Below are positions 1-64,000 of a stretch of DNA of 64,000 nt, piece after piece (position 1 is the stretch's first letter; the number at the start of each line of letters is the position of its first letter). The notes beneath the pieces were generated by a model. It was not told where the DNA came from. It was given only the letters and a program-made list of their open reading frames with translations, and searched no databases. Source of the DNA: Syntrophotalea carbinolica DSM 2380 (GTDB lineage: Bacteria; Desulfobacterota; Desulfuromonadia; Desulfuromonadales; Syntrophotaleaceae). The position numbers were made by a program, and so were the translations under genes. The stretch covers positions 1,364,001 through 1,428,000 of the forward strand of contig NC_007498.2 of the NCBI RefSeq assembly GCF_000012885.1, given 5' to 3'.

Positions 1-901
1 CTCTGACCTGCAAGGGACTGGATGGGGCGCATCCCAGATCGAGAATATCACCCACTTTAAAGTTTAGAATGTCCCTTACGGTCAGATTCAGGGTCGCCAT
101 TTGAGCCGACAGGTCGACATCCATCTGCTCGATTTCCTGTTCCAGTTGGGTTTGCCAGGGGCGGTCCTGGCTTTCCGAAAAGACCGCGCTCCCTTCGCGC
201 ATTTTTTCCTTGAGAGGGTCGAGCATCGCCATGGGCAGGACCAGGACGATTTCGTCTTCAAGGTTATTGCCGGTAACGACGAAGTGCGCCGCCAGCACGG
301 ATGCATCGCCCGGCACAATGTTGATCAGGCGTGTCGAACTTTCGATTTTCACCAGCGAGCTCTCGATTTTTTCCAGAGGGGCGAAGGTCTTGTTCAAATC
401 GAGGCAGGCATCCGCAATGGTGTTGCGCAAAACGCTTGTTTCGATGGCTGTGAGGGATCTGCCCGGCAAATTCAGGTTCACGTCAGGTGCCCCGCCGAGC
501 AGGTGTTCCAGCAGATAAAAGGCCAGTTTTTCCTTGAAGATGAAGACGCCGCGCCAGCGCAGCGGATCGAGACGAATGACGCCCAGCGCATCCCTTCCTG
601 CCAGTTGCTGTAAAAAGGTGTCGTATTCATACACCTGCATGATGCTCCGGCGCACACCGATGCTGCGTTGCATGCGATTGGTCAGGGAGATGCCCAGGTG
701 GCGGGCCAGGGTATCGAGGACCAGATCGAAGTTTTCGATTTTACAGTGACGCGGACCTTGCAGCGCCACCAGGTTCAAACTGGAGATTTCCCGTTTGACC
801 TCGGCCGGCGGCTCCGGCTCTTCATCGCGCAGAGGGATTTCTCCGTCATGCACGGCCGAGAGCAACTCGGCGATCTCCTCTTTGGAAAGAATACGTTCCA
901 C
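1..901 (-). CDS. fliM: Flagellar motor switch protein FliM (3' end outside window)
   Basis: FliM forms the middle of the C-ring switch complex with FliG and FliN and binds phosphorylated CheY. The reading frame runs off the left edge, leaving about 300 codons of a protein usually 320-340 aa long. It starts with GTG at 901 (reading V/M-ERILSKEEIAELL, the usual FliM N-terminal motif that binds CheY-P) after an AAGGGG ribosome site. The core shows GVRRSIMQVYEYDTFL and the C-terminal SpoA-like domain begins near LNLTVRDILNFKVGD. It lies 10 bp after fliL, as the last visible gene of the motA-motB-fliL-fliM run. Identification rests on the full length of visible protein; the only doubt is the missing C-terminus. 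Confidence 0.96.
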   Translation of the reverse strand, partial: MERILSKEEIAELLSAVHDGEIPLRDEEPEPPAEVKREISSLNLVALQGPRHCKIENFDLVLDTLARHLGISLTNRMQRSIGVRRSIMQVYEYDTFLQQLAGRDALGVIRLDPLRWRGVFIFKEKLAFYLLEHLLGGAPDVNLNLPGRSLTAIETSVLRNTIADACLDLNKTFAPLEKIESSLVKIESSTRLINIVPGDASVLAAHFVVTGNNLEDEIVLVLPMAMLDPLKEKMREGSAVFSESQDRPWQTQLEQEIEQMDVDLSAQMATLNLTVRDILNFKVGDILDLGCAPSSPLQVR

Positions 902-911
902 GCCGCGCCCC

Positions 912-1415
912 TTATTGAACCACGAACTCGGTAAAATAAATTTTCTGGACCTTGCCGCGTCGGAAAAAACTGTTGATTTTGGCCATCAATTCCGCTCGCA
1001 GCTGTAATTTCCCCTGCAGATCGGACATCTCGGAAAAAGTCTTGTTGCTGATCAGCAGCAGTACCGCATCACGAATCTGCGGCATACGCTCGGTGGCTTC
1101 CTGGATGGCCAGTTCGCTGTCGACTTCGAGGGTAATGGATGCCTTCAGGTAACGGGTGCCCTGGACATCGAGGATGTTGACGATGAAGGGTTCGACCTCC
1201 ACCATCAGTCCGCTGAGTACCTTGGTGCCGTTGGCGGGAGCCGTGTCTCCGGCGGTTTGTTCTTCCTGTTCAGCCGCCGGGGCATTGGCCTTGCCCATCA
1301 TATAGGCGGCAACTCCGATGGCACCCAGCAGCAGTACGCCGAGAATGCCGATGATGATCAGGTTCTTGTTACCTTTTTTGGCCGAACCGTCTTGCTGAAG
1401 GTCTTTTTCTGCCAT
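912..1415 (-). CDS. fliL: Flagellar basal body-associated protein FliL
   Basis: A 167 aa protein with a short cytoplasmic basic/polar N-terminus, a single membrane segment around residues 19-40 (LIIIGILGVLLLGAIGVAAYM) and a periplasmic domain of the FliL type ending in FFRRGKVQKIYFTEFVVQ. FliL surrounds or touches the stator and stabilises torque generation. The start ATG at 1415 is preceded by AAGGAT at good spacing. It lies between motB and fliM in one operon with gaps of 18 and 10 bp. Length and layout are normal for the family. Confidence 0.95.
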   Translation of the reverse strand: MAEKDLQQDGSAKKGNKNLIIIGILGVLLLGAIGVAAYMMGKANAPAAEQEEQTAGDTAPANGTKVLSGLMVEVEPFIVNILDVQGTRYLKASITLEVDSELAIQEATERMPQIRDAVLLLISNKTFSEMSDLQGKLQLRAELMAKINSFFRRGKVQKIYFTEFVVQ

Positions 1416-1433
1416 GATATGAATCCTTGAAAG

Positions 1434-2177
1434 CTAAAAGGGAAGTTGGTCGGCAGCGTCGATCAGATAGGGCAACTGCTCTTGATATTGGTTCAGGTTT
1501 TCCAGGACGAATTCCACGCGACGATTGAGAGCCTGTTGTTCGGGGCCAAGCCCCGGCGCCACTGGCCGCTGATCGCCGTAACCGACGGCCGACAGGCGAT
1601 CGAGGGGCAGCAAATCTTCGCCGGCGAAGAATTTCAGCACCGCCACTGCGCGTTGTACCGATATATCCCAGTTGGTGATGGCCGGATTGGCCGGTTTCTG
1701 GTTATCGGTGTGCCCTTCGATGCGCAGCAGTAGCGGCAGCGGTTTGACCAAACCCGCAACTTCCCGCAGTATCGGCAGGGCCGTCGGTTTGAGCTCGGTA
1801 CTGCCGGCATCGAACAGGATGGCGTCCTTGACCCGCAAAATAACCGCCCCCCGGTCCTTGACCAGATCGATGTCGCGGTCGATGCGCAGACGCGCCAGCA
1901 TCGACTGCACGCGGTTGTACAAGCGGCTTACATAATCGTCATCCATGGGAGCGTAGCTGATGACCTGCGGTTTGTTGACTTCGCTGACACTGGAACTCTG
2001 CAGAAAGCCGAAGGCCCCCTTCAGGGATCCGAGGGCGTCGAAAAATTTGCGCTTGTCCATGTTGGCCATGGACAACAGCAAAACGAAGAAGGTCAGCAAC
2101 AGGGTGACCATGTCGCTGTAGGTAACCATCCAGGCCGGTGCGCCGGCAGCGGCTTTTTTGTTCTTTTTTCGGGCCAT
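1434..2177 (-). CDS. motB: Flagellar stator protein MotB
   Basis: A 247 aa stator subunit that anchors the MotA/B ion channel to peptidoglycan. A basic N-terminus leads into one transmembrane helix; the ion-carrying aspartate is Asp22 in TYSDMVTLLL. The C-terminal half is an OmpA-like peptidoglycan-binding domain with GHTDN and the NRRVEFVL ending motif. Only 2 bp separate the motA stop from this ATG, so the two are translationally coupled. The ion type (H+ or Na+) cannot be read from the sequence with confidence. Confidence 0.97.
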   Translation of the reverse strand: MARKKNKKAAAGAPAWMVTYSDMVTLLLTFFVLLLSMANMDKRKFFDALGSLKGAFGFLQSSSVSEVNKPQVISYAPMDDDYVSRLYNRVQSMLARLRIDRDIDLVKDRGAVILRVKDAILFDAGSTELKPTALPILREVAGLVKPLPLLLRIEGHTDNQKPANPAITNWDISVQRAVAVLKFFAGEDLLPLDRLSAVGYGDQRPVAPGLGPEQQALNRRVEFVLENLNQYQEQLPYLIDAADQLPF

Positions 2178-2179
2178 GG

Positions 2180-2953
2180 TTACTTCTTCTTCCCGAAGTG
2201 GGATTGACGGTCTTTGGGAGCGACGAAAGCATGCAGGCGATGTTCCAGTACGCGAGGGTTTTCGCCTTCCAGTATCGAGCGCATCCCTTCAGCGATCAGG
2301 GTTTTATCCAGCACCTCATCGGAGGAGCGGTTTTTAAGTTTTCCGGACATGGGCATACAAATGATGTTGGCGATAACCGCCCCGTAAAAAGTGGTCAACA
2401 GGGCAACAGCCATGGCCGGTCCGATGGATGACGGGTCGTTCATGGTCTGGAGCATCTGCACCAGGCCGATAAGGGTGCCGATCATGCCCATGGCAGGTGC
2501 GTAGGTACCCATGGCCACCATGATTTCCGAGCCGCGATCATGACGCTCCTCGAGGTATTCGATTTCGCTGTCGAGCATCTCCTTGAGTTTGTCCGGTTCC
2601 TGGCCGTCCACCGCCATCTGCAGGCCTTTGAGAAAAAACGGGTCGTCCACCTCTTTGGTTACCGACTGGAGGGATAAAATTCCTTCCTTACGCGCCTTGC
2701 CGGCATAGTCGATGATCTGGGCAATGCGGTCGGTGCTTGAGAATCGCTGGGCGAAAAAAGCTTTTTTGATAATCGCAACGGTACCCATCATGTCCTTGAA
2801 GGTGTAATGCACCAGAGTGGTGCCGATGGTGCCGCCGATAACGATCATGGCCGAAGGAGGGTCGATGAAAAGGGTGATGCCTCCACCGGAAGAAATGGCC
2901 AGGATCATCAACAAAAAAGCGGCTGCGATGCCGGCGATAGTAGAGAAGTCCAT
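2180..2953 (-). CDS. motA: Flagellar stator protein MotA
   Basis: A 258 aa four-helix stator subunit of the short MotA/PomA type. The chosen start is the ATG at 2953 (MDFSTIAGIAAAF), preceded by GAGG at about 7 nt; the frame is open further upstream, but that part is hydrophilic, lacks a ribosome site and would cover the promoter. Visible landmarks are IDPPSAMIVIGGTIG in the first periplasmic/second helix region and YAPAMGMIGTLIGLVQML near the third helix. It is the first gene of the motA-motB-fliL-fliM run, with a sigma-54 promoter 78 bp upstream. In close relatives this gene normally sits beside flgE; here about 23 kb of accessory genes intervene. Confidence 0.96.
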   Translation of the reverse strand: MDFSTIAGIAAAFLLMILAISSGGGITLFIDPPSAMIVIGGTIGTTLVHYTFKDMMGTVAIIKKAFFAQRFSSTDRIAQIIDYAGKARKEGILSLQSVTKEVDDPFFLKGLQMAVDGQEPDKLKEMLDSEIEYLEERHDRGSEIMVAMGTYAPAMGMIGTLIGLVQMLQTMNDPSSIGPAMAVALLTTFYGAVIANIICMPMSGKLKNRSSDEVLDKTLIAEGMRSILEGENPRVLEHRLHAFVAPKDRQSHFGKKK

Positions 2954-3030
2954 AATATCCCTCAGTGAAAGGAGTGGGCTCATTCGCGTTATGGCCGGAG
3001 TGTATCTTCGGCCTTTGCCATGGCACTTTT

Positions 3031-3046
3031 CGCAAAGACCGTGCCA
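3031..3046 (-). promoter_or_regulatory. Sigma-54 promoter of motA-motB-fliL-fliM
   Basis: On the minus strand the sequence reads TGGCACGGTCTTTGCG, which has the invariant GG and GC exactly 10 nt apart and differs from TGGCACG-N4-TTGCA only at the last base. Transcription would begin about 12 nt past the GC, near 3019, leaving a leader of roughly 65 nt before motA. A sigma-54 activator of the FleQ/FlrA type is encoded at 50374-51786. Confidence 0.8.
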
Positions 3047-4033
3047 GAGCCGTGTCGTCACGTTGCGGACCTTTTGGGATGAACAAAAACGAAGGTTTAT
3101 TAATGGTTTAAAGGGATTTTTTATGGAGATGAAAAATCAGAGGTTAGCTCCGGACAGGAAAACCGCCCCGTATCAACAGGACTGTTTTTCCAATTGTCAG
3201 GGTTTTGACTTGTCGTTAGTCGTAATTTTATTCAGCCGTGACACACGGAAAAGTGTCTGTACATACTGAGCATGCAAAGCACGCGAAAACAATAACCTGC
3301 AGGACGCTGGGGAGGCTGTCTTGAAGGTTGTCTTGGGGGTAGACGTCACTCGAGTAAGATTCCATGAGGACACTGTGAAGGCATGGCGGATTGGTGGCAT
3401 GCTCACGGCGGGGTTCCCTCTCATGAAAAAAATAGCAGCATGTTCATTCGGCTCGGAAAGCTTGTCAGGGGAATGACAAGTGGGGAAGGGGGGCGCTGAG
3501 ATGCTATTCACCTCGTACCTCCGCCCTGGAGGCAGGGTTCCTAAACATCATACTGAACCTGGATTGTTCAAAACTTCATGTTCAAAATTCACGAGCTTCA
3601 AGACAAGGGAAACCCGTCCGGTACGTCAGGCGGGTTTTCTTGTCCCGCAGGGCATTTTCCCTTTCTTCGGAAGATGCGGTACGCAGGCCCAGAAGATCAG
3701 GCGTTGCCCTTCCAAACAACTGCCTGGTCCCTTCCACCATTTTTTGCTTTATAAAGGGCTTTGTCAGCATATTTTATAAGATCTTCGATCTCCGATAGTG
3801 CCAATAATGCTAGTGCCAGAGCAAAGGTGACTACCAGGACGGGGCTATTGATATTTGTTTATTTTTCTTTTGAATAACGCTCTTCTAAGGGATGTTGGTT
3901 GTTGAGTAGGTGTAATTCTCACTGAGCATGGTACCTTTATATAAAAAAGGTCATGACTCATTGATAGGTTTTGCACTTACTGGAAAGTTCAGCCGTGGTT
4001 TTTTAGGGCCAACGAGGGGAAAGGAGGCAGAGA
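3047..4033. other. Intergenic region, no convincing gene
   Basis: About 990 bp between the motA promoter and the peroxiredoxin gene. I see no reading frame with coding character or a ribosome site. It contains one hairpin of the accessory-block family (3602-3644), a small GACAC/GTGTC stem near 3240, and an AT-rich stretch around 3780-3960 that probably carries the peroxiredoxin promoter, although I could not place the -35/-10 boxes with confidence. Confidence 0.5.
3602..3644. terminator. Hairpin of the accessory-block family (terminator-like)
   Basis: The arm GACAAGGGAAACCCG (3602-3616) pairs with CGGGTTTTCTTGTC (3631-3644), with one bulge. It has the same CCCG.CCGG...TCAGGCGGG core as the hairpins at 4922, 7047 and 9974. 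No annotated gene ends directly before it, so it may be a leftover or mobile copy rather than a working terminator. Confidence 0.5.
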
Positions 4034-4756
4034 ATGACTGAAAAGTCAAAAGCAGGATGTGCCCGGTCAACCGGCGGTCTGGTTGGCCAGAAAGAACCTG
4101 GAGAACAGAGAGAGGAAATGCAGCCGACGAAGGAGGTGAAGAAGATGGGGATTGAGCTTGGGAAGGAAGCTCCTGATTTTACCGCCCCTGCTTATTACAG
4201 GGGGGAATTCACGTCTGTGAAACTTTCGGATTTTCTGGGGAAATGGGTCGTGTTGTGCCTTTACCCAGGCGACTTCACCTTTGTTTGAGCAACGGAAATA
4301 GCGGCGGTCGCCGCTAATTACAAGAAGTTTCAGGATCTCGGCGTCGAAGTGTTGACCATGAGCATCGATAGCGTTTTTGTTCACAAAATGTGGAACGACA
4401 AGGAATTGTCAAAAATGGTGGATGGGGGCGTTCCGTTCCATATGCTTTCGGATGCAGGGGGCAAGGTCGGGATGGCTTATGGTGCCTACAACGAGGATGC
4501 CGGCGTGGAAAATAGAGGCAGATTCATCATCGACCCGGATGGAGTAATTCAGGCCTATGAAGTCCTGAGTCCGCCCGTAGGCCGCAATGTTAGTGAGACC
4601 TTCCGGCAAATCCAGGCGTTTCAGCTCATCAGGGCGACAGAAGGTGCAGAGGCAACCCCTTCGGGCTGGAAACCTGGTAAATTGACCCTCAAGCCGGGAC
4701 CGGATCTCGTCGGAAAGGTTTGGGAAGTATGGAGTGTCGACATGGAGTCCGACTAG
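4034..4756 (+). CDS. prxU: Selenocysteine-containing peroxiredoxin (UGA at 4286-4288 read as Sec)
   Basis: A thioredoxin-fold peroxidase of the AhpC/Prx1 type that reduces peroxides with a catalytic selenocysteine. The frame is open on both sides of an in-frame TGA at 4286-4288, which sits exactly at the peroxidatic position: PGDFTFV-U-ATE, where cysteine homologues read PGDFTFVCPTE. A SECIS hairpin follows at once (4299-4316). Two starts have strong ribosome sites: ATG 4034 (AGGAGG, 6 nt; Sec is residue 85 of 240) and ATG 4145 (AAGGAGGTG; Sec is residue 48 of 203, close to the family norm). I give the longer form. The usual resolving Cys is absent: the C-terminal motif reads [10 protein letters not shown] instead of VCPxGWKPG. 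The only other cysteines are Cys75 (VVLCLYPGD) and Cys9 in the N-terminal extension, so resolution may use Cys9 or an outside thiol. Conventional annotation would split this gene at 4288. Confidence 0.92.
4299..4316 (+). promoter_or_regulatory. Bacterial SECIS element of prxU
   Basis: TAGCGGC and GCCGCTA form a perfect 7 bp stem closed by the tetraloop GGTC. The loop begins 17 nt after the UGA, within the 16-37 nt window usual for bacterial SECIS elements, and has guanines at its first two positions as SelB recognition requires. It lies inside the reading frame, as in all bacterial selenoprotein genes. Confidence 0.9.
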
Positions 4757-5420
4757 TCGAGAACTTCTGGAAGCTCATTCCGGACAAATTGTAACGACAG
4801 GTAGGTCGGCTAGCTTTATTTTTGGACGAGCCGTCACAATTGAAGAGGGTAGCCATGTTAAGGGTTGCCAAATGTGGTTGTGGGCCTTTCGTTTTTTATG
4901 ACATTGCACGAGTTCCAAGACCAAGATGCCCCGTCTGGTTCGCCAGGCGGGGTATCTTGCTTAGGCAGGGATTGCGATAATCTGGCGGTCACACCCCATC
5001 CCTTCCCGACAAAAAAACTGACATAACTTGTCAGACATAAGTAGTGTACGCTCTCCGCATAGGCATATAAATATTATAGAGAGGAGTGTCTAGAAAACTA
5101 AGGGCGATTCATGGTCGGCGATATTTCGAAAAAACTGAGGTGTGGTATGCCACATTAAGTGAAGGCTACACTTGTGTGTCATGCCACCTTTTCGTCCGTC
5201 TAAAAGGACCACAATGTCGATAGGCTAACGTAGAAAGAAAACCAAGAGCATTTTTAGGGTTTTGTCCAAGTTCTTAATCTTATTAGTCAATATAGACACA
5301 AAAGCTTGGATATTGTGTTGACGGGCATAAGGTTGAAGCCAATGGTGCGATAATTGAATAGGTTACGATTTGTTTGACTGTACAGGGACAATTCTTTTGC
5401 CAGAAATAAAAAGAAAGCTC
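4757..5420. other. Intergenic region with a structured patch
   Basis: No gene seen. Besides the terminator-like hairpin at 4922-4959 it contains a compact patch at 5139-5188: a palindrome TGTGG-TATG-CCACA (5141-5154) followed by AAGTG/CACTT (5157-5161 with 5169-5173), and outer arms GGTGTGGTAT and ATGCCACC that could pair with G-U pairs. It could be an operator or a folded leader for the downstream GGDEF gene; I recognise no known riboswitch class. Confidence 0.4.
4922..4959. terminator. Hairpin downstream of prxU, accessory-block family
   Basis: A 17 bp stem, CAAGATGCCCCGTCTGG with CCAGGCGGGGTATCTTG, closed by a TTCG tetraloop and complete if G-U pairs are allowed. It lies 165 bp after the prxU stop. 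There is no long T-run, so it could be a terminator of either strand or an mRNA-end stabiliser. The core matches the copies at 3602, 7047 and 9974. Confidence 0.6.
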
Positions 5421-6716
5421 ATGGATAATATCGACTATAAGGAATGTGAGGTTTTTTCACCCTCCTCATCTGATACGCGCTTCAAGATCGAATTAAACAA
5501 AGTTCCTATTGAATGGGATTTGGAAAACGGGAGTTTTACTTTTTTTGGGCTTGATTCGGCTCTTTTCTGGACAGACCCCTCTCTGGTTCGGGTTTTTGCG
5601 CCGCTTGCTGACGAGGTTGGCAGGGATCTCTTCCGGCTACTTGTGGCTCATTCATCCAGCCTGGGCACGAAAGAAGATTATCACTCGATGATAGGAAGTC
5701 TGGGTGATGGTTTTGCCGAGGGTTTTTTGGCCTGGGGAAAGGCGGTCTCCACGGCGGGTTGGGGTGTCTTTGAGATGCCCACATATGACCCGGTTGCCAA
5801 GGTAGCAACAGTGATTGTTAGAAACCCGGTTGAATTAAAAATCCAACGGAACCTACCCCCAGAAAAACGCTGGGGCTGTCCATCTTTGCAAGGCAAGATT
5901 ATTGGGATATTCAACCATGCGTTCAGCGAACACTGCTGGGCAGATGACATCTGTTATTACGATGCGGATACTCCCTACGTCGTTTATCAAATCTACGGTT
6001 CTAAAAAAACTATTTCAGAGGAATTAAAAAATTTACGAAAGGAGCGAATGCTCTCTAGGGAGCGCGCCTTAACTTGTGAAGTAGAACGCAAAACTGAGGA
6101 ACTCAGGCGGTCTAAGGAAGCCCTCGAGGACTATTCAAGGACATTGGAAGAGAAAGTTGCAGCCCGTACCTCCGAGCTTGAAACGATACTTGGGTTGCTT
6201 ATGGCGGAAAAAGAAAAATTCAAGTCCCTAGCTGAAATCGATCCCCTGACCGGACTCTACAACCGACGTGCATTCTTCGGTCTTAGCGGGGAAATCTTAA
6301 AAAAGTATAGCGAGCTAGACCGGCCTATTACGGTCATCATGCTGGACGTTGATTCCTTTAAACAAATCAACGATGTCTATGGCCATTCGGTGGGAGACCA
6401 GGTGCTGGTAGCCCTGTCAGATCTGATAAAAAAAACATTCAGGGGGTCGGATGTCATCGGTCGTATTGGTGGTGAAGAGTTTGCCATTTTATGCCCCAAT
6501 TCCGATTTTGTAAAAGATCGGGCGCCGTTAGAAAACCTGAGAAAAGAGATCGAGGGGTTTCAAATTTCAGCTGAAGGCCATGAAATCAAGGTTACAGTCA
6601 GTATCGGTGCAACTACCGGCAAGAAAACTGACGACCTGGGCGCACTTATCAAACAAGCAGACAAGATGTTGTACAGGGCCAAGGAGTCTGGGCGAAATTG
6701 CATTGTGTCCTCTTAG
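5421..6716 (+). CDS. Diguanylate cyclase with V4R-like sensor domain
   Basis: A 431 aa cytoplasmic protein. Residues 1 to about 205 form a sensor domain whose closing pattern (WGCPSLQGKIIGIFNHAF followed by WADDICYYDADTPYVVYQIY) resembles the V4R/4-vinyl-reductase ligand-binding domain; this is my inference. A coiled coil (about 210-285) links it to a GGDEF domain with an active GGEEF signature (RIGGEEFAIL) and an inhibitory I-site RGSD five residues before it, so c-di-GMP synthesis with product feedback is expected. The ATG at 5421 follows AAAGAAAG; an in-frame TTG at 5370 would add 17 residues but has no better ribosome site. It stands alone and is followed by a hairpin terminator at 6767. 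The ligand is unknown. Confidence 0.85.
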   Translation: MDNIDYKECEVFSPSSSDTRFKIELNKVPIEWDLENGSFTFFGLDSALFWTDPSLVRVFAPLADEVGRDLFRLLVAHSSSLGTKEDYHSMIGSLGDGFAEGFLAWGKAVSTAGWGVFEMPTYDPVAKVATVIVRNPVELKIQRNLPPEKRWGCPSLQGKIIGIFNHAFSEHCWADDICYYDADTPYVVYQIYGSKKTISEELKNLRKERMLSRERALTCEVERKTEELRRSKEALEDYSRTLEEKVAARTSELETILGLLMAEKEKFKSLAEIDPLTGLYNRRAFFGLSGEILKKYSELDRPITVIMLDVDSFKQINDVYGHSVGDQVLVALSDLIKKTFRGSDVIGRIGGEEFAILCPNSDFVKDRAPLENLRKEIEGFQISAEGHEIKVTVSIGATTGKKTDDLGALIKQADKMLYRAKESGRNCIVSS

Positions 6717-6766
6717 ACGTTAAGCCGAAGAAAGATAGTATCAAAAATCACCAGTCATCAGACATG

Positions 6767-6797
6767 AAACGCCCGCCAGGTAAACCTACGGGCGTTT
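6767..6797 (+). terminator. Terminator after the GGDEF gene
   Basis: AAACGCCCG (6767-6775) pairs with CGGGCGTTT (6789-6797), and an inner AGGT/ACCT extends the stem. It lies 50 bp after the diguanylate cyclase stop, with a short TTTCTC tail. Confidence 0.65.
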
Positions 6798-7046
6798 CTC
6801 GCATTGTAAGAGATGTAAAAATCATCCAGAATGGAGATTCTCGGCGGCCTGAAATCTTCTGGCATAACTTTTTAGAGAGTTTGACCTTTAACACGAAACA
6901 AATGTAGTTTGTTGGCATTTCATTTCGCTAGGACTATAAACAAGGGGAATATGACTTTTGACCACAAGCCATTTGTATAACTGCAAATGACTTTTTTAAG
7001 TTGAGTGCCAGTCGAGGCGCTACGCGCCATGCCTGGCGCACAACAT

Positions 7047-7081
7047 AGAAACCCCGTCTGGTTCGCCAGGCGGGGTTTTCT
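7047..7081. terminator. Hairpin of the accessory-block family
   Basis: GAAACCCCGTCTGG pairs with CCAGGCGGGGTTTTC around a TTCG loop, with one bulge. The core is almost identical to the 4922 hairpin, loop included. It stands about 330 bp from the nearest gene end, so a terminator role for a neighbour is not obvious. Confidence 0.55.
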
Positions 7082-7275
7082 CACAAGACAGGAATTCTTG
7101 GACTTCAAGGTTTTCCCGCCCAATGGAAAACTACAATTTATCCAGAATAATTTCCGCGACATATTCTAACCACAGCCAAGAGTTTCAAGGAAATCAGCGG
7201 TGATTTAAAGGCATGGCCTTTTGATTTCGACTTTGAAGAAATGTGGTTTTGTCCATTGAAAAGCACGAAAATTTG

Positions 7276-7306
7276 TTTACATTTTATTCATATGTCTGAA
7301 TGTAAA
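7276..7306. promoter_or_regulatory. Inverted repeat upstream of katG, possible operator
   Basis: TTTACATT (7276-7283) and AATGTAAA (7299-7306) are perfect inverted arms 15 nt apart, with CATATG between them. The region is AT-rich and about 330 bp before katG. A dimeric repressor or peroxide regulator site is possible; I cannot name the protein. Confidence 0.35.
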
Positions 7307-7594
7307 TCACACCGCTGCAGAATGCAGAAAGGAGTCGATATACCTAGCATTCATCAAAACCGTCGAGGCCAAAGTCCTTAAAATCGCCGGGATGACCGAT
7401 GGGCTGAAAATACGGCCCTTTTACTTTTTTCGCATCGAAGGATGAGGCCTTCACCCGGCATGCTCTCCGGTTTTACGCACGCGAATTTATAGCTGTGAAC
7501 AACGGCTGCTTCGGATTGTTTTGCCATGCTTCCGACCGCCGGGATTTACCGGTTGAAAGTCGCGGATAAAAAACAAACAGCGCACGTCACATGA

Positions 7595-9859
<2,265 letters not shown>

Positions 9860-9872
9860 ACTTGAAAAAGAC

Positions 9873-9905
9873 GTTTTCCGGGGGGCTGACAGCCCCCCTG
9901 GAAAC
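9873..9905 (+). terminator. katG terminator
   Basis: GTTTTCCGGGGGGCT pairs with AGCCCCCCTGGAAAC around a GAC loop, 13 bp after the katG stop codon. The stem is very GC-rich with one mismatched spot; there is no T-run after it. Confidence 0.65.
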
Positions 9906-9973
9906 ATGCACTGAGACCGGAAGCTGAGGCGCCGAAGAAGCTCTGTCCCGATATCCCCGAGTCCTAAAACCCA

Positions 9974-10007
9974 GAAACCCCGTCTGGAAATCCGGACGGG
10001 GTGTTTC
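9974..10007. terminator. Hairpin of the accessory-block family
   Basis: GAAACCCCGTCTGGA pairs with TCCGGACGGGGTGTTTC, with a small bulge and an AA loop. It shares the GAAACCCCGTCTGG arm with the copy at 7047. It lies between the convergent katG and autotransporter genes, both of which already have closer hairpins. Confidence 0.55.
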
Positions 10008-10076
10008 GTGTCGGAGGTGGGAGAATTCCAGAAAACCGGTAGGCGTTCAGCCAGACATCATCCCGAGACAAAAGCA

Positions 10077-10113
10077 AAACGGCCCTACCAGCATTTCTGG
10101 AGGGCCGTTTTTT
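10077..10113 (-). terminator. Terminator of the autotransporter gene (possibly bidirectional)
   Basis: AAAACGGCCCT (10077-10087) pairs with AGGGCCGTTTT (10101-10111). It begins 3 bp past the autotransporter stop, and the stem carries A/T tracts on both sides, as expected for a bidirectional intrinsic terminator between convergent genes. Confidence 0.8.
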
Positions 10114-10116
10114 GAC

Positions 10117-12738
10117 TCAAAATGCAAAGTAGAAGCGTAGCCAGGCACTATGCGAGGTGGTTTCGTCTCCGAATTCTCCGCCGTAAGATAGCTCCGAGGA
10201 AAGTTGCTCTTTGCTGAATCGCACCGAGGCGGAAACCGTACCGGCAACATCGTCCTGCTCTGTTTTTACCGTCACCGGGCCACTGCCCGCTACCGATTGA
10301 TTCACGCTCAGGTCGCTGTCGGTCAGGAGACAGCGTACCCCGGCCATCAGTGACGGAGCCATTTCCACTTCTCCGATCTGCATGCGGGTCAACCAACGTA
10401 GTGATGCCAGGGCGCGTACCTGATGTTCATCCATTGCAGAGCTGTGTACGTCCCATCCGGAATCATCAGCGTCGGTGGTGAAGCTGTCGGAATGCAACCA
10501 CAGGTATTCGATGCCGGCTTCCGGTAAAAATATCTGGGTTCCGACGGGAATAAGGTAACCTCCAAGCAACGAGGTGTGTGCTCCGTAGCTATTGTAGTCG
10601 GCGTTTTCTCTAAGTTCGAGGTTAATGCCGGTCAGCCCTTCGTAATCATGCCAACCATAAAACCCGCCCAGTTGGCCGCGCCAGGTCCAATGGCCCCGGT
10701 TTCCCATCGACTGCACCCCTAAGGAGAGCACTTCCTGGTCTTCTCCGTCGCCGCTATAGCCGTTGCCTGTAAAATCGAGTCCGGCATGGGTGTACCCGAG
10801 ATACATACCGGAGAGGGTGGATCCGGCCCGGTGTTCGATACCGGTGACGAAGCCAACCAGATCGGCATCGTAGCCGGCGGGGGACGCATCTTTGTCGATG
10901 TTGGCATAATAGGGGGTGAAAAAGACGTTGTACGGAGCTAACCGATATCCTCCGGTGGCATCGTTGGCAACCATAAGAGAATCTGCGTACGGTCCGGGTG
11001 TACGGTCGGTCAATTGATATTTTAAAAATCCGAGGGCGATACGTTGTCCGGCCAGATCGGAGGACAGGGTCACCGCATGCCGTAGCAGGTCCATGGCTTC
11101 CAATTGCGGAGAGGCTCCGGGACTATAGCCCAAGGATACCGTATCATCGGTGCTTGTGGTGGTCGACTGATCATGATAAAGGACGACGACATCGGGGTTA
11201 AGCGCGGAAGTCAAACCACCGAAGGAGCCGGATACCGTTCCGCCGTCGTCGGTATCAAAAATCCGGTATTCGGTGTTCATTTGGGGCGCGCTGCCGGCCG
11301 ATGTTACGCTGAGCATCGCATCGTTCAGGACCAATGTGGCCCCCCCTGCCACATACAGGGAGCCGACGCTTGGATCGGCATCCAGATTGAGATTATAACT
11401 ATCGATCAGCGATACGGACCCGGACATTACCGCAACCTCATAAGCTCTGCTTGCCCCGTTGGTCCGTATAATGCCGGTATTGGTCAATGATCCGCTGCCA
11501 TCCATAACAATGCCGATGGCCACAGAGGTTAAAGAATCCGAAGCCGTGGCGGTCGCCGTAATGTTGCCGCTATTGAATACGTCGCCTCCATCGGTAACGA
11601 TGCCGCCGGCCAAGGCGTGAGCCTCCCCGAAGATATCGGAAAAGGGGGCTGTCCCTGCGCCGCTACCGTAGGTGGCCGTCGTTATGATATCGCCGGTATT
11701 GGTCACGTCCCCGGCGGCATTCAGGCCGATCGCCAAAGCATAGGGCTCCGAAGAGGTTGCATTGGCAGTTCCACCGGTAGCGGTAACATTAATCGTGCCG
11801 CTGTTAGTGATATCGTTATCCGTGTCAATGCCGAAGCCATAGGCGGAGGCGTAGGCACCATCGGCGGCGGCGGAAGTTGATACTCCTCCAGTGGAGGTTA
11901 CGGTGATATCCCCTTGGTTGGTCACGGCGCCTCTACTGGAAATACCGAAAGCTTCGCTTTCCGTTTCAGCGTAGGTGTCGGCAGTTGCGGTTCCGCCTAC
12001 GGCGGCCACGGTGATTGATCCGTCATTGGTCACGGTGCCATAGGAACGGATGCCATACCCGTCGGCGTCGGCGTCTATAGAGGCATCGTCGGTTGCGGTT
12101 CCTCCGGTAGTGGTTACGGTAATGGCCCCGGAGTTGATCACGTTATCACGCGAATAGATGCCAAAAGTATCGGTATCGGCATCGTCACCGGCTATTGCAG
12201 TTCCACCGGTAGCAATTACAGTGAGTGCCCCTCCGTTGGTTACGGGGCCTAAGGAGTAAATGCCATAGGCTTCGACGTTTGAATCGGCCCCGGAGGAGGC
12301 CGTGGCGGTCCCACCGGTGGCGGTCACGTTAATGGCCCCGTTGTTGGTCACGGCTGCTGCGGCAAAAATTCCGTAAACTTCGTTTCCGGCTGCGGCTCCT
12401 GCGAGGGCCGTTGCCGTTCCGCCCATAGCGGTTATGCTGATATTTCCAAAATTCTGAATTTCTGTCGCGCTATTGGAATAAATACCGTAAGCATTGAATG
12501 AAACATCCTCGAAGCTTCCCGAGCCATCACCGTAGACTGTGAGTGAGTAGTTGTCGTAATTGATAAACGGTGAAACGGCCAGGGAGGCATCAATTCCATA
12601 GAAATCTTCACCGGGACTCAGGGTTTCGTTAACGACGAAATCCGCTGCCGCAGCCGGAGAAACGATTCCCCATAGCAGCCCGACCAGAAGTCCGCAAACC
12701 CCCAAAAACATACGCATCTTTTCCGGAAAAAATAGCAT
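10117..12738 (-). CDS. Autotransporter (type V secretion) with repeat passenger
   Basis: An 873 aa protein with a Sec signal peptide (residues 1 to about 33, ending in SPAAAA), a Gly/Thr/Ala/Asn-rich passenger made of imperfect repeats of about 35 residues (VTNSGAITVTATGGTATA-type, then YGIYS), and a C-terminal beta-barrel of about 270 residues ending in aromatic Phe (LRFYFAF), as required for outer-membrane insertion. The passenger should fold as a beta-helix on the cell surface or be released; no catalytic motif is visible, so adhesin or surface-layer roles are guesses. The ATG at 12738 follows AAGGAG; a GTG six bases upstream is less well placed. It is monocistronic. Confidence 0.88.
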   Translation of the reverse strand: MLFFPEKMRMFLGVCGLLVGLLWGIVSPAAAADFVVNETLSPGEDFYGIDASLAVSPFINYDNYSLTVYGDGSGSFEDVSFNAYGIYSNSATEIQNFGNISITAMGGTATALAGAAAGNEVYGIFAAAAVTNNGAINVTATGGTATASSGADSNVEAYGIYSLGPVTNGGALTVIATGGTAIAGDDADTDTFGIYSRDNVINSGAITVTTTGGTATDDASIDADADGYGIRSYGTVTNDGSITVAAVGGTATADTYAETESEAFGISSRGAVTNQGDITVTSTGGVSTSAAADGAYASAYGFGIDTDNDITNSGTINVTATGGTANATSSEPYALAIGLNAAGDVTNTGDIITTATYGSGAGTAPFSDIFGEAHALAGGIVTDGGDVFNSGNITATATASDSLTSVAIGIVMDGSGSLTNTGIIRTNGASRAYEVAVMSGSVSLIDSYNLNLDADPSVGSLYVAGGATLVLNDAMLSVTSAGSAPQMNTEYRIFDTDDGGTVSGSFGGLTSALNPDVVVLYHDQSTTTSTDDTVSLGYSPGASPQLEAMDLLRHAVTLSSDLAGQRIALGFLKYQLTDRTPGPYADSLMVANDATGGYRLAPYNVFFTPYYANIDKDASPAGYDADLVGFVTGIEHRAGSTLSGMYLGYTHAGLDFTGNGYSGDGEDQEVLSLGVQSMGNRGHWTWRGQLGGFYGWHDYEGLTGINLELRENADYNSYGAHTSLLGGYLIPVGTQIFLPEAGIEYLWLHSDSFTTDADDSGWDVHSSAMDEHQVRALASLRWLTRMQIGEVEMAPSLMAGVRCLLTDSDLSVNQSVAGSGPVTVKTEQDDVAGTVSASVRFSKEQLSSELSYGGEFGDETTSHSAWLRFYFAF
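11720..12465 (-). repeat. Passenger repeats of the autotransporter
   Basis: Seven consecutive units carrying the motif (T/V/M)GG(T/V)-A/S-T/N-A separated by roughly 33-38 codons, each followed by a variable acidic/Ala-rich stretch and a YGI or FGI motif. Units differ at many third positions, so they are old repeats rather than recent tandem copies. Confidence 0.75.
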
Positions 12739-13309
12739 AAACACTCCTTTCCTCCGTCATGGACATGAATATCGAATTTAACATCCTTGGTAACAGCTTA
12801 TCAGATAAAAATAACCGAACAACAATCCGGACATTCCTCCGGAAAAAAGACGGATCTACCTGATACGAGCGGTTGTTTTGCTTAAAAATCAGGATCTTTT
12901 CGGACTCTATTCCCCATTAACAGCCTATTTTATTCAGAACTTACTTCCTGGATATTTTGCTGACCACACGACAGCCTTAGGTCGAGAGTCCCCGCGAAAT
13001 CAGCGCCGACTCGGACCAGACTGAATTTGCGGTTCCATATGCTATAGTTTTTCAAACCGTGAGTTTTTACAAAGGGACATAGCCACTAAAATCCGGAGAG
13101 GCATTTAACATGTGACCTCGCTCTATGCATGACTCGAACGGTGTAGGTCCGATCCGTTTACGCATCGCTCATTGCTGAGCCACGGCGATATGTTTTGCCG
13201 GGCGGCAGATTTGAAACACTGGGAAAATCGATAAATCCTGGAGAGAACGGAACTCTTAGGCTTACACGCTGATTCGGGCTGTTTAGCACGCAGGGAGGTG
13301 GCTTTTAAG
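12739..13309. other. Intergenic region between divergent genes
   Basis: About 570 bp between the autotransporter and the REC-GAF-GGDEF gene. It must contain both promoters. I found no reading frame with a ribosome site, no convincing sigma-54 element and no riboswitch I recognise. Confidence 0.5.
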
Positions 13310-14722
13310 GTGAGAAAAGTCCTCGTCATCGATCAACAGGTTTTTTCGCGGATCAAACTTAAAGATTCATTAAGTTCGGAATATTTCGTTCTTGAAGCAA
13401 ACAACGAAAAAGAAGCGGTAGGCTTGGCGAAAACCAACCCTCCGGATCTGGTCATTTTGGATATGGAGATGTTGGGTGAAAACAGCTCCTCTGTTTGCAG
13501 GAAACTAAAGGAAACCCGGGAAACCAAGAATATTCCATTGATTTTGCTGTATACAAACGAGCAAAGGGATGACATAGCAAATGGACTGCATTCCGGAGCC
13601 GATGACTACCTGACGAAACCATTTAATCCGAATGACCTGCTTGCCCGAATTGAAATTCATTTACGCACAAGGGATTACTATGCAGATCTCAGAAAAATAG
13701 ATCTGCTCATGTTGCTGGAATTGACGGAGATCATTTCCGTTACCAGAAATCCCAAAAGGATTCTTTCAATTATTGTTGAAAGGATGATTGAAACCATCGA
13801 TGTTTCAAGATGCTCCATTATCGGCATCAACGACTTTGGTGAATTGCTTGTTATAGCCAGCAGCGATCTTCCGGAAAACAAGGAAATAAAGCTGAACCTG
13901 AAAAGATATCCGGAGATCGAAAAAGCCTTGTCTACCCAGCGGCCCATTGTGGTGCAGGACGTCAAAAGCAACCCCCTTATGAAATCCGTCAGGGAAAACA
14001 TCAAGGACTTGCCGGATAATTCAATTTTTGTCGTACCGATCGTCAAGAAACAGAACGTTATAGGAACCTTTTTCCTGCGTACTGCATCTCCATTGAAGGA
14101 TGGCATCACGGATAGAATTTTCAAACTGTGCCAGATCATCGCCAGCATTTCGGGGAATGCTCTTGAGAATGCGATGATCTTTGAATCCATGGAAACCAAT
14201 AAAAAGCTCCTCGAGGAGTTGTCCGTCCGGGATAGCCTGACCCAGCTATACAATCACCAGTATTATCACACCCGCTTCGAAGAGGAGTTTTCCAGGGCGC
14301 AACGCTATGATTTGCCATTGTCCTGCATTTTCTTCGACATCGATGACTTTAAAAAAATAAATGATCGCTATGGCCATCTCACCGGGGACATGGTGTTGCG
14401 GCAGATTGCCCGACTGATCAAAAAGCTGCTCCGCAAAAGTGACATTTCGGCCCGTTATGGGGGAGAAGAATTCGCCATATGCCTGCCGAACACAGGAACT
14501 GATTCCGCGAACCAATTTGCCGAAAGGCTTCTGGTGCTGATCAGGGAGCTTTCCATCCAGCAACTCAAGGGGGAACACGTCACGGTCAGCATGGGAACCT
14601 CGACTTACATGAACAACAACGTGGCCTCATACAGGGAATTGATCCAGCTCGCTGACAAGGCCATGTATCAGGCAAAGGAATCGGGGAAGAACCGGATCTG
14701 TTGTGCCAACATATTGTCTTGA
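13310..14722 (+). CDS. Response-regulator diguanylate cyclase (REC-GAF-GGDEF)
   Basis: A 470 aa protein with a receiver domain (about 1-120), a GAF domain (about 140-290) and a GGDEF domain (about 305-470). The receiver keeps the phosphoacceptor Asp (LVILDMEM) and the Lys (TKPF), but the acidic pair at its start is reduced to one (VLVIDQQ instead of a DD pair), which may weaken Mg2+ binding and phosphorylation. The GGDEF domain has an active RYGGEEFAI signature and an I-site RKSD five residues before it. The GTG at 13310 is preceded by GGGAGG at 11 nt; a GTG at 13298 overlaps that ribosome site. It lies just upstream of the HEAT-repeat and HD-GYP genes, giving a make-and-break pair for c-di-GMP. 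No histidine kinase is next to it. Confidence 0.9.
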   Translation: MRKVLVIDQQVFSRIKLKDSLSSEYFVLEANNEKEAVGLAKTNPPDLVILDMEMLGENSSSVCRKLKETRETKNIPLILLYTNEQRDDIANGLHSGADDYLTKPFNPNDLLARIEIHLRTRDYYADLRKIDLLMLLELTEIISVTRNPKRILSIIVERMIETIDVSRCSIIGINDFGELLVIASSDLPENKEIKLNLKRYPEIEKALSTQRPIVVQDVKSNPLMKSVRENIKDLPDNSIFVVPIVKKQNVIGTFFLRTASPLKDGITDRIFKLCQIIASISGNALENAMIFESMETNKKLLEELSVRDSLTQLYNHQYYHTRFEEEFSRAQRYDLPLSCIFFDIDDFKKINDRYGHLTGDMVLRQIARLIKKLLRKSDISARYGGEEFAICLPNTGTDSANQFAERLLVLIRELSIQQLKGEHVTVSMGTSTYMNNNVASYRELIQLADKAMYQAKESGKNRICCANILS

Positions 14723-14806
14723 GATTCCCCAAATTGTCGGCAGAAGCTCATAAGTCGAAATCACTCATCCCGAACTGACCCGATCTACGGGGTAAGGTCA
14801 AGTGAT

Positions 14807-16966
14807 ATGGAGCATAAAAATAGCGACATGAATTTCGACACAAGGGTGCTATCGAATTTTATATTTGAATTGAACATCTCACTTCGACTTGTAACGACCT
14901 ACCCCCCAAATCACCCCCTCATCACTTCGTCCATTCGAAAGGTGCTGGACCGGTTGCGAAAGTTGCTTGAATTCAGGGAAAAGATATCCCTGGCCGTCGC
15001 CCGCGACTCGCTGATGGTTGAATATGCCCTTTTGGATTCCCAAAATCCGGTATTCAGAAAACTTGCTAAAATTTTGTTCGATCGCGACATCGCTTCCATC
15101 ACCTTTTTCAAGTCGGCCGATGTCGAAGAGATCCTCCGATTCAATGAAACCATGTCATGCAAGCGTGATGACCTCCGGGAGATGGGGGGCGTAAGTCGGG
15201 CCGTCGAAGAAGCGGGCATTCGCAATATCGTCGTTCAGGAAATCAATTACGGAAACTTTTCCACCACGGAAGAAGACAAAATTGTCCTTCCCGAAGGAAA
15301 AAACAGTAAATCGACGGAATCGACGCTCTGGGAAGATTTTGCCCATGGCATGCTGGAGGGGTCGCTTAACCCGACCGGCGGCTTTGCGACTTACGCCAAC
15401 ATGTCGGATCCCGGAGTGCTGGCGGAAATGATGAACATGTATGAGGAACAGCCCGGTTCCAGGGAAGATAACTATGCGGCGGCGATTGCCTCATTCGTGG
15501 GTGAACTGGGCAGGGAAGGGGGCGATATCGCATGCCACACGGAGTCGCTTGATAAGCTGAACTCATTTGTGAGCAAGTTGAATCCGGCTATAAGAAGACA
15601 ATTTCTGAACGGCGTTTTTACATGTCCCGGCCTCAGCCAGGGTGCCACCAGGGAAATTCTGGAAAAATTCCCTGACGATATGATCCTGGAAGCGCTCCGG
15701 GACATCAACGCGCGCTCATCCTATATCCCACCCGTTACGGTCAGCCTGCTGCAGAGGTTGTCGAGTACCTCTTCGATGGAAAACGGCAGGAAAACCGTCT
15801 CTTCGGTAGCAGAAATCGAAGGGGAGGAGCACCTGGCCGAGAAAATGCGCGTTATTTTCCGGGAGGATAAAAGCGACGAGTTTGTCCCCCAGACCTATCA
15901 GAAAGCGCTCCGTTCCATAACCTCCATGAAAACCGTGTCCGTGCCTGAATTGGAGGAAATCGGAGATTTACACAAGACACTGCAGGGTCATGCCATTGAA
16001 ACCCAATTTTGTAAGGTCGTTCTTGAGGCCATGCGTGTGCCTTCGGATAAGTGCAGGCCAGCTTCTCTGGAACAAAATTTTCTTGCTTTGCTCCACTATT
16101 TTCTTGAATCCGGGGATTTTTCTTTCCTGACCGAAATATACGAACAGCTGGAGTCGGTTGATCAGGCGCTTTTTCCCGAAGTGCAGAATATTTTTACGGA
16201 CGCCAAATTTCTGAATGCGGTTCTGGACCAGCTCGATATTTGTGAAAAATCGAAGCGTTCCGATATTCAAAACCTGATTGCCCGGATCGGAAAGCCCTTT
16301 GCGGAACCTCTACTGGAACGTCTTGCCGAAGCAAAGAGCAGGTCGCAAAGACACGCGTACATGGCATGCCTCCTGGCTCTTGGCGGACAGGTAAGGGATG
16401 CCGCCGTTGCCAGGCTCTCCGACAGTCGCTGGTTTTTTGTCCGAAACCTGATCACCATTTTGCGTGAACTCGAGGACTCCACTGTGCTTCCCCATATCCG
16501 CCGCATCCGGGACCACGGCCATCCCCGTGTCAGACAGGAGATAATAACGACATTCCAACAGTTCAGCCATGTTGAAGCGGACCGGATGCTGCTGCACGAT
16601 TTGCGTAGCAGTGAACAAGACGTGCGGCTGAGTGCGATCCAATTGGCGGAAAAAAGCTGCGATATGACGGTTTTCGATGAACTCCTCGTATGCTTTGACA
16701 AAGGCGATTGGGAGACCAAAAGTGCCACTGTTCGCACGCTCGCCCGGATCAGGAACGATCGGGCACTGCCATCGCTGATGCACTATGTCCGAACAAACCA
16801 CCTGCTGCGCCAGAGCGCGCATAACCGCGTGAAGATCGAGGTCATCAATACATTCCCTCAATACGGGGCCGAAAATGTCGTGCCGTTTCTTGAAGAACTG
16901 GCCTTGAGCGGCCAGGATGATTTGGCAAATCAAGCAAAGAAACTTTTAGAATCGATACGGGGTTGA
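14807..16966 (+). CDS. HEAT-repeat protein with N-terminal domain shared with its HD-GYP neighbour
   Basis: A 719 aa protein without signal peptide or membrane segment. Residues about 10-125 (starting LRLVTTYPPNHPLI) have the same pattern as the N-terminus of the next gene: a stretch after SLY/TTYP, a basic helix, then a short strand with DSLMVEYALL versus NELIVDGIPL. The middle is helical and unassigned. From about residue 490 to the end there are HEAT-like helical pairs (RWFFVRNLITILREL, HPRVRQEIITTFQQF, EQDVRLSAIQLAEKS), a protein-binding scaffold. Its stop is 2 bp before the ATG of the HD-GYP gene, so the two are co-translated and probably work together. No enzymatic motif was seen. The ATG at 14807 has only a weak AAGG upstream. 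Confidence 0.7.
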   Translation: MEHKNSDMNFDTRVLSNFIFELNISLRLVTTYPPNHPLITSSIRKVLDRLRKLLEFREKISLAVARDSLMVEYALLDSQNPVFRKLAKILFDRDIASITFFKSADVEEILRFNETMSCKRDDLREMGGVSRAVEEAGIRNIVVQEINYGNFSTTEEDKIVLPEGKNSKSTESTLWEDFAHGMLEGSLNPTGGFATYANMSDPGVLAEMMNMYEEQPGSREDNYAAAIASFVGELGREGGDIACHTESLDKLNSFVSKLNPAIRRQFLNGVFTCPGLSQGATREILEKFPDDMILEALRDINARSSYIPPVTVSLLQRLSSTSSMENGRKTVSSVAEIEGEEHLAEKMRVIFREDKSDEFVPQTYQKALRSITSMKTVSVPELEEIGDLHKTLQGHAIETQFCKVVLEAMRVPSDKCRPASLEQNFLALLHYFLESGDFSFLTEIYEQLESVDQALFPEVQNIFTDAKFLNAVLDQLDICEKSKRSDIQNLIARIGKPFAEPLLERLAEAKSRSQRHAYMACLLALGGQVRDAAVARLSDSRWFFVRNLITILRELEDSTVLPHIRRIRDHGHPRVRQEIITTFQQFSHVEADRMLLHDLRSSEQDVRLSAIQLAEKSCDMTVFDELLVCFDKGDWETKSATVRTLARIRNDRALPSLMHYVRTNHLLRQSAHNRVKIEVINTFPQYGAENVVPFLEELALSGQDDLANQAKKLLESIRG

Positions 16967-16968
16967 AT

Positions 16969-18111
16969 ATGAAAACCGACCGGGATCGGGCCATTCACGA
17001 TTTTGCCAGAGAATTGGCAACAGCCATTTCGACAGTATCGCTGTATTCAGCCGAACATGCCCAGGTGGAGCGACTGTGCCGTTCGATACTTGCAAACATT
17101 CAAAAGGTTATGGCGGGCAAGGACGATATTTCCCTTGTGGTTATAGATAACGAGTTGATCGTCGATGGCATCCCCTTGAGAGGAAGTTTGCATTTCGGCC
17201 GGCTGGCGCAGCTTCTGGCGTTACGGGGCATCGGGCACGTGAAGCTGATCCGGGGTGTCGGGCTTGAAGAAATCCGGGACATGGTCGAACATCTCTCGAA
17301 ACGAAACGCCGAGCATGCCGTTCACTCCACTGCCGGCATCCGTTACGGAAAAGTCGGGGTGCGGTTTTCTTACAACGACGAAGAATCATCGGAAGTAAGT
17401 CCCGGCGAGGCCGTTGCAGGTGCGAGCCTGTTTGACGGAGAAATTTCGAAGTACAGGGAAATCTGCCGGGGCATCAGGAAGCATAAGACACTGAAGGTGG
17501 CCGGAATCATGGAGATTGTCTCCGGCTTCATTGCCACGGTCAAAAGTGAGGCAGATCCTTTGTTGGCGTTGGCGCCGGTTCGATCTTCAGACGAATATAC
17601 ATTTACGCATTCCGCGAATATCTGCATTTTGAACCTTGCCCAGGCCATGGCTCTCGGTATAGACGGGCCGGTGCTTCATGACATCGGCATCGCCGCCATG
17701 CTTCACGATGTCGGCAAGTTTTTCATTCCCGAGGAGGTGCTTAACAAGCCGGGCCGCCTGGACGAAAAGGACTGGAATTTCGTTAAGCAACATCCTCTAT
17801 GGGGAGCCCAGTATCTTCTGGATACTCCCGGAGTGCCTTCGTTAGCCATCATTACGGCATACGAGCACCATCTCAAATACGATTTTTCCGGTTATCCCGT
17901 CGTTCCGGCTTCCTGGCAACAGAATCTCTGCACCCAGATGACCACGGTGTCCGATTTTTTCGATGCCCTGCGGACCAAACGTCCATATCGCGACGCACTG
18001 GAGATGGAAAAAATCTCCGCTTTAATGCTGGAGATCGCCGGAACCGAACTTAATCCGATACTTACGAAAAATTTCCTCAAGATCTTCAACAGAATATCGG
18101 AAATGGCCTGA
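16969..18111 (+). CDS. HD-GYP domain phosphodiesterase
   Basis: A 380 aa protein. The N-terminal domain (about 1-130) matches that of the HEAT-repeat protein just upstream. The C-terminal HD-GYP domain (about 195-380) has the HD pair in AMLHDVGKFFIPEEVL and the GYP motif as HHLKYDFSGYP, where the usual form is HHExxDGSGYP; the metal-binding His and Asp are kept. Such domains hydrolyse c-di-GMP to pGpG/GMP. The ATG at 16969 lies 2 bp after the previous stop; a TTG six bases before is possible. The two diguanylate cyclases nearby make c-di-GMP turnover the likely role, but activity cannot be read from sequence alone. Confidence 0.88.
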   Translation: MKTDRDRAIHDFARELATAISTVSLYSAEHAQVERLCRSILANIQKVMAGKDDISLVVIDNELIVDGIPLRGSLHFGRLAQLLALRGIGHVKLIRGVGLEEIRDMVEHLSKRNAEHAVHSTAGIRYGKVGVRFSYNDEESSEVSPGEAVAGASLFDGEISKYREICRGIRKHKTLKVAGIMEIVSGFIATVKSEADPLLALAPVRSSDEYTFTHSANICILNLAQAMALGIDGPVLHDIGIAAMLHDVGKFFIPEEVLNKPGRLDEKDWNFVKQHPLWGAQYLLDTPGVPSLAIITAYEHHLKYDFSGYPVVPASWQQNLCTQMTTVSDFFDALRTKRPYRDALEMEKISALMLEIAGTELNPILTKNFLKIFNRISEMA

Positions 18112-18212
18112 GTTCTCTTTTTACCATGCGCTGAAATCCCCGGGTCGCCCCCAATTGACTGGCCACTCGGATCCATTGAAGGATGTCTTGGAACTTGCGC
18201 GTTGTAAAACAC

Positions 18213-18240
18213 AGAAACCTCGTCTGGTGGTTCTGGCGTC
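18213..18240. repeat. Possible decayed copy of the accessory-block hairpin
   Basis: The left arm AGAAACCTCGTCTGG matches the AGAAACCCCGTCTGG arm of the 7047 and 9974 hairpins with one change, but the right arm (TTCTGGCGTC) no longer pairs well. It lies between the convergent HD-GYP and cNMP-binding-domain genes. Confidence 0.4.
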
Positions 18241-18283
18241 AATTTATTCTGAACAACCTCTGAGGAAACTCTTCCGTGCGGTT

Positions 18284-21226
18284 TCATTTCTGCCATAAGC
18301 GGTCGAGTTGAAGCCGCTCTGTTACCAATTCTTCAACGATGCTTCGAAAAACCGGATTCATGTCAAGCTGCCGCAAAAACTCCTCCCTGGCAATGCGAAG
18401 AACCACTCCCTGGCCCACTACCGTGGCCGTCGGCAGGCAACCCTGGATGGCGGAAATTTCCCCCAGAACGGTGCCAGGGGCAGGACTGACCGGTTGCCCA
18501 TTCCGCACAAGGAGTACTCCGTTCTGAAAAACTTGAAATCGTCCACACAAAACCAGGTACACGCTGTTGCACTCCAGGCCCTGGTTGATGAGTGGATGTT
18601 TTCTTCCCACATCCTCCAATGCCACGAGGTGCGGTCGGTCCCTGGCCAGATCCAGCAACACCCGGACGAAGCGCTGATCCAGGATCTGCTTTTGCAGATG
18701 CCTGGTGCGCTGCCTGATCTGCCATGCCCGCATTTTTTTCAGGACTGACGGGATGGCCGAAGTGGCTTGTTCGAGGCGCCGCAGTTCTTCCTGAAAATCG
18801 CCCCGGTAGAGCCGGCCCATGAGATGGAAGGTGTGAGGAATGTCCCCTTCCCCAAGACAGGGCGCACAGTCTGTCTTTGAATGGGGAAGAAACTCCAGAT
18901 AAACCTGGCGGTCCCTGAGCTTCCCATCTTTACTACGCACCCGCCGCGTTCCCGCCCGGATCAGTCCATGGCACGAAAACAGGTCATTGGTGTCGATTGG
19001 ACCGGAACCGAAACTGTACGGGCTATCGTACATCAATTCATTGTAGAAACCGTCGCACAGTTCGACCTTTCCGGATTCGCTGTCGTAGAGGAACGAGAGG
19101 GAATGTTCTTCCACGAGATTCAGCAAGCGGATCTCTGCGATGGATCCGCCGCGGACACCGCTTTTCGGGATCCGGGGTATGCCGCCGCCTTCGGCAACCG
19201 GAAGATGCTCGATTGGCCGCCACTTTCCGCTTACCGGGTCGCGCGGTTCAATAAGCCTTGTGCTACCATCGTCATGAGCGACCAGCAGTTTGGCGTTTTC
19301 CAACTCGTACCGGGTAAGGGGTTGGCCGGCCTCAAACCCGTCCACGCCGTAGCAGCGCTCCACGGCGGTTGGGTCTTCCGCAGATAGCCGTTCGGTCTGG
19401 TATTTTGCCTCCATGGAAATCGCCTCGATGTAAACCGCCACATGCCCGCCGCGAAGCTGGTATCGCAGGATGTCGGGAATTTCTCTGCCGACAATCCGCT
19501 GCGCTTCCTCCATCGCATCTTGTTCCAGGCAGGTCAGTGCCGCCGCCAGTTTCTGTTTTACCTGCACCTGTTGATAGAGGGCAAAGAGCGTTCCGTTCAG
19601 GTACATGGTTTCCCGGCAATCGCCCGTTTGCAGGAGCATCGCGGCGCTCAGGTCGGTGATGGAGCGGGAACCGATCCGCATGGCGGGATCGATGCCCGAG
19701 AGCAGAATCAGGCCGTCGGAGCGGGCGTCGAATCTTCGGTGGGCGGGAGACTGAAGGTTCTGAAGCTTGGCCACACCGAGCCAGGAACCGACCAGACGGC
19801 GGATTTCATCGAGTGCGGCCCGTGGGTTCATCCGCTCCGCGGAAGGCAGCGCCGGCAGTATCTTTTCCGTAACAAGGAAGCGCAGGTCGTCCTGCACCTG
19901 GCGGTTGATTGTCAGGTCGGGCATGCGGGCTCCTACACGGCCGATGCCGCCCTGGATGTGGTAGGGAACGAGATTGTCGGTCAATGACCTGAAATTTATG
20001 GTTCGCTTCAGGAACTGGTCTGTCGAATCTGCGGAGTCCGTCTCCAGCAGTTTTCTAAAGGGCTCGGCGAGCGCCGCTCCGCATCTCTGGCCGCCATCGG
20101 CAAACCGCTCGCGGGCCGACTCAAGTTCGGACAGCACCGCCTGCATTCGGCTCAGAACCGAATTTACCTGATCGGCTTCCGGCAACCGGCTGCCGGGGAT
20201 ATCGGCCGTTGCCCGGGTGTAGTCACGAATATGCTGCAAATCGTGGAGTAGGGCCTTCAGCTTGAAATCGGCATCCAGACAGGCAAACAGGCGGGCCAGG
20301 AGGGGAGAGATATCACTCGCAGGGCAGCCTTCGACGAAATACAGTTGCAGGTATCCTGCATGGGCCCAGAAGTCGAGCGATTCCGCTCCGCCCCGCATCT
20401 CCAGGGCCACACGCAGCAGGGCGGGTTGGAGGGCAAGGCAGTGTTTCAGCTTACGGATCTCGGTCCCGAACCGGCGGAGTGACCCTTTTTTCATTTTATT
20501 GGGCATTGCAAGTCGTTGCCGCAGAAGATCCCTTTCCAGGTCCATGGTTCGCTGCAACCAGCCGAATCCGGGAAATGTCGAGCTAAATTGCTCGAAGCCG
20601 TGGCGGTACGCCCTGTATGCACTGTGCAACCACTTGCGGCGCAAACTGTGAAGGCGGTCAGGAGTGATGCCGTTAAGATCAACACCGGGAAAGTGGCGGG
20701 CAAAATCCTCCCTGGTTTGTTCGGTTACGCGGGCGATGATCCCATCGACAAGCTCCAGTTCGCGGGCGAAACTCTCCGCAGCCAGCATTCTGTTGCTGCA
20801 GGCGTCGCCCAGAATGCCGCATACCAGGCCATTGCTGCCGCCTTCGGCAATAATTCTTCCACATTCCGTGATGACTTTCGCGGACCTGCCGACCTTGTTC
20901 AGGGCTAGCAGATAAAACTCCCGGACCCGGGGAACGGCCCGAAACTCGGCGTTTCCGGATTCTTCGAAGAGCCGGATTTCACGGTCCGGCGCACTGTGCA
21001 GGCGGAAGCGGTTGGATATTTCCAGGAGTTCGGCAGTCGTCCAGCGATCGAGCCCGGCGACGTTGTCGAAAACCAGCGAGGTGAGAGACTCGAGATCATC
21101 GGCCTCGTCCAGCCTGATTCTGAAGGCGTAATCCCGTAGCAATTCCTGTTTGCCCTGCTCGTACACCTTCTGCAGATCCAGGTTCTGCAACTCATCAAAG
21201 CTTTTTGGCAATTGTCGTCGGTTCAT
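18284..21226 (-). CDS. Large protein with C-terminal cyclic-nucleotide-binding-like domain
   Basis: A 980 aa soluble protein. The first 200 residues are helical with a pattern like the bacterial 'TRAFs-binding' TPR-like domain (FYLLALNKVGRSAKVITECGRIIAEGGSNGL). The middle is unassigned. The last 110 residues resemble a cyclic-nucleotide-binding domain: beta-roll GRFQVFQNGVLLVRNGQ and a phosphate cassette GEISAIQGCLPTATV. The Gly-Glu of that cassette is present, but the Arg that normally grips the phosphate is replaced (PTATV where CRP-like domains have RxATV), so ligand binding may be altered or lost. A Cys537/His595/Asp663 set could suggest a transglutaminase-like core, but the spacing is poor. 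The ATG at 21226 follows AGAGGAG. It is divergent from a nucleotide cyclase gene, which makes cyclic-nucleotide response a fair guess. Confidence 0.7.
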   Translation of the reverse strand: MNRRQLPKSFDELQNLDLQKVYEQGKQELLRDYAFRIRLDEADDLESLTSLVFDNVAGLDRWTTAELLEISNRFRLHSAPDREIRLFEESGNAEFRAVPRVREFYLLALNKVGRSAKVITECGRIIAEGGSNGLVCGILGDACSNRMLAAESFARELELVDGIIARVTEQTREDFARHFPGVDLNGITPDRLHSLRRKWLHSAYRAYRHGFEQFSSTFPGFGWLQRTMDLERDLLRQRLAMPNKMKKGSLRRFGTEIRKLKHCLALQPALLRVALEMRGGAESLDFWAHAGYLQLYFVEGCPASDISPLLARLFACLDADFKLKALLHDLQHIRDYTRATADIPGSRLPEADQVNSVLSRMQAVLSELESARERFADGGQRCGAALAEPFRKLLETDSADSTDQFLKRTINFRSLTDNLVPYHIQGGIGRVGARMPDLTINRQVQDDLRFLVTEKILPALPSAERMNPRAALDEIRRLVGSWLGVAKLQNLQSPAHRRFDARSDGLILLSGIDPAMRIGSRSITDLSAAMLLQTGDCRETMYLNGTLFALYQQVQVKQKLAAALTCLEQDAMEEAQRIVGREIPDILRYQLRGGHVAVYIEAISMEAKYQTERLSAEDPTAVERCYGVDGFEAGQPLTRYELENAKLLVAHDDGSTRLIEPRDPVSGKWRPIEHLPVAEGGGIPRIPKSGVRGGSIAEIRLLNLVEEHSLSFLYDSESGKVELCDGFYNELMYDSPYSFGSGPIDTNDLFSCHGLIRAGTRRVRSKDGKLRDRQVYLEFLPHSKTDCAPCLGEGDIPHTFHLMGRLYRGDFQEELRRLEQATSAIPSVLKKMRAWQIRQRTRHLQKQILDQRFVRVLLDLARDRPHLVALEDVGRKHPLINQGLECNSVYLVLCGRFQVFQNGVLLVRNGQPVSPAPGTVLGEISAIQGCLPTATVVGQGVVLRIAREEFLRQLDMNPVFRSIVEELVTERLQLDRLWQK

Positions 21227-21540
21227 CCAAATGCTCCTCTTCGCGCCGATTGCCCCGAAAGTACGAGCGAGCATTCCTTATTGCAACTGTCCGCATTAAC
21301 GAAATTCGCTCTTTGAGCGTTTCACGAAGTGCAGCTTGCAGGCCTTTCTTCTCCTTATAAGTTTGTTACACTTTTCACATAAAACAATGCTTCGGTTCCC
21401 TTTTTTAACCACAGTTCGCTTTCTGGCGACTCGAACACATAACTTATTCCCGGAATCGGTTGCCTGTTAGTCCGATACCCGTTGTTCGACTCCCGCCGCA
21501 GTTCAACAAATGACCAACTCTTCCGGTCGAGGATGCGGAA
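21227..21540. other. Divergent promoter region of the cyclic-nucleotide trio
   Basis: A 314 bp gap holding both promoters of the divergent cNMP-binding-domain and cyclase genes. The central part (about 21340-21400) is AT-rich and contains a CRP-like site at 21364-21379. No small gene was seen. Confidence 0.5.
21364..21379. promoter_or_regulatory. CRP/FNR-like operator
   Basis: TGTTA-CACTTT-TCACA fits the CRP consensus TGTGA-N6-TCACA with a single mismatch in the left half. It is nearly centred between the two divergent start codons (138 and 162 bp away). A match of this quality can occur by chance; its position beside a cyclase gene is what makes it notable. Confidence 0.4.
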
Positions 21541-24500
21541 ATGAAGTGTCCCAAATGCGGTTTCGATAGTTCCGATAACCTGAACTTCTGCGGCCGATGC
21601 GGCGAACGGCTCCATACTGTGGGCGATTATGCGCCGGAAGAACCCTCTGCCAGTGCCGAACAAAATAGAAAGCCCCAAAGTGCTTCGCGTTCAGACGGCA
21701 TGGCCATCATCCGGCGTTTTCTGACTCCGCAGCTTGCGGACAAGATCCTGTCCGCCCGCGGCAAAATCGAGGGGGAACGCCGGCAGGTGACGGCCCTGTT
21801 TGCGGACCTCAAGGGCTACACGCCGCTTTCGGAGGCGCTGGGGGAAGAGGCGATCTTCAAGGTGATGGAGCGGGTCTACGAAGGTATGATCACCGCCGTC
21901 CTCGAAGAAGAGGGGAGCGTACAGGAATTGACCGGCGACGGCATCTTCGCCCTGTTCGGCGCGCCGATCGCCCTGGAGGACGCCCCTCTGCGGGCCTGTC
22001 GCGCTGCCCTGGCCCTGCAGAACAAATTGAAAGTTCTCGGTGAGCAGCTGGAACGCGAACTTGGCGTCCGCCCACTGGCACGTATCGGCATCCATACCGG
22101 ACCGGTTATCGTCGGTACCCTCGGCACCGACCTGCGCATGGAGTTCAAGGCTGTAGGAGACACCATAAATCTCGCATCCCGGCTGGAGTCCATTGCCGAT
22201 CCTGGTTGTGTTTTCATCAGCGCGACCACCCACCGCCTGGCCGATCCCTTTATTGTCTGCTCCTGTGTCGGCGAGCGGAAGATCAAGGGCAAGAAGCAAC
22301 CGCAGCAAGTCTACCGGCTCGAGAGCATAAAAGAACACGCCGTCCGCTTCGATGCTGCTCTTCAGCGTGGACTCACCCCTCTGGCAGGCCGATCCGAGGA
22401 GCTGGACCTGTTGCATCATTATCAGGAAAAGGTTGGCCGGAATACCCTGCACCTGGTTCTGGTCATCGGCGAGGCCGGGGTTGGCAAATCCCGGTTGGTA
22501 CATGAATTCAAAGAGCGCATGCAAAGCCGAAGAGTCCTTTTTCTGCAGAGCAACTGCACCTCCTGCGGCAGCTCCATTTCCCTCATGCCGTTCATTCACC
22601 TGGTAAAAGATCTGTTTCGTATCCAGGACGATGATGACCGGTCGGTAATTAAGCGGAAACTGACCCAAGGGCTGGAACTCTTCGGTATGGATTCGGCCGC
22701 CGCAACACCGTACCTGATGACCCTGATCGGATTTCATGAAACAGGTAATGCGCTCAGGGGGCTCGATGCCAAGATCGTCGGCGAGCGCACCCGGGAAATC
22801 CTGGTCGATCTGCTGCGTAACCGATCCCGACTGACCCCCACGATTTTGGTTATAGAAGACTTGCACTGGATCGATCCGGCATCGGAGAAATTGCTCGGCC
22901 AGATGGCCCGGGAAAAAGGGCAGATGCCGCTGCTTATTCTCTGCACCACCCGACCTTCCTTCACATCACCGTGGTCGCTATTGGAGAATGTCAGGGAGAT
23001 GCAGCTCAAACCGCTCTCCCGGGAGAGTACGATGCACATGGTTCGGGCACTTCTCGATTGCGACACCATCGATGAAAGCCTGGCGCGGGTGATTTTCCAA
23101 GAGACCGGGTGTAACCCGCTCTATACCGAGGAGATGACCCGCTTTCTGCTGGAAAACGGTGCCATAAGACGGTTGGGGCGAACAGCGACCTGCGAGTTTT
23201 CTGCCGGAGAAATCGAGGTTCCTCCGACGGTTCTGGATCTGCTTCAAACCCGGGTCGATCGATTGCAGGAAGAGCCGAAGGGAGTTTTGCAGATTGCGGC
23301 GGTCATCGGCCAGCGGTTTTCCCCAAGCCTGGCCCGCCAGGTCTCGGAATTGGGCGATTCCTTCGACCGACATCTGGGCGAGCTTGAAAAACTCGGGCTG
23401 ATCTTCCGGGAACAGGCCGAAGAACAGGTCCTGTACCGATTCAAACATGCCCTGCTGCAGGATGCCGTCTACAACAGCCTGCTGCAGGAGCGACGGGAGG
23501 AACTCCACCAGGCGGTCGCCGAAACCATGGAGCGGGTGTATACGGACCGGCTGAGCGAATGGGCCCATACCATTGCCTATCATTGGGGAAATACGCGGGA
23601 TATCGGTAAAGCCGTCCAGTATCTGGTCATGGCGGGCGAGAAGAGCTACTGGGTGGGCGCGATGGAAGAGGCTCACGAACGCTTCTGTAAGGCCGTCGAT
23701 TTGATCGAAGCCGAGCCTGGGTGTGTCGACGATCTCTTCATCGCCGATGTCCTTCTTAAATGGACGCTGGTATTTGTATATCGTGCCGATTTCAAGAGTG
23801 TGCTTAGTCTTCTGGAACGCTACCTGCCGAGAATGGAAACCCTTGGCGATAAAAAAAGATTGTCCCTGATTCTTTCCTTGCTTGCCGGATCGTACGTTTG
23901 CGTAGGTCGGGGGGACAAGGCAAAACCGTTGGTCGAAAGGGCGATGAAATTAGCGGAAGAATCGGATGATCTCTTGTGTATCGGCCACGCCGCGCGGGTG
24001 CTGGCCTGGCTGTACAATTACTGGACTTCGGATTGCGGGCAATCCGACACCATGGTGGAGCGTTATTACAATCAGGCTATCGAATGCGCCGGACAAACCA
24101 ATGACATCTTTATCTTCTCTGACATAACGTCCCTCATGGCAAACCATCTAATATCACGGGGCCGTATTGTCGAAGCGCGGGCGTTTTGTTCTAAATTCAT
24201 CGAATTAGGGCAGAGGTTCCGGGATAATCGATTCTTGTCCCAAGCCCAATCGTATCACGGATTTATTAACTTCAGAGATGGACGGTACCAAGAAGCCCTG
24301 GAGAATGCGGAGCAGGCTCTCCAGTTGTCACCTGACCGCCTCGATGATCTCTGCGCATTAGCGGTGAAAGGTGGGGCGCTTGCCCGCATGGGAAAGGTAC
24401 AAGAAGGCCTCGAGATTTTACATAAAGTACGGGATGATATTGTTGAGAACAAATTCGTTTTTCTCAGGGCACCGGTTGACATGTACTTTGGAGCAGCACT

Positions 24501-24945
24501 TGTGCTCGCAGGTCAAATACAAAAAGGGGTATGTTACCTGGAGGACGCAATCAAATACTGGGCGTCATTGGGGAATTATACAGTCCCCACAACCACGCAC
24601 AGAATTTTGGGAGACATCTATAGATGGATGGCCCTGGGGAAAATGAAACTACCTTTCGGCATCGTTCTGAAAAACCTCTGGTTCATTGTGCGAACTTTGC
24701 CAGTCGCAAATCGCAAGGCGCGCCGGCATTACCAGGAAGTCGTGCGCAGCGCCAGGGACTGCCACATGCCGTCACCCCTTGCAAGGGGGCTATACGGTTT
24801 GGGGGTCTTGTCCATGAAGGGAAAAGAGTTCGAAAAAGCACGCGCTTATCTTGAAGAAGCGATTCAGATTGCCGAAGGCGAAGGGCTGTGTTTTGCCGAG
24901 AAGGTCAGGAAGACATTGGCTTCGATTGAAAAATGCAAACGATGA
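21541..24945 (+). CDS. Class III nucleotide cyclase fused to AAA-like ATPase and TPR domains
   Basis: An 1134 aa soluble multidomain protein: an N-terminal zinc ribbon (Cys3, Cys6, Cys17, Cys20), a class III cyclase domain (about 78-255), a STAND/AAA-type ATPase (Walker A GEAGVGKSRL near 310, Walker B ILVIEDLHWIDPAS near 435), and helical TPR-like repeats to the end. The cyclase keeps both metal aspartates (FADLKGYT and LTGDGIFALFG) and the transition-state Asn/Arg pair (TINLASRLE). The two purine-specifying positions are unusual: Glu in ELTGDG where adenylate cyclases have Lys, and Lys in FKAVGDTIN where they have Asp, so the nucleotide made cannot be inferred. The ATG at 21541 has a GAGG upstream. 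Its stop overlaps the start of the metallo-beta-lactamase-fold gene (ATGA). Such fusions are usually thought to couple ligand sensing by the ATPase/TPR part to cyclase activity. Confidence 0.88.
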   Translation: MKCPKCGFDSSDNLNFCGRCGERLHTVGDYAPEEPSASAEQNRKPQSASRSDGMAIIRRFLTPQLADKILSARGKIEGERRQVTALFADLKGYTPLSEALGEEAIFKVMERVYEGMITAVLEEEGSVQELTGDGIFALFGAPIALEDAPLRACRAALALQNKLKVLGEQLERELGVRPLARIGIHTGPVIVGTLGTDLRMEFKAVGDTINLASRLESIADPGCVFISATTHRLADPFIVCSCVGERKIKGKKQPQQVYRLESIKEHAVRFDAALQRGLTPLAGRSEELDLLHHYQEKVGRNTLHLVLVIGEAGVGKSRLVHEFKERMQSRRVLFLQSNCTSCGSSISLMPFIHLVKDLFRIQDDDDRSVIKRKLTQGLELFGMDSAAATPYLMTLIGFHETGNALRGLDAKIVGERTREILVDLLRNRSRLTPTILVIEDLHWIDPASEKLLGQMAREKGQMPLLILCTTRPSFTSPWSLLENVREMQLKPLSRESTMHMVRALLDCDTIDESLARVIFQETGCNPLYTEEMTRFLLENGAIRRLGRTATCEFSAGEIEVPPTVLDLLQTRVDRLQEEPKGVLQIAAVIGQRFSPSLARQVSELGDSFDRHLGELEKLGLIFREQAEEQVLYRFKHALLQDAVYNSLLQERREELHQAVAETMERVYTDRLSEWAHTIAYHWGNTRDIGKAVQYLVMAGEKSYWVGAMEEAHERFCKAVDLIEAEPGCVDDLFIADVLLKWTLVFVYRADFKSVLSLLERYLPRMETLGDKKRLSLILSLLAGSYVCVGRGDKAKPLVERAMKLAEESDDLLCIGHAARVLAWLYNYWTSDCGQSDTMVERYYNQAIECAGQTNDIFIFSDITSLMANHLISRGRIVEARAFCSKFIELGQRFRDNRFLSQAQSYHGFINFRDGRYQEALENAEQALQLSPDRLDDLCALAVKGGALARMGKVQEGLEILHKVRDDIVENKFVFLRAPVDMYFGAALVLAGQIQKGVCYLEDAIKYWASLGNYTVPTTTHRILGDIYRWMALGKMKLPFGIVLKNLWFIVRTLPVANRKARRHYQEVVRSARDCHMPSPLARGLYGLGVLSMKGKEFEKARAYLEEAIQIAEGEGLCFAEKVRKTLASIEKCKR

Positions 24946-26429
24946 GGATCCCTGTGGATAATGCAATGGATGGAATAACCGTGCAGATCCTTGGAGATCA
25001 TGGACCCTTTTCCAGAACAGGAAAAAGCGTGGGGTACAAGCTGTGCCTCGGATCGTCCACCTTGCTCCTCGATTGTGGGGCGCCGCTGTTCCAGCAGATA
25101 GGCGGTCATGGTCTGCAAGAGATCGAGGGACTGATACTGACCCACTGTCACGACGACCACAAGCGCTGGTTCACGGATCTTGCCCTGTTTTACCGCTATG
25201 CCCCCGATATACGCAGAAAGCTCCGGTTGCTCACTACCGAGGCCGTTTACCACAATCTCAAAGCGGCATCGATGCCGATATTGGGCACGGGCCTATCGGA
25301 CGATGCAACGACTGTCACGGATGTGGCGTTCGAGGATTTTATCGACTATCGGATTATCGGGCCCAAGGCGCGGTACGGAATAGTAACCCGGGAAGAGGAT
25401 AGCGGAAAATATGCACTCGAAGTTGTCGACCGGGAGGGGAATGTCCTGCCGCCGGAGGCAGCGAAAGTCATCATCCACCCCGCGACAAAAAAAACGCGCA
25501 TGCTCTTCAAGGATCCCGACTGCGGCGAATGGATCGAGCCGGAACATTTTTATCCCTTTTCGGGAGCGCACTTCTACGAGGAGGACCGGAATATTTATGC
25601 ATGTGCCGGTTATGCGATCGAGGCGCTCACCGCCCCGGTTTGGCATGGCATTTCCTGTACGGGAGTGAAGATAAGTAATGGCGCAGAGACATTGATATTC
25701 AGCTCGGATACCGTGCATGACAAGAGGCTGTGGAAGCGGCTCTGCTCGGAAAGGAGGCCGCAGCAGCTACGCATGTCAAAAGGGGAATTCGAGTCGGCGG
25801 CGGTTATCTACGGAGACATCAACGACTACATTGAGCGCATCTGGAGTGAAGAACGCTACGCGGAGGCCGTAACCGCCTTTGCAAATGCCGCAGTGATACA
25901 TGACATATCCGCCGGATCAAACGTGGTCCACACCGGTTATCAAAACCTGGGAAACACCACCCTGCACAAAGAGCAAACCCTGCTGGCGCATTGTCCCGAC
26001 AGGTTTACCTCCGAATGGCCTCTGTGCCATACCGGCAAGAGCTACCGGATTGTCAAAGGCCGGTTCCGGGAGGTTGTTGGCGATAGACGCCATCTTCTGG
26101 ATGCGGATCTGTACCATAAAAAAAATGGCAGATTTTTCGTCGGCTACAGGAATGACGAGGGCAACTATGCGGTATTCAGAGAAAAGGGGCTGTTAAAGTT
26201 GAGTCCGGAGCACGAAAACCATGGGGGCCGTTTATTGTACCGGGTTGATCTGTACGAAGATATGGCCGGCGGCTATTTTCCGGTTTTTAATGAGCCGGAC
26301 GTTTCCTATTTTGAGCGGGATGACGGCAGGGTTGAGCTGTTGCGGTTTAATGATCGGGGCAGCACCGGGAAGATCGTTGAAGATCAAAGGGAATACCTGG
26401 AGAAACCATGGGAAGGAAATATGGATTAG
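24942..26429 (+). CDS. Metallo-beta-lactamase-fold hydrolase in operon with the cyclase
   Basis: A 495 aa soluble protein. The N-terminal half has the metallo-beta-lactamase metal motif His68-Cys-His70-Asp-Asp72-His73 (LTHCHDDHKRW), a preceding LLLDCG strand, and a later ligand Asp in IFSSDTVHD, so a two-metal hydrolase fold is well supported. The C-terminal 150 residues (from about 350) are unassigned. The ATG at 24942 overlaps the cyclase stop by 4 nt (ATGA), showing tight coupling; an ATG at 24933 is also in frame. Class II cyclic-nucleotide phosphodiesterases use the same fold with an HxHxDH motif, so turnover of the cyclase product is an attractive inference, but substrates of this fold range from RNA to thioesters and nothing here fixes one. 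A terminator follows at 26445. Confidence 0.78.
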   Translation: MRIPVDNAMDGITVQILGDHGPFSRTGKSVGYKLCLGSSTLLLDCGAPLFQQIGGHGLQEIEGLILTHCHDDHKRWFTDLALFYRYAPDIRRKLRLLTTEAVYHNLKAASMPILGTGLSDDATTVTDVAFEDFIDYRIIGPKARYGIVTREEDSGKYALEVVDREGNVLPPEAAKVIIHPATKKTRMLFKDPDCGEWIEPEHFYPFSGAHFYEEDRNIYACAGYAIEALTAPVWHGISCTGVKISNGAETLIFSSDTVHDKRLWKRLCSERRPQQLRMSKGEFESAAVIYGDINDYIERIWSEERYAEAVTAFANAAVIHDISAGSNVVHTGYQNLGNTTLHKEQTLLAHCPDRFTSEWPLCHTGKSYRIVKGRFREVVGDRRHLLDADLYHKKNGRFFVGYRNDEGNYAVFREKGLLKLSPEHENHGGRLLYRVDLYEDMAGGYFPVFNEPDVSYFERDDGRVELLRFNDRGSTGKIVEDQREYLEKPWEGNMD

Positions 26430-26444
26430 TCATTTAATGTGAAA

Positions 26445-26472
26445 AGCCCGGAACCAGCATGGGTTCCGGGCT
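26445..26472 (-). terminator. Terminator between the MBL gene and flgE (bidirectional)
   Basis: AGCCCGGAACC (26445-26455) pairs perfectly with GGTTCCGGGCT (26462-26472). On the minus strand it is followed by TTTTC, a good intrinsic terminator for the flagellar run ending in flgE; on the plus strand it would also close the cyclase operon. Confidence 0.85.
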
Positions 26473-26501
26473 CAAACATACACTATGTGTAAATCTCCAA
26501 A

Positions 26502-27743
26502 CTAACGTTTGAGATTGATCAGTTCGCTGAGCATTTCATCGGTGGTGGTGATGACCTTGGAGTTGGCCTGAAAGCCTCGTTGCGTGGTGATCATCTTGAC
26601 GAATTCGGCGGCCAGGTCGACGGTGGACTGCTCCAGGGCATTGGTGAAAATGTTACCGAGTTCGGTGCCGGGAACGCCGATGCGCGGGGGACCCGACTCC
26701 CCGGTGGCGGAGAACAGGCTGGCGCCTTCTTTGCGCAGGCCGCTGAAGCTGGAAAACTTGGCCAAGACGATGCGGGATTTTGCGATCTCCTCGCCGTTGG
26801 AGTATTTGGCGAGTACGTTGCCTTCGTTATCGATGGAGATGTTGGTCAGATTGCCCGCGCCGTAGCCGTTCTGTGTCTGGGAGATGACCTGGGAATCGTT
26901 GGCGAACTGGGTGGTGTTCTTCAGCGCAAAGTTAATGGTCTGGGAGGCGGTGCCGGCTCCCGGTGTCAGGGGGCCGAGGGTGGCGGTGCCGCCGGAAATC
27001 TGCTTGCCGCTGGTGTCGAATTCCAGTGAATTGCCGGCGGTGGCCGAGGAATAGAGCGTGGCGTCGTTTTCGTCGACCACGTTCCAGTCCCAGGTATTGT
27101 CGTCGCTTTTGATAAAGTAGGTGGTCATCAGATGGGTGTTGCCGAGGGAGTCGTAAATGGTGGTCGAGTTCGAGTAGTTGTAGGTTGTTGTGTCGTTCGG
27201 ATCGAAGGCGGCCGTGATGACGGGCTCATTGGCATCCAGATTGGTGGAGAGGGTAATCTTATCGGTCATTTTCGCCTCGATACCGGCGTTGATGTCGACC
27301 ATGATATCGGTGGCATCGGCACTGGAAAGGACGCCGTTGACGTAGGTTTTCCCCTGCACCCGGTATCCCTCGGCATTGGTCAGAAAGCCTTCGCCATCGA
27401 AGCTGAAGGAGCCGGCGCGGGTATAATAGAGGCTTTCGGCCCCTTCTTCACGTACCACGAATAAACCTTCTCCCTCGATGGCGAGGTCGGTCTGCGATTC
27501 GGTGGTTTCGAAGGTGCCCTGACTGAAAAGGTTGTCGACCGTGGACAGTCCGGTGCCGCGACCGACCTGAGAGGCGCCGCCGGAGCCGTTCACGGAACTG
27601 GCCAGCAGATCGGAAAAGACCGTACGACTCGATTTGAAACCGACGGTATTGGTATTGGCGATATTGTTGCCGATCACGGACATGGCGGTGCCGTTGGTGT
27701 TCATACCGCTGATGCCGCTGTAAAGTGCACTTGAAAGGGCCAT
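26502..27743 (-). CDS. flgE: Flagellar hook protein FlgE
   Basis: A 413 aa hook subunit. It has the N-terminal FlgE/F/G motif (LYSGISGMNTNGTAMSVIGNNIANTNTVGFK), a variable middle, and the C-terminal helical motif (TTQRGFQANSKVITTTDEMLSELINLKR) that packs in the hook core. The ATG at 27743 follows AAGGAG at 7 nt. It is the last gene of the large flagellar run before the terminator at 26445. Normal length for the family. Confidence 0.97.
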   Translation of the reverse strand: MALSSALYSGISGMNTNGTAMSVIGNNIANTNTVGFKSSRTVFSDLLASSVNGSGGASQVGRGTGLSTVDNLFSQGTFETTESQTDLAIEGEGLFVVREEGAESLYYTRAGSFSFDGEGFLTNAEGYRVQGKTYVNGVLSSADATDIMVDINAGIEAKMTDKITLSTNLDANEPVITAAFDPNDTTTYNYSNSTTIYDSLGNTHLMTTYFIKSDDNTWDWNVVDENDATLYSSATAGNSLEFDTSGKQISGGTATLGPLTPGAGTASQTINFALKNTTQFANDSQVISQTQNGYGAGNLTNISIDNEGNVLAKYSNGEEIAKSRIVLAKFSSFSGLRKEGASLFSATGESGPPRIGVPGTELGNIFTNALEQSTVDLAAEFVKMITTQRGFQANSKVITTTDEMLSELINLKR

Positions 27744-27815
27744 TTGTACTCTCCTTGTCAGGGATCGCGTCTGTCGGTCGGCGATCCGCGAACCTCCTCG
27801 AGAGGACCGGTTCGG

Positions 27816-28196
27816 TTAAGCGATGATAGCGCTGTCGATATTTGTGAAAACGTTGTCTTTAAGTTGAGTCTGATCCAGGACCGTGACCACCTGGCGGTTT
27901 TTAACGCTGACGACCAGTGCCGTGTTGTCCATCAGCACCAAAGAGTCGCGTCCTCCTTTGGTCTGCACCAGATCGACGGCTCCGTTGAGTCGTTGCAACT
28001 CACTGTCGGAAAACTTAATGCCGCGATGCTCCATGCGTTGCAGGGCATGGCGGGAAAAACCCACCGGGTTTTCAAGCTGCCGGGCCAGTGTCTGTTCGAA
28101 GGACTGTGCCGTTTTGCCGGGTGTCGAACGGCTGCTCCTGTTTGTTGCCTGGGTTGGCAACAAGGGTTGCGGCAAAATGGTTAATCGCTCGTTCAT
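27816..28196 (-). CDS. Flagellar operon protein of the flg_new (TIGR02530) family
   Basis: A 126 aa protein with the family core FSRHALQRMEHRGIKFSDSELQRLNGAVDLVQTKGGRDSLVLMDNTALVVSVKNRQVVTVLD (given here in parts: SRHALQRMEHRGI, NGAVDLVQTKGGRDSLVL, VVSVKNRQVVTVLD). It always lies between flgD and flgE in Gram-positive and deltaproteobacterial flagellar clusters, as here (5 bp after flgD, 72 bp before flgE). Its function is not settled; a role in hook assembly is inferred from position. Confidence 0.88.
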   Translation of the reverse strand: MNERLTILPQPLLPTQATNRSSRSTPGKTAQSFEQTLARQLENPVGFSRHALQRMEHRGIKFSDSELQRLNGAVDLVQTKGGRDSLVLMDNTALVVSVKNRQVVTVLDQTQLKDNVFTNIDSAIIA

Positions 28197-28200
28197 GGTC

Positions 28201-28857
28201 TTAATTCCTGACGCTGGTGACCTTGCTCAGATTGTATTCCCCGAGGCTGGTGACCAGTGTGCTGCTGCCGCCGTTGAGATCGACTCCGCTGACAGCGGTT
28301 TTGACCAGCGGGCTGCCGGAGGCCGTTTCGCCATCGCGGCGGGCGCTGATTTGCAGTTGATAGTCACCGGCAGGCAGTGACGCACCGTTGGCGTCGGTGC
28401 CGTTCCACTGGATGAAATGTTCACCCGCGGACAAGTCGGTTCCTTCCAGGGTGGCTACGGTTTGCCCCTTGGCGTTTTGAACCACCAGCTGGACTTCATC
28501 CACGTTGTTCGACAGGTCGTAGCCCAGGGTGACGGGGGTGCCGCCCAACTTGAAGCTGTCGGATTGCACCACCACATCCTGGCCCATCAGGCCCAAGGCG
28601 GTCATTTGCACCACATTGCCGTTGGTTGTCTCCAGTTGCTGAAGCTGGTCGTTGACGGTGAACAGCTGTTCCAGGGAACTGTATTGAGCCAACTGCGAGG
28701 TGAACTCCGTCGGATCTTGAGGGTTGAGGGGATCCTGATTCTGCAGCTGGGTAACGAGTAGCAGCAGAAAATCATCTTTGCCCAGGTTGCTCGATCCGGT
28801 GAGACTGCCTGTCATGCTGCTGGAGGCCGTCTGGTTTACATCTGTAACGGTTGTCAT
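28201..28857 (-). CDS. flgD: Hook cap protein FlgD
   Basis: A 218 aa hook-assembly scaffold. The N-terminal signature is LGKDDFLLLLVTQLQNQDPL followed by EFTSQLAQYSSLEQL. The C-terminal two-thirds contain the FlgD tudor/FnIII-type region (GEHFIQWNGTDANGASLPAGDY). A purine-rich GGAGAGG precedes the ATG at 28857. It sits between fliK and the flg_new gene, the standard order. Confidence 0.96.
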   Translation of the reverse strand: MTTVTDVNQTASSSMTGSLTGSSNLGKDDFLLLLVTQLQNQDPLNPQDPTEFTSQLAQYSSLEQLFTVNDQLQQLETTNGNVVQMTALGLMGQDVVVQSDSFKLGGTPVTLGYDLSNNVDEVQLVVQNAKGQTVATLEGTDLSAGEHFIQWNGTDANGASLPAGDYQLQISARRDGETASGSPLVKTAVSGVDLNGGSSTLVTSLGEYNLSKVTSVRN

Positions 28858-28875
28858 GGTTTTGACCTCTCCTCT

Positions 28876-30618
28876 TTAAATCCTCAAACTGAGGCCAGTG
28901 GCGGAATTTGCCCGATTTGTCGGTTTGGCAATGAGTTGTTCTTCGGTCTGTACGGCAGCGCGATGGTTCTGTTGCCACGGGTTGCGATGGGCTTGCTGCT
29001 GTTGACGATCCAAGAATTCCTGCGTGTTGTTGCGTTGCGCGTCGACGCTCACCTGGATGGTTTCCAGGCGCAGACCCTGCTGTTGCAAGGCTTCCTGGAG
29101 GCGTGGCAGATGTTTTTCCAAGATGTCGCGTACCTCGCTGCTATGGGCCTGCAGGTGCAGTTGCATACGGTCGTTGTCCTGCGTCAGATTGAGTTTCACC
29201 TGTCCCAGTTCCTCCGGATGCAGTTCCACCGTGAGTTGCCTTTTGCCCTCCAGTTCTTTCAGGGACGATCGCTGAATGACCTGCTCCATGACCTGTTGTT
29301 CCGGTATGGCAAAGCCGTTACCGGATGGCAGGGCGTCGGTGGTAGCTGCAGACGCTGTGGACATGGGCGAAGACAAAGGCGAATTGCCGGCAACAGCGGT
29401 CTGCTCGGTGCCCTGTATCATGCCGGGTGCCGATTCCGTCGTGCCCGGGGTGACCTCGATGATCGTGGTTGTCTGGCCGGGATCCCCGGTGATGGCGGGT
29501 TGACTATTTTCCGTGCCGGCAATGACGGTCGATGGATTTGAGACCGTTTGGTCCTTGATTTCCAAAACCGTCTCAGTCGTCTCTGTACCTTTGTTTCCTT
29601 TATCCGCGGCATTGTTTGGCAGGCTTGCCGTATTGCGCGCTGCCGGTGCCGTCACCAGGTTCGGTTCCGAAACCGGCGCCTGGGTGGCAGAGGCGGTTGG
29701 CTGTTCTGCCGACACCATATCGGAGTTGCTCGTTTGGTTCTGACCAAGCAGATCCGAAAAGCGGCTTTCGCCAAGCGGTTGTGCCTTGGCTTTGTTCGCT
29801 ACCGGTTTATTCGTGGCCTGCCCGGAAACGGATGGTGCCACCTGTACGATTCGATCAGCGGTGACCTGCGACAGGGTTTGTGCAGCCGTAGCCGGAGATG
29901 CCTCGAGGTCGGGCGATGGGGCGGTTTGTTGGTTGCTGCCGGTTTGCTGGTGTGTCGTATCGGCGATGTGTGACAGGGCAGAGCGGCCGTTCACGGATTC
30001 CTCCGAAGGGCTTGTCTGCTGCGCAACATCCCCGGAGATCTCATTGCCCGGAGCATTGTTTTGCTGGGGCGCGATCGGTTGTTGCTTGCCGATGCTCGCG
30101 GTAGCCGTCTGCGTTTCCTGAATCACGGGGATTGCCTGGTTTGTCTGCGCAACAGCCACCGTTGTTTCAGATTTTTCCATAACGGAACCGGTTGCCGTCG
30201 GGCTCGTGGTGTTTTGCGTGGGGATCTGCACCATGGGTGCATGCAGGATCGTACCGGCCATCAAGGATTCCGCTATCGGCTCGGTGCCTTCGTCCGAAGG
30301 TTGCAGGTCTTCCAACGCCGATTCCGATGTCCGTGCCGACACGATTTCCCGGTCGGTCGGGCCGTCCGGTTTTACCTCGACGGGACTTTTTTCCCCAGTC
30401 GAAGACTGTTGTGTTCCGGAATTCGGGAGATTGGCGGTGTTTTGCGTGTTTGTCGTGGCTTTTGCATGTGAAACAGGCAGATCCTCCGACATGTTGTTGC
30501 TGCCGGATTCCTGTTTCAGGACCTTTTGAAAAGCACCTTTGGTTGCCGGTCTCGAGGTCTTTTGTGCGATACCCGGAGCGACGGCGGTTTCAGGCAGGAT
30601 TGAGGATAGCATTTGCAT
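28876..30618 (-). CDS. fliK: Flagellar hook-length control protein FliK
   Basis: A 580 aa protein, long and rich in Thr, Gln, Pro and Ser through residues 1-430 (the flexible ruler part), with the conserved C-terminal export-switch domain LTVELHPEELGQVKLNL and later LQEALQQQGLRLETIQVSVD. FliK measures hook length and switches the export gate to filament substrates. The start ATG at 30618 is preceded by AAGGAGGTG at 7 nt. The ruler part varies fast between species, so only the C-terminus is decisive. Confidence 0.94.
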   Translation of the reverse strand: MQMLSSILPETAVAPGIAQKTSRPATKGAFQKVLKQESGSNNMSEDLPVSHAKATTNTQNTANLPNSGTQQSSTGEKSPVEVKPDGPTDREIVSARTSESALEDLQPSDEGTEPIAESLMAGTILHAPMVQIPTQNTTSPTATGSVMEKSETTVAVAQTNQAIPVIQETQTATASIGKQQPIAPQQNNAPGNEISGDVAQQTSPSEESVNGRSALSHIADTTHQQTGSNQQTAPSPDLEASPATAAQTLSQVTADRIVQVAPSVSGQATNKPVANKAKAQPLGESRFSDLLGQNQTSNSDMVSAEQPTASATQAPVSEPNLVTAPAARNTASLPNNAADKGNKGTETTETVLEIKDQTVSNPSTVIAGTENSQPAITGDPGQTTTIIEVTPGTTESAPGMIQGTEQTAVAGNSPLSSPMSTASAATTDALPSGNGFAIPEQQVMEQVIQRSSLKELEGKRQLTVELHPEELGQVKLNLTQDNDRMQLHLQAHSSEVRDILEKHLPRLQEALQQQGLRLETIQVSVDAQRNNTQEFLDRQQQQAHRNPWQQNHRAAVQTEEQLIAKPTNRANSATGLSLRI

Positions 30619-30690
30619 GGGTTTTCACCTCCTTTCCATGGGATCGGTGGTGGAAACCCGGGCAGACCGCCCGTTATGCAGGCGGGTGCT

Positions 30691-31200
30691 TCAGTCCCGC
30701 GCCAGCGCGGGAAAGGAAGAACTCAGTTTGGCGGCAGTTGGGGCTCCCAGGTTGTCCAGGATCCGGCCGGCAGCTTTGATCTTCATGTTCTGCAGGATTT
30801 CCACCGCGAGCTCAAGGTCCAGACCTGCGATGATGGCGGCCGCGTTGGCGGGTTCCATCTTTTCGTAGATCTTGCTCAAGGTTTTGATCTTCTCTGCCTC
30901 CTGGGTCGTTTTGCGTTCCAGCAGACGTGTAACCTCGGCGCGAACCTTCTCAAGCTCGGATAACTTCTTATCGACCTCAGCCTCCAGGGTCTTTAGCTCC
31001 ATTTCGTGTTTTTCCAGAGCTTTATCCCTGATTTTGAGATTTTTTAGCTGGGTCTGGATAGCAGCCTCGATGCGCCGTTGTGCGACGGAAGATGTGGCGG
31101 GCCCGGCGGGGGCGAAGGTGTCTTCGGCGTACAGGGGCAAGCCGTCCCCCAGTACAAGACCGAGGCTCAATAGTATGGCTGTCAATCGAAGGGATCTCAT
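30691..31200 (-). CDS. MotE-like flagellar protein (MgtE N-terminal-type fold)
   Basis: A 169 aa protein with an N-terminal signal or anchor segment (LTAILLSLGLVLGDGLPLYA), a long coiled coil (about 45-110) and a C-terminal helical domain (KIYEKMEPANAAAIIAGLDLELAVEILQNMK, in parts) like the MgtE N-terminal/FliG-like fold found in MotE. MotE is described as a periplasmic chaperone of MotC in rhizobia; here the gene lies between fliJ and fliK, as in other deltaproteobacteria. Its start overlaps the fliJ stop (ATGA). Its precise function is inferred from family and position only. Confidence 0.78.
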   Translation of the reverse strand: MRSLRLTAILLSLGLVLGDGLPLYAEDTFAPAGPATSSVAQRRIEAAIQTQLKNLKIRDKALEKHEMELKTLEAEVDKKLSELEKVRAEVTRLLERKTTQEAEKIKTLSKIYEKMEPANAAAIIAGLDLELAVEILQNMKIKAAGRILDNLGAPTAAKLSSSFPALARD

Positions 31201-31637
31201 GGGCGCATTTTCCCGAGCAGCAGGGCCATTTCATCGAGATGGTTCATCTCTTGACGAAGCATGTCCTGACGATGCTCCTCCTCTTTTTTTGATTTGAGTT
31301 TTTCCATCAGGGTTTTATCTTTGCTGGCTTCTGTCAGGCAGTTGCGTTGCCGTTCGGTCCTGGCCTGAAGGTCGGCGGCTTTGGTCCGCAGCTCTTTCAG
31401 CTCCTGGGCCTGGCGTTTTAGACTCCGCTCATAGATAAGCAACTCCTGCAAAGCCATGCCGTTTCTCTTTTTGTCCTCGAATTGCTCCTGCATGGCGAGA
31501 TAGCCGCTCTGATGCCGGTCCATGCGTTGCTGCAATGCCGCTTCTTCCGACATGGCTTCGGCCAGAGCCTGGCGTGCCTGGTCTTCCAGCAGGGTGCGAT
31601 GTTTGAGCAGCGGTTGCAGTTTGAATTTGAAGGTCAT
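31197..31637 (-). CDS. fliJ: Flagellar export chaperone FliJ
   Basis: A 146 aa protein that is almost wholly coiled coil, beginning MTFKFKLQPLLKHRTLLEDQA, the standard FliJ N-terminus. FliJ links the FliI ATPase ring to the export gate. The ATG at 31637 is chosen because it matches the family start and follows AGGGA; a longer frame reaches 31685 but has no support. It overlaps the MotE-like gene by 4 nt and follows fliI after 103 bp. Confidence 0.92.
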   Translation of the reverse strand: MTFKFKLQPLLKHRTLLEDQARQALAEAMSEEAALQQRMDRHQSGYLAMQEQFEDKKRNGMALQELLIYERSLKRQAQELKELRTKAADLQARTERQRNCLTEASKDKTLMEKLKSKKEEEHRQDMLRQEMNHLDEMALLLGKMRP

Positions 31638-31740
31638 CGTGGCGTCCCTGGACGTTGTGCGATTAAAGATAGATTGTCCATCCAACTCCGGCGCTTAATA
31701 CAATGTAACTCTGAGCATCCTTGCAGGGGCTCTTATGGTT

Positions 31741-33042
31741 TTAGAGCTGCAGGTCGTTAAGCTGGTCAAGAGTGGTCGACAGATCGACCGCTTCGCTGAC
31801 CCGTTGACGTAAAAAGCGCAGAACGTTGTCGATGTGGGATAGGGCCGTATCGATTTTGGGGTTGCTGCCCTTTTTGTAGGCGCCGATATTGATCAGGTCT
31901 TCGGCCTCCTCGTAGGTGGCAAGAATTTCCCGCAGGCGCCCGGCGAGGTCTTGGTGTCCGGGATCGACAACCGCATTCATGACGCGGCTGGCCGAGTGCA
32001 GAATATCGATGCAGGGATAATGGTTCTTGGCGGCGAGCCGGCGGGAGAGCACGATGTGGCCATCGAGAATGGAACGCACCGCATCGGCGATCGGCTCGTT
32101 CATATCATCCCCCTCGACCAGCACCGTATAGAGACCGGTAATGCTGCCGCTGTTGCGGAAGCTGCCGGCGCGCTCCAACAGTTTGGGCAGGGTGGCGAAG
32201 ACCGAAGGGGTATAACCTTTGGTGGTCGGCGGTTCGCCGATCGCCAAACCGACTTCACGCATGGCCATGGCAAACCGGGTCACCGAATCCATCATCAACA
32301 AGACGTTAAGCCCCTGGGAACTGAAATACTCCGCGACGGTGGTCGCTACAAAGGCGCCGCGCATGCGCAATAGCGGCGACTGATCGGAGGTCGCGACTAT
32401 CACGACGCTGCGGGCCAGGCCTTCGGGGCCCAGGTCGCGTTCGATGAATTCGCGGACCTCGCGTCCGCGTTCACCGATCAGGGCGATGACGTTGACATCG
32501 GCCTGGGTATTCTGCGCGATCATGCCCAGCAGTGTGCTTTTTCCCACCCCGGAACCGGCCATGATGCCCATGCGCTGGCCCTGGCCGCATGTCAGCAGGC
32601 CGTTAATGGCGCGGATGCCCAAATCGAGTGGAGTATCGATCGTGTCCCTTTCCATGGGACCGGCCGGTAAGGCGTAAAGGGGCATGTCGGTTTCGCGGAC
32701 GGGCAGGGGCCCATCGTCGATGGGCTGCCCCATGGCGTCGATAACGCGCCCCAGCAGTTCGCGGCCGACCGGCAGGGTCGCACTGTTGGAGACCACCCGG
32801 ATGCGGCTGCCCGGCCCCAGTCCCCGTAATTCCCCGAGGGGCATCAGCAGGGCGCGCGAATCCCGGAAACCGACCACCTCGGCCGGTACCGGGGTACCGC
32901 CGTCGCGGGGCATCAGCTCACAGAGGGTGCCGACCGTAGCGGCAGGGCAGTAGCCTTCCACCACCAGACCGACGATCTGGGTGATTTTGCCGCTGACCTG
33001 TATGGGGGCCAGGTTGTCGATGCATGCGAGCAGGCGATCCAT
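31741..33042 (-). CDS. fliI: Flagellum-specific ATPase FliI
   Basis: A 433 aa F1-type ATPase that drives flagellar type III export. It has a Walker A GIMAGSGVGKSTLLGMIAQ, a Walker B region VLLMMDSVTRFAMAMREVGLA (in parts), and the typical GSGSIT-like FRNSGSITGLYTVLVEGDD segment. The ATG overlaps the fliH stop by one base. Full length and canonical. Confidence 0.97.
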   Translation of the reverse strand: MDRLLACIDNLAPIQVSGKITQIVGLVVEGYCPAATVGTLCELMPRDGGTPVPAEVVGFRDSRALLMPLGELRGLGPGSRIRVVSNSATLPVGRELLGRVIDAMGQPIDDGPLPVRETDMPLYALPAGPMERDTIDTPLDLGIRAINGLLTCGQGQRMGIMAGSGVGKSTLLGMIAQNTQADVNVIALIGERGREVREFIERDLGPEGLARSVVIVATSDQSPLLRMRGAFVATTVAEYFSSQGLNVLLMMDSVTRFAMAMREVGLAIGEPPTTKGYTPSVFATLPKLLERAGSFRNSGSITGLYTVLVEGDDMNEPIADAVRSILDGHIVLSRRLAAKNHYPCIDILHSASRVMNAVVDPGHQDLAGRLREILATYEEAEDLINIGAYKKGSNPKIDTALSHIDNVLRFLRQRVSEAVDLSTTLDQLNDLQL

Positions 33043-33767
33043 CAGGGTTGCTCCAGGGTGGCCAGCAGGCTGCGGTGAATCAGGTCGAGTTGGCCGTCGA
33101 TGGTGGCGTCGACATCACCGATCTCCGATTCGAGCAGGCACCCTCCCGAAGAGATATTCGGATCGGCCTGAAAAGTCAGATTCTGCAGACCGTTGATGCT
33201 CGCCAAAAACAGGGGTTTGTGTTTGGTAACGGTTTCCAGATCGGCAGGATTGACCCGTACGTGGTAATGATCGGATCGCACCGCCATCTGCAAAGCCTTT
33301 TCGATGGTGTCGATGATGATTTGCGGATTGACGCTGGTTTCGGCATGCAGCACCTGGCGAACGATGGACATAACCAGGCGTAGCATATCGTTGCTGCTGT
33401 TTTGCAGCAGCGAACCCCGCAGACGGCTGACCTCTTCCAGGGCCTGAGCCAGCATATCGCTGGCATGTCCCAGTTGCTGTCGGGCCTCTTGCAGCGCTTC
33501 TTCGCGGCCTTGCCGGAATGCCGTTTCCAGTTCCCGTTGATAATCGATGGCCGGGGCGGGCTCCGGTTCCGGCTCGGGTTTCTCCGCAGGTTCGGGCTCG
33601 GTTTGCTCCGGCGACTCTTCACAGGGGGTGAGAGGTTCCTGCGCAAGCGTCTCCCCGGCTTCGAAAGGGTTGTAACTGTCCGTCGGCATATCCTCGCCGA
33701 ATTCCCGGAACTGCAACGGTTTCAGATCGTCTGGATCCGATGAGTTTATCAGCTTAGACGAGCGCAT
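33042..33767 (-). CDS. fliH: Flagellar export regulator FliH
   Basis: A 241 aa protein that binds and restrains FliI and links it to the C-ring. It has an acidic Pro/Glu-rich segment (about 30-70), an amphipathic helical part (RQGREEALQEARQQLGHASDMLAQALEEV, in parts) and a C-terminal domain with VRVNPADLETV and SGGCLLESEIGDVDATIDGQL. The ATG at 33767 follows GAGGTGG; it overlaps the fliG stop by 14 bp. A longer frame begins further upstream inside fliG without support. Confidence 0.92.
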   Translation of the reverse strand: MRSSKLINSSDPDDLKPLQFREFGEDMPTDSYNPFEAGETLAQEPLTPCEESPEQTEPEPAEKPEPEPEPAPAIDYQRELETAFRQGREEALQEARQQLGHASDMLAQALEEVSRLRGSLLQNSSNDMLRLVMSIVRQVLHAETSVNPQIIIDTIEKALQMAVRSDHYHVRVNPADLETVTKHKPLFLASINGLQNLTFQADPNISSGGCLLESEIGDVDATIDGQLDLIHRSLLATLEQP

Positions 33768-34776
33768 CCTGGCCACCTCTACCTGGAAGTACGATTTTTC
33801 CATCCTCTTCAAGTTGCAAAGCGATTTTGACGATTTCCTGCTGAACCGCTTCGACTTCCGACAACCGGACCGGGCCCATGGCTTCAAGGTCATCCTGAAT
33901 CATTTCCGCGGCGCGTTCGGAAATATTGTCGAAAACCTGATTTTTAAGTTCGTCCGAAGCCGATTTGAGGGCCATGGTCAACTGGTTGTTGTTCACCTCG
34001 CGCAGCAGGACCTGCATGGTGCGACCGTCCATGTGGGCCAGATTCTCGAAGGTGAACATCTGTTTGCGGATATTTTCCGCCAGTATGCGGTCGGTCTTTT
34101 CGATATTTACCAGGATCGTGCGGTCCGCACCGCTGCCGAGATGGTTGATGATGTCCACCGCTCTGCCGATGCCGCCGATCTGGTGTTGTTCCTTGTGGGC
34201 CACGACGCGGATTTCCTGCTGCAGGGCGTTTTCGATCTGACCGAGAACTTCCGGCGATACTTTGTCGATTTTGGCGATGCGGAACATGATGTCCGATTGT
34301 ACTTCCTCAGGCAGGTGATTGAGGATTTTGGCGGCATGATCGACCCGCTGGGTCGATAAAATGACAGCCACCGTCTGCGGCATTTCGTTGCCGAGCAGGC
34401 TGGCGACCATGCGCGGGTCCATCATGGCGATGGTCTCCAGAGGACGGGCACTCGATTCGAGCTGTTCCATGCTGAAAGACACCTGCTCCATGAGTTTTTT
34501 GGCCCGTTCTTCATTGCCGCTGCCGGCAATGGCATTTTTGACGAATTCGTTACTGCGCACAAAAAAACCCGTATTGGTTTTTTGCGCCAGGGCGAACTCT
34601 TCCAGAATCTGTTCGGAAACCTTGGCCGGAATATGATCGATGGCCAGCATGCAACGGCTGATCTCTCTTACCTCGGCATCGGAGAGGGTTTCGAATACCT
34701 GCATGGTGGCTTGTTCGCCAAGGGTGAGTAATAGAACCGCTGCTTTTTCCGGGCCTGTCAGTTTTTTGATGTCCAT
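33754..34776 (-). CDS. fliG: Flagellar motor switch protein FliG
   Basis: A 340 aa C-ring protein that meets the stator. It begins LTGPEKAAVLLLTLGEQ, has the middle-domain motif with EHQIGGIGRAVDIINHLG (in parts) and the C-terminal torque domain with the charged helix and the motif DDLEAMGPVRLSEVEAVQQEIV (in parts). It lies between fliF and fliH in standard order. The ribosome site is weak (AGAAAG), suggesting coupling to fliF 34 bp upstream. Confidence 0.97.
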   Translation of the reverse strand: MDIKKLTGPEKAAVLLLTLGEQATMQVFETLSDAEVREISRCMLAIDHIPAKVSEQILEEFALAQKTNTGFFVRSNEFVKNAIAGSGNEERAKKLMEQVSFSMEQLESSARPLETIAMMDPRMVASLLGNEMPQTVAVILSTQRVDHAAKILNHLPEEVQSDIMFRIAKIDKVSPEVLGQIENALQQEIRVVAHKEQHQIGGIGRAVDIINHLGSGADRTILVNIEKTDRILAENIRKQMFTFENLAHMDGRTMQVLLREVNNNQLTMALKSASDELKNQVFDNISERAAEMIQDDLEAMGPVRLSEVEAVQQEIVKIALQLEEDGKIVLPGRGGQDALV

Positions 34777-34810
34777 GGTTTGTCTTTCTCGGTCTCAGAC
34801 GCCGGTCGAA

Positions 34811-36370
34811 TCAATTATCTTTGAGCCAGGCCTTGATAATCTGAGCCGGATCCTTCTGCTCTGACGGCTGGCCACTGGGCAGGCTGAGAGGGGGCTCCTG
34901 AGCCGCGCTGCCGTCAGGTAATCCGGCCATCTCGGATTCGAGTTGTTCCACGGTTTTGTAATGTTCGACCATGGGGCCGTCGCCACGTAAAATCTGCAAC
35001 AGCGGCCGGATCACAAAGAAGTAAAACAACCCTGCGGTCAGTGCCAGCAAGGCATATTTGATCATCGGAACCATTTGGTATATACGGCTCCAGGGCGATG
35101 ATTTTACCAGCGGTTCGCTGTTGAAAGCCGTTTCAAAGGGTCTCGATATGACAGCGATCTGATCGCCGCGGTCCGGGTTGAGGCCCAGGGCGCGGCTGAT
35201 CATCTTTTCAATGGCGGCAAGTTCTTTGGGGTCGCGCGGTTGATAGGATGGAGCCTTGTCGGTATCGCCTTGATTGTCGACCGGACGATCGGCAACCAGC
35301 ACTGCCACCGAAAGGTTCTTGATGGAGCCCACCGAGTCGACCTGTTTGCTGACCACTTTGCTTATTTCGTAATTGATGGTTTCGTTGCTGCGGCTGGTGG
35401 GAATAAAGGAGTTGCCGGCTTTTTCGTTTTTGATGTTGGTCTGCACGCCGGGAACCCCGCCCGCATTGGCGACACCGCCTTTTTCGCTGGAGGACTGTTC
35501 GCTGCGCACGGCCGTTTGGTTGGGGTCGTAGCTTTCCTCCATGCGCTCACGCTGGGTATAGTCGATGGCCGCCGTGACCTGGACCATGGAGTTGCCCATG
35601 CCCAAGGCGCGATCCAGCAATGCCTGTGCCCGCAACTCAAGGCGCTGCTCGAGGTTTTGCTGGTATTCCAGCATGTCCGGTGCCGTGCCGCCAGTGCCGG
35701 AGTGGTCGGCGGTCTGGGACAAAACCCGGCCGTTGTCATCGATAACCGCGACTTGGTCCACATCGAGTCCGTCGACGCTGCCGGCTACCAGATTCACGAT
35801 GCCGAGGATCTGGGTTTCACGAAGACTTTGCCCGGTTGCCAGTTTGACGATTACCGAGGCGCTGGCTTTTTGCTGCTGATCGCGGAATAAACGCTTCTCC
35901 GGCAAAGCTAGATGAACGCGGGCGGCTTCCACCGGGGCCAGGGAGGCGATGGTCCGCGACAGCTCGCCCTGGAGAGCCCGCAAATAATTGATCTTTTGCG
36001 CAAAGTCGGTCATGCCGAAACTTTGCTTGTCAAAAATCTCGAAACCGACGCCGCCGCCGCGGGGCAGGCCGCTGCCTGCCATGGCAAGGCGAATTTCATA
36101 CACCTTGTCGGCCGGGATGAAAATGGCACGGCCGCCGTGTTCAAGTCGGTAGGGTACCTTTTGCTCTTTGAGGCGATCCACCACCGCCGCCGCATCGGCA
36201 CTGTCCAGATTGCCGAAGAGCATTTGATAATCGGCTTTGTTGGCCTGAAATATAATGGCGGCAAAGAAAACCACACAGGCCAAAACGACAGCCAGAAGAC
36301 TCAGCTGCCGCTTACGAGGCCACTGGCGAATGGTTTCGATCAAATTTTTCGGCGAGGTTTCTTCGGCCAT
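34811..36370 (-). CDS. fliF: Flagellar MS-ring protein FliF
   Basis: A 519 aa double-pass membrane protein forming the MS ring. The first membrane helix is at about 22-42 (LSLLAVVLACVVFFAAIIF) and the second near 435-455 (YALLALTAGLFYFFVIRPLL). Between them lie ring-building motifs such as GNLDSADAAAVVDRLKEQKVPY (in parts) and RVHLALPEKRLF. Its C-terminus binds FliG. The 273 bp gap to fliE upstream is larger than other gaps in the run. Confidence 0.96.
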   Translation of the reverse strand: MAEETSPKNLIETIRQWPRKRQLSLLAVVLACVVFFAAIIFQANKADYQMLFGNLDSADAAAVVDRLKEQKVPYRLEHGGRAIFIPADKVYEIRLAMAGSGLPRGGGVGFEIFDKQSFGMTDFAQKINYLRALQGELSRTIASLAPVEAARVHLALPEKRLFRDQQQKASASVIVKLATGQSLRETQILGIVNLVAGSVDGLDVDQVAVIDDNGRVLSQTADHSGTGGTAPDMLEYQQNLEQRLELRAQALLDRALGMGNSMVQVTAAIDYTQRERMEESYDPNQTAVRSEQSSSEKGGVANAGGVPGVQTNIKNEKAGNSFIPTSRSNETINYEISKVVSKQVDSVGSIKNLSVAVLVADRPVDNQGDTDKAPSYQPRDPKELAAIEKMISRALGLNPDRGDQIAVISRPFETAFNSEPLVKSSPWSRIYQMVPMIKYALLALTAGLFYFFVIRPLLQILRGDGPMVEHYKTVEQLESEMAGLPDGSAAQEPPLSLPSGQPSEQKDPAQIIKAWLKDN

Positions 36371-36643
36371 GGGGCCAAACCTTTCATCATTGTGGTGTGG
36401 AACCGTTGCTCAACATGCTGCCGGAATCCGGCGCAGGGGCATGGGCGTAAAGCGAGGTTTGTTTGCAACCGAGGCGCTCTTTATGGTGCGTGTTGCATAG
36501 CGGTTCGCTGTTTCCCGAAGAGCGATGGCCGGCCTGGCCTTTCCACCGCTATTGAGAATCCGGAGACCATGGGGAACGGTCACGGAAACGATCCGTGAAA
36601 ATACTGCCCGGCCCGAAAAGACCGAATCAAAGGTCCGTGAAAA

Positions 36644-36943
36644 CTAAATCTGCATGCGCATGATTTCCTGATAGGCTTCGACCACTTTGTTGCGCATCTG
36701 AACCATCAGACGCATGGAAATGCCGGCTTTTTCCATGGCGATCATCACCTCATGAATGTTGCGGGACTCGCCGGTCTGCAGTTTCTCGATGGCCTGATCC
36801 GCCTGGGCCTGCGTTTTGCCGACTTCGTCGATGGCTTCGGCGAGTAAATCGCCGAAGGAGTTGCCGGTTTTTTTTGTTTGAGCTTCACCGCCGGCTTTGA
36901 TCGCCGTTTGCAGCGGTTGAGAGATTGCACCGATGTTTTTCAT
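36644..36943 (-). CDS. fliE: Flagellar hook-basal body protein FliE
   Basis: A 99 aa rod-base protein with the FliE signature FGDLLAEAIDEVGKTQAQAD and the C-terminal LMVQMRNKVVEAYQEIMRMQI (in parts). FliE joins the MS ring to the rod. The ATG follows GAGG at 6 nt and lies 8 bp after flgC. Confidence 0.95.
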   Translation of the reverse strand: MKNIGAISQPLQTAIKAGGEAQTKKTGNSFGDLLAEAIDEVGKTQAQADQAIEKLQTGESRNIHEVMIAMEKAGISMRLMVQMRNKVVEAYQEIMRMQI

Positions 36944-36951
36944 AAAGATCC

Positions 36952-37383
36952 TCAGCGTCCGATTTCGAGGGCTTTGGTGGCCATGCGTTGGGCGGATTTT
37001 ATGGCCGAGATATTGGCTTCGTAGCTGCGCATGGCTGTCATCATGTCGACGACTTCTTCCATGACGTTGATATTCGGCAAGGTCAGCATACCGTTTTCAT
37101 CGGCATCGGGATGCCCCGGCTGATAGACGGTGCGAAAATCCCTTGAGTTGGGTTGGATTCGGGACACTTCGACACCCTGCACATTTGTGTCCATAGCCTG
37201 CTGAAGGTGATCTTCGAACATGTTCTGGCTCGACTGAAAAACCACATCGCGTTTGCGGTAGGGGCCGCCTTCCGGGGTGCGCGTTGTGCCTACATTGGCA
37301 AGATTGCCGCTGATGACGTTGAGTCGGGTACGCTGGGCAGATAAGGCGGATGCACTTACCTGCATGGCAGTAAAAATATCCAT
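36952..37383 (-). CDS. flgC: Proximal rod protein FlgC
   Basis: A 143 aa rod subunit starting MDIFTAMQVSASALSAQRTR, with the SGNLANV motif and the C-terminal MTAMRSYEANISAIKSAQRMATKALEI pattern (in parts). AAGGAG precedes the ATG. It follows flgB by 12 bp. Confidence 0.96.
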   Translation of the reverse strand: MDIFTAMQVSASALSAQRTRLNVISGNLANVGTTRTPEGGPYRKRDVVFQSSQNMFEDHLQQAMDTNVQGVEVSRIQPNSRDFRTVYQPGHPDADENGMLTLPNINVMEEVVDMMTAMRSYEANISAIKSAQRMATKALEIGR

Positions 37384-37395
37384 GGAAACTCTCCT

Positions 37396-37821
37396 TTAGC
37401 GGCCGTCCTGGCAAACGTATTTGAGGGTTGATAATTTCTTGCTGAGTATCTGGGTCGTGGTTTCATAGAGTAGCTGGTTTTCGCTCTGGGCGATGAGTTG
37501 CTTGTCCAGATCTACGCCGTTGCCGTCATTGCTCAGGCCCTGGTCCGGGCGACGCTGGATTTGCCCCTGCAGCGTGTCCAGTCCCCCGGCGGCAATGGGA
37601 ATATGCCTTGGGTGGGGCTGGTCTGAGGGCTGGCCCGGGGCGGACTGATTGTTTTGCAGCGCACGGGCAAGGTCCTCCTCAAACGACAGTTGTACCGGGA
37701 TGTAGCCCGGAGTTTGGGAGTTTGCGATATTGGAGGCAATCAGTTCCTGTTTTTGCTGGCGCAAATCCAGAACCTTGCTCAATACGTTAATGGTGCGATC
37801 GAAAATTCTGATTTCTGACAT
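37396..37821 (-). CDS. flgB: Proximal rod protein FlgB
   Basis: A 141 aa rod subunit with the FlgB N-terminal pattern KVLDLRQQKQELIASNIANSQTPGY (in parts). The ATG at 37821 follows AAAGGTG; an in-frame GTG at 37830 overlaps that site. It lies 17 bp after the TPR gene that heads the run. Confidence 0.94.
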   Translation of the reverse strand: MSEIRIFDRTINVLSKVLDLRQQKQELIASNIANSQTPGYIPVQLSFEEDLARALQNNQSAPGQPSDQPHPRHIPIAAGGLDTLQGQIQRRPDQGLSNDGNGVDLDKQLIAQSENQLLYETTTQILSKKLSTLKYVCQDGR

Positions 37822-37838
37822 GGGTTGCACCTTTCGAT

Positions 37839-40232
37839 TTAAAGACGGGCCGATCGTTTCATGTCATGAGCCGCAATGGCATCTTTGGCCAGGCGTGCCC
37901 AAAAAGAAGCTTGTTTGTTTTCGGCAACTTGCCGAAAAAGTTTTAGGGCCGATTGGTTATCGCCGGATAACAGTTTTATCTGGCCGCAGCGATACGTTGC
38001 CTGATCGGCATAGGTCTTATGCCGTCGCAGCTGTTCGTAAAGATCCAGAGCTTCGGCGTTGCGAGTCTCTTTGAACAGGGCCTCCGCTCTGAGGAGCAGG
38101 CCCTCGGGGGTATCGTTTAAACTTTTGGGTTGTTGAATGATTCTTCGACTGTTGCCCTGTTTCCAGTGAATTACAGCACTTTGAAGGGCAATGTCGGCAT
38201 TTGTAAGGTGTTTGTACTTCTGCAGCAGCTGGACCGCTTCATCGAGACGGTTGGATTTGGCCATGGCCATCAGTTGCAATTCGAAAAGTTGAAGTCGATC
38301 CTTACCTGAGGGATATTTTTCCAGGTAGCGCCGCGCCAGGGAGATGGCCATGGCATACTGCGAGCGGTCATGCAGCAGTTGAACCAGAGGCAGGTAGTAA
38401 GCTTTGTCCCGGTGTCCCGCTCCTTTACGATCGATCAGGAAAAAATAGGTTTTGCTGGCCTTTTGCCATAATCCGAGCCGGGTGTAAGCCTGGGCCAGGT
38501 CGGGAAGAAAAGACCAGGACAGATTGCCGTCGATCAGCAGGTCGCGATGTTCTTCGACCATGACCACGGCTTCCAGGTCGTGCCCGTCCCGGATCAGCTT
38601 TTCAATAAGCGGCGGCAGAATTTCCGACAAAAGGGTTTTCGCTTCCTTTTGAAACGGTCCGCGCGAAAAATTGCGCAGAAAAACCTTCAGCAATGCGGCG
38701 GCCCGGTCTTGCTGATTATGCAGATGGTGGACCAACGCTTGTTTTATAGCCGCCTCTTCCCGCAAAGAGCGCAGCGGCGCGTTTTCGGCAATCGTGCCGT
38801 AGTCCCTGGCAATCTGCAGAAATGACACGTTTTCCTGGTTTGAAAAGCGGTGATCGAGCAAAGCCATCCACGCAAAAAATCCTGTTTCCGTCCCTTCGTA
38901 ATTGTCACGTAATTGCTCCAGGGAAACCAGCGCCCGCTTGCGATCCTTGGCAAGATAGGCAGCTTTTGCCGCACAGAATTCGGCGTTTCCATGCTGGATG
39001 GGATCGTGCAGGCTTTGGCTTAATTCCACGAAATGAACCTCGGCCTCCTTGTATCGGCCGGTTTCAAGGCAGCTCAGTCCGGCATCGTAACGGATGTCGG
39101 GAAACCGGGCATGCAGGTCGGGGCGGGAGTACATACGGCGAAAGCCGCGAGCCGCCTTGGTTTTTTTACCCATGTGGAGAAGTGCTTGCGAACGTCGCCA
39201 TTGGACCGTCCGCTGCAGGGCGTTCGGCCAATGCTGAACCGGTTTTTTGAGGAGAGCGTAGGCTTGTGCGTGCTTGCCGATTGCCAGCAACAACTCGGCT
39301 TCAAGCAGCCGGGCGTACGGGGTCAGGGGAGATGTTGTGGCTGAGGCGGCCAGTACCGGCGCGAGTGAACACCGTGCCTGATAGGGGGCGCCGCTGGCGG
39401 CTTCAGCCAGCGCGCAAAGATAGTTTGCCCTGGCGGGTTGCGCTGCATCACCTTCTTCAGTTTTTAACGCGTTTAATATCTGTACGGCCCGCTTTGCATG
39501 CCCCGTGCGCAGCAACGCCTCGGCTTTCAGTTCTGCGCCGGGATGCCCCGTCACAGGAATGCCCGCTTGTTTCAGTTCTGCAGCCAGCGTTTGCCACTTT
39601 CCGCTGTTGGCCAGTTTAAGCGCTTTGTGCAATATGGGCTCGGTCCGGTCTGTGGGCCAAGAGGGCAAGGCCGGTAGAGAATATTGCATGGGGGTCTGAA
39701 TGTCAGGCCGGGTGTGGAAAACCTTGAAGAAGTCCTGCCAGCGGCCCGTATAGACGGAATTGAGCTGCGGCGTGGCAATGCTGTCGAGACTCTTGTGCGC
39801 GGTCGGCATGCCGCTTAGTTGAAAAGCAACAGCCGGGCGTTGAGCGCCTTCGGTCGGCCAGCGAATATCCAGAGTTATCTGTTGCCTGGCAGGCGATTCA
39901 ATGGTCGCGACGCGGGTCGGAATTTTATGTAACAAGATAGAGACCAGCAGCTCCTCCTGCTTTCGGGCCAGGAGAACTTTTACGATTTTATCGTCTTCCG
40001 GGAGGGTGGTCAGGGATGAACCTATGTCGGTCTGCTGAAAAAGAAGATCGACACGTTGACCGGACGTTTCGAGGTGAAACTCCGGGAGTTTCGAAAAGTC
40101 GAAGACGACCCGCGACTGGTCAAACTCATCCACCTTGGTGAGGTTCTGCAGCCTGTGTACATCGGCGGCCCGGACCGGAAGTACCGAACCGATGAGCAGC
40201 AGGACTATGACGAGTAATCGCAGTTTGATCAT
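37839..40232 (-). CDS. Exported TPR protein heading the flagellar run
   Basis: A 797 aa protein with a signal peptide (LRLLVIVLLLIGSVLPVRAA), an N-terminal AMIN-like beta domain (about 30-115, SRVVFDFSKLPEFHLETSG) and many TPR-like helical pairs through to the C-terminus. The ATG at 40232 is chosen because it begins the signal peptide; the frame is open upstream to 40415 but that stretch covers the promoter. In deltaproteobacteria a similar TPR gene often precedes flgB; it may help assemble or localise the basal body in the periplasm, which is inference. It follows a sigma-54 promoter by about 50 bp of leader. Confidence 0.75.
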   Translation of the reverse strand: MIKLRLLVIVLLLIGSVLPVRAADVHRLQNLTKVDEFDQSRVVFDFSKLPEFHLETSGQRVDLLFQQTDIGSSLTTLPEDDKIVKVLLARKQEELLVSILLHKIPTRVATIESPARQQITLDIRWPTEGAQRPAVAFQLSGMPTAHKSLDSIATPQLNSVYTGRWQDFFKVFHTRPDIQTPMQYSLPALPSWPTDRTEPILHKALKLANSGKWQTLAAELKQAGIPVTGHPGAELKAEALLRTGHAKRAVQILNALKTEEGDAAQPARANYLCALAEAASGAPYQARCSLAPVLAASATTSPLTPYARLLEAELLLAIGKHAQAYALLKKPVQHWPNALQRTVQWRRSQALLHMGKKTKAARGFRRMYSRPDLHARFPDIRYDAGLSCLETGRYKEAEVHFVELSQSLHDPIQHGNAEFCAAKAAYLAKDRKRALVSLEQLRDNYEGTETGFFAWMALLDHRFSNQENVSFLQIARDYGTIAENAPLRSLREEAAIKQALVHHLHNQQDRAAALLKVFLRNFSRGPFQKEAKTLLSEILPPLIEKLIRDGHDLEAVVMVEEHRDLLIDGNLSWSFLPDLAQAYTRLGLWQKASKTYFFLIDRKGAGHRDKAYYLPLVQLLHDRSQYAMAISLARRYLEKYPSGKDRLQLFELQLMAMAKSNRLDEAVQLLQKYKHLTNADIALQSAVIHWKQGNSRRIIQQPKSLNDTPEGLLLRAEALFKETRNAEALDLYEQLRRHKTYADQATYRCGQIKLLSGDNQSALKLFRQVAENKQASFWARLAKDAIAAHDMKRSARL

Positions 40233-40682
40233 AAAAGCACGCTCTTGGAAAGAAATAGTGGCAGCAGGTTGTTTGCCCGTTGTTCTGGGTGGTTTTGCTA
40301 TTATTGTGCCAATCATTAACATGTTGAAAAACAGCCATAAATTCATATTCATTGAAAAGTGGTGCCGGACGACATGCTTTTCAGACAAGGATTTGACAGG
40401 GCAATGGTGTGGCAACGCTGTCGATGGGGTGCAACATAACTGGGGCAGGCCAGGGGCAGTCGGTGTCGAATTTTTTCGCGATAAGGACCCGTCCTGTGTT
40501 GAAGCGGCCTTGCTGCGGGCGGATTGTTAAATGTTTTATAAAATTATTGAATGTGGCCCGAAACTTGAAGTATCATCGACGCGCCGATTTGTGACGTCGC
40601 CGATCCTGACAGCGGGAGAGGGACGCCGCAACGGGCTGACTTTGGATACCACGTGGATGAAAACCACATCAGAGAGGCACCG
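40233..40682. other. Divergent control region between the flagellar run and the che cluster
   Basis: A 450 bp gap between the TPR gene and cheA. It contains the sigma-54 promoter at 40296-40311 for the minus strand. I did not find a good promoter for cheA; a sigma-54-like stretch at 40554-40569 has a broken -12 element. No small gene was seen. Confidence 0.5.
40296..40311 (-). promoter_or_regulatory. Sigma-54 promoter of the TPR-flgBC-fliEFGHIJ-fliK-flgDE run
   Basis: On the minus strand the sequence is TGGCACAATAATAGCA, with GG and GC exactly 10 nt apart and one change from TGGCAC-N5-TTGCA. The predicted start is near 40284, about 50 nt before the TPR gene. Confidence 0.78.
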
Positions 40683-43346
40683 ATGACCACTGATTTGTTG
40701 TCAGAACAGGCTGAAATTGTTAATGAATTCCTTCTTGAGAGCAGGGAGATGCTGGACCAGCTCGAGCCCACGATCATTGAGTTGGGGCAGAGTTGCCAGG
40801 TAGTCGATTGCTGGTTAGCCCAGGAATGTAGCAATACTCTTTGCCAGAGACATGGTCGATCTCTTGACATGCCTTGCTGGTTGCAAACCGGATATGTGGA
40901 AGGGGGCGACCAGTCCTGCCCGCATGCGTCATCCGCGGAAGAGTGTCGCTCTTGCGTTGTGTTCCAAAGTATCAACGGTCATGGCGAGACCATGAATGCC
41001 ATATTCCGTTTGTTCCATTCCATGAAGGGCAGCGCCGGTTTCCTCGAACTGAACCATATCGCCCATGTTGCCCATGCTGCAGAGAGTCTGCTGGACATGA
41101 TCCGGTCCGGTAAGATTCAGATGATTCCCGAACATGTGCAGTTCCTTTGCCAGTCTTGTGATTTTGCCAAGGAGGCGATGGACCATGTCGAACAGGAATT
41201 GAACGACCAGGGTATGGAGGAGGCTGCCAACCACATTTCGGAATTGCTCGCCAAGGCGGCCGAGGATGCATTGAGCAGGATTGAACATGCATCGACGGAT
41301 GGTGCTGAACAAGCCGCTGTCGCTGCGGAATCGAATGATGCTGCCGAACCGAATGATGCTGCCGAACCGAATGAGGATGCCGGTCTGGAAGCAGACGATT
41401 TCGACGATTTGATGCAGATGCTTATTTCTCCGGAAATGCTGGAGCGCTTTGTTCAGGAAGCCGACGAGTTGCTGCAGAATGTCGAGCAGGGGTTGTTGGC
41501 CTGGAGCGACGATAAGCTCGATGCGGAAGGGATCGCCGAACTTTATCGAAATGTGCACAGTTTTAAAGGCAACAGCGGTTTTTTCAGCTTTGGCGATATG
41601 GAAAAGCTCACCCACCAGATGGAAACATTGCTCGATATTGCCAAGGAGGGGGGGGAGTTTTCCAACGGTTCGCCTGCAGAGGCATTGCTCGGTTGCCTGG
41701 ATGCCCTGCGTGGGGCGGTGGCCGATATCTCCCAAGGGGGCAAGGGCGTCATCGAGGAAGTCGATGAGCTTCTGAAGCAGCTTGTCCGCTATGTCCCCAC
41801 GGAGGATGCCGAAACGACTCCGGAGGATTCTGAGCCTGCACGGATACCGGAAGATTGCTTGCGCGAGTCGGCCGTGCCTGCCGAGGATTTGGGAGAGGAT
41901 GACGATACTTCGTCCGCCTCTGGGTCTCGTTTGCTCGGCGAAATTCTCGTTGAGGAAGGGCTTGCCGATGAAGGTGAAATCGCTGAGGTTATAGAAGAGC
42001 AGCGCAAACCTCTCGGAGAGTTGCTGGTCGAACGGGGCAAGGTCGGGCCGGAGCAGTTGGCTAAGGCTCTGGAGATCCAGAAGCAAAGCGGCCAAGCCAA
42101 ATCGTCCGGAGGGACCAATGGGGCTGCGATGCCGTCCAAGGGCAAGCCGCCTGCCATGAACCGTCAGGATATTCGGGTCGATCTGGCCAAACTTGACGAT
42201 CTGATCAACTTGATCGGCGAGATGGTTATTGCCGAAAACATGTTGTTGCGCAGCCCCGATCTTGAGGGGTTGGAGCTCGACAATTTTAGTAAGGCCGCCC
42301 AGCAGATGAGCAAGATTGTCCGTGATCTGCAGGAAATGGCCATGATTATTCGAATGATCCCTGTTTCCGGTCTGTTCCGGCGCATGATCCGACTGGTGCA
42401 CGATCTGTCGGTGAAATCCGGGAAAAAGGTTGACCTGCAGCTGTTTGGCCAGGAGACGGAGGTCGATAAGACGGTTATCGAGCAGATCACCGATCCTTTG
42501 GTACATCTGCTGCGCAACAGTCTTGATCACGGTCTTGAAACCCCGGCCGAACGTCTGGCCGCCGGCAAACCCGAAAAAGGGGTGGTTAAGCTGTCGGCCC
42601 GGCATCAGGAAGGGGAAGTGTGGATCGAAGTGCAGGATGATGGTCGCGGTCTGAATCGTGACAAAATTCTGTCCAAAGCTATCGGCAAGGGATTGGTCGC
42701 CGGCGATGGCAGTCATCTAAGCGATAAAGAAATTTACAACCTTATTTTTCAGCCCGGTTTTTCCACCGCCGACAAGGTGACGGATGTTTCCGGGCGCGGC
42801 GTCGGCATGGATGTCGTAAAGAAGAATCTGGAAAAGATCAAAGGCAAAATCGAAGTGCAGAGCACGCCGGGCCAGGGCTCACGCATAACCTTGCGGATTC
42901 CTCTGACTCTCGCCATTATCGATGGGATGTTGGTACGTATCGGTGAATCCCGTTGTATTGTCCCGTTGTTGGCGATTCGGGAGATCTTCCGTCCGACCAC
43001 AGACGATATTACGGTTATGCCCGACGGTCAGGAACTGGCGAAAGTCCGGGAGAGTTTTCACCCGGTTGTTTATCTCGACCGGTTGCTGGAAGAGCCGGCG
43101 GATTATAACGCCATCGAAGATGGTGTTTTGATTGTGCTGGAGTATCAGGATAAATTCCTTTGCCTGCTGGTGGATGAAATCCTCGGTCAGCAACAGACCG
43201 TTATCAAGGGCTTATCCGATTACATCGGCAATGTGCGCATTGCTTCGGGATGTACCATCCTGGGCAACGGTGAGGTCTGTCTTATCCTGGATGTGGCTAC
43301 GCTGGTAGACGAACATGTGGGGCAACGGCGCTTGCAGGGGCAGTAA
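40683..43346 (+). CDS. cheA: Chemotaxis histidine kinase CheA with two HPt domains and a Cys-rich insert
   Basis: An 887 aa kinase. HPt1 carries the phosphorylated His112 (RLFHSMKGSAGF) but is split by an insert at about residues 36-92 with eight cysteines (38, 43, 49, 54, 65, 79, 88, 91). HPt2 carries His292 (NVHSFKGNSGFF). Residues about 417-471 contain two LGE(I/L)LVE(E/R)G units resembling the N-terminal domain of GspE/PilB ATPases. Then come the dimer domain, the HATPase core (HLLRNSLDHGLETP, DDGRGL, GRGVGMDVV) and a C-terminal CheW-like domain. The ATG at 40683 follows GAGG at 6 nt. It heads the cheA-W-R-B-D set and probably phosphorylates the CheY-like proteins and CheB encoded downstream. 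Confidence 0.95.
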   Translation: MTTDLLSEQAEIVNEFLLESREMLDQLEPTIIELGQSCQVVDCWLAQECSNTLCQRHGRSLDMPCWLQTGYVEGGDQSCPHASSAEECRSCVVFQSINGHGETMNAIFRLFHSMKGSAGFLELNHIAHVAHAAESLLDMIRSGKIQMIPEHVQFLCQSCDFAKEAMDHVEQELNDQGMEEAANHISELLAKAAEDALSRIEHASTDGAEQAAVAAESNDAAEPNDAAEPNEDAGLEADDFDDLMQMLISPEMLERFVQEADELLQNVEQGLLAWSDDKLDAEGIAELYRNVHSFKGNSGFFSFGDMEKLTHQMETLLDIAKEGGEFSNGSPAEALLGCLDALRGAVADISQGGKGVIEEVDELLKQLVRYVPTEDAETTPEDSEPARIPEDCLRESAVPAEDLGEDDDTSSASGSRLLGEILVEEGLADEGEIAEVIEEQRKPLGELLVERGKVGPEQLAKALEIQKQSGQAKSSGGTNGAAMPSKGKPPAMNRQDIRVDLAKLDDLINLIGEMVIAENMLLRSPDLEGLELDNFSKAAQQMSKIVRDLQEMAMIIRMIPVSGLFRRMIRLVHDLSVKSGKKVDLQLFGQETEVDKTVIEQITDPLVHLLRNSLDHGLETPAERLAAGKPEKGVVKLSARHQEGEVWIEVQDDGRGLNRDKILSKAIGKGLVAGDGSHLSDKEIYNLIFQPGFSTADKVTDVSGRGVGMDVVKKNLEKIKGKIEVQSTPGQGSRITLRIPLTLAIIDGMLVRIGESRCIVPLLAIREIFRPTTDDITVMPDGQELAKVRESFHPVVYLDRLLEEPADYNAIEDGVLIVLEYQDKFLCLLVDEILGQQQTVIKGLSDYIGNVRIASGCTILGNGEVCLILDVATLVDEHVGQRRLQGQ

Positions 43347-43495
43347 GCTGCCTTCCGCCGATGCCCTGGTGACATCTCCGATGCGGCTTGAGCGTCAGTC
43401 AGAAAATGACCTCAAGGGCCAGTCCGGGGAAATGGCTTGACCGCGCAGGGCTCGATGCGTGAGCGTATTATTTTTAGGTTTACAAAGGGGGATAT

Positions 43496-43972
43496 ATGAC
43501 TGCTGAATCTCATTTGGACATGGTCGCCGGTATGGATGTCTCATCCGAAGATACCCTGCATGGGAAATTCCTGGTGTTTAAAGTCGGTAGCGAGGAGTTT
43601 GGCATCGAAATCCGCCACGTCACCGAAATTGTAGGTATTCAGAAGATCAACGAAGTACCCGATCTGCCGGGTTATATGAAGGGTGTTATCAACCTGCGCG
43701 GCCGTGTTATTCCGGTCATGGATATACGCACCCGTTTCGGTATGTCGGACCGCGATTACGATGAGCGCACCTGTATTATCGTCGTGCATGTCGACGGCGA
43801 GACATCCGGACTGATTATCGACGAGGTCAAGGAAGTTACCGAAATCGCGGATAACCAGATCGAGCCTCCCCCCGGCCGTTCGGCGCAAACCGGGCAATAT
43901 GTCAAGGGGATCGGCAAGGTCAACGACGAAGTGAAAATTCTGCTGGACGTTCAGAGACTGTTTTATGCCTGA
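43496..43972 (+). CDS. cheW: Chemotaxis adaptor CheW
   Basis: A 158 aa adaptor coupling receptors to CheA. It has the CheW fold signatures FKVGSEEFGIEIRHVTEI (in parts), GYMKGVINLRGRVIPVMD and LIIDEVKEVTEI. The ATG follows AAAGGGGG. The stop overlaps the cheR start by 8 nt. Normal length. Confidence 0.96.
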   Translation: MTAESHLDMVAGMDVSSEDTLHGKFLVFKVGSEEFGIEIRHVTEIVGIQKINEVPDLPGYMKGVINLRGRVIPVMDIRTRFGMSDRDYDERTCIIVVHVDGETSGLIIDEVKEVTEIADNQIEPPPGRSAQTGQYVKGIGKVNDEVKILLDVQRLFYA

Positions 43973-44840
43973 CACAAAACGGCGTTCAGCGCCGATGTTT
44001 CCCGATAGTGGCATGTTGATGCGTATCACGGACGAAGAGTTCGAGTTGTTGCGTGGGCTCATCTACAATCGTTTTGGGATTAATCTTACCGATCAGAAAC
44101 GATCTTTGTTGGTTGGACGCCTGCAGAAGGTTCTGCGGCAAAGCGGTCACACCAGTTTTAAAAGCTATTACGAAGCTTTGCTGGGAGACCCGACCGAACA
44201 GGCCCTCAGCCAGCTGGTGGATCGCATTTCCACCAACCATACGTATTTTTACCGGGAAAAATCCCATTTCGATTTTTTTATCGAGACGGCGCTTCCGCAG
44301 CTGAAAAAGACCCTGGAGAAACAGAACCAGCGCGATATACGCATCTGGTGCGCCGGGTGTTCCAGCGGTGAAGAGGCCTATATGCTGCTGATGCTTTTGC
44401 GCGAGTTTTTCGGTAACCAGTATGCGCAATGGGATGGCGGCATCCTAGCAACGGATATCTCCTCACGGGTACTCGATATTGCCAGACGCGGCGTTTATCC
44501 CGAGGATCGGGTGCGGAACCTTCCGGAGCATTTGCGGCGCAAATATTTTCGTGCGCTGCCCGACGGGCAGTTTGAAGTTATCGAGGAGTTGCGGCAGGAA
44601 GCGACATTCAGGCGTTTCAATCTGATGAACGATGTTTTTCCGTTTAAAAAGCCTTTTCATGTCATCTTTTGCCGTAATGTGATGATTTACTTTGACGATC
44701 CGACACGCAAAAACCTGGTGGCCAAATTTCATAGGCATACGGTCGCGGGAGGCTACTTTTTCCTGGGGCATTCAGAAACCCTGGGCAGGGGGCAGAGTCT
44801 GTACCAATATCTGGCACCCGCCGTTTACCACAAACAGTAG
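43965..44840 (+). CDS. cheR: Chemoreceptor methyltransferase CheR
   Basis: A 291 aa S-adenosylmethionine-dependent methyltransferase that methylates glutamates on chemoreceptors. It has the N-terminal helical domain (FELLRGLIYNRFGINL), the STNHTYFYRE region and the SAM site IWCAGCSSGEEAYMLLMLL (in parts), then VIFCRNVMIYFD. Its start lies inside the end of cheW. Its partner CheB follows after 13 bp. Confidence 0.95.
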   Translation: MPDTKRRSAPMFPDSGMLMRITDEEFELLRGLIYNRFGINLTDQKRSLLVGRLQKVLRQSGHTSFKSYYEALLGDPTEQALSQLVDRISTNHTYFYREKSHFDFFIETALPQLKKTLEKQNQRDIRIWCAGCSSGEEAYMLLMLLREFFGNQYAQWDGGILATDISSRVLDIARRGVYPEDRVRNLPEHLRRKYFRALPDGQFEVIEELRQEATFRRFNLMNDVFPFKKPFHVIFCRNVMIYFDDPTRKNLVAKFHRHTVAGGYFFLGHSETLGRGQSLYQYLAPAVYHKQ

Positions 44841-44853
44841 TCAGGGATAACCG

Positions 44854-45915
44854 ATGCCAAAAAAAATACGAGTGCTTGTTATCGATGATTCCGCCCTCGT
44901 GCGGCAGATCCTGAGCAAGGGGTTGGCCCTGGACCCTTCCATCGAAGTGGTCGGAACCGCAGGGGATCCTTATATCGCCCGGGATAAAATTGTTAAATTG
45001 CAACCCGATGTGCTAACTTTGGACGTCGAAATGCCGCGTATGGACGGGGTTGACTTCTTACGCCGCCTGATGCCGCAATATCCACTTCCTGTGGTGATGG
45101 TCAGTTCTTTGACACAAAAGGGCAAGCAGATCACCCTCGATTCTCTGGATGCCGGGGCCGTCGATTTCGTCTCCAAGCCGACCAGCGATATCGCCCGGGG
45201 GCTAAAAGCGATGCTCTCGGAATTGTGCGCCAAGGTCAAGCTGGCATCTACCGCCAATGTCTCGCATTGGAAAGCGGCCCGAACTGTGGTGCCTGCTCGG
45301 CTCAAAACCCTGGAAAAAAGGGCTTTGGCCGAGTCGACGGATAAGGTTATCGCCATCGGTGCGTCTACCGGCGGAACCGAAGCTATCCGCAAGATCATAG
45401 CGCAGTTCCCTGCGACCATGCCGGGGGTGGTGATTGTTCAGCACATGCCGGCCGGTTTTACCCGGCTGTTCGCCGAACGTCTCAACCAGCTGTGCGCCAT
45501 GGAGGTCAAGGAAGCGGCTACCGGCGACCGGATCATGCCGGGGCGGGTGTTGATCGGTCCCGGAGGATTTCACATGAAAGTGGTGCGTTCCGGTGGCTTT
45601 TATCAGGTTCGCTGCGAGCCCGGACCGCCTGTCAAAGGCCATTGTCCTTCCGTCGATGTGATGATGCACTCTGTCGCCAAGCATGTAGGGGGCAATGCCA
45701 TAGGCGTGATGCTTACGGGCATGGGCTCGGACGGTGCGGAGGGCATGAGGGCCATGCGCGAAGCCGGTGCCCGCAACCTGGCCCAGGATGAAGCCAGCTG
45801 CGTGGTGTTTGGCATGCCTAAAGTGGCCTATGAAATGGGGGGTGCTCACTCCCTGGTATCGTTGGATTCCATGGCACCCAGGATTGTCGACCTTCTTTCG
45901 GAGCGGCGAATATGA
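44854..45915 (+). CDS. cheB: Chemotaxis methylesterase/deamidase CheB
   Basis: A 353 aa response regulator with a receiver (VLVIDDSALVRQ, phosphoacceptor in LTLDVEMPRMDG) and a CheB_methylest domain holding the Ser-His-Asp triad: Ser in IGASTGGTEA, His in VIVQHMPAGFT, Asp in TGMGSDGAEG. It removes methyl groups added by CheR when phosphorylated by CheA. It overlaps cheD by 4 nt (ATGA). Confidence 0.97.
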   Translation: MPKKIRVLVIDDSALVRQILSKGLALDPSIEVVGTAGDPYIARDKIVKLQPDVLTLDVEMPRMDGVDFLRRLMPQYPLPVVMVSSLTQKGKQITLDSLDAGAVDFVSKPTSDIARGLKAMLSELCAKVKLASTANVSHWKAARTVVPARLKTLEKRALAESTDKVIAIGASTGGTEAIRKIIAQFPATMPGVVIVQHMPAGFTRLFAERLNQLCAMEVKEAATGDRIMPGRVLIGPGGFHMKVVRSGGFYQVRCEPGPPVKGHCPSVDVMMHSVAKHVGGNAIGVMLTGMGSDGAEGMRAMREAGARNLAQDEASCVVFGMPKVAYEMGGAHSLVSLDSMAPRIVDLLSERRI

Positions 45916-46400
45916 GCGATCTTATTTTGGGTATCGGGGAATATGGTGTGTCCAAAACCCCCGGTTCCATGGTTAAAACATACGCCCTCGGTTCATGTGT
46001 AGCCGTAACCATGTATGAACCGAATCTGAAAATAGCCGGAATGGTTCATGTGGCCCTTCCCGAATCCAAACTTAATACCGCCAAGGGCGAGCAATGTCCG
46101 GGATATTTTGCCGATCTCGGCGTCCCCTTGCTGTTCAAGGAAATGGTGCGTTTGGGGTGTCATGCACGAGGACGGGGTTTGGTCGTCAAAATGCTCGGCG
46201 GCGCTGCTGTTATGGCAGGCAACGATACGTTTAATATAGGCAAGCGCAATATCCTTGCGGTAAAAAAGATTTTGTGGAAGCTGGGGATGGGACCGGTCGC
46301 CGAAGATGTCGGCGCTAATTATAGTCGCACGGTATCGTTGCACGTCGATACCGGCTTGGTGAACGTGTCATGTCCCGGACGCGGCCAATGGCAAATATAG
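45912..46400 (+). CDS. cheD: Chemoreceptor glutamine deamidase CheD
   Basis: A 162 aa deamidase with the catalytic Cys in ALGSCVAVTMYE and the His in GMVHVALPES. CheD deamidates receptors and, in many bacteria, is controlled by CheC-type phosphatases; CheX/CheC-like genes lie just downstream. Start by ATGA overlap with cheB. Confidence 0.95.
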   Translation: MSDLILGIGEYGVSKTPGSMVKTYALGSCVAVTMYEPNLKIAGMVHVALPESKLNTAKGEQCPGYFADLGVPLLFKEMVRLGCHARGRGLVVKMLGGAAVMAGNDTFNIGKRNILAVKKILWKLGMGPVAEDVGANYSRTVSLHVDTGLVNVSCPGRGQWQI

Positions 46401-46408
46401 GGGGGGGC

Positions 46409-47287
46409 ATGGAACCGAAAATAAGCTCCGAAGAAGTCCGGCAGGCCATTGATAACCTGCCGATGCTGTCACCGAATGTCAGTCGGTTGCTGCAGGTCAT
46501 GGCCAATGAAGATTATGAGCTTGACGATGTGGTCAATATCGTTAAATATGATGCATCTTTGACAGCCAAAGTTCTCAAGATGGTCAATTCGCCTGTTTTC
46601 GGATTGCTTAATCCGGTCACGTCGCTTGACCGGGCTATCAGCTATCTTGGAAAATGGATTGTCGTCAGTATCATTTTATCCGATAATACCGGTGATCTTT
46701 TCAGTCAGCCCCTTGAAGGCTATGAGGGGCAGCAGGATGCTCTGTGGCGACACGATCTGTTCGCGGCATTTTCCAGCGGTGAAGTGGCGCGATTGGCCAA
46801 ACAGGATTTCGAAGCCGAGCTGGCCTTTACCGCAGGGCTTTTGCACGATATCGGAAAATTTGTTTTTTCGCCCTTCTGGAAACAATTGGCGCCGGAAGCC
46901 CTTGGATATATCAAGGAGGGTAATGTTAGCGATTATCTGCAAGCCGAGAGAACCCTGGCGGGTTTGGATCATGCGCAGGTGGGATACGAAATGGCCAGGC
47001 ATTGGGATTTTCCCGAGCCGTTGCAGCAGGCCATTCTTTATCACCATACGCCCATGCAGGCGCCGGAGGAATATAGAGCGCTGGCTTTCGCCGCTCACCT
47101 GGGCGATATGTGCGCCATGATGGCCGGCTGCGATACCGGCAATGACGGCATGCAGTATCAACTGGATGCCGGATATGCCGAGTACTTTGATGTCAATTCA
47201 AAAACTCTGGCTCAGATTCTCATGGAAGCGGAAGCCCAATTTCAAAAAGCGGTTTCGTCTCTTTCCTTTGAAGAGGAGGTTGATTAG
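46409..47287 (+). CDS. HDOD-domain signalling protein
   Basis: A 292 aa protein with an HDOD domain over most of its length (LPMLSPNVSRLLQVMANEDYELDDVVNIVKYDASLTAKVLKMVNSP, in parts; then AGLLHDIGKFVF and GYEMARHWDFPEPLQQAILYHH). HDOD proteins are common in deltaproteobacterial che clusters and in type IV pilus and c-di-GMP circuits; activity is usually unknown. The ATG at 46409 follows a G-rich AGGGGGGG site, 8 bp after cheD; the frame is open into cheD. Confidence 0.9.
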   Translation: MEPKISSEEVRQAIDNLPMLSPNVSRLLQVMANEDYELDDVVNIVKYDASLTAKVLKMVNSPVFGLLNPVTSLDRAISYLGKWIVVSIILSDNTGDLFSQPLEGYEGQQDALWRHDLFAAFSSGEVARLAKQDFEAELAFTAGLLHDIGKFVFSPFWKQLAPEALGYIKEGNVSDYLQAERTLAGLDHAQVGYEMARHWDFPEPLQQAILYHHTPMQAPEEYRALAFAAHLGDMCAMMAGCDTGNDGMQYQLDAGYAEYFDVNSKTLAQILMEAEAQFQKAVSSLSFEEEVD

Positions 47288-47658
47288 TGAAGCGCATCGT
47301 CATTGCCGACGATTCGGCCACCGCCCGTATGGTTATACGGCGGTGCCTTGAAATTATCGGTTTAGGAGACGCCGGAATGGTTGAAGTGCCTAATGGCAGG
47401 GAGGCGTTAGCCCGCCTCAAGGAAGAGCCGACCGATTTGTTGGTGACCGACCTGAACATGCCTATTATGGACGGGGAAACCTTGCTCAAATGGGTCAAGG
47501 GCAGCCCCAAACTTACGGATGTGCCCGTGGTGGTCATCACCAGTGCCGGAAACCCCGCCAAAGAGGCGGTGTTGTCTGAGTTGGGGGCGTATGCGGTACT
47601 CGATAAGCCTATTTCTCCGGCGACGCTGTTGAAAAAGCTTGAACCGCTTATGCAATAA
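47287..47658 (+). CDS. CheY-like receiver protein (first copy)
   Basis: A 123 aa single receiver domain with the acidic pair in IVIADDSATARM, phosphoacceptor in LLVTDLNMPIMDG and Lys in AVLDKPI. All phosphorylation residues are present. The GTG start overlaps the HDOD stop by one base. It could be the motor-binding CheY or a phosphate sink; the second copy at 48200 is the other candidate. Confidence 0.93.
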   Translation: MKRIVIADDSATARMVIRRCLEIIGLGDAGMVEVPNGREALARLKEEPTDLLVTDLNMPIMDGETLLKWVKGSPKLTDVPVVVITSAGNPAKEAVLSELGAYAVLDKPISPATLLKKLEPLMQ

Positions 47659-47673
47659 AAAAGAGAGGGTGTA

Positions 47674-48150
47674 ATGAGCCAGAACTTTGATGAACTGGTC
47701 CGTCAATCTATTGCCGTGACCCTTGAAAATATGGCCTTTATGGAAGTCTTGCCGATGACCGAGGAGGCCGAAGCCAAAAAAGGCGAGGACGCTATGTCGG
47801 CTCGTCTGCTGGTGCTGGATCCGTTGCAGGCCGAAATGACTCTGACTCTGCCGGTAAACCTGCTTCAGAACATCATCGATGTGGTTCATGCCTTTCCGGA
47901 TGATGATGTGGCAGAGCAGATACGGACCGATATGCTGGGCGAGCTGTTGAACACGGTCGCCGGTCGGCTGCTTAACGATTTCCTTCCGGAAAATCAGGCT
48001 TACCGCCTGGGATTGCCGGAAATGGGCCAGGAACGGCCGGAGTCCTGCGACGGTCCGACCAAAACCTGGAGCTACGATGTCGAGGGCGATCCGCTCATCT
48101 TGACCATTGTCGGTTCCGGTTTTTTTTCCGATGACTCAGAACAGGCCTGA
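47674..48150 (+). CDS. CheX/CheC-like protein (divergent)
   Basis: A 158 aa soluble protein. It shows the CheC/CheX phosphatase helix motif ExxN as GELLNTVAGRLLNDFLPE, but little other similarity that I can assert. Its place between two CheY-like genes fits a phosphatase or inhibitor of one of them. The ATG follows AGAGAGGG at 5 nt. Confidence 0.7.
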   Translation: MSQNFDELVRQSIAVTLENMAFMEVLPMTEEAEAKKGEDAMSARLLVLDPLQAEMTLTLPVNLLQNIIDVVHAFPDDDVAEQIRTDMLGELLNTVAGRLLNDFLPENQAYRLGLPEMGQERPESCDGPTKTWSYDVEGDPLILTIVGSGFFSDDSEQA

Positions 48151-48199
48151 TAGCCTAAAAAATGAAATTTCACATTGTTAAGGAAGGATAGAGGATAGC

Positions 48200-48571
48200 A
48201 TGGGCAAGAAAGTATTGATCGTTGATGATTCCAATACCATGAGGAAAATCGTGGCGCGTTCTTTGCGGCAGGCAGGATTCGAATTCGAAAAACTGCTGGA
48301 GGCAGCCGATGGTCAGGCGGCCCTGGAAGTTCTTGCCGGAGAATCCGTGGATATCGTATTGAGCGACATCAACATGCCGGTTATGGACGGCATCGAGTTC
48401 CTGCGCCAAAAAAATGCGGATGAGCAGATCAAGGGGATTCCCGTAGTCATGATCACTACCGAGGCCGGTACGGATGTGCTTAACGAGGCTTTAACCCTCG
48501 GCGCGGTCGGCACCATCAAAAAGCCCTTTACGCCGGATCAGGTTCAAGAGGTGTTGGGCCAGTTCCTTTGA
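48200..48571 (+). CDS. cheY: CheY-like receiver protein (second copy)
   Basis: A 123 aa receiver domain: VLIVDDSNTMRKIVARSLRQ, phosphoacceptor in IVLSDINMPVMDG, Thr in VVMITTEAG and Lys in TIKKPFTPDQ. The N-terminal DDSNTMRKI pattern is that of motor CheY proteins, so this is the better candidate for the FliM-binding CheY. It lies 50 bp after the CheX-like gene with an AAGGA-type ribosome site. Confidence 0.92.
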   Translation: MGKKVLIVDDSNTMRKIVARSLRQAGFEFEKLLEAADGQAALEVLAGESVDIVLSDINMPVMDGIEFLRQKNADEQIKGIPVVMITTEAGTDVLNEALTLGAVGTIKKPFTPDQVQEVLGQFL

Positions 48572-48586
48572 TAAGGAGAAGGTGCA

Positions 48587-49045
48587 GTGGATTTAGCCAA
48601 ATGCATTTCTGAAGCAACGCAAGAGATTTTTCAATCCATGTTGATGGCCGAAGCTCGTCCTGCAGCTCCTATTCAGACGCGCTCCAACAAGTTTACCGAT
48701 TCCGTCTCAGGTCTCGTCGGCCTGGCCGGTAATTATCGTGGCATGCTGGCCATTCATGTCCCCAATGCGGTTGCCATGAGCATTACCAGTAAATTCCTTT
48801 TCATGGAAATCGAGGAAATCGACGATGATGTCAAGGATGCCATTGGCGAGCTTGCCAATATGCTGGCAGGAAGCGTCAAGTCGATGTTGACCGAAACGGG
48901 AAGCGGTCTTAAACTGGCCATTCCTTCCGCTATCAGCGGAACGGAATACGAAGTCGAGTGTCTGTCCGATGCCGAAGGGGTTATCGTGCCCTTCAGTATT
49001 GATGAGGGTGAATTTCTGGTCGAGTGCTATCTCCAGAATTGTTGA
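48587..49045 (+). CDS. cheX: Chemotaxis phosphatase CheX
   Basis: A 152 aa protein with the CheX core (VSGLVGLAGNYRGMLAIHVP and the active-site helix GELANMLAGSVKSMLTE containing ExxN). CheX dephosphorylates CheY-P. The GTG at 48587 follows AAGGAG/GAAGGTG and lies 15 bp after the second CheY gene, a pairing that suggests it acts on that CheY. Confidence 0.9.
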   Translation: MDLAKCISEATQEIFQSMLMAEARPAAPIQTRSNKFTDSVSGLVGLAGNYRGMLAIHVPNAVAMSITSKFLFMEIEEIDDDVKDAIGELANMLAGSVKSMLTETGSGLKLAIPSAISGTEYEVECLSDAEGVIVPFSIDEGEFLVECYLQNC

Positions 49046-49212
49046 GAGGTAAACCGCTGATGTGACAATCGACCCTGGTGGGTCCGCGCCTGTTGCATCG
49101 GCGGTTTTTTATATGGGGCGCTGCCCATCGCCGTCTATGCCTGTGTTGCGGTGTCGAAACATAAAGCGGCTTGCGACATTGTCGGTCGCTTCGGAAAGCA
49201 AGATTTAAAGGG

Positions 49213-50274
49213 ATGAGTGATAAGCAACGCATAACAGACATTTTCAGTACTCTGGCGGAAAAGCTGGCCAGCGGTCTCGGCGACCTTCTTGGTTGCAGTA
49301 TCGAGGTTTCGCTGGCTTCGGAGCAGCTGGTTTCCAAAGCGCAATTCTTTGGCGGATTTCGTAAAAAGTTGGTGCTGGCGAACTTCGATGTGACGGGCAG
49401 CCGCGAAGGTCGGATGTACTGTTCCTGCCATCTGAAAGATGCTGTTCTGCTTGGTGGAACGCTGATCATGCTGCCGCCGGCCGAATTGGAAAAGCAGGTT
49501 CGGAACGAAGTGTTCTCCGAGGATGAAGCCGATGCCTATGGGGAAATCGTCAATATCGTATCCGGCGAATTGATTCAGGCCTTCGACGAAGCGGCCGTCG
49601 ACAAACTGCACTTCAAAAAAACCGGCATGGATGTGGTTGTCCCCGCCAAGGTCGATCCCGAAGGTCCGGAGCCCTTTGGTCCGGGGAATATCTATCATGT
49701 CGCCTACGATATCACCCTGGATGGGCAGACCCTGCAAAGCATGGACATGCTGTTCCCCCCCGAGCTGTTGGGGATGGTCATTGAGGAGCCCGAGCAAGCT
49801 GCGTCTGCCGGGGCTGTAACACCTGCCGTAGATGAAACCCCGCCGCCGGTTCAATCGGCCGCCAGGGAGGCAGAGTCTGCGGTTGAGGAAAGTTCCGGAA
49901 ATACGATCCTGGTCATAGCCGGTCGCAAGCAGGATGTTCACGATCTTACCGATGGCTGCATTGCGGAAGGGTTCGTGCCGAAGGTCGCCAGCTATCAGGA
50001 CGATTTGCAGCCGTTCGGACCGAACGGCTCCTTTCCTGCCAGCGGCGTTGTATTGACCATGGATGAGGGCAAGGAGCAGGGGCTGGCTGCTATTATCAAG
50101 GCGAAGTCGATCGTTGGTGAGTCCGTGCCGCTTGTCGCCGCCGGTGGACAATGGACCCGCAGTCAAGTGCTGCAGGCTGTTAAATATGGTGTTTGCGATA
50201 TTCTGGTGATGCCGGCAACGCCGGATGATATCCGGGAAAAATTACGTCAGAATCTTGCCTCGAGCCGTAAGTGA
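49213..50274 (+). CDS. CheX/CheC-like domain fused to a degenerate receiver-like domain
   Basis: A 353 aa protein. Residues 1-200 resemble CheC/CheX (GEIVNIVSGELIQAFDEA, with ExxN). An Ala/Pro/Glu-rich linker (about 205-235) leads to a receiver-like domain (NTILVIAGRKQDVHDLTDGCIAEGF to KYGVCDILVMPATPDDIREKL, in parts). That domain lacks the acidic pair, has no clear phosphoacceptor Asp (VVLTMDEGKEQG is the nearest) and reads MPATP where active receivers have xKPF. It may bind a partner without being phosphorylated. Start ATG at 49213 chosen for the family N-terminus; AAAGGG is immediately upstream. Confidence 0.72.
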   Translation: MSDKQRITDIFSTLAEKLASGLGDLLGCSIEVSLASEQLVSKAQFFGGFRKKLVLANFDVTGSREGRMYCSCHLKDAVLLGGTLIMLPPAELEKQVRNEVFSEDEADAYGEIVNIVSGELIQAFDEAAVDKLHFKKTGMDVVVPAKVDPEGPEPFGPGNIYHVAYDITLDGQTLQSMDMLFPPELLGMVIEEPEQAASAGAVTPAVDETPPPVQSAAREAESAVEESSGNTILVIAGRKQDVHDLTDGCIAEGFVPKVASYQDDLQPFGPNGSFPASGVVLTMDEGKEQGLAAIIKAKSIVGESVPLVAAGGQWTRSQVLQAVKYGVCDILVMPATPDDIREKLRQNLASSRK

Positions 50275-50373
50275 ACGATCTCCCAAACAGTTGCGCTGTT
50301 CGGCGTGACCTCTTGTTTTAACCCTGTTTATCCGGTTTTTCATCCCCGATGGCAAGTCCGTGCCGTTTTCGGG

Positions 50374-51786
50374 TCAGTTGTCGGTCAGAATATTTTTTCG
50401 TTTGAGTTTTTCGATCAAGGTGGTGCGTTTCAGGTTGAGCAGCTTGGCCGCTTCGCGTTTGTTGCCTCCGGTGACATTCAAGGCCTGCAGTATCAGCTGG
50501 TTTTCAAAACGATTGACGAGCAGGTTGAAATCGACGCCGCCGTCTTCGAGGCTGATGGAATTTTCCTGTTCTTGTACCGGTTGTTGCTGTGCTTCGTCGC
50601 ACCCCTGGTATTTTTCCGGCAGGTCTTTGCGGCTGACGGATTGGCCGGCAAAAAATATGGACATACGCTGTACCAGGTTTTCGAGTTCCCGCACGTTGCC
50701 GGGCCAGGGGTATTGCTTCAATGCCTGCAGGGCATCGTCGCTGAATCCTTTGAAAGGGTTCTTTTTCTTGCGGTTGTAGATACCGACAAATCGTTCTATC
50801 AGCAGAGAAATGTCTTCTTTGCGCTTGCGCAAAGGGGGGATCTGCAGCGGAATGACATTCAGGCGGTAATAGAGGTCCTCGCGAAAGCGTCCCTCGGCCA
50901 CGGACTTTTCCAGATCCCGGTGGGTCGCGGCAACGATACGCACATCCACAGATACCGGTTTTACCCCACCGACCGGTTCAAATTCCTTCTCCTGCAGCAC
51001 CCGTAAAAGTTTGGCCTGCAGGCTTGCTTTCATATCGCCGATCTCGTCCAGAAAAAGGGTGCCGCCTTCAGCATATTGAAGCCGGCCCATTTTCGCTTGT
51101 GTGGCACCGGTAAAGGCTCCCTTGACATAGCCGAACAGTTCGCTTTCCAGAAGATCCTCGGGGATGGCGGCGCAGTTGACCGGCACGAAATTTTTGCGAC
51201 TGCGCGGACCGTGCGCGTGAATGGCGCGGGCCACCAGTTCTTTACCGGTACCGCTTTCGCCGAGTACCAGTACGGATGAATCGCCCTCGGCCGCGAGTTT
51301 TTCTATGTTGTTGAAGAGTTGCCGCATTTTCGGAGCCTGCCCGATGATACCGTGAAAGCCGTCGGATTTCCGGAATTTGCGTGCTTTTATTTCTCCCTTG
51401 GTGAGAAGGTCATGATGCTGTAAGGCACGAGAGGTGGCAATGATGGTTTCTTCGTGATTGTAAGGCGTGTTGAGGCAGAAAAACGCCCCGCGTCTGAGTG
51501 ATTCCAGAGCCATGCCGCGATGGTCGACAGGGACCCCGACGATGGTGACGATTTGAGAGTTGTGCTGCGAAGCTTTCTTCAGCAGTTCCAGACCCTCGTT
51601 GCTCGGCGCGAAGAGATCCGTAAGGATCACGGACACTTCATCATCCTGCAATAACTTAAGGGCCTCTGCGGGGGAGTCGGATTCGAGCACTGTGCAGTCG
51701 ACTGTTCTGCGAATAGCTACGGCAAGCTCACTTCTTTCTTTGGGATCTTTATGGACAAGAAGAACGCTACGCAAAGAATAAAACAT
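50374..51786 (-). CDS. FleQ/FlrA-like sigma-54 activator of flagellar genes
   Basis: A 470 aa NtrC-family activator. The N-terminal receiver (about 1-120) is degenerate: LLVHKDPKERS replaces the acidic pair and CLNTPYN replaces the xKPF lysine, although the central Asp (VILTDLFAP) remains. The AAA+ domain has GESGTGKELVARAIH, the sigma-54 contact motif GAFTGA (KGAFTGATQAKMG) and Walker B GGTLFLDEIGDM. The C-terminal Fis-type helix-turn-helix is NVTGGNKREAAKLLNLKRTTLIEKL (in parts). The ATG at 51786 follows AGGTGA. Its place beside flagellar/che genes and the two sigma-54 promoters at 3031 and 40296 make it the likely activator. Whether it binds c-di-GMP like FleQ is not shown here. Confidence 0.88.
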   Translation of the reverse strand: MFYSLRSVLLVHKDPKERSELAVAIRRTVDCTVLESDSPAEALKLLQDDEVSVILTDLFAPSNEGLELLKKASQHNSQIVTIVGVPVDHRGMALESLRRGAFFCLNTPYNHEETIIATSRALQHHDLLTKGEIKARKFRKSDGFHGIIGQAPKMRQLFNNIEKLAAEGDSSVLVLGESGTGKELVARAIHAHGPRSRKNFVPVNCAAIPEDLLESELFGYVKGAFTGATQAKMGRLQYAEGGTLFLDEIGDMKASLQAKLLRVLQEKEFEPVGGVKPVSVDVRIVAATHRDLEKSVAEGRFREDLYYRLNVIPLQIPPLRKRKEDISLLIERFVGIYNRKKKNPFKGFSDDALQALKQYPWPGNVRELENLVQRMSIFFAGQSVSRKDLPEKYQGCDEAQQQPVQEQENSISLEDGGVDFNLLVNRFENQLILQALNVTGGNKREAAKLLNLKRTTLIEKLKRKNILTDN

Positions 51787-52014
51787 GCTCACCTGTTTGG
51801 TTTGGAAATAGTTATTGGATATATCTAAGTTGCCTTCGGTTTGTATGCCAAAGGAAACATCCTGCAAAAGTACGTCAATATACTAACAAAAAAACAGTCT
51901 AAGTAAAAATCCTTTTTGAACAAATCGGGGAGTATAGCCGATCTTGTCGGGGCCTTGGCAGGGTATCCGGGAGTTCGGTGGAAATAACCCGGGGCAGTTG
52001 GTGACGGTGTTCTG

Positions 52015-52395
52015 CTAGACGCGGATGTCCAATCGGGAGGCGAGGGGGAGGCTTTGGTCGGCGGCCATTTTCTGCTGCTGTGCGTACATTGTGCGTACCA
52101 TGTTTCGGGAGGTCGGGGTTTCCCCGCTAGGATCGGGTGTCGACAGGGGGGCGGCTTCGGTTTCGGTTCGGGGCGCCGGCAGGGCCGGGGCGTAAATATC
52201 GGCGGATCGGGGGATCAGCTGGCTGTAGCGCGCGGCGGCCGCCAGTGCCGCCTCCGACAGGGTTATGCGGTCGCCGGCCGGACGGTTGGGGGCTGTCACG
52301 GTGCCTGGTTGGCTTCCGAGGGTTTTGCCGGCGGGGGCTTTGAGGGCAGTGGAGCCCTGTAGGGTGCTGTTGTATGTAGAACTGATTTTGGTCAT
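52015..52395 (-). CDS. Small protein of unknown function
   Basis: A 126 aa protein rich in Ala, Ser, Pro and Thr, apparently largely disordered, with one defined helix (GDRITLSEAALAAAARYSQLI) and a short C-terminal helix (NMVRTMYAQQQKMAADQSLPLASRL, in parts). The pattern of a disordered protein with a DRITLSEAA helix is loosely like the anti-sigma factor FlgM (DxVxLSxxA), and it lies beside the flagellar regulator, but the match is too short to assert. No strong ribosome site; AAAGAGG lies upstream on the coding strand? I could not confirm it, so the start is uncertain. Confidence 0.55.
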   Translation of the reverse strand: MTKISSTYNSTLQGSTALKAPAGKTLGSQPGTVTAPNRPAGDRITLSEAALAAAARYSQLIPRSADIYAPALPAPRTETEAAPLSTPDPSGETPTSRNMVRTMYAQQQKMAADQSLPLASRLDIRV

Positions 52396-52780
52396 GATAA
52401 AGAGGCGCTCGACCCGGTATTGGTAAGATCCGACTATGATCTGAAGTTTACCGTGTTCCGGTCTTCATGGCAATGGCCTAACCCGGATTTGCCTTTGGCT
52501 TTCCGGTGGATAGCGGATGGTTGCAGGCCCGGTTCGTGCTTGTTGGTACTCGGCGGCGGAAGTGTAATGCCACGTCGGTTCGAGTGGCGGCCGCCCTTAC
52601 TGATCTATGGGGCGAGTCCGCAAGCCGGGTTGTCCACAGCGGTTGTGGAGAACTGTATGGATGTCCGGTGTCGACAGGGCGTAACTAGTCAGAACATATA
52701 TCAAGTTAGCGTATTGCTAGTAATCTGTGCAGATCCTGTTCGATATCGTTTCCGCGGCTCAATGATGCACGTGGATCCGG
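52396..52780. other. Intergenic region
   Basis: A 385 bp gap without a convincing gene. It contains an inverted repeat TCCACA/TGTGGA (52633-52649) whose halves, with flanks TTGTCCACA and TTCTCCACA, each differ by one base from a DnaA box; a single pair like this is not evidence for an origin. Confidence 0.4.
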
Positions 52781-53332
52781 TTATGCATCGCCGAACACCT
52801 GGGCGCTGAAAATATACAGGTCCGTATCCTCGCAATCCCAGGCATCAGCCGGCAAGCCGGCTTTGATGCAGGTCTGGTTTAAAAATGTGGTGCGGTCCCA
52901 GTGGTGTTCGACGGCAACCTGCGGCAGCAATACGCCGCGGTGGAACGCTTTTTCAAGGTAGATGCCGTGAACTCCGACCTCGATCTCGTTCGGATCGGTA
53001 ATCTTTTCCAGGGCGGACAGAACGGATATTTCGATCTGGAAATCGGCCAGGTCGGTTTCGGCCATGGGGTAAAAGCGCGGATCCTTGGTTGCTGCCGCGC
53101 AAGCCATTTCGGCAACTTCGCGGTGAAGTGGCCATTCGGACTGAAAGTTTCCTATGCAACCGCGCAGTTGCTGATCCTGTTTGATGGAAACAAAACAACC
53201 ACGTCGCGCATTCAGGGCTTTTTCTTCGCGGGGTTCGATATAGGGTTTGCCGGTCAATACGCATGTTTCGATCGATTTGCGTGCGATGGCAAGAAGAATG
53301 GCTTGCTGTGGTTCGGTCAGTGGCTGGTCCAT
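52781..53332 (-). CDS. AMMECR1-domain protein (AmmeMemoRadiSam system protein A)
   Basis: A 183 aa protein with the AMMECR1 signatures ARRGCFVSIKQDQQLRGCIG (in parts), ATKDPRFYPM and EIEVGVHGIYLEK. The family occurs with Memo and a radical SAM partner in many genomes; neither partner is next to it here. Molecular function is unknown. The ATG at 53332 follows AGGAGG at 5 nt; the frame is open 30 bp further upstream without support. Confidence 0.92.
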   Translation of the reverse strand: MDQPLTEPQQAILLAIARKSIETCVLTGKPYIEPREEKALNARRGCFVSIKQDQQLRGCIGNFQSEWPLHREVAEMACAAATKDPRFYPMAETDLADFQIEISVLSALEKITDPNEIEVGVHGIYLEKAFHRGVLLPQVAVEHHWDRTTFLNQTCIKAGLPADAWDCEDTDLYIFSAQVFGDA

Positions 53333-53442
53333 GAAACCTCCTGGAAGCAGGGTTCGGTCCAACAGGGCAAGGCGATGTTGAAGTCGGTTTGAATATTAAT
53401 AGGATTATGTTCGTATGACAAGAAAAACAGCCCGCTGGCGCA

Positions 53443-53470
53443 TAAAAAACGGCCCGGTTGCCCGGGCCGT
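53443..53470 (-). terminator. typA terminator
   Basis: ACGGCCCGG (53449-53457) pairs with CCGGGCCGT (53462-53470). Read on the minus strand the stem is followed by TTTTTT, a textbook intrinsic terminator 15 bp after the typA stop. Confidence 0.9.
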
Positions 53471-53484
53471 AATGTTATTTCAAC

Positions 53485-55293
53485 TTACTTGTTTTTATCA
53501 TATTTTTTTCGCGCATTGGCATCGAGGAGTTTTTTGCGCAACCGGATCGACGTCGGTGTAACTTCGACGAGTTCATCGTCGTTGACGTATTCCAGTGCCT
53601 GCTCCAGGCTGAGGACTCTCGGCGGAGTCAGGCGGATGGCGTCGTCGCTGCCGGAAGCACGTACGTTGGTGAGCTTTTTACCCTTGCAGGGGTTGACCAC
53701 CATGTCGCTTTGTTTGGCATTTTCGCCAATAATCATACCTTCGTAAACCTTGACGCCCGGGTCGACGAACAAAGTGCCGCGATCCTGCAGGGTGAACAGG
53801 GCGTAAGCTGCCGTTTCGCCATCTTCCATGGCAATGAGAACGCCGTTGCTGCGCCCGGCGATGGGCCCTTTGTAGGGGGCGTATTCGTTGAACGTATGGT
53901 TCATGACGCCGGTGCCGCGGGTATCGGTCAGGAATTCCGTACGAAAACCGATCAGGCCGCGAGCCGGGATGGTGAATTCGAGGCGGTTGATACCGTCCAT
54001 GGGGTTCATGGAAAGCATCTCGGCTTTTCGTTTGCCGAGTTTCTCGATGACCGTTCCCTGGTGTTCTTCGGGGACGTCGATGATAAGGTTTTCCATCGGT
54101 TCGCAGCGCGTTCCGTCGATGTCCCTGAAAATGACCTCGGGTTTGGATACGGAAAGCTCGAAACCTTCCCGGCGCATGTTTTCAATCAGGATGGACAGGT
54201 GCAGTTCACCGCGACCCGATACGCGAAACGTGTCGGTGTTGTCCGTTTCCTCGACGCGCAAGGAGACGTTGGTGCGCAATTCACGCATCAGGCGATCGCG
54301 CAGATTGCGGGATGTGACGAATTTTCCTTCGCGTCCGGCAAAAGGCGAGGTGTTGATAGAGAAGTTCATGGACAACGTCGGTTCGTCGATGGCGATGGAG
54401 GGCAATGCCTCCGGACAGCTTTCATCGGCGAAGGTTTCGCCGATACCGACTTCCTCGAATCCGGCGATACTGACGATATCGCCTGCCGGGGCGTCGTCCA
54501 GTTCGACCTGGGCAACGCCCTGATAGCCGATCAGCTTGCTGATGCGCCCTTTTTCGATTTTGCCGTCCCGTTTGACCAGAGCGATGGTCTGTCCTGTGCG
54601 CACCACGCCGTTGACGACTTTGCCGGTAGCGATGCGGCCGAGGTAGTCGTTGTAGCCGATGCTGGTGACCAGCATTTGAAAGGGCGCTTCAGGGTTGCCG
54701 CTGGGGGGAGAGACTTTGTCCTGAATCAGGCTGAACAGGGGCTCGAGGTCGGCCGATTCCTCATTGAGTTCCGCTTTGGCTATACCGGCCTTGGCGTTGG
54801 TGTAAATAATCGGGAAGTCGAGTTGGTCCTCGTTGGCGTTGAGTTCGCAGAACAGATCGAAGACCATGTCGACGACCTGTTCCGGCCGTGAACCGGGGCG
54901 ATCGATCTTGTTGATCACCACAATCGGCTTGAGGCCCAGATCAAGGGATTTTTTCAAAACAAAACGGGTCTGCGGCATGGGGCCGTCGAATGCGTCTACC
55001 AGCAGGAGGACGCAATCGACCATTTTGAGGACACGTTCCACCTCCCCGCCGAAGTCAGCATGGCCGGGCGTATCGACGACATTGATCTTCAGGCCGTTGC
55101 GATGGATGGAGAGGTTTTTCGAGAGGATAGTGATGCCACGCTCTTTTTCCAGGTCGTTGTTGTCCATGACCCGTTCGGCGACAGCCTGGTTTTCACGGAA
55201 CACGCCGGATTGTTTCAGCATGGCGTCTACCAGGGTCGTTTTACCGTGGTCGACATGGGCGATAATGGCGATATTGCGAATGTTCTGCTGCAT
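53485..55293 (-). CDS. typA: Translational GTPase TypA/BipA
   Basis: A 602 aa ribosome-binding GTPase that aids 50S assembly and stress or cold adaptation. G-domain motifs are AHVDHGKTTLVDAML, VVDTPGHADFGGEVE and VVINKIDRP; the EF-G-like and TypA-specific C-terminal domains follow (MIIGENAKQSDMVVNPCKGKKLTNVR, in parts). Full length, monocistronic, closed by the terminator at 53443. Confidence 0.97.
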   Translation of the reverse strand: MQQNIRNIAIIAHVDHGKTTLVDAMLKQSGVFRENQAVAERVMDNNDLEKERGITILSKNLSIHRNGLKINVVDTPGHADFGGEVERVLKMVDCVLLLVDAFDGPMPQTRFVLKKSLDLGLKPIVVINKIDRPGSRPEQVVDMVFDLFCELNANEDQLDFPIIYTNAKAGIAKAELNEESADLEPLFSLIQDKVSPPSGNPEAPFQMLVTSIGYNDYLGRIATGKVVNGVVRTGQTIALVKRDGKIEKGRISKLIGYQGVAQVELDDAPAGDIVSIAGFEEVGIGETFADESCPEALPSIAIDEPTLSMNFSINTSPFAGREGKFVTSRNLRDRLMRELRTNVSLRVEETDNTDTFRVSGRGELHLSILIENMRREGFELSVSKPEVIFRDIDGTRCEPMENLIIDVPEEHQGTVIEKLGKRKAEMLSMNPMDGINRLEFTIPARGLIGFRTEFLTDTRGTGVMNHTFNEYAPYKGPIAGRSNGVLIAMEDGETAAYALFTLQDRGTLFVDPGVKVYEGMIIGENAKQSDMVVNPCKGKKLTNVRASGSDDAIRLTPPRVLSLEQALEYVNDDELVEVTPTSIRLRKKLLDANARKKYDKNK

Positions 55294-55420
55294 AAAACTT
55301 TTATAGACTCCTTGCTCGGGTTATTTATTCTACAAAATCCTCCCATACTATAATGGATCGGATTTTTATGCCAGCTTAAAATGAGGCTGGATGTTTAGGA
55401 TGCGACCCGGAAGCTTGAAC

Positions 55421-55432
55421 TTCGAATTCGAA
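55421..55432. promoter_or_regulatory. Perfect 12 bp palindrome between divergent genes
   Basis: TTCGAATTCGAA is fully self-complementary and lies between the divergent typA and M48 peptidase genes. It could be a binding site for a dimeric regulator; no family can be named. Confidence 0.3.
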
Positions 55433-55581
55433 TGCAGGCAGGGTACGCTCTTTATTTTTGCCCGATGGTCATATTTCGTTGCTTCCCAATGACTTCTTGC
55501 TCGCCGTGGGGCAGGCGTTTTATGATAAAAATCAAAAGGGTTTTATCTTTTACGTCATGCGTAGCGAAAAGAGGTGTGGTC

Positions 55582-56892
55582 ATGCGTGTTATTCATAGGC
55601 TGTCGGTTGTTGCTGCGGCCCTGGTCTTGTTGATGGTTGGAGGATGTGCCGTCAACCCGGTTACGGGGCGTCAGGAACTCGCTTTGTTCACCATCACTCC
55701 TTCCCAGGAGATTCAGCTGGGACAGGAGGCTTTTCCCAAGGCTGTGCAACAGATGGGCGGCGAGTATGACGATCCGGCCTTGGCCGCTTATGTCAACGGG
55801 GTGGGGAAGCGTGTCGCCCAGGTGGCGGAACGGCCTGAGTTGCCTTACGAGTTTCGGGTCCTCAACGATTCAACCCCCAATGCCTTTGCTTTGCCGGGAG
55901 GCTTTGTGGCCATCACCCGGGGGTTGTTGGTAAGCCTTGAAAACGAGGCGCAATTGGCGGCCGTACTGGGGCACGAAGTGGGGCATGTGACGGCTCGCGA
56001 TTCGGTTCAGGGTATGCAGCGTGGCACCTTGCTCGGGGCCGGATTGGCGGTTTTATCCGCAGCTACCGGCTCCAGCGCTTACGGTGGCGTGGCCCAGAAG
56101 GCCGGTCAGTTGGCTGCCGGCTTGCTGGATAATCGCTTCAGTCGCGAACAGGAACGCCAGGCCGATCGTCTCGGTGTCGATTATATGGTTCGGGCCGGTT
56201 ACAATCCGCGCGGCAGCGTGCAACTGCAGGAATTCTTCTATCGTACCGTCGAGGCGGGCGCCGAACCGATGTGGCTTGCGGGTTTGTTTCGCACGCACCC
56301 TTTTTCCAAAGAGCGTATGTTGGCTTTGGAAGCCTATATTGCCGAGCGCTACAGTCTGCAGCAGAGCGACCCACGGTTTGTGTTGAACGAGCAGCCGTTT
56401 CAGCGGGCCGTAAGCGGTCTCAGGCAGTCGAGCAAAGGCTACGAGCTTTACGATCAGGCTCGGCAGCAGGAACAGCAAGGCCATGTATCGCAGGCGATTG
56501 CCACCTATCTGCAAGCTGCCACGGTGGCGCCGGATCAAGCCCTGATTCTGACAGGTTTGGGGATGGCCTATCTGCATGCCAGGGATGTTCGGGCCGCCCG
56601 TCCGCACCTGGCCCGGGCCGTCCAGTTGGATGGCAATTACTATTTGTCGCATCTGGGGTTGGGGCTGGTTTATTTGGAGCTGGACGATGAGTCGGCGGCC
56701 ATAAGCCATTTGGAAAAGAGCATGAACCTGTTACCGACCGACCGGGGCGGGTATCTGCTGGCTATGGGGCATGAAAAGCAGGGCCGGATTGCAAAGGCTG
56801 CGGATCTGTATCGGCAGATTGCCGAGGCTTATCCGCAAAGCAAAATCGGTCAGGCCGCGGCCCGAAAGGTGGCGGAGTTGCAGGCTAAGTGA
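55582..56892 (+). CDS. M48-family metalloprotease lipoprotein with TPRs (BepA/YfgC-like)
   Basis: A 436 aa exported lipoprotein: signal peptide with lipobox (VLLMVGGC, Cys at about residue 24), the zinc motif HEVGH in AAVLGHEVGHVTARDSV, the third ligand region EQERQADRLGVDYM, and four or so TPRs at the C-terminus. By family it should act in the periplasm in outer-membrane protein quality control. The ATG at 55582 follows GAGGTG and begins the signal peptide. It is coupled to the next gene (TGATG overlap). Confidence 0.9.
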   Translation: MRVIHRLSVVAAALVLLMVGGCAVNPVTGRQELALFTITPSQEIQLGQEAFPKAVQQMGGEYDDPALAAYVNGVGKRVAQVAERPELPYEFRVLNDSTPNAFALPGGFVAITRGLLVSLENEAQLAAVLGHEVGHVTARDSVQGMQRGTLLGAGLAVLSAATGSSAYGGVAQKAGQLAAGLLDNRFSREQERQADRLGVDYMVRAGYNPRGSVQLQEFFYRTVEAGAEPMWLAGLFRTHPFSKERMLALEAYIAERYSLQQSDPRFVLNEQPFQRAVSGLRQSSKGYELYDQARQQEQQGHVSQAIATYLQAATVAPDQALILTGLGMAYLHARDVRAARPHLARAVQLDGNYYLSHLGLGLVYLELDDESAAISHLEKSMNLLPTDRGGYLLAMGHEKQGRIAKAADLYRQIAEAYPQSKIGQAAARKVAELQAK

Positions 56893-57419
56893 TGCAGGCG
56901 GATTTTTCGTTGGAGCCCGGTGAAACGGTTCGCTGGCAAGCCTGTCCCGCGTCTCGGGCTTATGTTTTCAGGCGCTGGCGATGGTCTTTGGCATGTCTGC
57001 CGGTCTGGCTGGTGCTCACGGTTTGTCTTGCCAATGTCGCTTGCTGCGAGGTGCGGTCGGCCTTGGGGGGGCTCGGTTGGTACGCGATCGCCTGGGGGCT
57101 TCTCGGCTATGGGGCCATCGGGCATCTGCTGGTGGCCAGGTGGCGATGGTGGCGGATCTCTTACCTGGTGACCGATCGACGGATATGGCTGCGCTGCGGG
57201 TTGCGGGGACATCGTGTGCGGCAACTTGCCCTGGAAGACGTGGAACTGTACGGCGTCATGCCTGTATCCGGCAGTGTCGCCACCGTGCAATTGCGTTCTC
57301 GTACGGACGGGTCGATTCTGACGCTGTACTGCCTGGAAGACGCTGCGATCTTGGTTGCCCTGATAAGGGGGGGGGCGCAGGGGGGAAACCCGTTGACACC
57401 CCGACAGGCTCTTGATTAA
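56892..57419 (+). CDS. PH-domain-like membrane protein (bPH2/DUF304 type)
   Basis: A 175 aa protein with two predicted membrane segments (LACLPVWLVLTVCLANVAC and WYAIAWGLLGYGAIGHLLV) followed by a PH-like beta domain (WRISYLVTDRRIWLRCGLRGHRVRQLALEDVE, in parts), the pattern of bacterial PH-domain proteins. The ATG shares one base with the previous stop. Its function is unknown. Confidence 0.75.
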   Translation: MQADFSLEPGETVRWQACPASRAYVFRRWRWSLACLPVWLVLTVCLANVACCEVRSALGGLGWYAIAWGLLGYGAIGHLLVARWRWWRISYLVTDRRIWLRCGLRGHRVRQLALEDVELYGVMPVSGSVATVQLRSRTDGSILTLYCLEDAAILVALIRGGAQGGNPLTPRQALD

Positions 57420-57570
57420 TATGGTCAACTAACCTTTGGACCAATATGGCCTGCCGGGCGCGGGAAATGAATCTGTGGAAGAAAGGGGAACAGTGGGTGT
57501 TTCCGGATTTCAGCAGGACTTTTCGCGATATGACCACGGCGGGTCCGTTTTATGATCGGTGATCTCAGTT

Positions 57571-58887
57571 ATGAAGAGTTTTTACCTGGAGACCTTCGGG
57601 TGCCAGATGAACGTGGTCGATTCCGAGCAGATCGTCGGCCTTGTGCAAAGCTTGGGATACAGCTCTGTTGACAGTCCCGAGCAGGCGAACCTTATCATTC
57701 TCAATACCTGTTCCATTCGTGCGCGTGCCGAGCGCAAGGTGTACGGTCACCTGGGTCGCTTCAAGCCGCTCAAGCAGCGGCGTCCCGAGTTGATCATTGC
57801 CGTGTGTGGCTGTGTTGCCCAGCAGGAGGGGCAGCGCATGCTGGAGAAGGTGCCTTATCTTGATATCGTTTGTGGTACCCATAATATACACCGCCTGGCT
57901 GATATGGTGAGGGATGCCGAACTGCACCGCGCGCGACATGTCGAGGTCGATTTTCTCGAAGCCGATAAGCGGCGCCGGCTTTTCCCGGAACGGGCACCGA
58001 GTGCCGAAGTGTCACGCTTCGTTACGGTTATTCAAGGATGTGATAATTTCTGCAGCTATTGCATTGTACCCCATGTTCGCGGCCGGGAGGTCAGTCGCCC
58101 CAGTGCCGAAGTGTTGGAGGAGGTACGCCTGCTGGTCGAGCAGGGTGCGCGCGAGATTACCTTGATCGGTCAAAACGTCAATTCCTACGGCTGCAAGGAG
58201 GACGACGAGATTTCTTTCGCTTCGCTGTTGCGGAAGGTCGCTGAGGTGGATGGGCTGGAACGCATTCGTTTCATGACATCCCACCCCAAGGATCTGTCGG
58301 ATGAGCTGATCGATTGTTTTGCCGATCTTGACAAGTTGTGCAAGCATATCCACCTGCCGGTGCAGGCCGGCGGCGATGCGGTACTCAAGGCCATGCGCCG
58401 CGGCTATACGCGCGACCAGTATCTGGGTCGTATCGAACGCTTGCGGCGGGTGTGTCCCGAAATCCGGATGACATCCGATGTGATTGTCGGTTTTCCCGGT
58501 GAAACGGAAAGCGAATTCGAGCAGACCATGGATCTTCTGGAACGGGCCCGGTTTACCGAAATCTATTCGTTTATTTTTTCCGCCCGACCCGGCACTTCGG
58601 CTGCCGACCTTCCGGACGATATTCCCAAGGAGGTCAAGCAGCAGTGGTTCGATCGCATGTTGGCCCTGCAGGAAGAGATAACCCGGCAGTATCACCAGAT
58701 GGATATCGGTCAGGTTTTGCCGGTGTTGGTCGAGGGCAGCAGTCGGCAGGGCAACGGTCAGCTGTTCGGGCGCACCACCTGGAACCGCATTGTAAATTTC
58801 GATGGCAATCCCGATCTGGTTGGCCGCATCGTGCCGGTGCGCCTTACCGTCGCTTATCGCAATTCCCACCTGGGCGAACGGGTCTGA
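57571..58887 (+). CDS. miaB: tRNA-2-methylthio-N6-dimethylallyladenosine synthase MiaB
   Basis: A 438 aa radical-SAM methylthiotransferase that modifies A37 of tRNAs. The N-terminal cluster cysteines are in ETFGCQMN, LNTCSIRA and AVCGCVAQ; the radical SAM cluster is CDNFCSYC in QGCDNFCSYCIVPHVRGRE; a TRAM domain ends the protein. The ATG at 57571 (MKSFYLETFGCQMN) matches the family; a GTG at 57559 would add four residues. The ribosome site is weak. Confidence 0.96.
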   Translation: MKSFYLETFGCQMNVVDSEQIVGLVQSLGYSSVDSPEQANLIILNTCSIRARAERKVYGHLGRFKPLKQRRPELIIAVCGCVAQQEGQRMLEKVPYLDIVCGTHNIHRLADMVRDAELHRARHVEVDFLEADKRRRLFPERAPSAEVSRFVTVIQGCDNFCSYCIVPHVRGREVSRPSAEVLEEVRLLVEQGAREITLIGQNVNSYGCKEDDEISFASLLRKVAEVDGLERIRFMTSHPKDLSDELIDCFADLDKLCKHIHLPVQAGGDAVLKAMRRGYTRDQYLGRIERLRRVCPEIRMTSDVIVGFPGETESEFEQTMDLLERARFTEIYSFIFSARPGTSAADLPDDIPKEVKQQWFDRMLALQEEITRQYHQMDIGQVLPVLVEGSSRQGNGQLFGRTTWNRIVNFDGNPDLVGRIVPVRLTVAYRNSHLGERV

Positions 58888-58923
58888 TCCGTTTTCGTCA
58901 GGTGGTTATTTCAAGGAGAGAAC

Positions 58924-59577
58924 ATGATCGACTTGCACACCCATACCGTTTTTAGCGATGGAGAGTTGATTCCCGCTGAACTTACCCGTCGGGCAGCTGT
59001 GGCCGGGTATCGCGCCATCGGTATCACCGATCATGGCGACCCGAGTAATATCGACTTTATCATTCCGCGTATCGTCCGGGTTGCGGAAGGATTGGGCGCC
59101 GCGTGGGGGTTGACGGTGGTGCCGGGGATTGAGCTGACCCATGTTCCGCCCCCAATGATCGCCGAAGTCGCCAGGCAGGCCCGGGGGCTTGGTGCCCGGC
59201 TGGTCGTGTGTCATGGCGAAACCATTGCCGAACCGGTCGCAGCGGGTACCAATCGCGCGGCACTGGAGGCCGATATCGATATCCTGGCACATCCCGGGCT
59301 GCTTTCCGAAGAAGATGCGGCTCTGGCAGCCCGGCGGGGTATCTGTCTGGAAATCACCACCCGCAAGGGGCATTCGTTGACCAACGGCCACGTGGCGCGC
59401 GTGGCGCTGGCCGCCGGAGCGGCTTTGATTGTGAATACGGACAGTCATGCGCCCGGCGATTTGACGCCGCTGGAGCAGGCGCGGCGGATCGCTCTTGGCG
59501 CCGGTTTGAACGAGGCTCAGTTTCAGCAGGCTCGTCAGAATGCCGAGGATCTGGTGCGCAAGCTGATGGGGGGCTGA
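58924..59577 (+). CDS. PHP-domain phosphoesterase (histidinol-phosphatase-like)
   Basis: A 217 aa single-domain PHP hydrolase with the metal motif DLHTHTVFSDGELIP, ITDHGDPSN, a His in ILAHPGLL and a C-terminal NTDSHAPGD. The short length argues for a general PHP phosphatase or nuclease rather than full HisK. The ATG follows AAGGAGAG. No histidine genes are near, so the substrate is not known. Confidence 0.85.
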   Translation: MIDLHTHTVFSDGELIPAELTRRAAVAGYRAIGITDHGDPSNIDFIIPRIVRVAEGLGAAWGLTVVPGIELTHVPPPMIAEVARQARGLGARLVVCHGETIAEPVAAGTNRAALEADIDILAHPGLLSEEDAALAARRGICLEITTRKGHSLTNGHVARVALAAGAALIVNTDSHAPGDLTPLEQARRIALGAGLNEAQFQQARQNAEDLVRKLMGG

Positions 59578-59684
59578 CCCGTCAGGCGGTGCAGTGCATT
59601 CAGTTGTTCGGTTCTCCCCGCTTAAGAATTCTTTGTATCACAGATAGATACCATCCTATCCTTCAAAACATGAGGTGAAATACT

Positions 59685-60755
59685 ATGGACGAACATGCAG
59701 TGAGTTTTTTGCAGGAACTCGTCGAAACCCCGAGTCCTTCGGGTTTTGAGCAGCCCGTGCAGCGTATCATGCGTCGCGAATTGTCGCCTTTGGCCGATGA
59801 GGTGCGTACCGATGTCATGGGTAACGTCATTGCCCGTATCGATGCCGCATCCAGTCAGGCCATGCGGGTGATGCTGGCCGGTCATTGCGATGAGATCGGT
59901 TTTATGGTGCGTTATATCGACGACAACGGGTTTATCTATTTCGCTCCGATCGGAGGCGTCGATGCGCATCTGGTGCCGGGCCAGCGCGTGCACGTGCATA
60001 CCGCTGACGGCCCGGTGCTGGGGGTGGTAGGCAAAAAGCCTATCCATCTCATGGAGCCTAAGGACCGGGAAACGGTGGTTAAACTGAACAGTCAGTTCAT
60101 CGACCTGGGCTGTGCCGACGGAGAAGCCGCGCGCAAACTGGTCGCTGTGGGCGATCCCGTTACTTTTGCCGTGGGGTTCGAGCGCCTGCAGGGTGAGCTT
60201 GCCGCTTCCCGTGGTTTCGATGACAAGATGGGCGCCTTCATCGTGGTGGAAGTGTTGCGGGCCGTGCGGCAGCGCGGTGTGCCGCCGGTGGAAGTTTACG
60301 GTGTTTCCACAGTGCAGGAAGAAGTCGGTTTGCGCGGTGCGACGACCAGTGCCTTCGGTATCGACCCTCAGATCGGCATTGCGGTGGATGTCGGTTTCGC
60401 CAGCGATGTTCCCGGGGTGGAAATGAAGGAAATCGGCGAATTCAAAGTGGGGGGCGGACCGATCATTTCCCGCGGTGCCAACATTAACCCCGCGCTTTTC
60501 GACCTGTTGCTACGCACGGCAGAGGAAGAGGGTATCCCCTGTCAGATCATGGGCGCGCCACGTGGAACCGGCACCGACGCCAATGTCATGCAGCTGACCC
60601 GTGCAGGCGTTGCGGCGGCGCTGGTGCAGGTGCCCCTGCGCTATATGCATTCGCCGGTGGAGGTTTTGTCGCTGGCCGATATCGAGGCCACCATTCGTCT
60701 GTTGACGGGGGTGATTTACCGGCTGGACAGTGACTTTTCCATTATTCCTAATTAA
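59685..60755 (+). CDS. M42-family metallo-aminopeptidase
   Basis: A 356 aa cocatalytic zinc aminopeptidase, cytoplasmic, probably forming dodecameric shells as in the TET family. It has the metal His in LAGHCDEIGFMV, the bridging Asp in RGFDDKMG, the catalytic Glu pair in VSTVQEEVGLRG, Asp in AVDVGFASDVPG and the C-terminal His in YMHSPVEVLS. It stands alone. Confidence 0.93.
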   Translation: MDEHAVSFLQELVETPSPSGFEQPVQRIMRRELSPLADEVRTDVMGNVIARIDAASSQAMRVMLAGHCDEIGFMVRYIDDNGFIYFAPIGGVDAHLVPGQRVHVHTADGPVLGVVGKKPIHLMEPKDRETVVKLNSQFIDLGCADGEAARKLVAVGDPVTFAVGFERLQGELAASRGFDDKMGAFIVVEVLRAVRQRGVPPVEVYGVSTVQEEVGLRGATTSAFGIDPQIGIAVDVGFASDVPGVEMKEIGEFKVGGGPIISRGANINPALFDLLLRTAEEEGIPCQIMGAPRGTGTDANVMQLTRAGVAAALVQVPLRYMHSPVEVLSLADIEATIRLLTGVIYRLDSDFSIIPN

Positions 60756-60836
60756 ACGGTGAGGTTTTGCAGCCGGATTTTTTGTCGATTCAATCCGGCT
60801 CGGCTTGGATACCCTTTTGTTACGGAGCGCTGAGTT

Positions 60837-60875
60837 CGCGGAGACATTCTTATGGAAAATTCGGGGTTCTCCGCG
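60837..60875. other. Inverted repeat upstream of guaB
   Basis: CGCGGAGA (60837-60844) and TCTCCGCG (60868-60875) form an 8 bp stem with a 23 nt loop, followed by the direct repeat CCGCGG-act-CCGCGG. It lies between the M42 gene and guaB; terminator or operator roles are both possible. Confidence 0.35.
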
Positions 60876-60974
60876 GACTCCGCGGTGGTTTTGTATTGTG
60901 CGGGGTGGTGCCTTTTCGGATAGTGAAAATAAGTTTGACACAGGGCCTAACTTAGGGATAGCATGCTCGATTAA

Positions 60975-62483
<1,509 letters not shown>

Positions 62484-62523
62484 GGTTTTATAGTTGCTCT
62501 GAATCTGAATTGTTTTTAGGATG

Positions 62524-62549
62524 GCCCATGGAGACTGTTTTCCATGGGC
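62524..62549 (+). other. Hairpin between guaB and guaA
   Basis: GCCCATGGA (62524-62532) pairs with TCCATGGGC (62541-62549). It lies 40 bp after guaB and 37 bp before guaA and has no T-run. It might lower transcription into guaA or process the mRNA; it could also be an operator. Confidence 0.4.
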
Positions 62550-62586
62550 ACATTCTTTACCCCCATACCAGCTTTACGGAGTACCC

Positions 62587-64000
62587 ATGTCCCAGGATAT
62601 TCACGGCGAAAAGATACTGATTCTCGATTTCGGATCCCAATACACCCAGCTGATCGCCCGCCGCGTACGCGAGGCTCATGTCTATTGCGAGCTGCATCCT
62701 TTTGATATGGACCTTGACGCGATTCGCGCTTTCGGTCCCAAGGGGATCATTCTTTCCGGCGGCCCCAAATCCGTCTATGAAGAAGGTGCTCCGGTGGTCG
62801 AGGAGGCTTTGTTCGAATTGGGGATTCCTGTGCTGGGGATCTGTTACGGCATGCAGCTCATGTCCCGCCATTTCGGTGGGCGGGTGGTGCCGGCCGGCAA
62901 GCGCGAATACGGTCATGCGACGCTGCTGCCATGCGGTTCTCCGGGGCCGCTGTTCGACGAATTTTTCGTCGACGGCAAAAGCCCGGTATGGATGAGCCAT
63001 GGTGACCATGTCGAACAGGTGCCCGATGGTTTCGAGGTCGTGGGCTGCAGCGAAAATGCCCCGGTGTGTGCCATTCAGGATATCGCACGGGATCTGTATG
63101 GCGTACAGTTTCACCCCGAAGTCAATCATACGCCTCGCGGCGAACAGCTGCTCGATACCTTCGTTCGGCAGATCTGCGGCTGCACCGGTCAGTGGACACC
63201 GGGACAGATTATCGAGGATGCCGTCGTGCGCATCCGCGAACAGGTCGGCAGCGAACGCGTCATCCTGGGGCTGTCCGGTGGGGTTGACTCATCGGTGGCC
63301 GCAGCCCTGATCCAACGTGCGATCGGTGATCAGCTGGTCTGCGTATTTGTCGACAACGGTCTGTTGCGTCTCGATGAGGGCGACCAGGTCATGCGTACCT
63401 TTGCCCAGAACATGGGGGTTAACGTGATTCGCGTCAATGCCCAGGATCGTTTCATGACGGCGCTCGCCGGTGAAAGCGACCCTGAGCGTAAGCGCAAGAT
63501 TATCGGCAATCTGTTTGTGGAAATCTTCGAGGAGGAGTCGGCCAATATCGAGGATGCCACCTGGCTTGCCCAGGGGACCATCTATCCCGACGTTATCGAG
63601 TCGGCAGGCGCCAAGACCGGTAAGGCTCATAATATCAAGAGCCATCACAATGTCGGCGGTTTGCCCGAACATATGAAACTCAAACTTCTCGAGCCCCTGC
63701 GTGAGCTTTTCAAGGATGAGGTGCGAGCCATCGGCGAAGAGCTGGGTTTGCCGCATCCGATGGTCTATCGACACCCGTTCCCGGGCCCCGGTCTCGGGGT
63801 GCGCATCCTGGGCGAGGTCAAGCCGGAATACGCCGATATCCTGCGCCGTGCCGATGCCATCTATATCGAGGAACTTTATCGTACCGGCCATTACGACAAA
63901 ATCAGCCAGGCTTTCGCCGTGTTCCTGCCGGTCAAGAGTGTCGGTGTTATGGGCGACGGCCGCACCTATGAATACGTCATTGCCCTGCGTGCCGTGGAAA
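62587..64000 (+). CDS. guaA: GMP synthase (glutamine-hydrolysing) GuaA (3' end outside window)
   Basis: It makes GMP from XMP, ATP and glutamine. About 471 codons of a protein usually 510-525 aa long are present before the right edge. The glutamine amidotransferase domain has its nucleophile Cys in [10 protein letters not shown] and its His/Glu in [11 protein letters not shown]; the ATP pyrophosphatase domain has the P-loop [10 protein letters not shown]; the dimer domain starts [15 protein letters not shown]. The ATG at 62587 follows GGAG. It pairs with guaB for GMP synthesis. Confidence 0.97.

Follow-up and report, generated by a model that had tools for sequence, protein, structure and literature searches.

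Does a stop codon inside an otherwise intact peroxiredoxin frame mark a broken gene or a selenoprotein? The question arises in Syntrophotalea carbinolica DSM 2380, within a 64,000-nucleotide stretch of DNA analyzed as a whole (the window), where a plus-strand open frame is interrupted solely by a TGA at 4286 to 4288. A plain open reading frame (ORF) scan with translation table 11 reports two pieces here, one of 84 aa and one of 135 aa that starts at GTG. On the basis of sequence comparisons and a predicted structure, we conclude with a probability of roughly 0.95 that the gene encodes a functional selenocysteine (Sec)-containing peroxiredoxin of the AhpC/Prx1 type (prxU), and that the residue at the TGA is very probably Sec. 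The features on which the argument draws are collected in Table 1.

Table 1. Features of the prxU locus (window positions) and selenocysteine genes of the same genome (genome positions, C1)
Feature	Position	Strand	Basis or score
Shine-Dalgarno-like AGGAGG before ATG 4034	4022..4027	+	Sequence
prxU CDS, 240 residues and TAG, in-frame TGA read as Sec	4034..4756	+	Frame, translation, NF040737, AhpC-TSA
Cys9 codon TGT, N-terminal extension, proposed relocated resolving thiol	4058..4060	+	Sequence; close members
Cys75 codon TGC, ten residues before Sec85	4256..4258	+	Sequence; 33/33 close members
TGA codon of Sec85 (very probable), peroxidatic residue	4286..4288	+	Alignment to solved structures; 33/33 close members
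SECIS hairpin, arms 4299-4305 and 4310-4316, loop GGTC 4306-4309	4299..4316	+	Folding, conserved pairing
Thr208 codon ACC, at the AhpC/Prx1 C-terminal resolving Cys site	4655..4657	+	Aligned with the C of EVCPAGW
Inverted repeat 3' of prxU, possible terminator hairpin	4929..4952	+	By eye
selA	C1:968726-970090		638.9 bits
selD (L091)	G000:C1:972143-973093		364.2 bits; one internal TGA
tRNA-Sec	C1:981495-981588		79.2 bits; ARAGORN anticodon tca (UCA)
selB, beside tRNA-Sec	C1:981831-983720		374.9 bits

Identity of the interrupted gene

Read through the TGA, the window protein, of about 26 kDa, matched the NCBIfam model NF040737 (peroxi_PrxU) with 399.7 bits against a cut-off of 270, from residue 7 to residue 237 and from position 2 to position 233 of the 233-position profile. 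Pfam searches returned AhpC-TSA (130.1 bits), Redoxin (65.1 bits), and 1-cysPrx_C (25.1 bits). The AhpC model TIGR03137 scored 183.6 bits, under its cut-off of 272, and the Prx-SUH model (NF045827) reached only 18.9 of the 298 bits that its cut-off requires. In the alignment, residue 85, in the context PGDFTFV-U-ATE, falls on the peroxidatic Cys (DFTFVCPTE) of peroxiredoxins with solved structures, and the protein thus presents the PrxU trait, namely, a TGA-encoded peroxidatic residue within a TxxU motif. The structure was predicted with AlphaFold2 from 47 homologues, with a mean pLDDT of 83.5 and values under 50 for residues 1 to 12 and 14 to 35. The resulting model has the Prx1/AhpC fold over residues 37 to 234 and superposed on Prx1/AhpC structures with Z scores of up to 24.8 (rmsd, 1.7; 177 aligned residues).

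A previous sequence-only reading of this DNA had placed the TGA exactly at the position of the peroxidatic Cys, with the frame continuing beyond it, and the alignment agrees on both points. The same reading held that standard gene callers would miss the gene. The plain scan does split it, but the claim is too strong, as the match to NF040737 lies far above the cut-off.

Selenocysteine genes in the genome

The genome (3,665,893 bases in one contig; completeness, 100) carries tRNA-Sec, selA, selB, and selD, all scoring above their own family cut-offs. The absence of selB or selC had been put forward as a refutation of the Sec assignment; a search for selA, selB, selC, and selD located all four. 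Since selD contains an internal TGA, the SelD protein of this genome may itself be a selenoprotein.

Conservation of the TGA and selection on the protein

Some match to the window protein was found in 48 of the 58 related genomes searched, and six related genomes (its own included) harbor a member at 57 to 100% identity, each with one internal TGA. Within the genus, only one of the five other genomes, G004 among G001 to G005, has prxU. The gene is thus patchy among close relatives, by either loss or transfer. A wider contig search confirmed 43 loci which, by record title, belong to several phyla or groups (Deltaproteobacteria, Nitrospirae, Krumholzibacteriota, Cloacimonadota, Delongbacteria, Syntrophomonadaceae, and others). 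From the related-genome and contig searches, we defined as close members the 33 sequences with at least 56% identity, a set chosen by similarity that includes the window gene. The codon for residue 85 was covered in 72 rows, being TGA in these 33 and TGC or TGT in the 39 others, which have at most 43% identity. The proposal that the assignment would fail if homologues in relatives ended at the UGA found no support, as the frame reads on in all 33 close members. Most of them also have an AGGAGG-like stretch preceding the start.

Among 395 phylum genomes sampled, NF040737 had matches in 358 at an E value of 0.001, and in 130 the match was above the cut-off. From among the phylum matches listed, 115 further regions were added, leaving out the genome's own row, the fragment G437:C337, and G242:C47. 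Once five duplicates and L223b, a different peroxiredoxin, were removed, the 181 resulting hits gave 175 distinct members from among the matches listed, the window gene included. At the catalytic position, 164 of them have TGA and 11 have Cys. Seven of the 175 score under the NF040737 cut-off (L160b and L162 to L167; six Sec, one Cys). The 11 Cys members share 42 to 60% identity with the window protein; thus, Cys forms exist inside the wider PrxU family. Two further features were noted in this set. Two prxU-like genes share a contig in two cases, 92 bases apart in L160 (G342:C11:100667-101990) and about 4.7 kb apart in L196 (G196:C46:53697-59722). Moreover, in L180 and L167, the N-terminal Cys motif is preceded by what looks by eye like a signal peptide, so some PrxU forms may be exported.

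Compared codon by codon with the same-genus copy, the gene has a dN/dS of 0.048 upstream of the TGA (47 codons) and 0.036 downstream of it (120 codons). For four further pairs, some with saturated dS, values after the TGA ranged from 0.032 to 0.133, and those before it from 0.062 to 0.124 in three. By these codon comparisons, the protein downstream of the TGA is under purifying selection.

A SECIS hairpin that accompanies Sec use

Downstream of the TGA, a hairpin of seven pairs folds with an MFE of -12.1 kcal/mol. Its stem starts 10 nt and its loop 17 nt after the UGA. Hence, of the 7-bp stem, GGTC loop, and 17-nt distance described in the sequence-only reading, the stem and loop stand, whereas the distance is right for the loop but not for the stem. 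The bSECIS model, as given in the accessible text of PMC13188914, has a loop of 3 to 9 nt with a G within its first two positions, a stem of 4 to 16 bp, a UGA-to-loop distance of 16 to 37 nt, and an MFE of -7.5 kcal/mol or lower. The window hairpin lies within every one of these ranges (loop of 4 nt, GGUC; 7 bp; 17 nt; -12.1 kcal/mol). A fold against a bacterial SECIS model, suggested earlier as a check, thus came out in favor of the hairpin. An Rfam scan of 3600 to 5400 with E values of up to 1 matched no relevant family to it, the sole match in that interval being an lncRNA family far under its gathering score.

Taken alone, the window hairpin stands out only moderately (z = -1.73), with 10 of 200 shuffles giving as good a fold. 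Across the 164 Sec homologues, 1080 of the 1148 cells of the seven pairs are formed, against 831.8 ± 12.4 (maximum, 867) when synonymous codons were shuffled 500 times with the protein left unchanged. All seven pairs are intact in 113 of the 164, versus 8.7% in the shuffles. Omitting the six below-cut-off Sec members left 1038 of 1106 pairs, the shuffles being those of the full set alone. Sec members have the loops AGTT (99), GGTC (60), GATA (3), and GGTT (2). Consequently, the first and last loop bases covary as A-U or G-C, as expected from the N1-N2 pair of the model described in the accessible text of PMC13188914. Among the 11 Cys homologues, 46 of 77 pairs are formed (shuffles, 39.9 ± 2.4; maximum, 46), a seven-pair hairpin occurs in none, and nine different loops are found. 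From the pairing excess in Sec members and the loss of pairs in Cys homologues, these alignments indicate that the hairpin goes with Sec use, while a faint pairing excess remains in the Cys homologues. Together with the Sec genes of the genome and the relatives that read through the TGA, the agreement with the bSECIS model (as far as the accessible text of PMC13188914 describes it) supports the earlier reading of the gene as a Sec peroxiredoxin.

Distribution of cysteines and the resolving thiol

The canonical C-terminal resolving Cys (EVCPAGW) is absent from the window protein, which reads EATPSGW at this site, and from all 33 close members (0/33); Cys75 is present in every one of them. An N-terminal Cys, mostly in a GCxRPTGG-like motif followed by a variable linker, occurs in all 32 close members whose N-terminus could be read. 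For the wider set, this residue was called by a motif rule, with three calls corrected by eye and two rows left unassigned. The C-terminal Cys was absent in 127 and kept in 6 of the 133 members with an N-terminal Cys, compared with 21 and 19, respectively, of the 40 members without it (Fisher p = 1e-9). Excluding the seven below-cut-off members gave 126, 6, 16, and 18 (Fisher p = 3e-10). The 21 members lacking both cysteines have Cys210 (six members, five of them under the NF040737 cut-off), Cys196 and Cys230 (11 members), or no Cys besides Sec (four members forming one clade: L136, L146, L150, and L153). Thus, 144 of the 148 classified members without the C-terminal Cys have an alternative one (127 N-terminal, 6 Cys210, and 11 Cys196/Cys230). 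The four Cys-free proteins are natural candidates for a 1-Sec enzyme.

The tree (LG+G4, quick search, trait columns masked) requires at least four changes for the N-terminal Cys and eight for the C-terminal Cys. Its supported branches offer 2 to 3 independent pairs, of which on average 1.1 to 1.6 agree with the expectation and 0.0 contradict it; with so few pairs, the tree-based link cannot reach significance, although its direction is as expected. Across members, the association between the N-terminal Cys and the loss of the C-terminal Cys is suggestive but short of proof.

These patterns lead us to propose, at a little short of even odds, that the PrxU family moved its resolving thiol several times, mostly from the C-terminal site to an N-terminal extension (GCxRPTGG-like motif, linker, Prx domain). 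Smaller branches would then use Cys210 or the Cys196/Cys230 pair, with one clade of four being Cys-free. For the window lineage, Cys9 is the foremost candidate for the relocated thiol, since Thr208 replaces the usual C-terminal resolving Cys; we regard this role as tentative, nearly as probable as not. Against Cys9 stand the N-terminal arm, modeled without confidence (pLDDT under 50 at residues 1 to 12 and 14 to 35), the six members that keep both cysteines, the four that are Cys-free, and Cys75, which is nearly invariant too.

Alternative explanations

One alternative denies Sec altogether and takes the TGA as a nonsense mutation, so that the gene would be a pseudogene or would yield two short proteins made separately. 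The two short ORFs of the table 11 scan speak for it. However, the other 32 close members, which their record titles assign to several phyla, all have a TGA at the same codon, the protein past it is under purifying selection, the SECIS hairpin is conserved, and the set of Sec genes is complete. This explanation is therefore rejected as highly improbable.

With Sec inserted, the resolving step may still be read in other ways. The strongest rival to a moved resolving thiol is a 1-Cys-type (1-Sec) peroxidase, in which an outside thiol or redoxin would resolve Sec85 and Cys9 would serve otherwise, e.g., in partner docking. The family apparently can manage without Cys, given the four-member clade with Sec alone, and the match to Pfam 1-cysPrx_C points the same way; this domain occurs outside 1-Cys enzymes too. 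The N-terminal Cys in all close members with a readable N-terminus and the alternative Cys in nearly all classified members missing the C-terminal one speak against it, and we consider it possible but doubtful. Cys75 as the resolving thiol is unlikely. This residue is present in all close members and in 132 of the 133 members with an N-terminal Cys, yet its occurrence does not follow the loss of the C-terminal Cys, as 9 of the 19 short members keeping the latter also have Cys75. Furthermore, no classified member combines Cys75 with the lack of both terminal cysteines; the two rows that seem to do so, L118 and L052, are those in which the N-terminus could not be read. L174 carries the N-terminal Cys but neither Cys75 nor the C-terminal one.

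Proposed mechanism

In the reading that we favor, SelB and the UCA-anticodon Sec-tRNA would decode the UGA as selenocysteine, directed by the hairpin with its loop 17 nt downstream, and the product would be a peroxidase of the Prx1/AhpC fold. The selenolate of Sec85, in the PxxxTxxU pocket, would attack H2O2 or organic hydroperoxides and become a selenenic acid, which a thiol (in the window lineage, most likely that of Cys9 in the N-terminal extension) would convert to a selenenyl sulfide. A thioredoxin-type donor would then reduce the latter. Sec insertion itself, the activity as a peroxidase, the part played by Cys9, and the source of electrons are all steps that we infer.

Genomic context of prxU

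On one flank, prxU is bordered by other-strand genes that appear MotA- and MotB-like by eye (2180 to 3061 and 1434 to 2177) and on the other by a gene for a GGDEF protein (5370 to 6716). A KatG-type peroxidase gene (katG) lies in the window at 7607 to 9859. A promoter scan of 3700 to 5100 found no plus-strand sites and one minus-strand site, against a shuffled mean of 1.3, and the terminator scan did not report the inverted repeat found by eye 3' of the gene. Further along the window, an 875-aa minus-strand ORF (10117 to 12744) has by eye many similar short repeats (xVTATGGTA-like) and an autotransporter-barrel-like C-terminal part.

Searching the genome with the AhpC model returned two matches, both under the cut-off: the prxU locus at 178.2 bits and a weak one at 30.2 bits. 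Oxidative-stress genes lie within about 2.5 kb (less at contig ends or short flanks) in 36 of the 175 members, counted without a background control. By the Pfam matches of cluster representatives, these neighbors include Fur-type regulators (12 loci), rubrerythrin (9), cytochrome c peroxidase (7), catalase (7), desulfoferrodoxin (7), and KatG (6). We count these neighbors, along with katG in the window, in favor of a functional PrxU.

Relation to known peroxiredoxins

The PrxU family of NF040737 is described as a thioredoxin-dependent peroxiredoxin. The window protein matches it over its whole length, with Sec at the peroxidatic position in TxxU, and no difference separating the gene from this model was found. 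The name PrxU probably goes back to the enzyme of Eubacterium acidaminophilum (Sohling et al. 2001). Typical 2-Cys peroxiredoxins (AhpC TIGR03137 and eukaryotic Prx1-4) have the fold and the active-site stretch in common with the window protein. Unlike them, the latter has Sec for the peroxidatic Cys, Thr208 for the resolving Cys, and an extension with an N-terminal Cys, and it falls below the AhpC cut-off. Prx-SUH (NF045827) and the Prx-like UxxC thiol:disulfide oxidoreductases are also Sec proteins of related fold, but according to the accessible text of PMC13188914 they have CxxU or UxxC motifs, whereas the window protein has TxxU.

In the accessible text of PMC1794560, 12 bacterial Sec peroxiredoxins with TxxU are listed, including those of Syntrophus aciditrophicus and Geobacter metallireducens, and five Cys-to-Sec events are inferred for Sec peroxiredoxins; that of PMC1088965 reports 43 in Sargasso Sea data. 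The available parts of PMC9312934 and PMC13188914 place these proteins above families that are "predicted," citing Sohling et al. 2001. Sec peroxiredoxins with TxxU have thus long been known, and the window gene is another member of the PrxU family, an enzyme type that other anaerobes are known to have. The sequence-only reading was right that the family was established, in view of NF040737 and these published counts, and went too far in calling the assignment new from sequence, as a dedicated NCBIfam equivalog model exists. In the main text of the strain's genome paper (PMC3543383), a word search found selen-, peroxi-, catalase, and oxidative stress unmentioned. Our literature search was limited and lacked most subscription papers. 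Within it, in the passages and titles covered, no description of a relocated resolving Cys or of a spread of its positions in PrxU was found, and with this partial coverage, the pattern is not claimed to be unpublished. By title, the same search returned glutathione peroxidases only for an N-terminal resolving position, the Sulfobacillus stress response only for PrxU and selenocysteine, and nothing on point for PGAP and selenoproteins.

Implications for the organism and the family

A gene split by a plain ORF scan can now be settled as prxU. Judging from its sequence, the sole full-length AhpC-type peroxidase that the AhpC model found in this genome would depend on selenium. At the family level, the SECIS hairpin is retained by Sec users, whereas most of it has disappeared from the Cys homologues. 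The site of the resolving thiol points to a testable change of catalytic design in a family whose model scores above its cut-off in about a third of the phylum genomes sampled (130/395). If the proposal of a moved resolving thiol is true, PrxU would use a catalytic couple of Sec and an N-terminal Cys, unlike the AhpC type.
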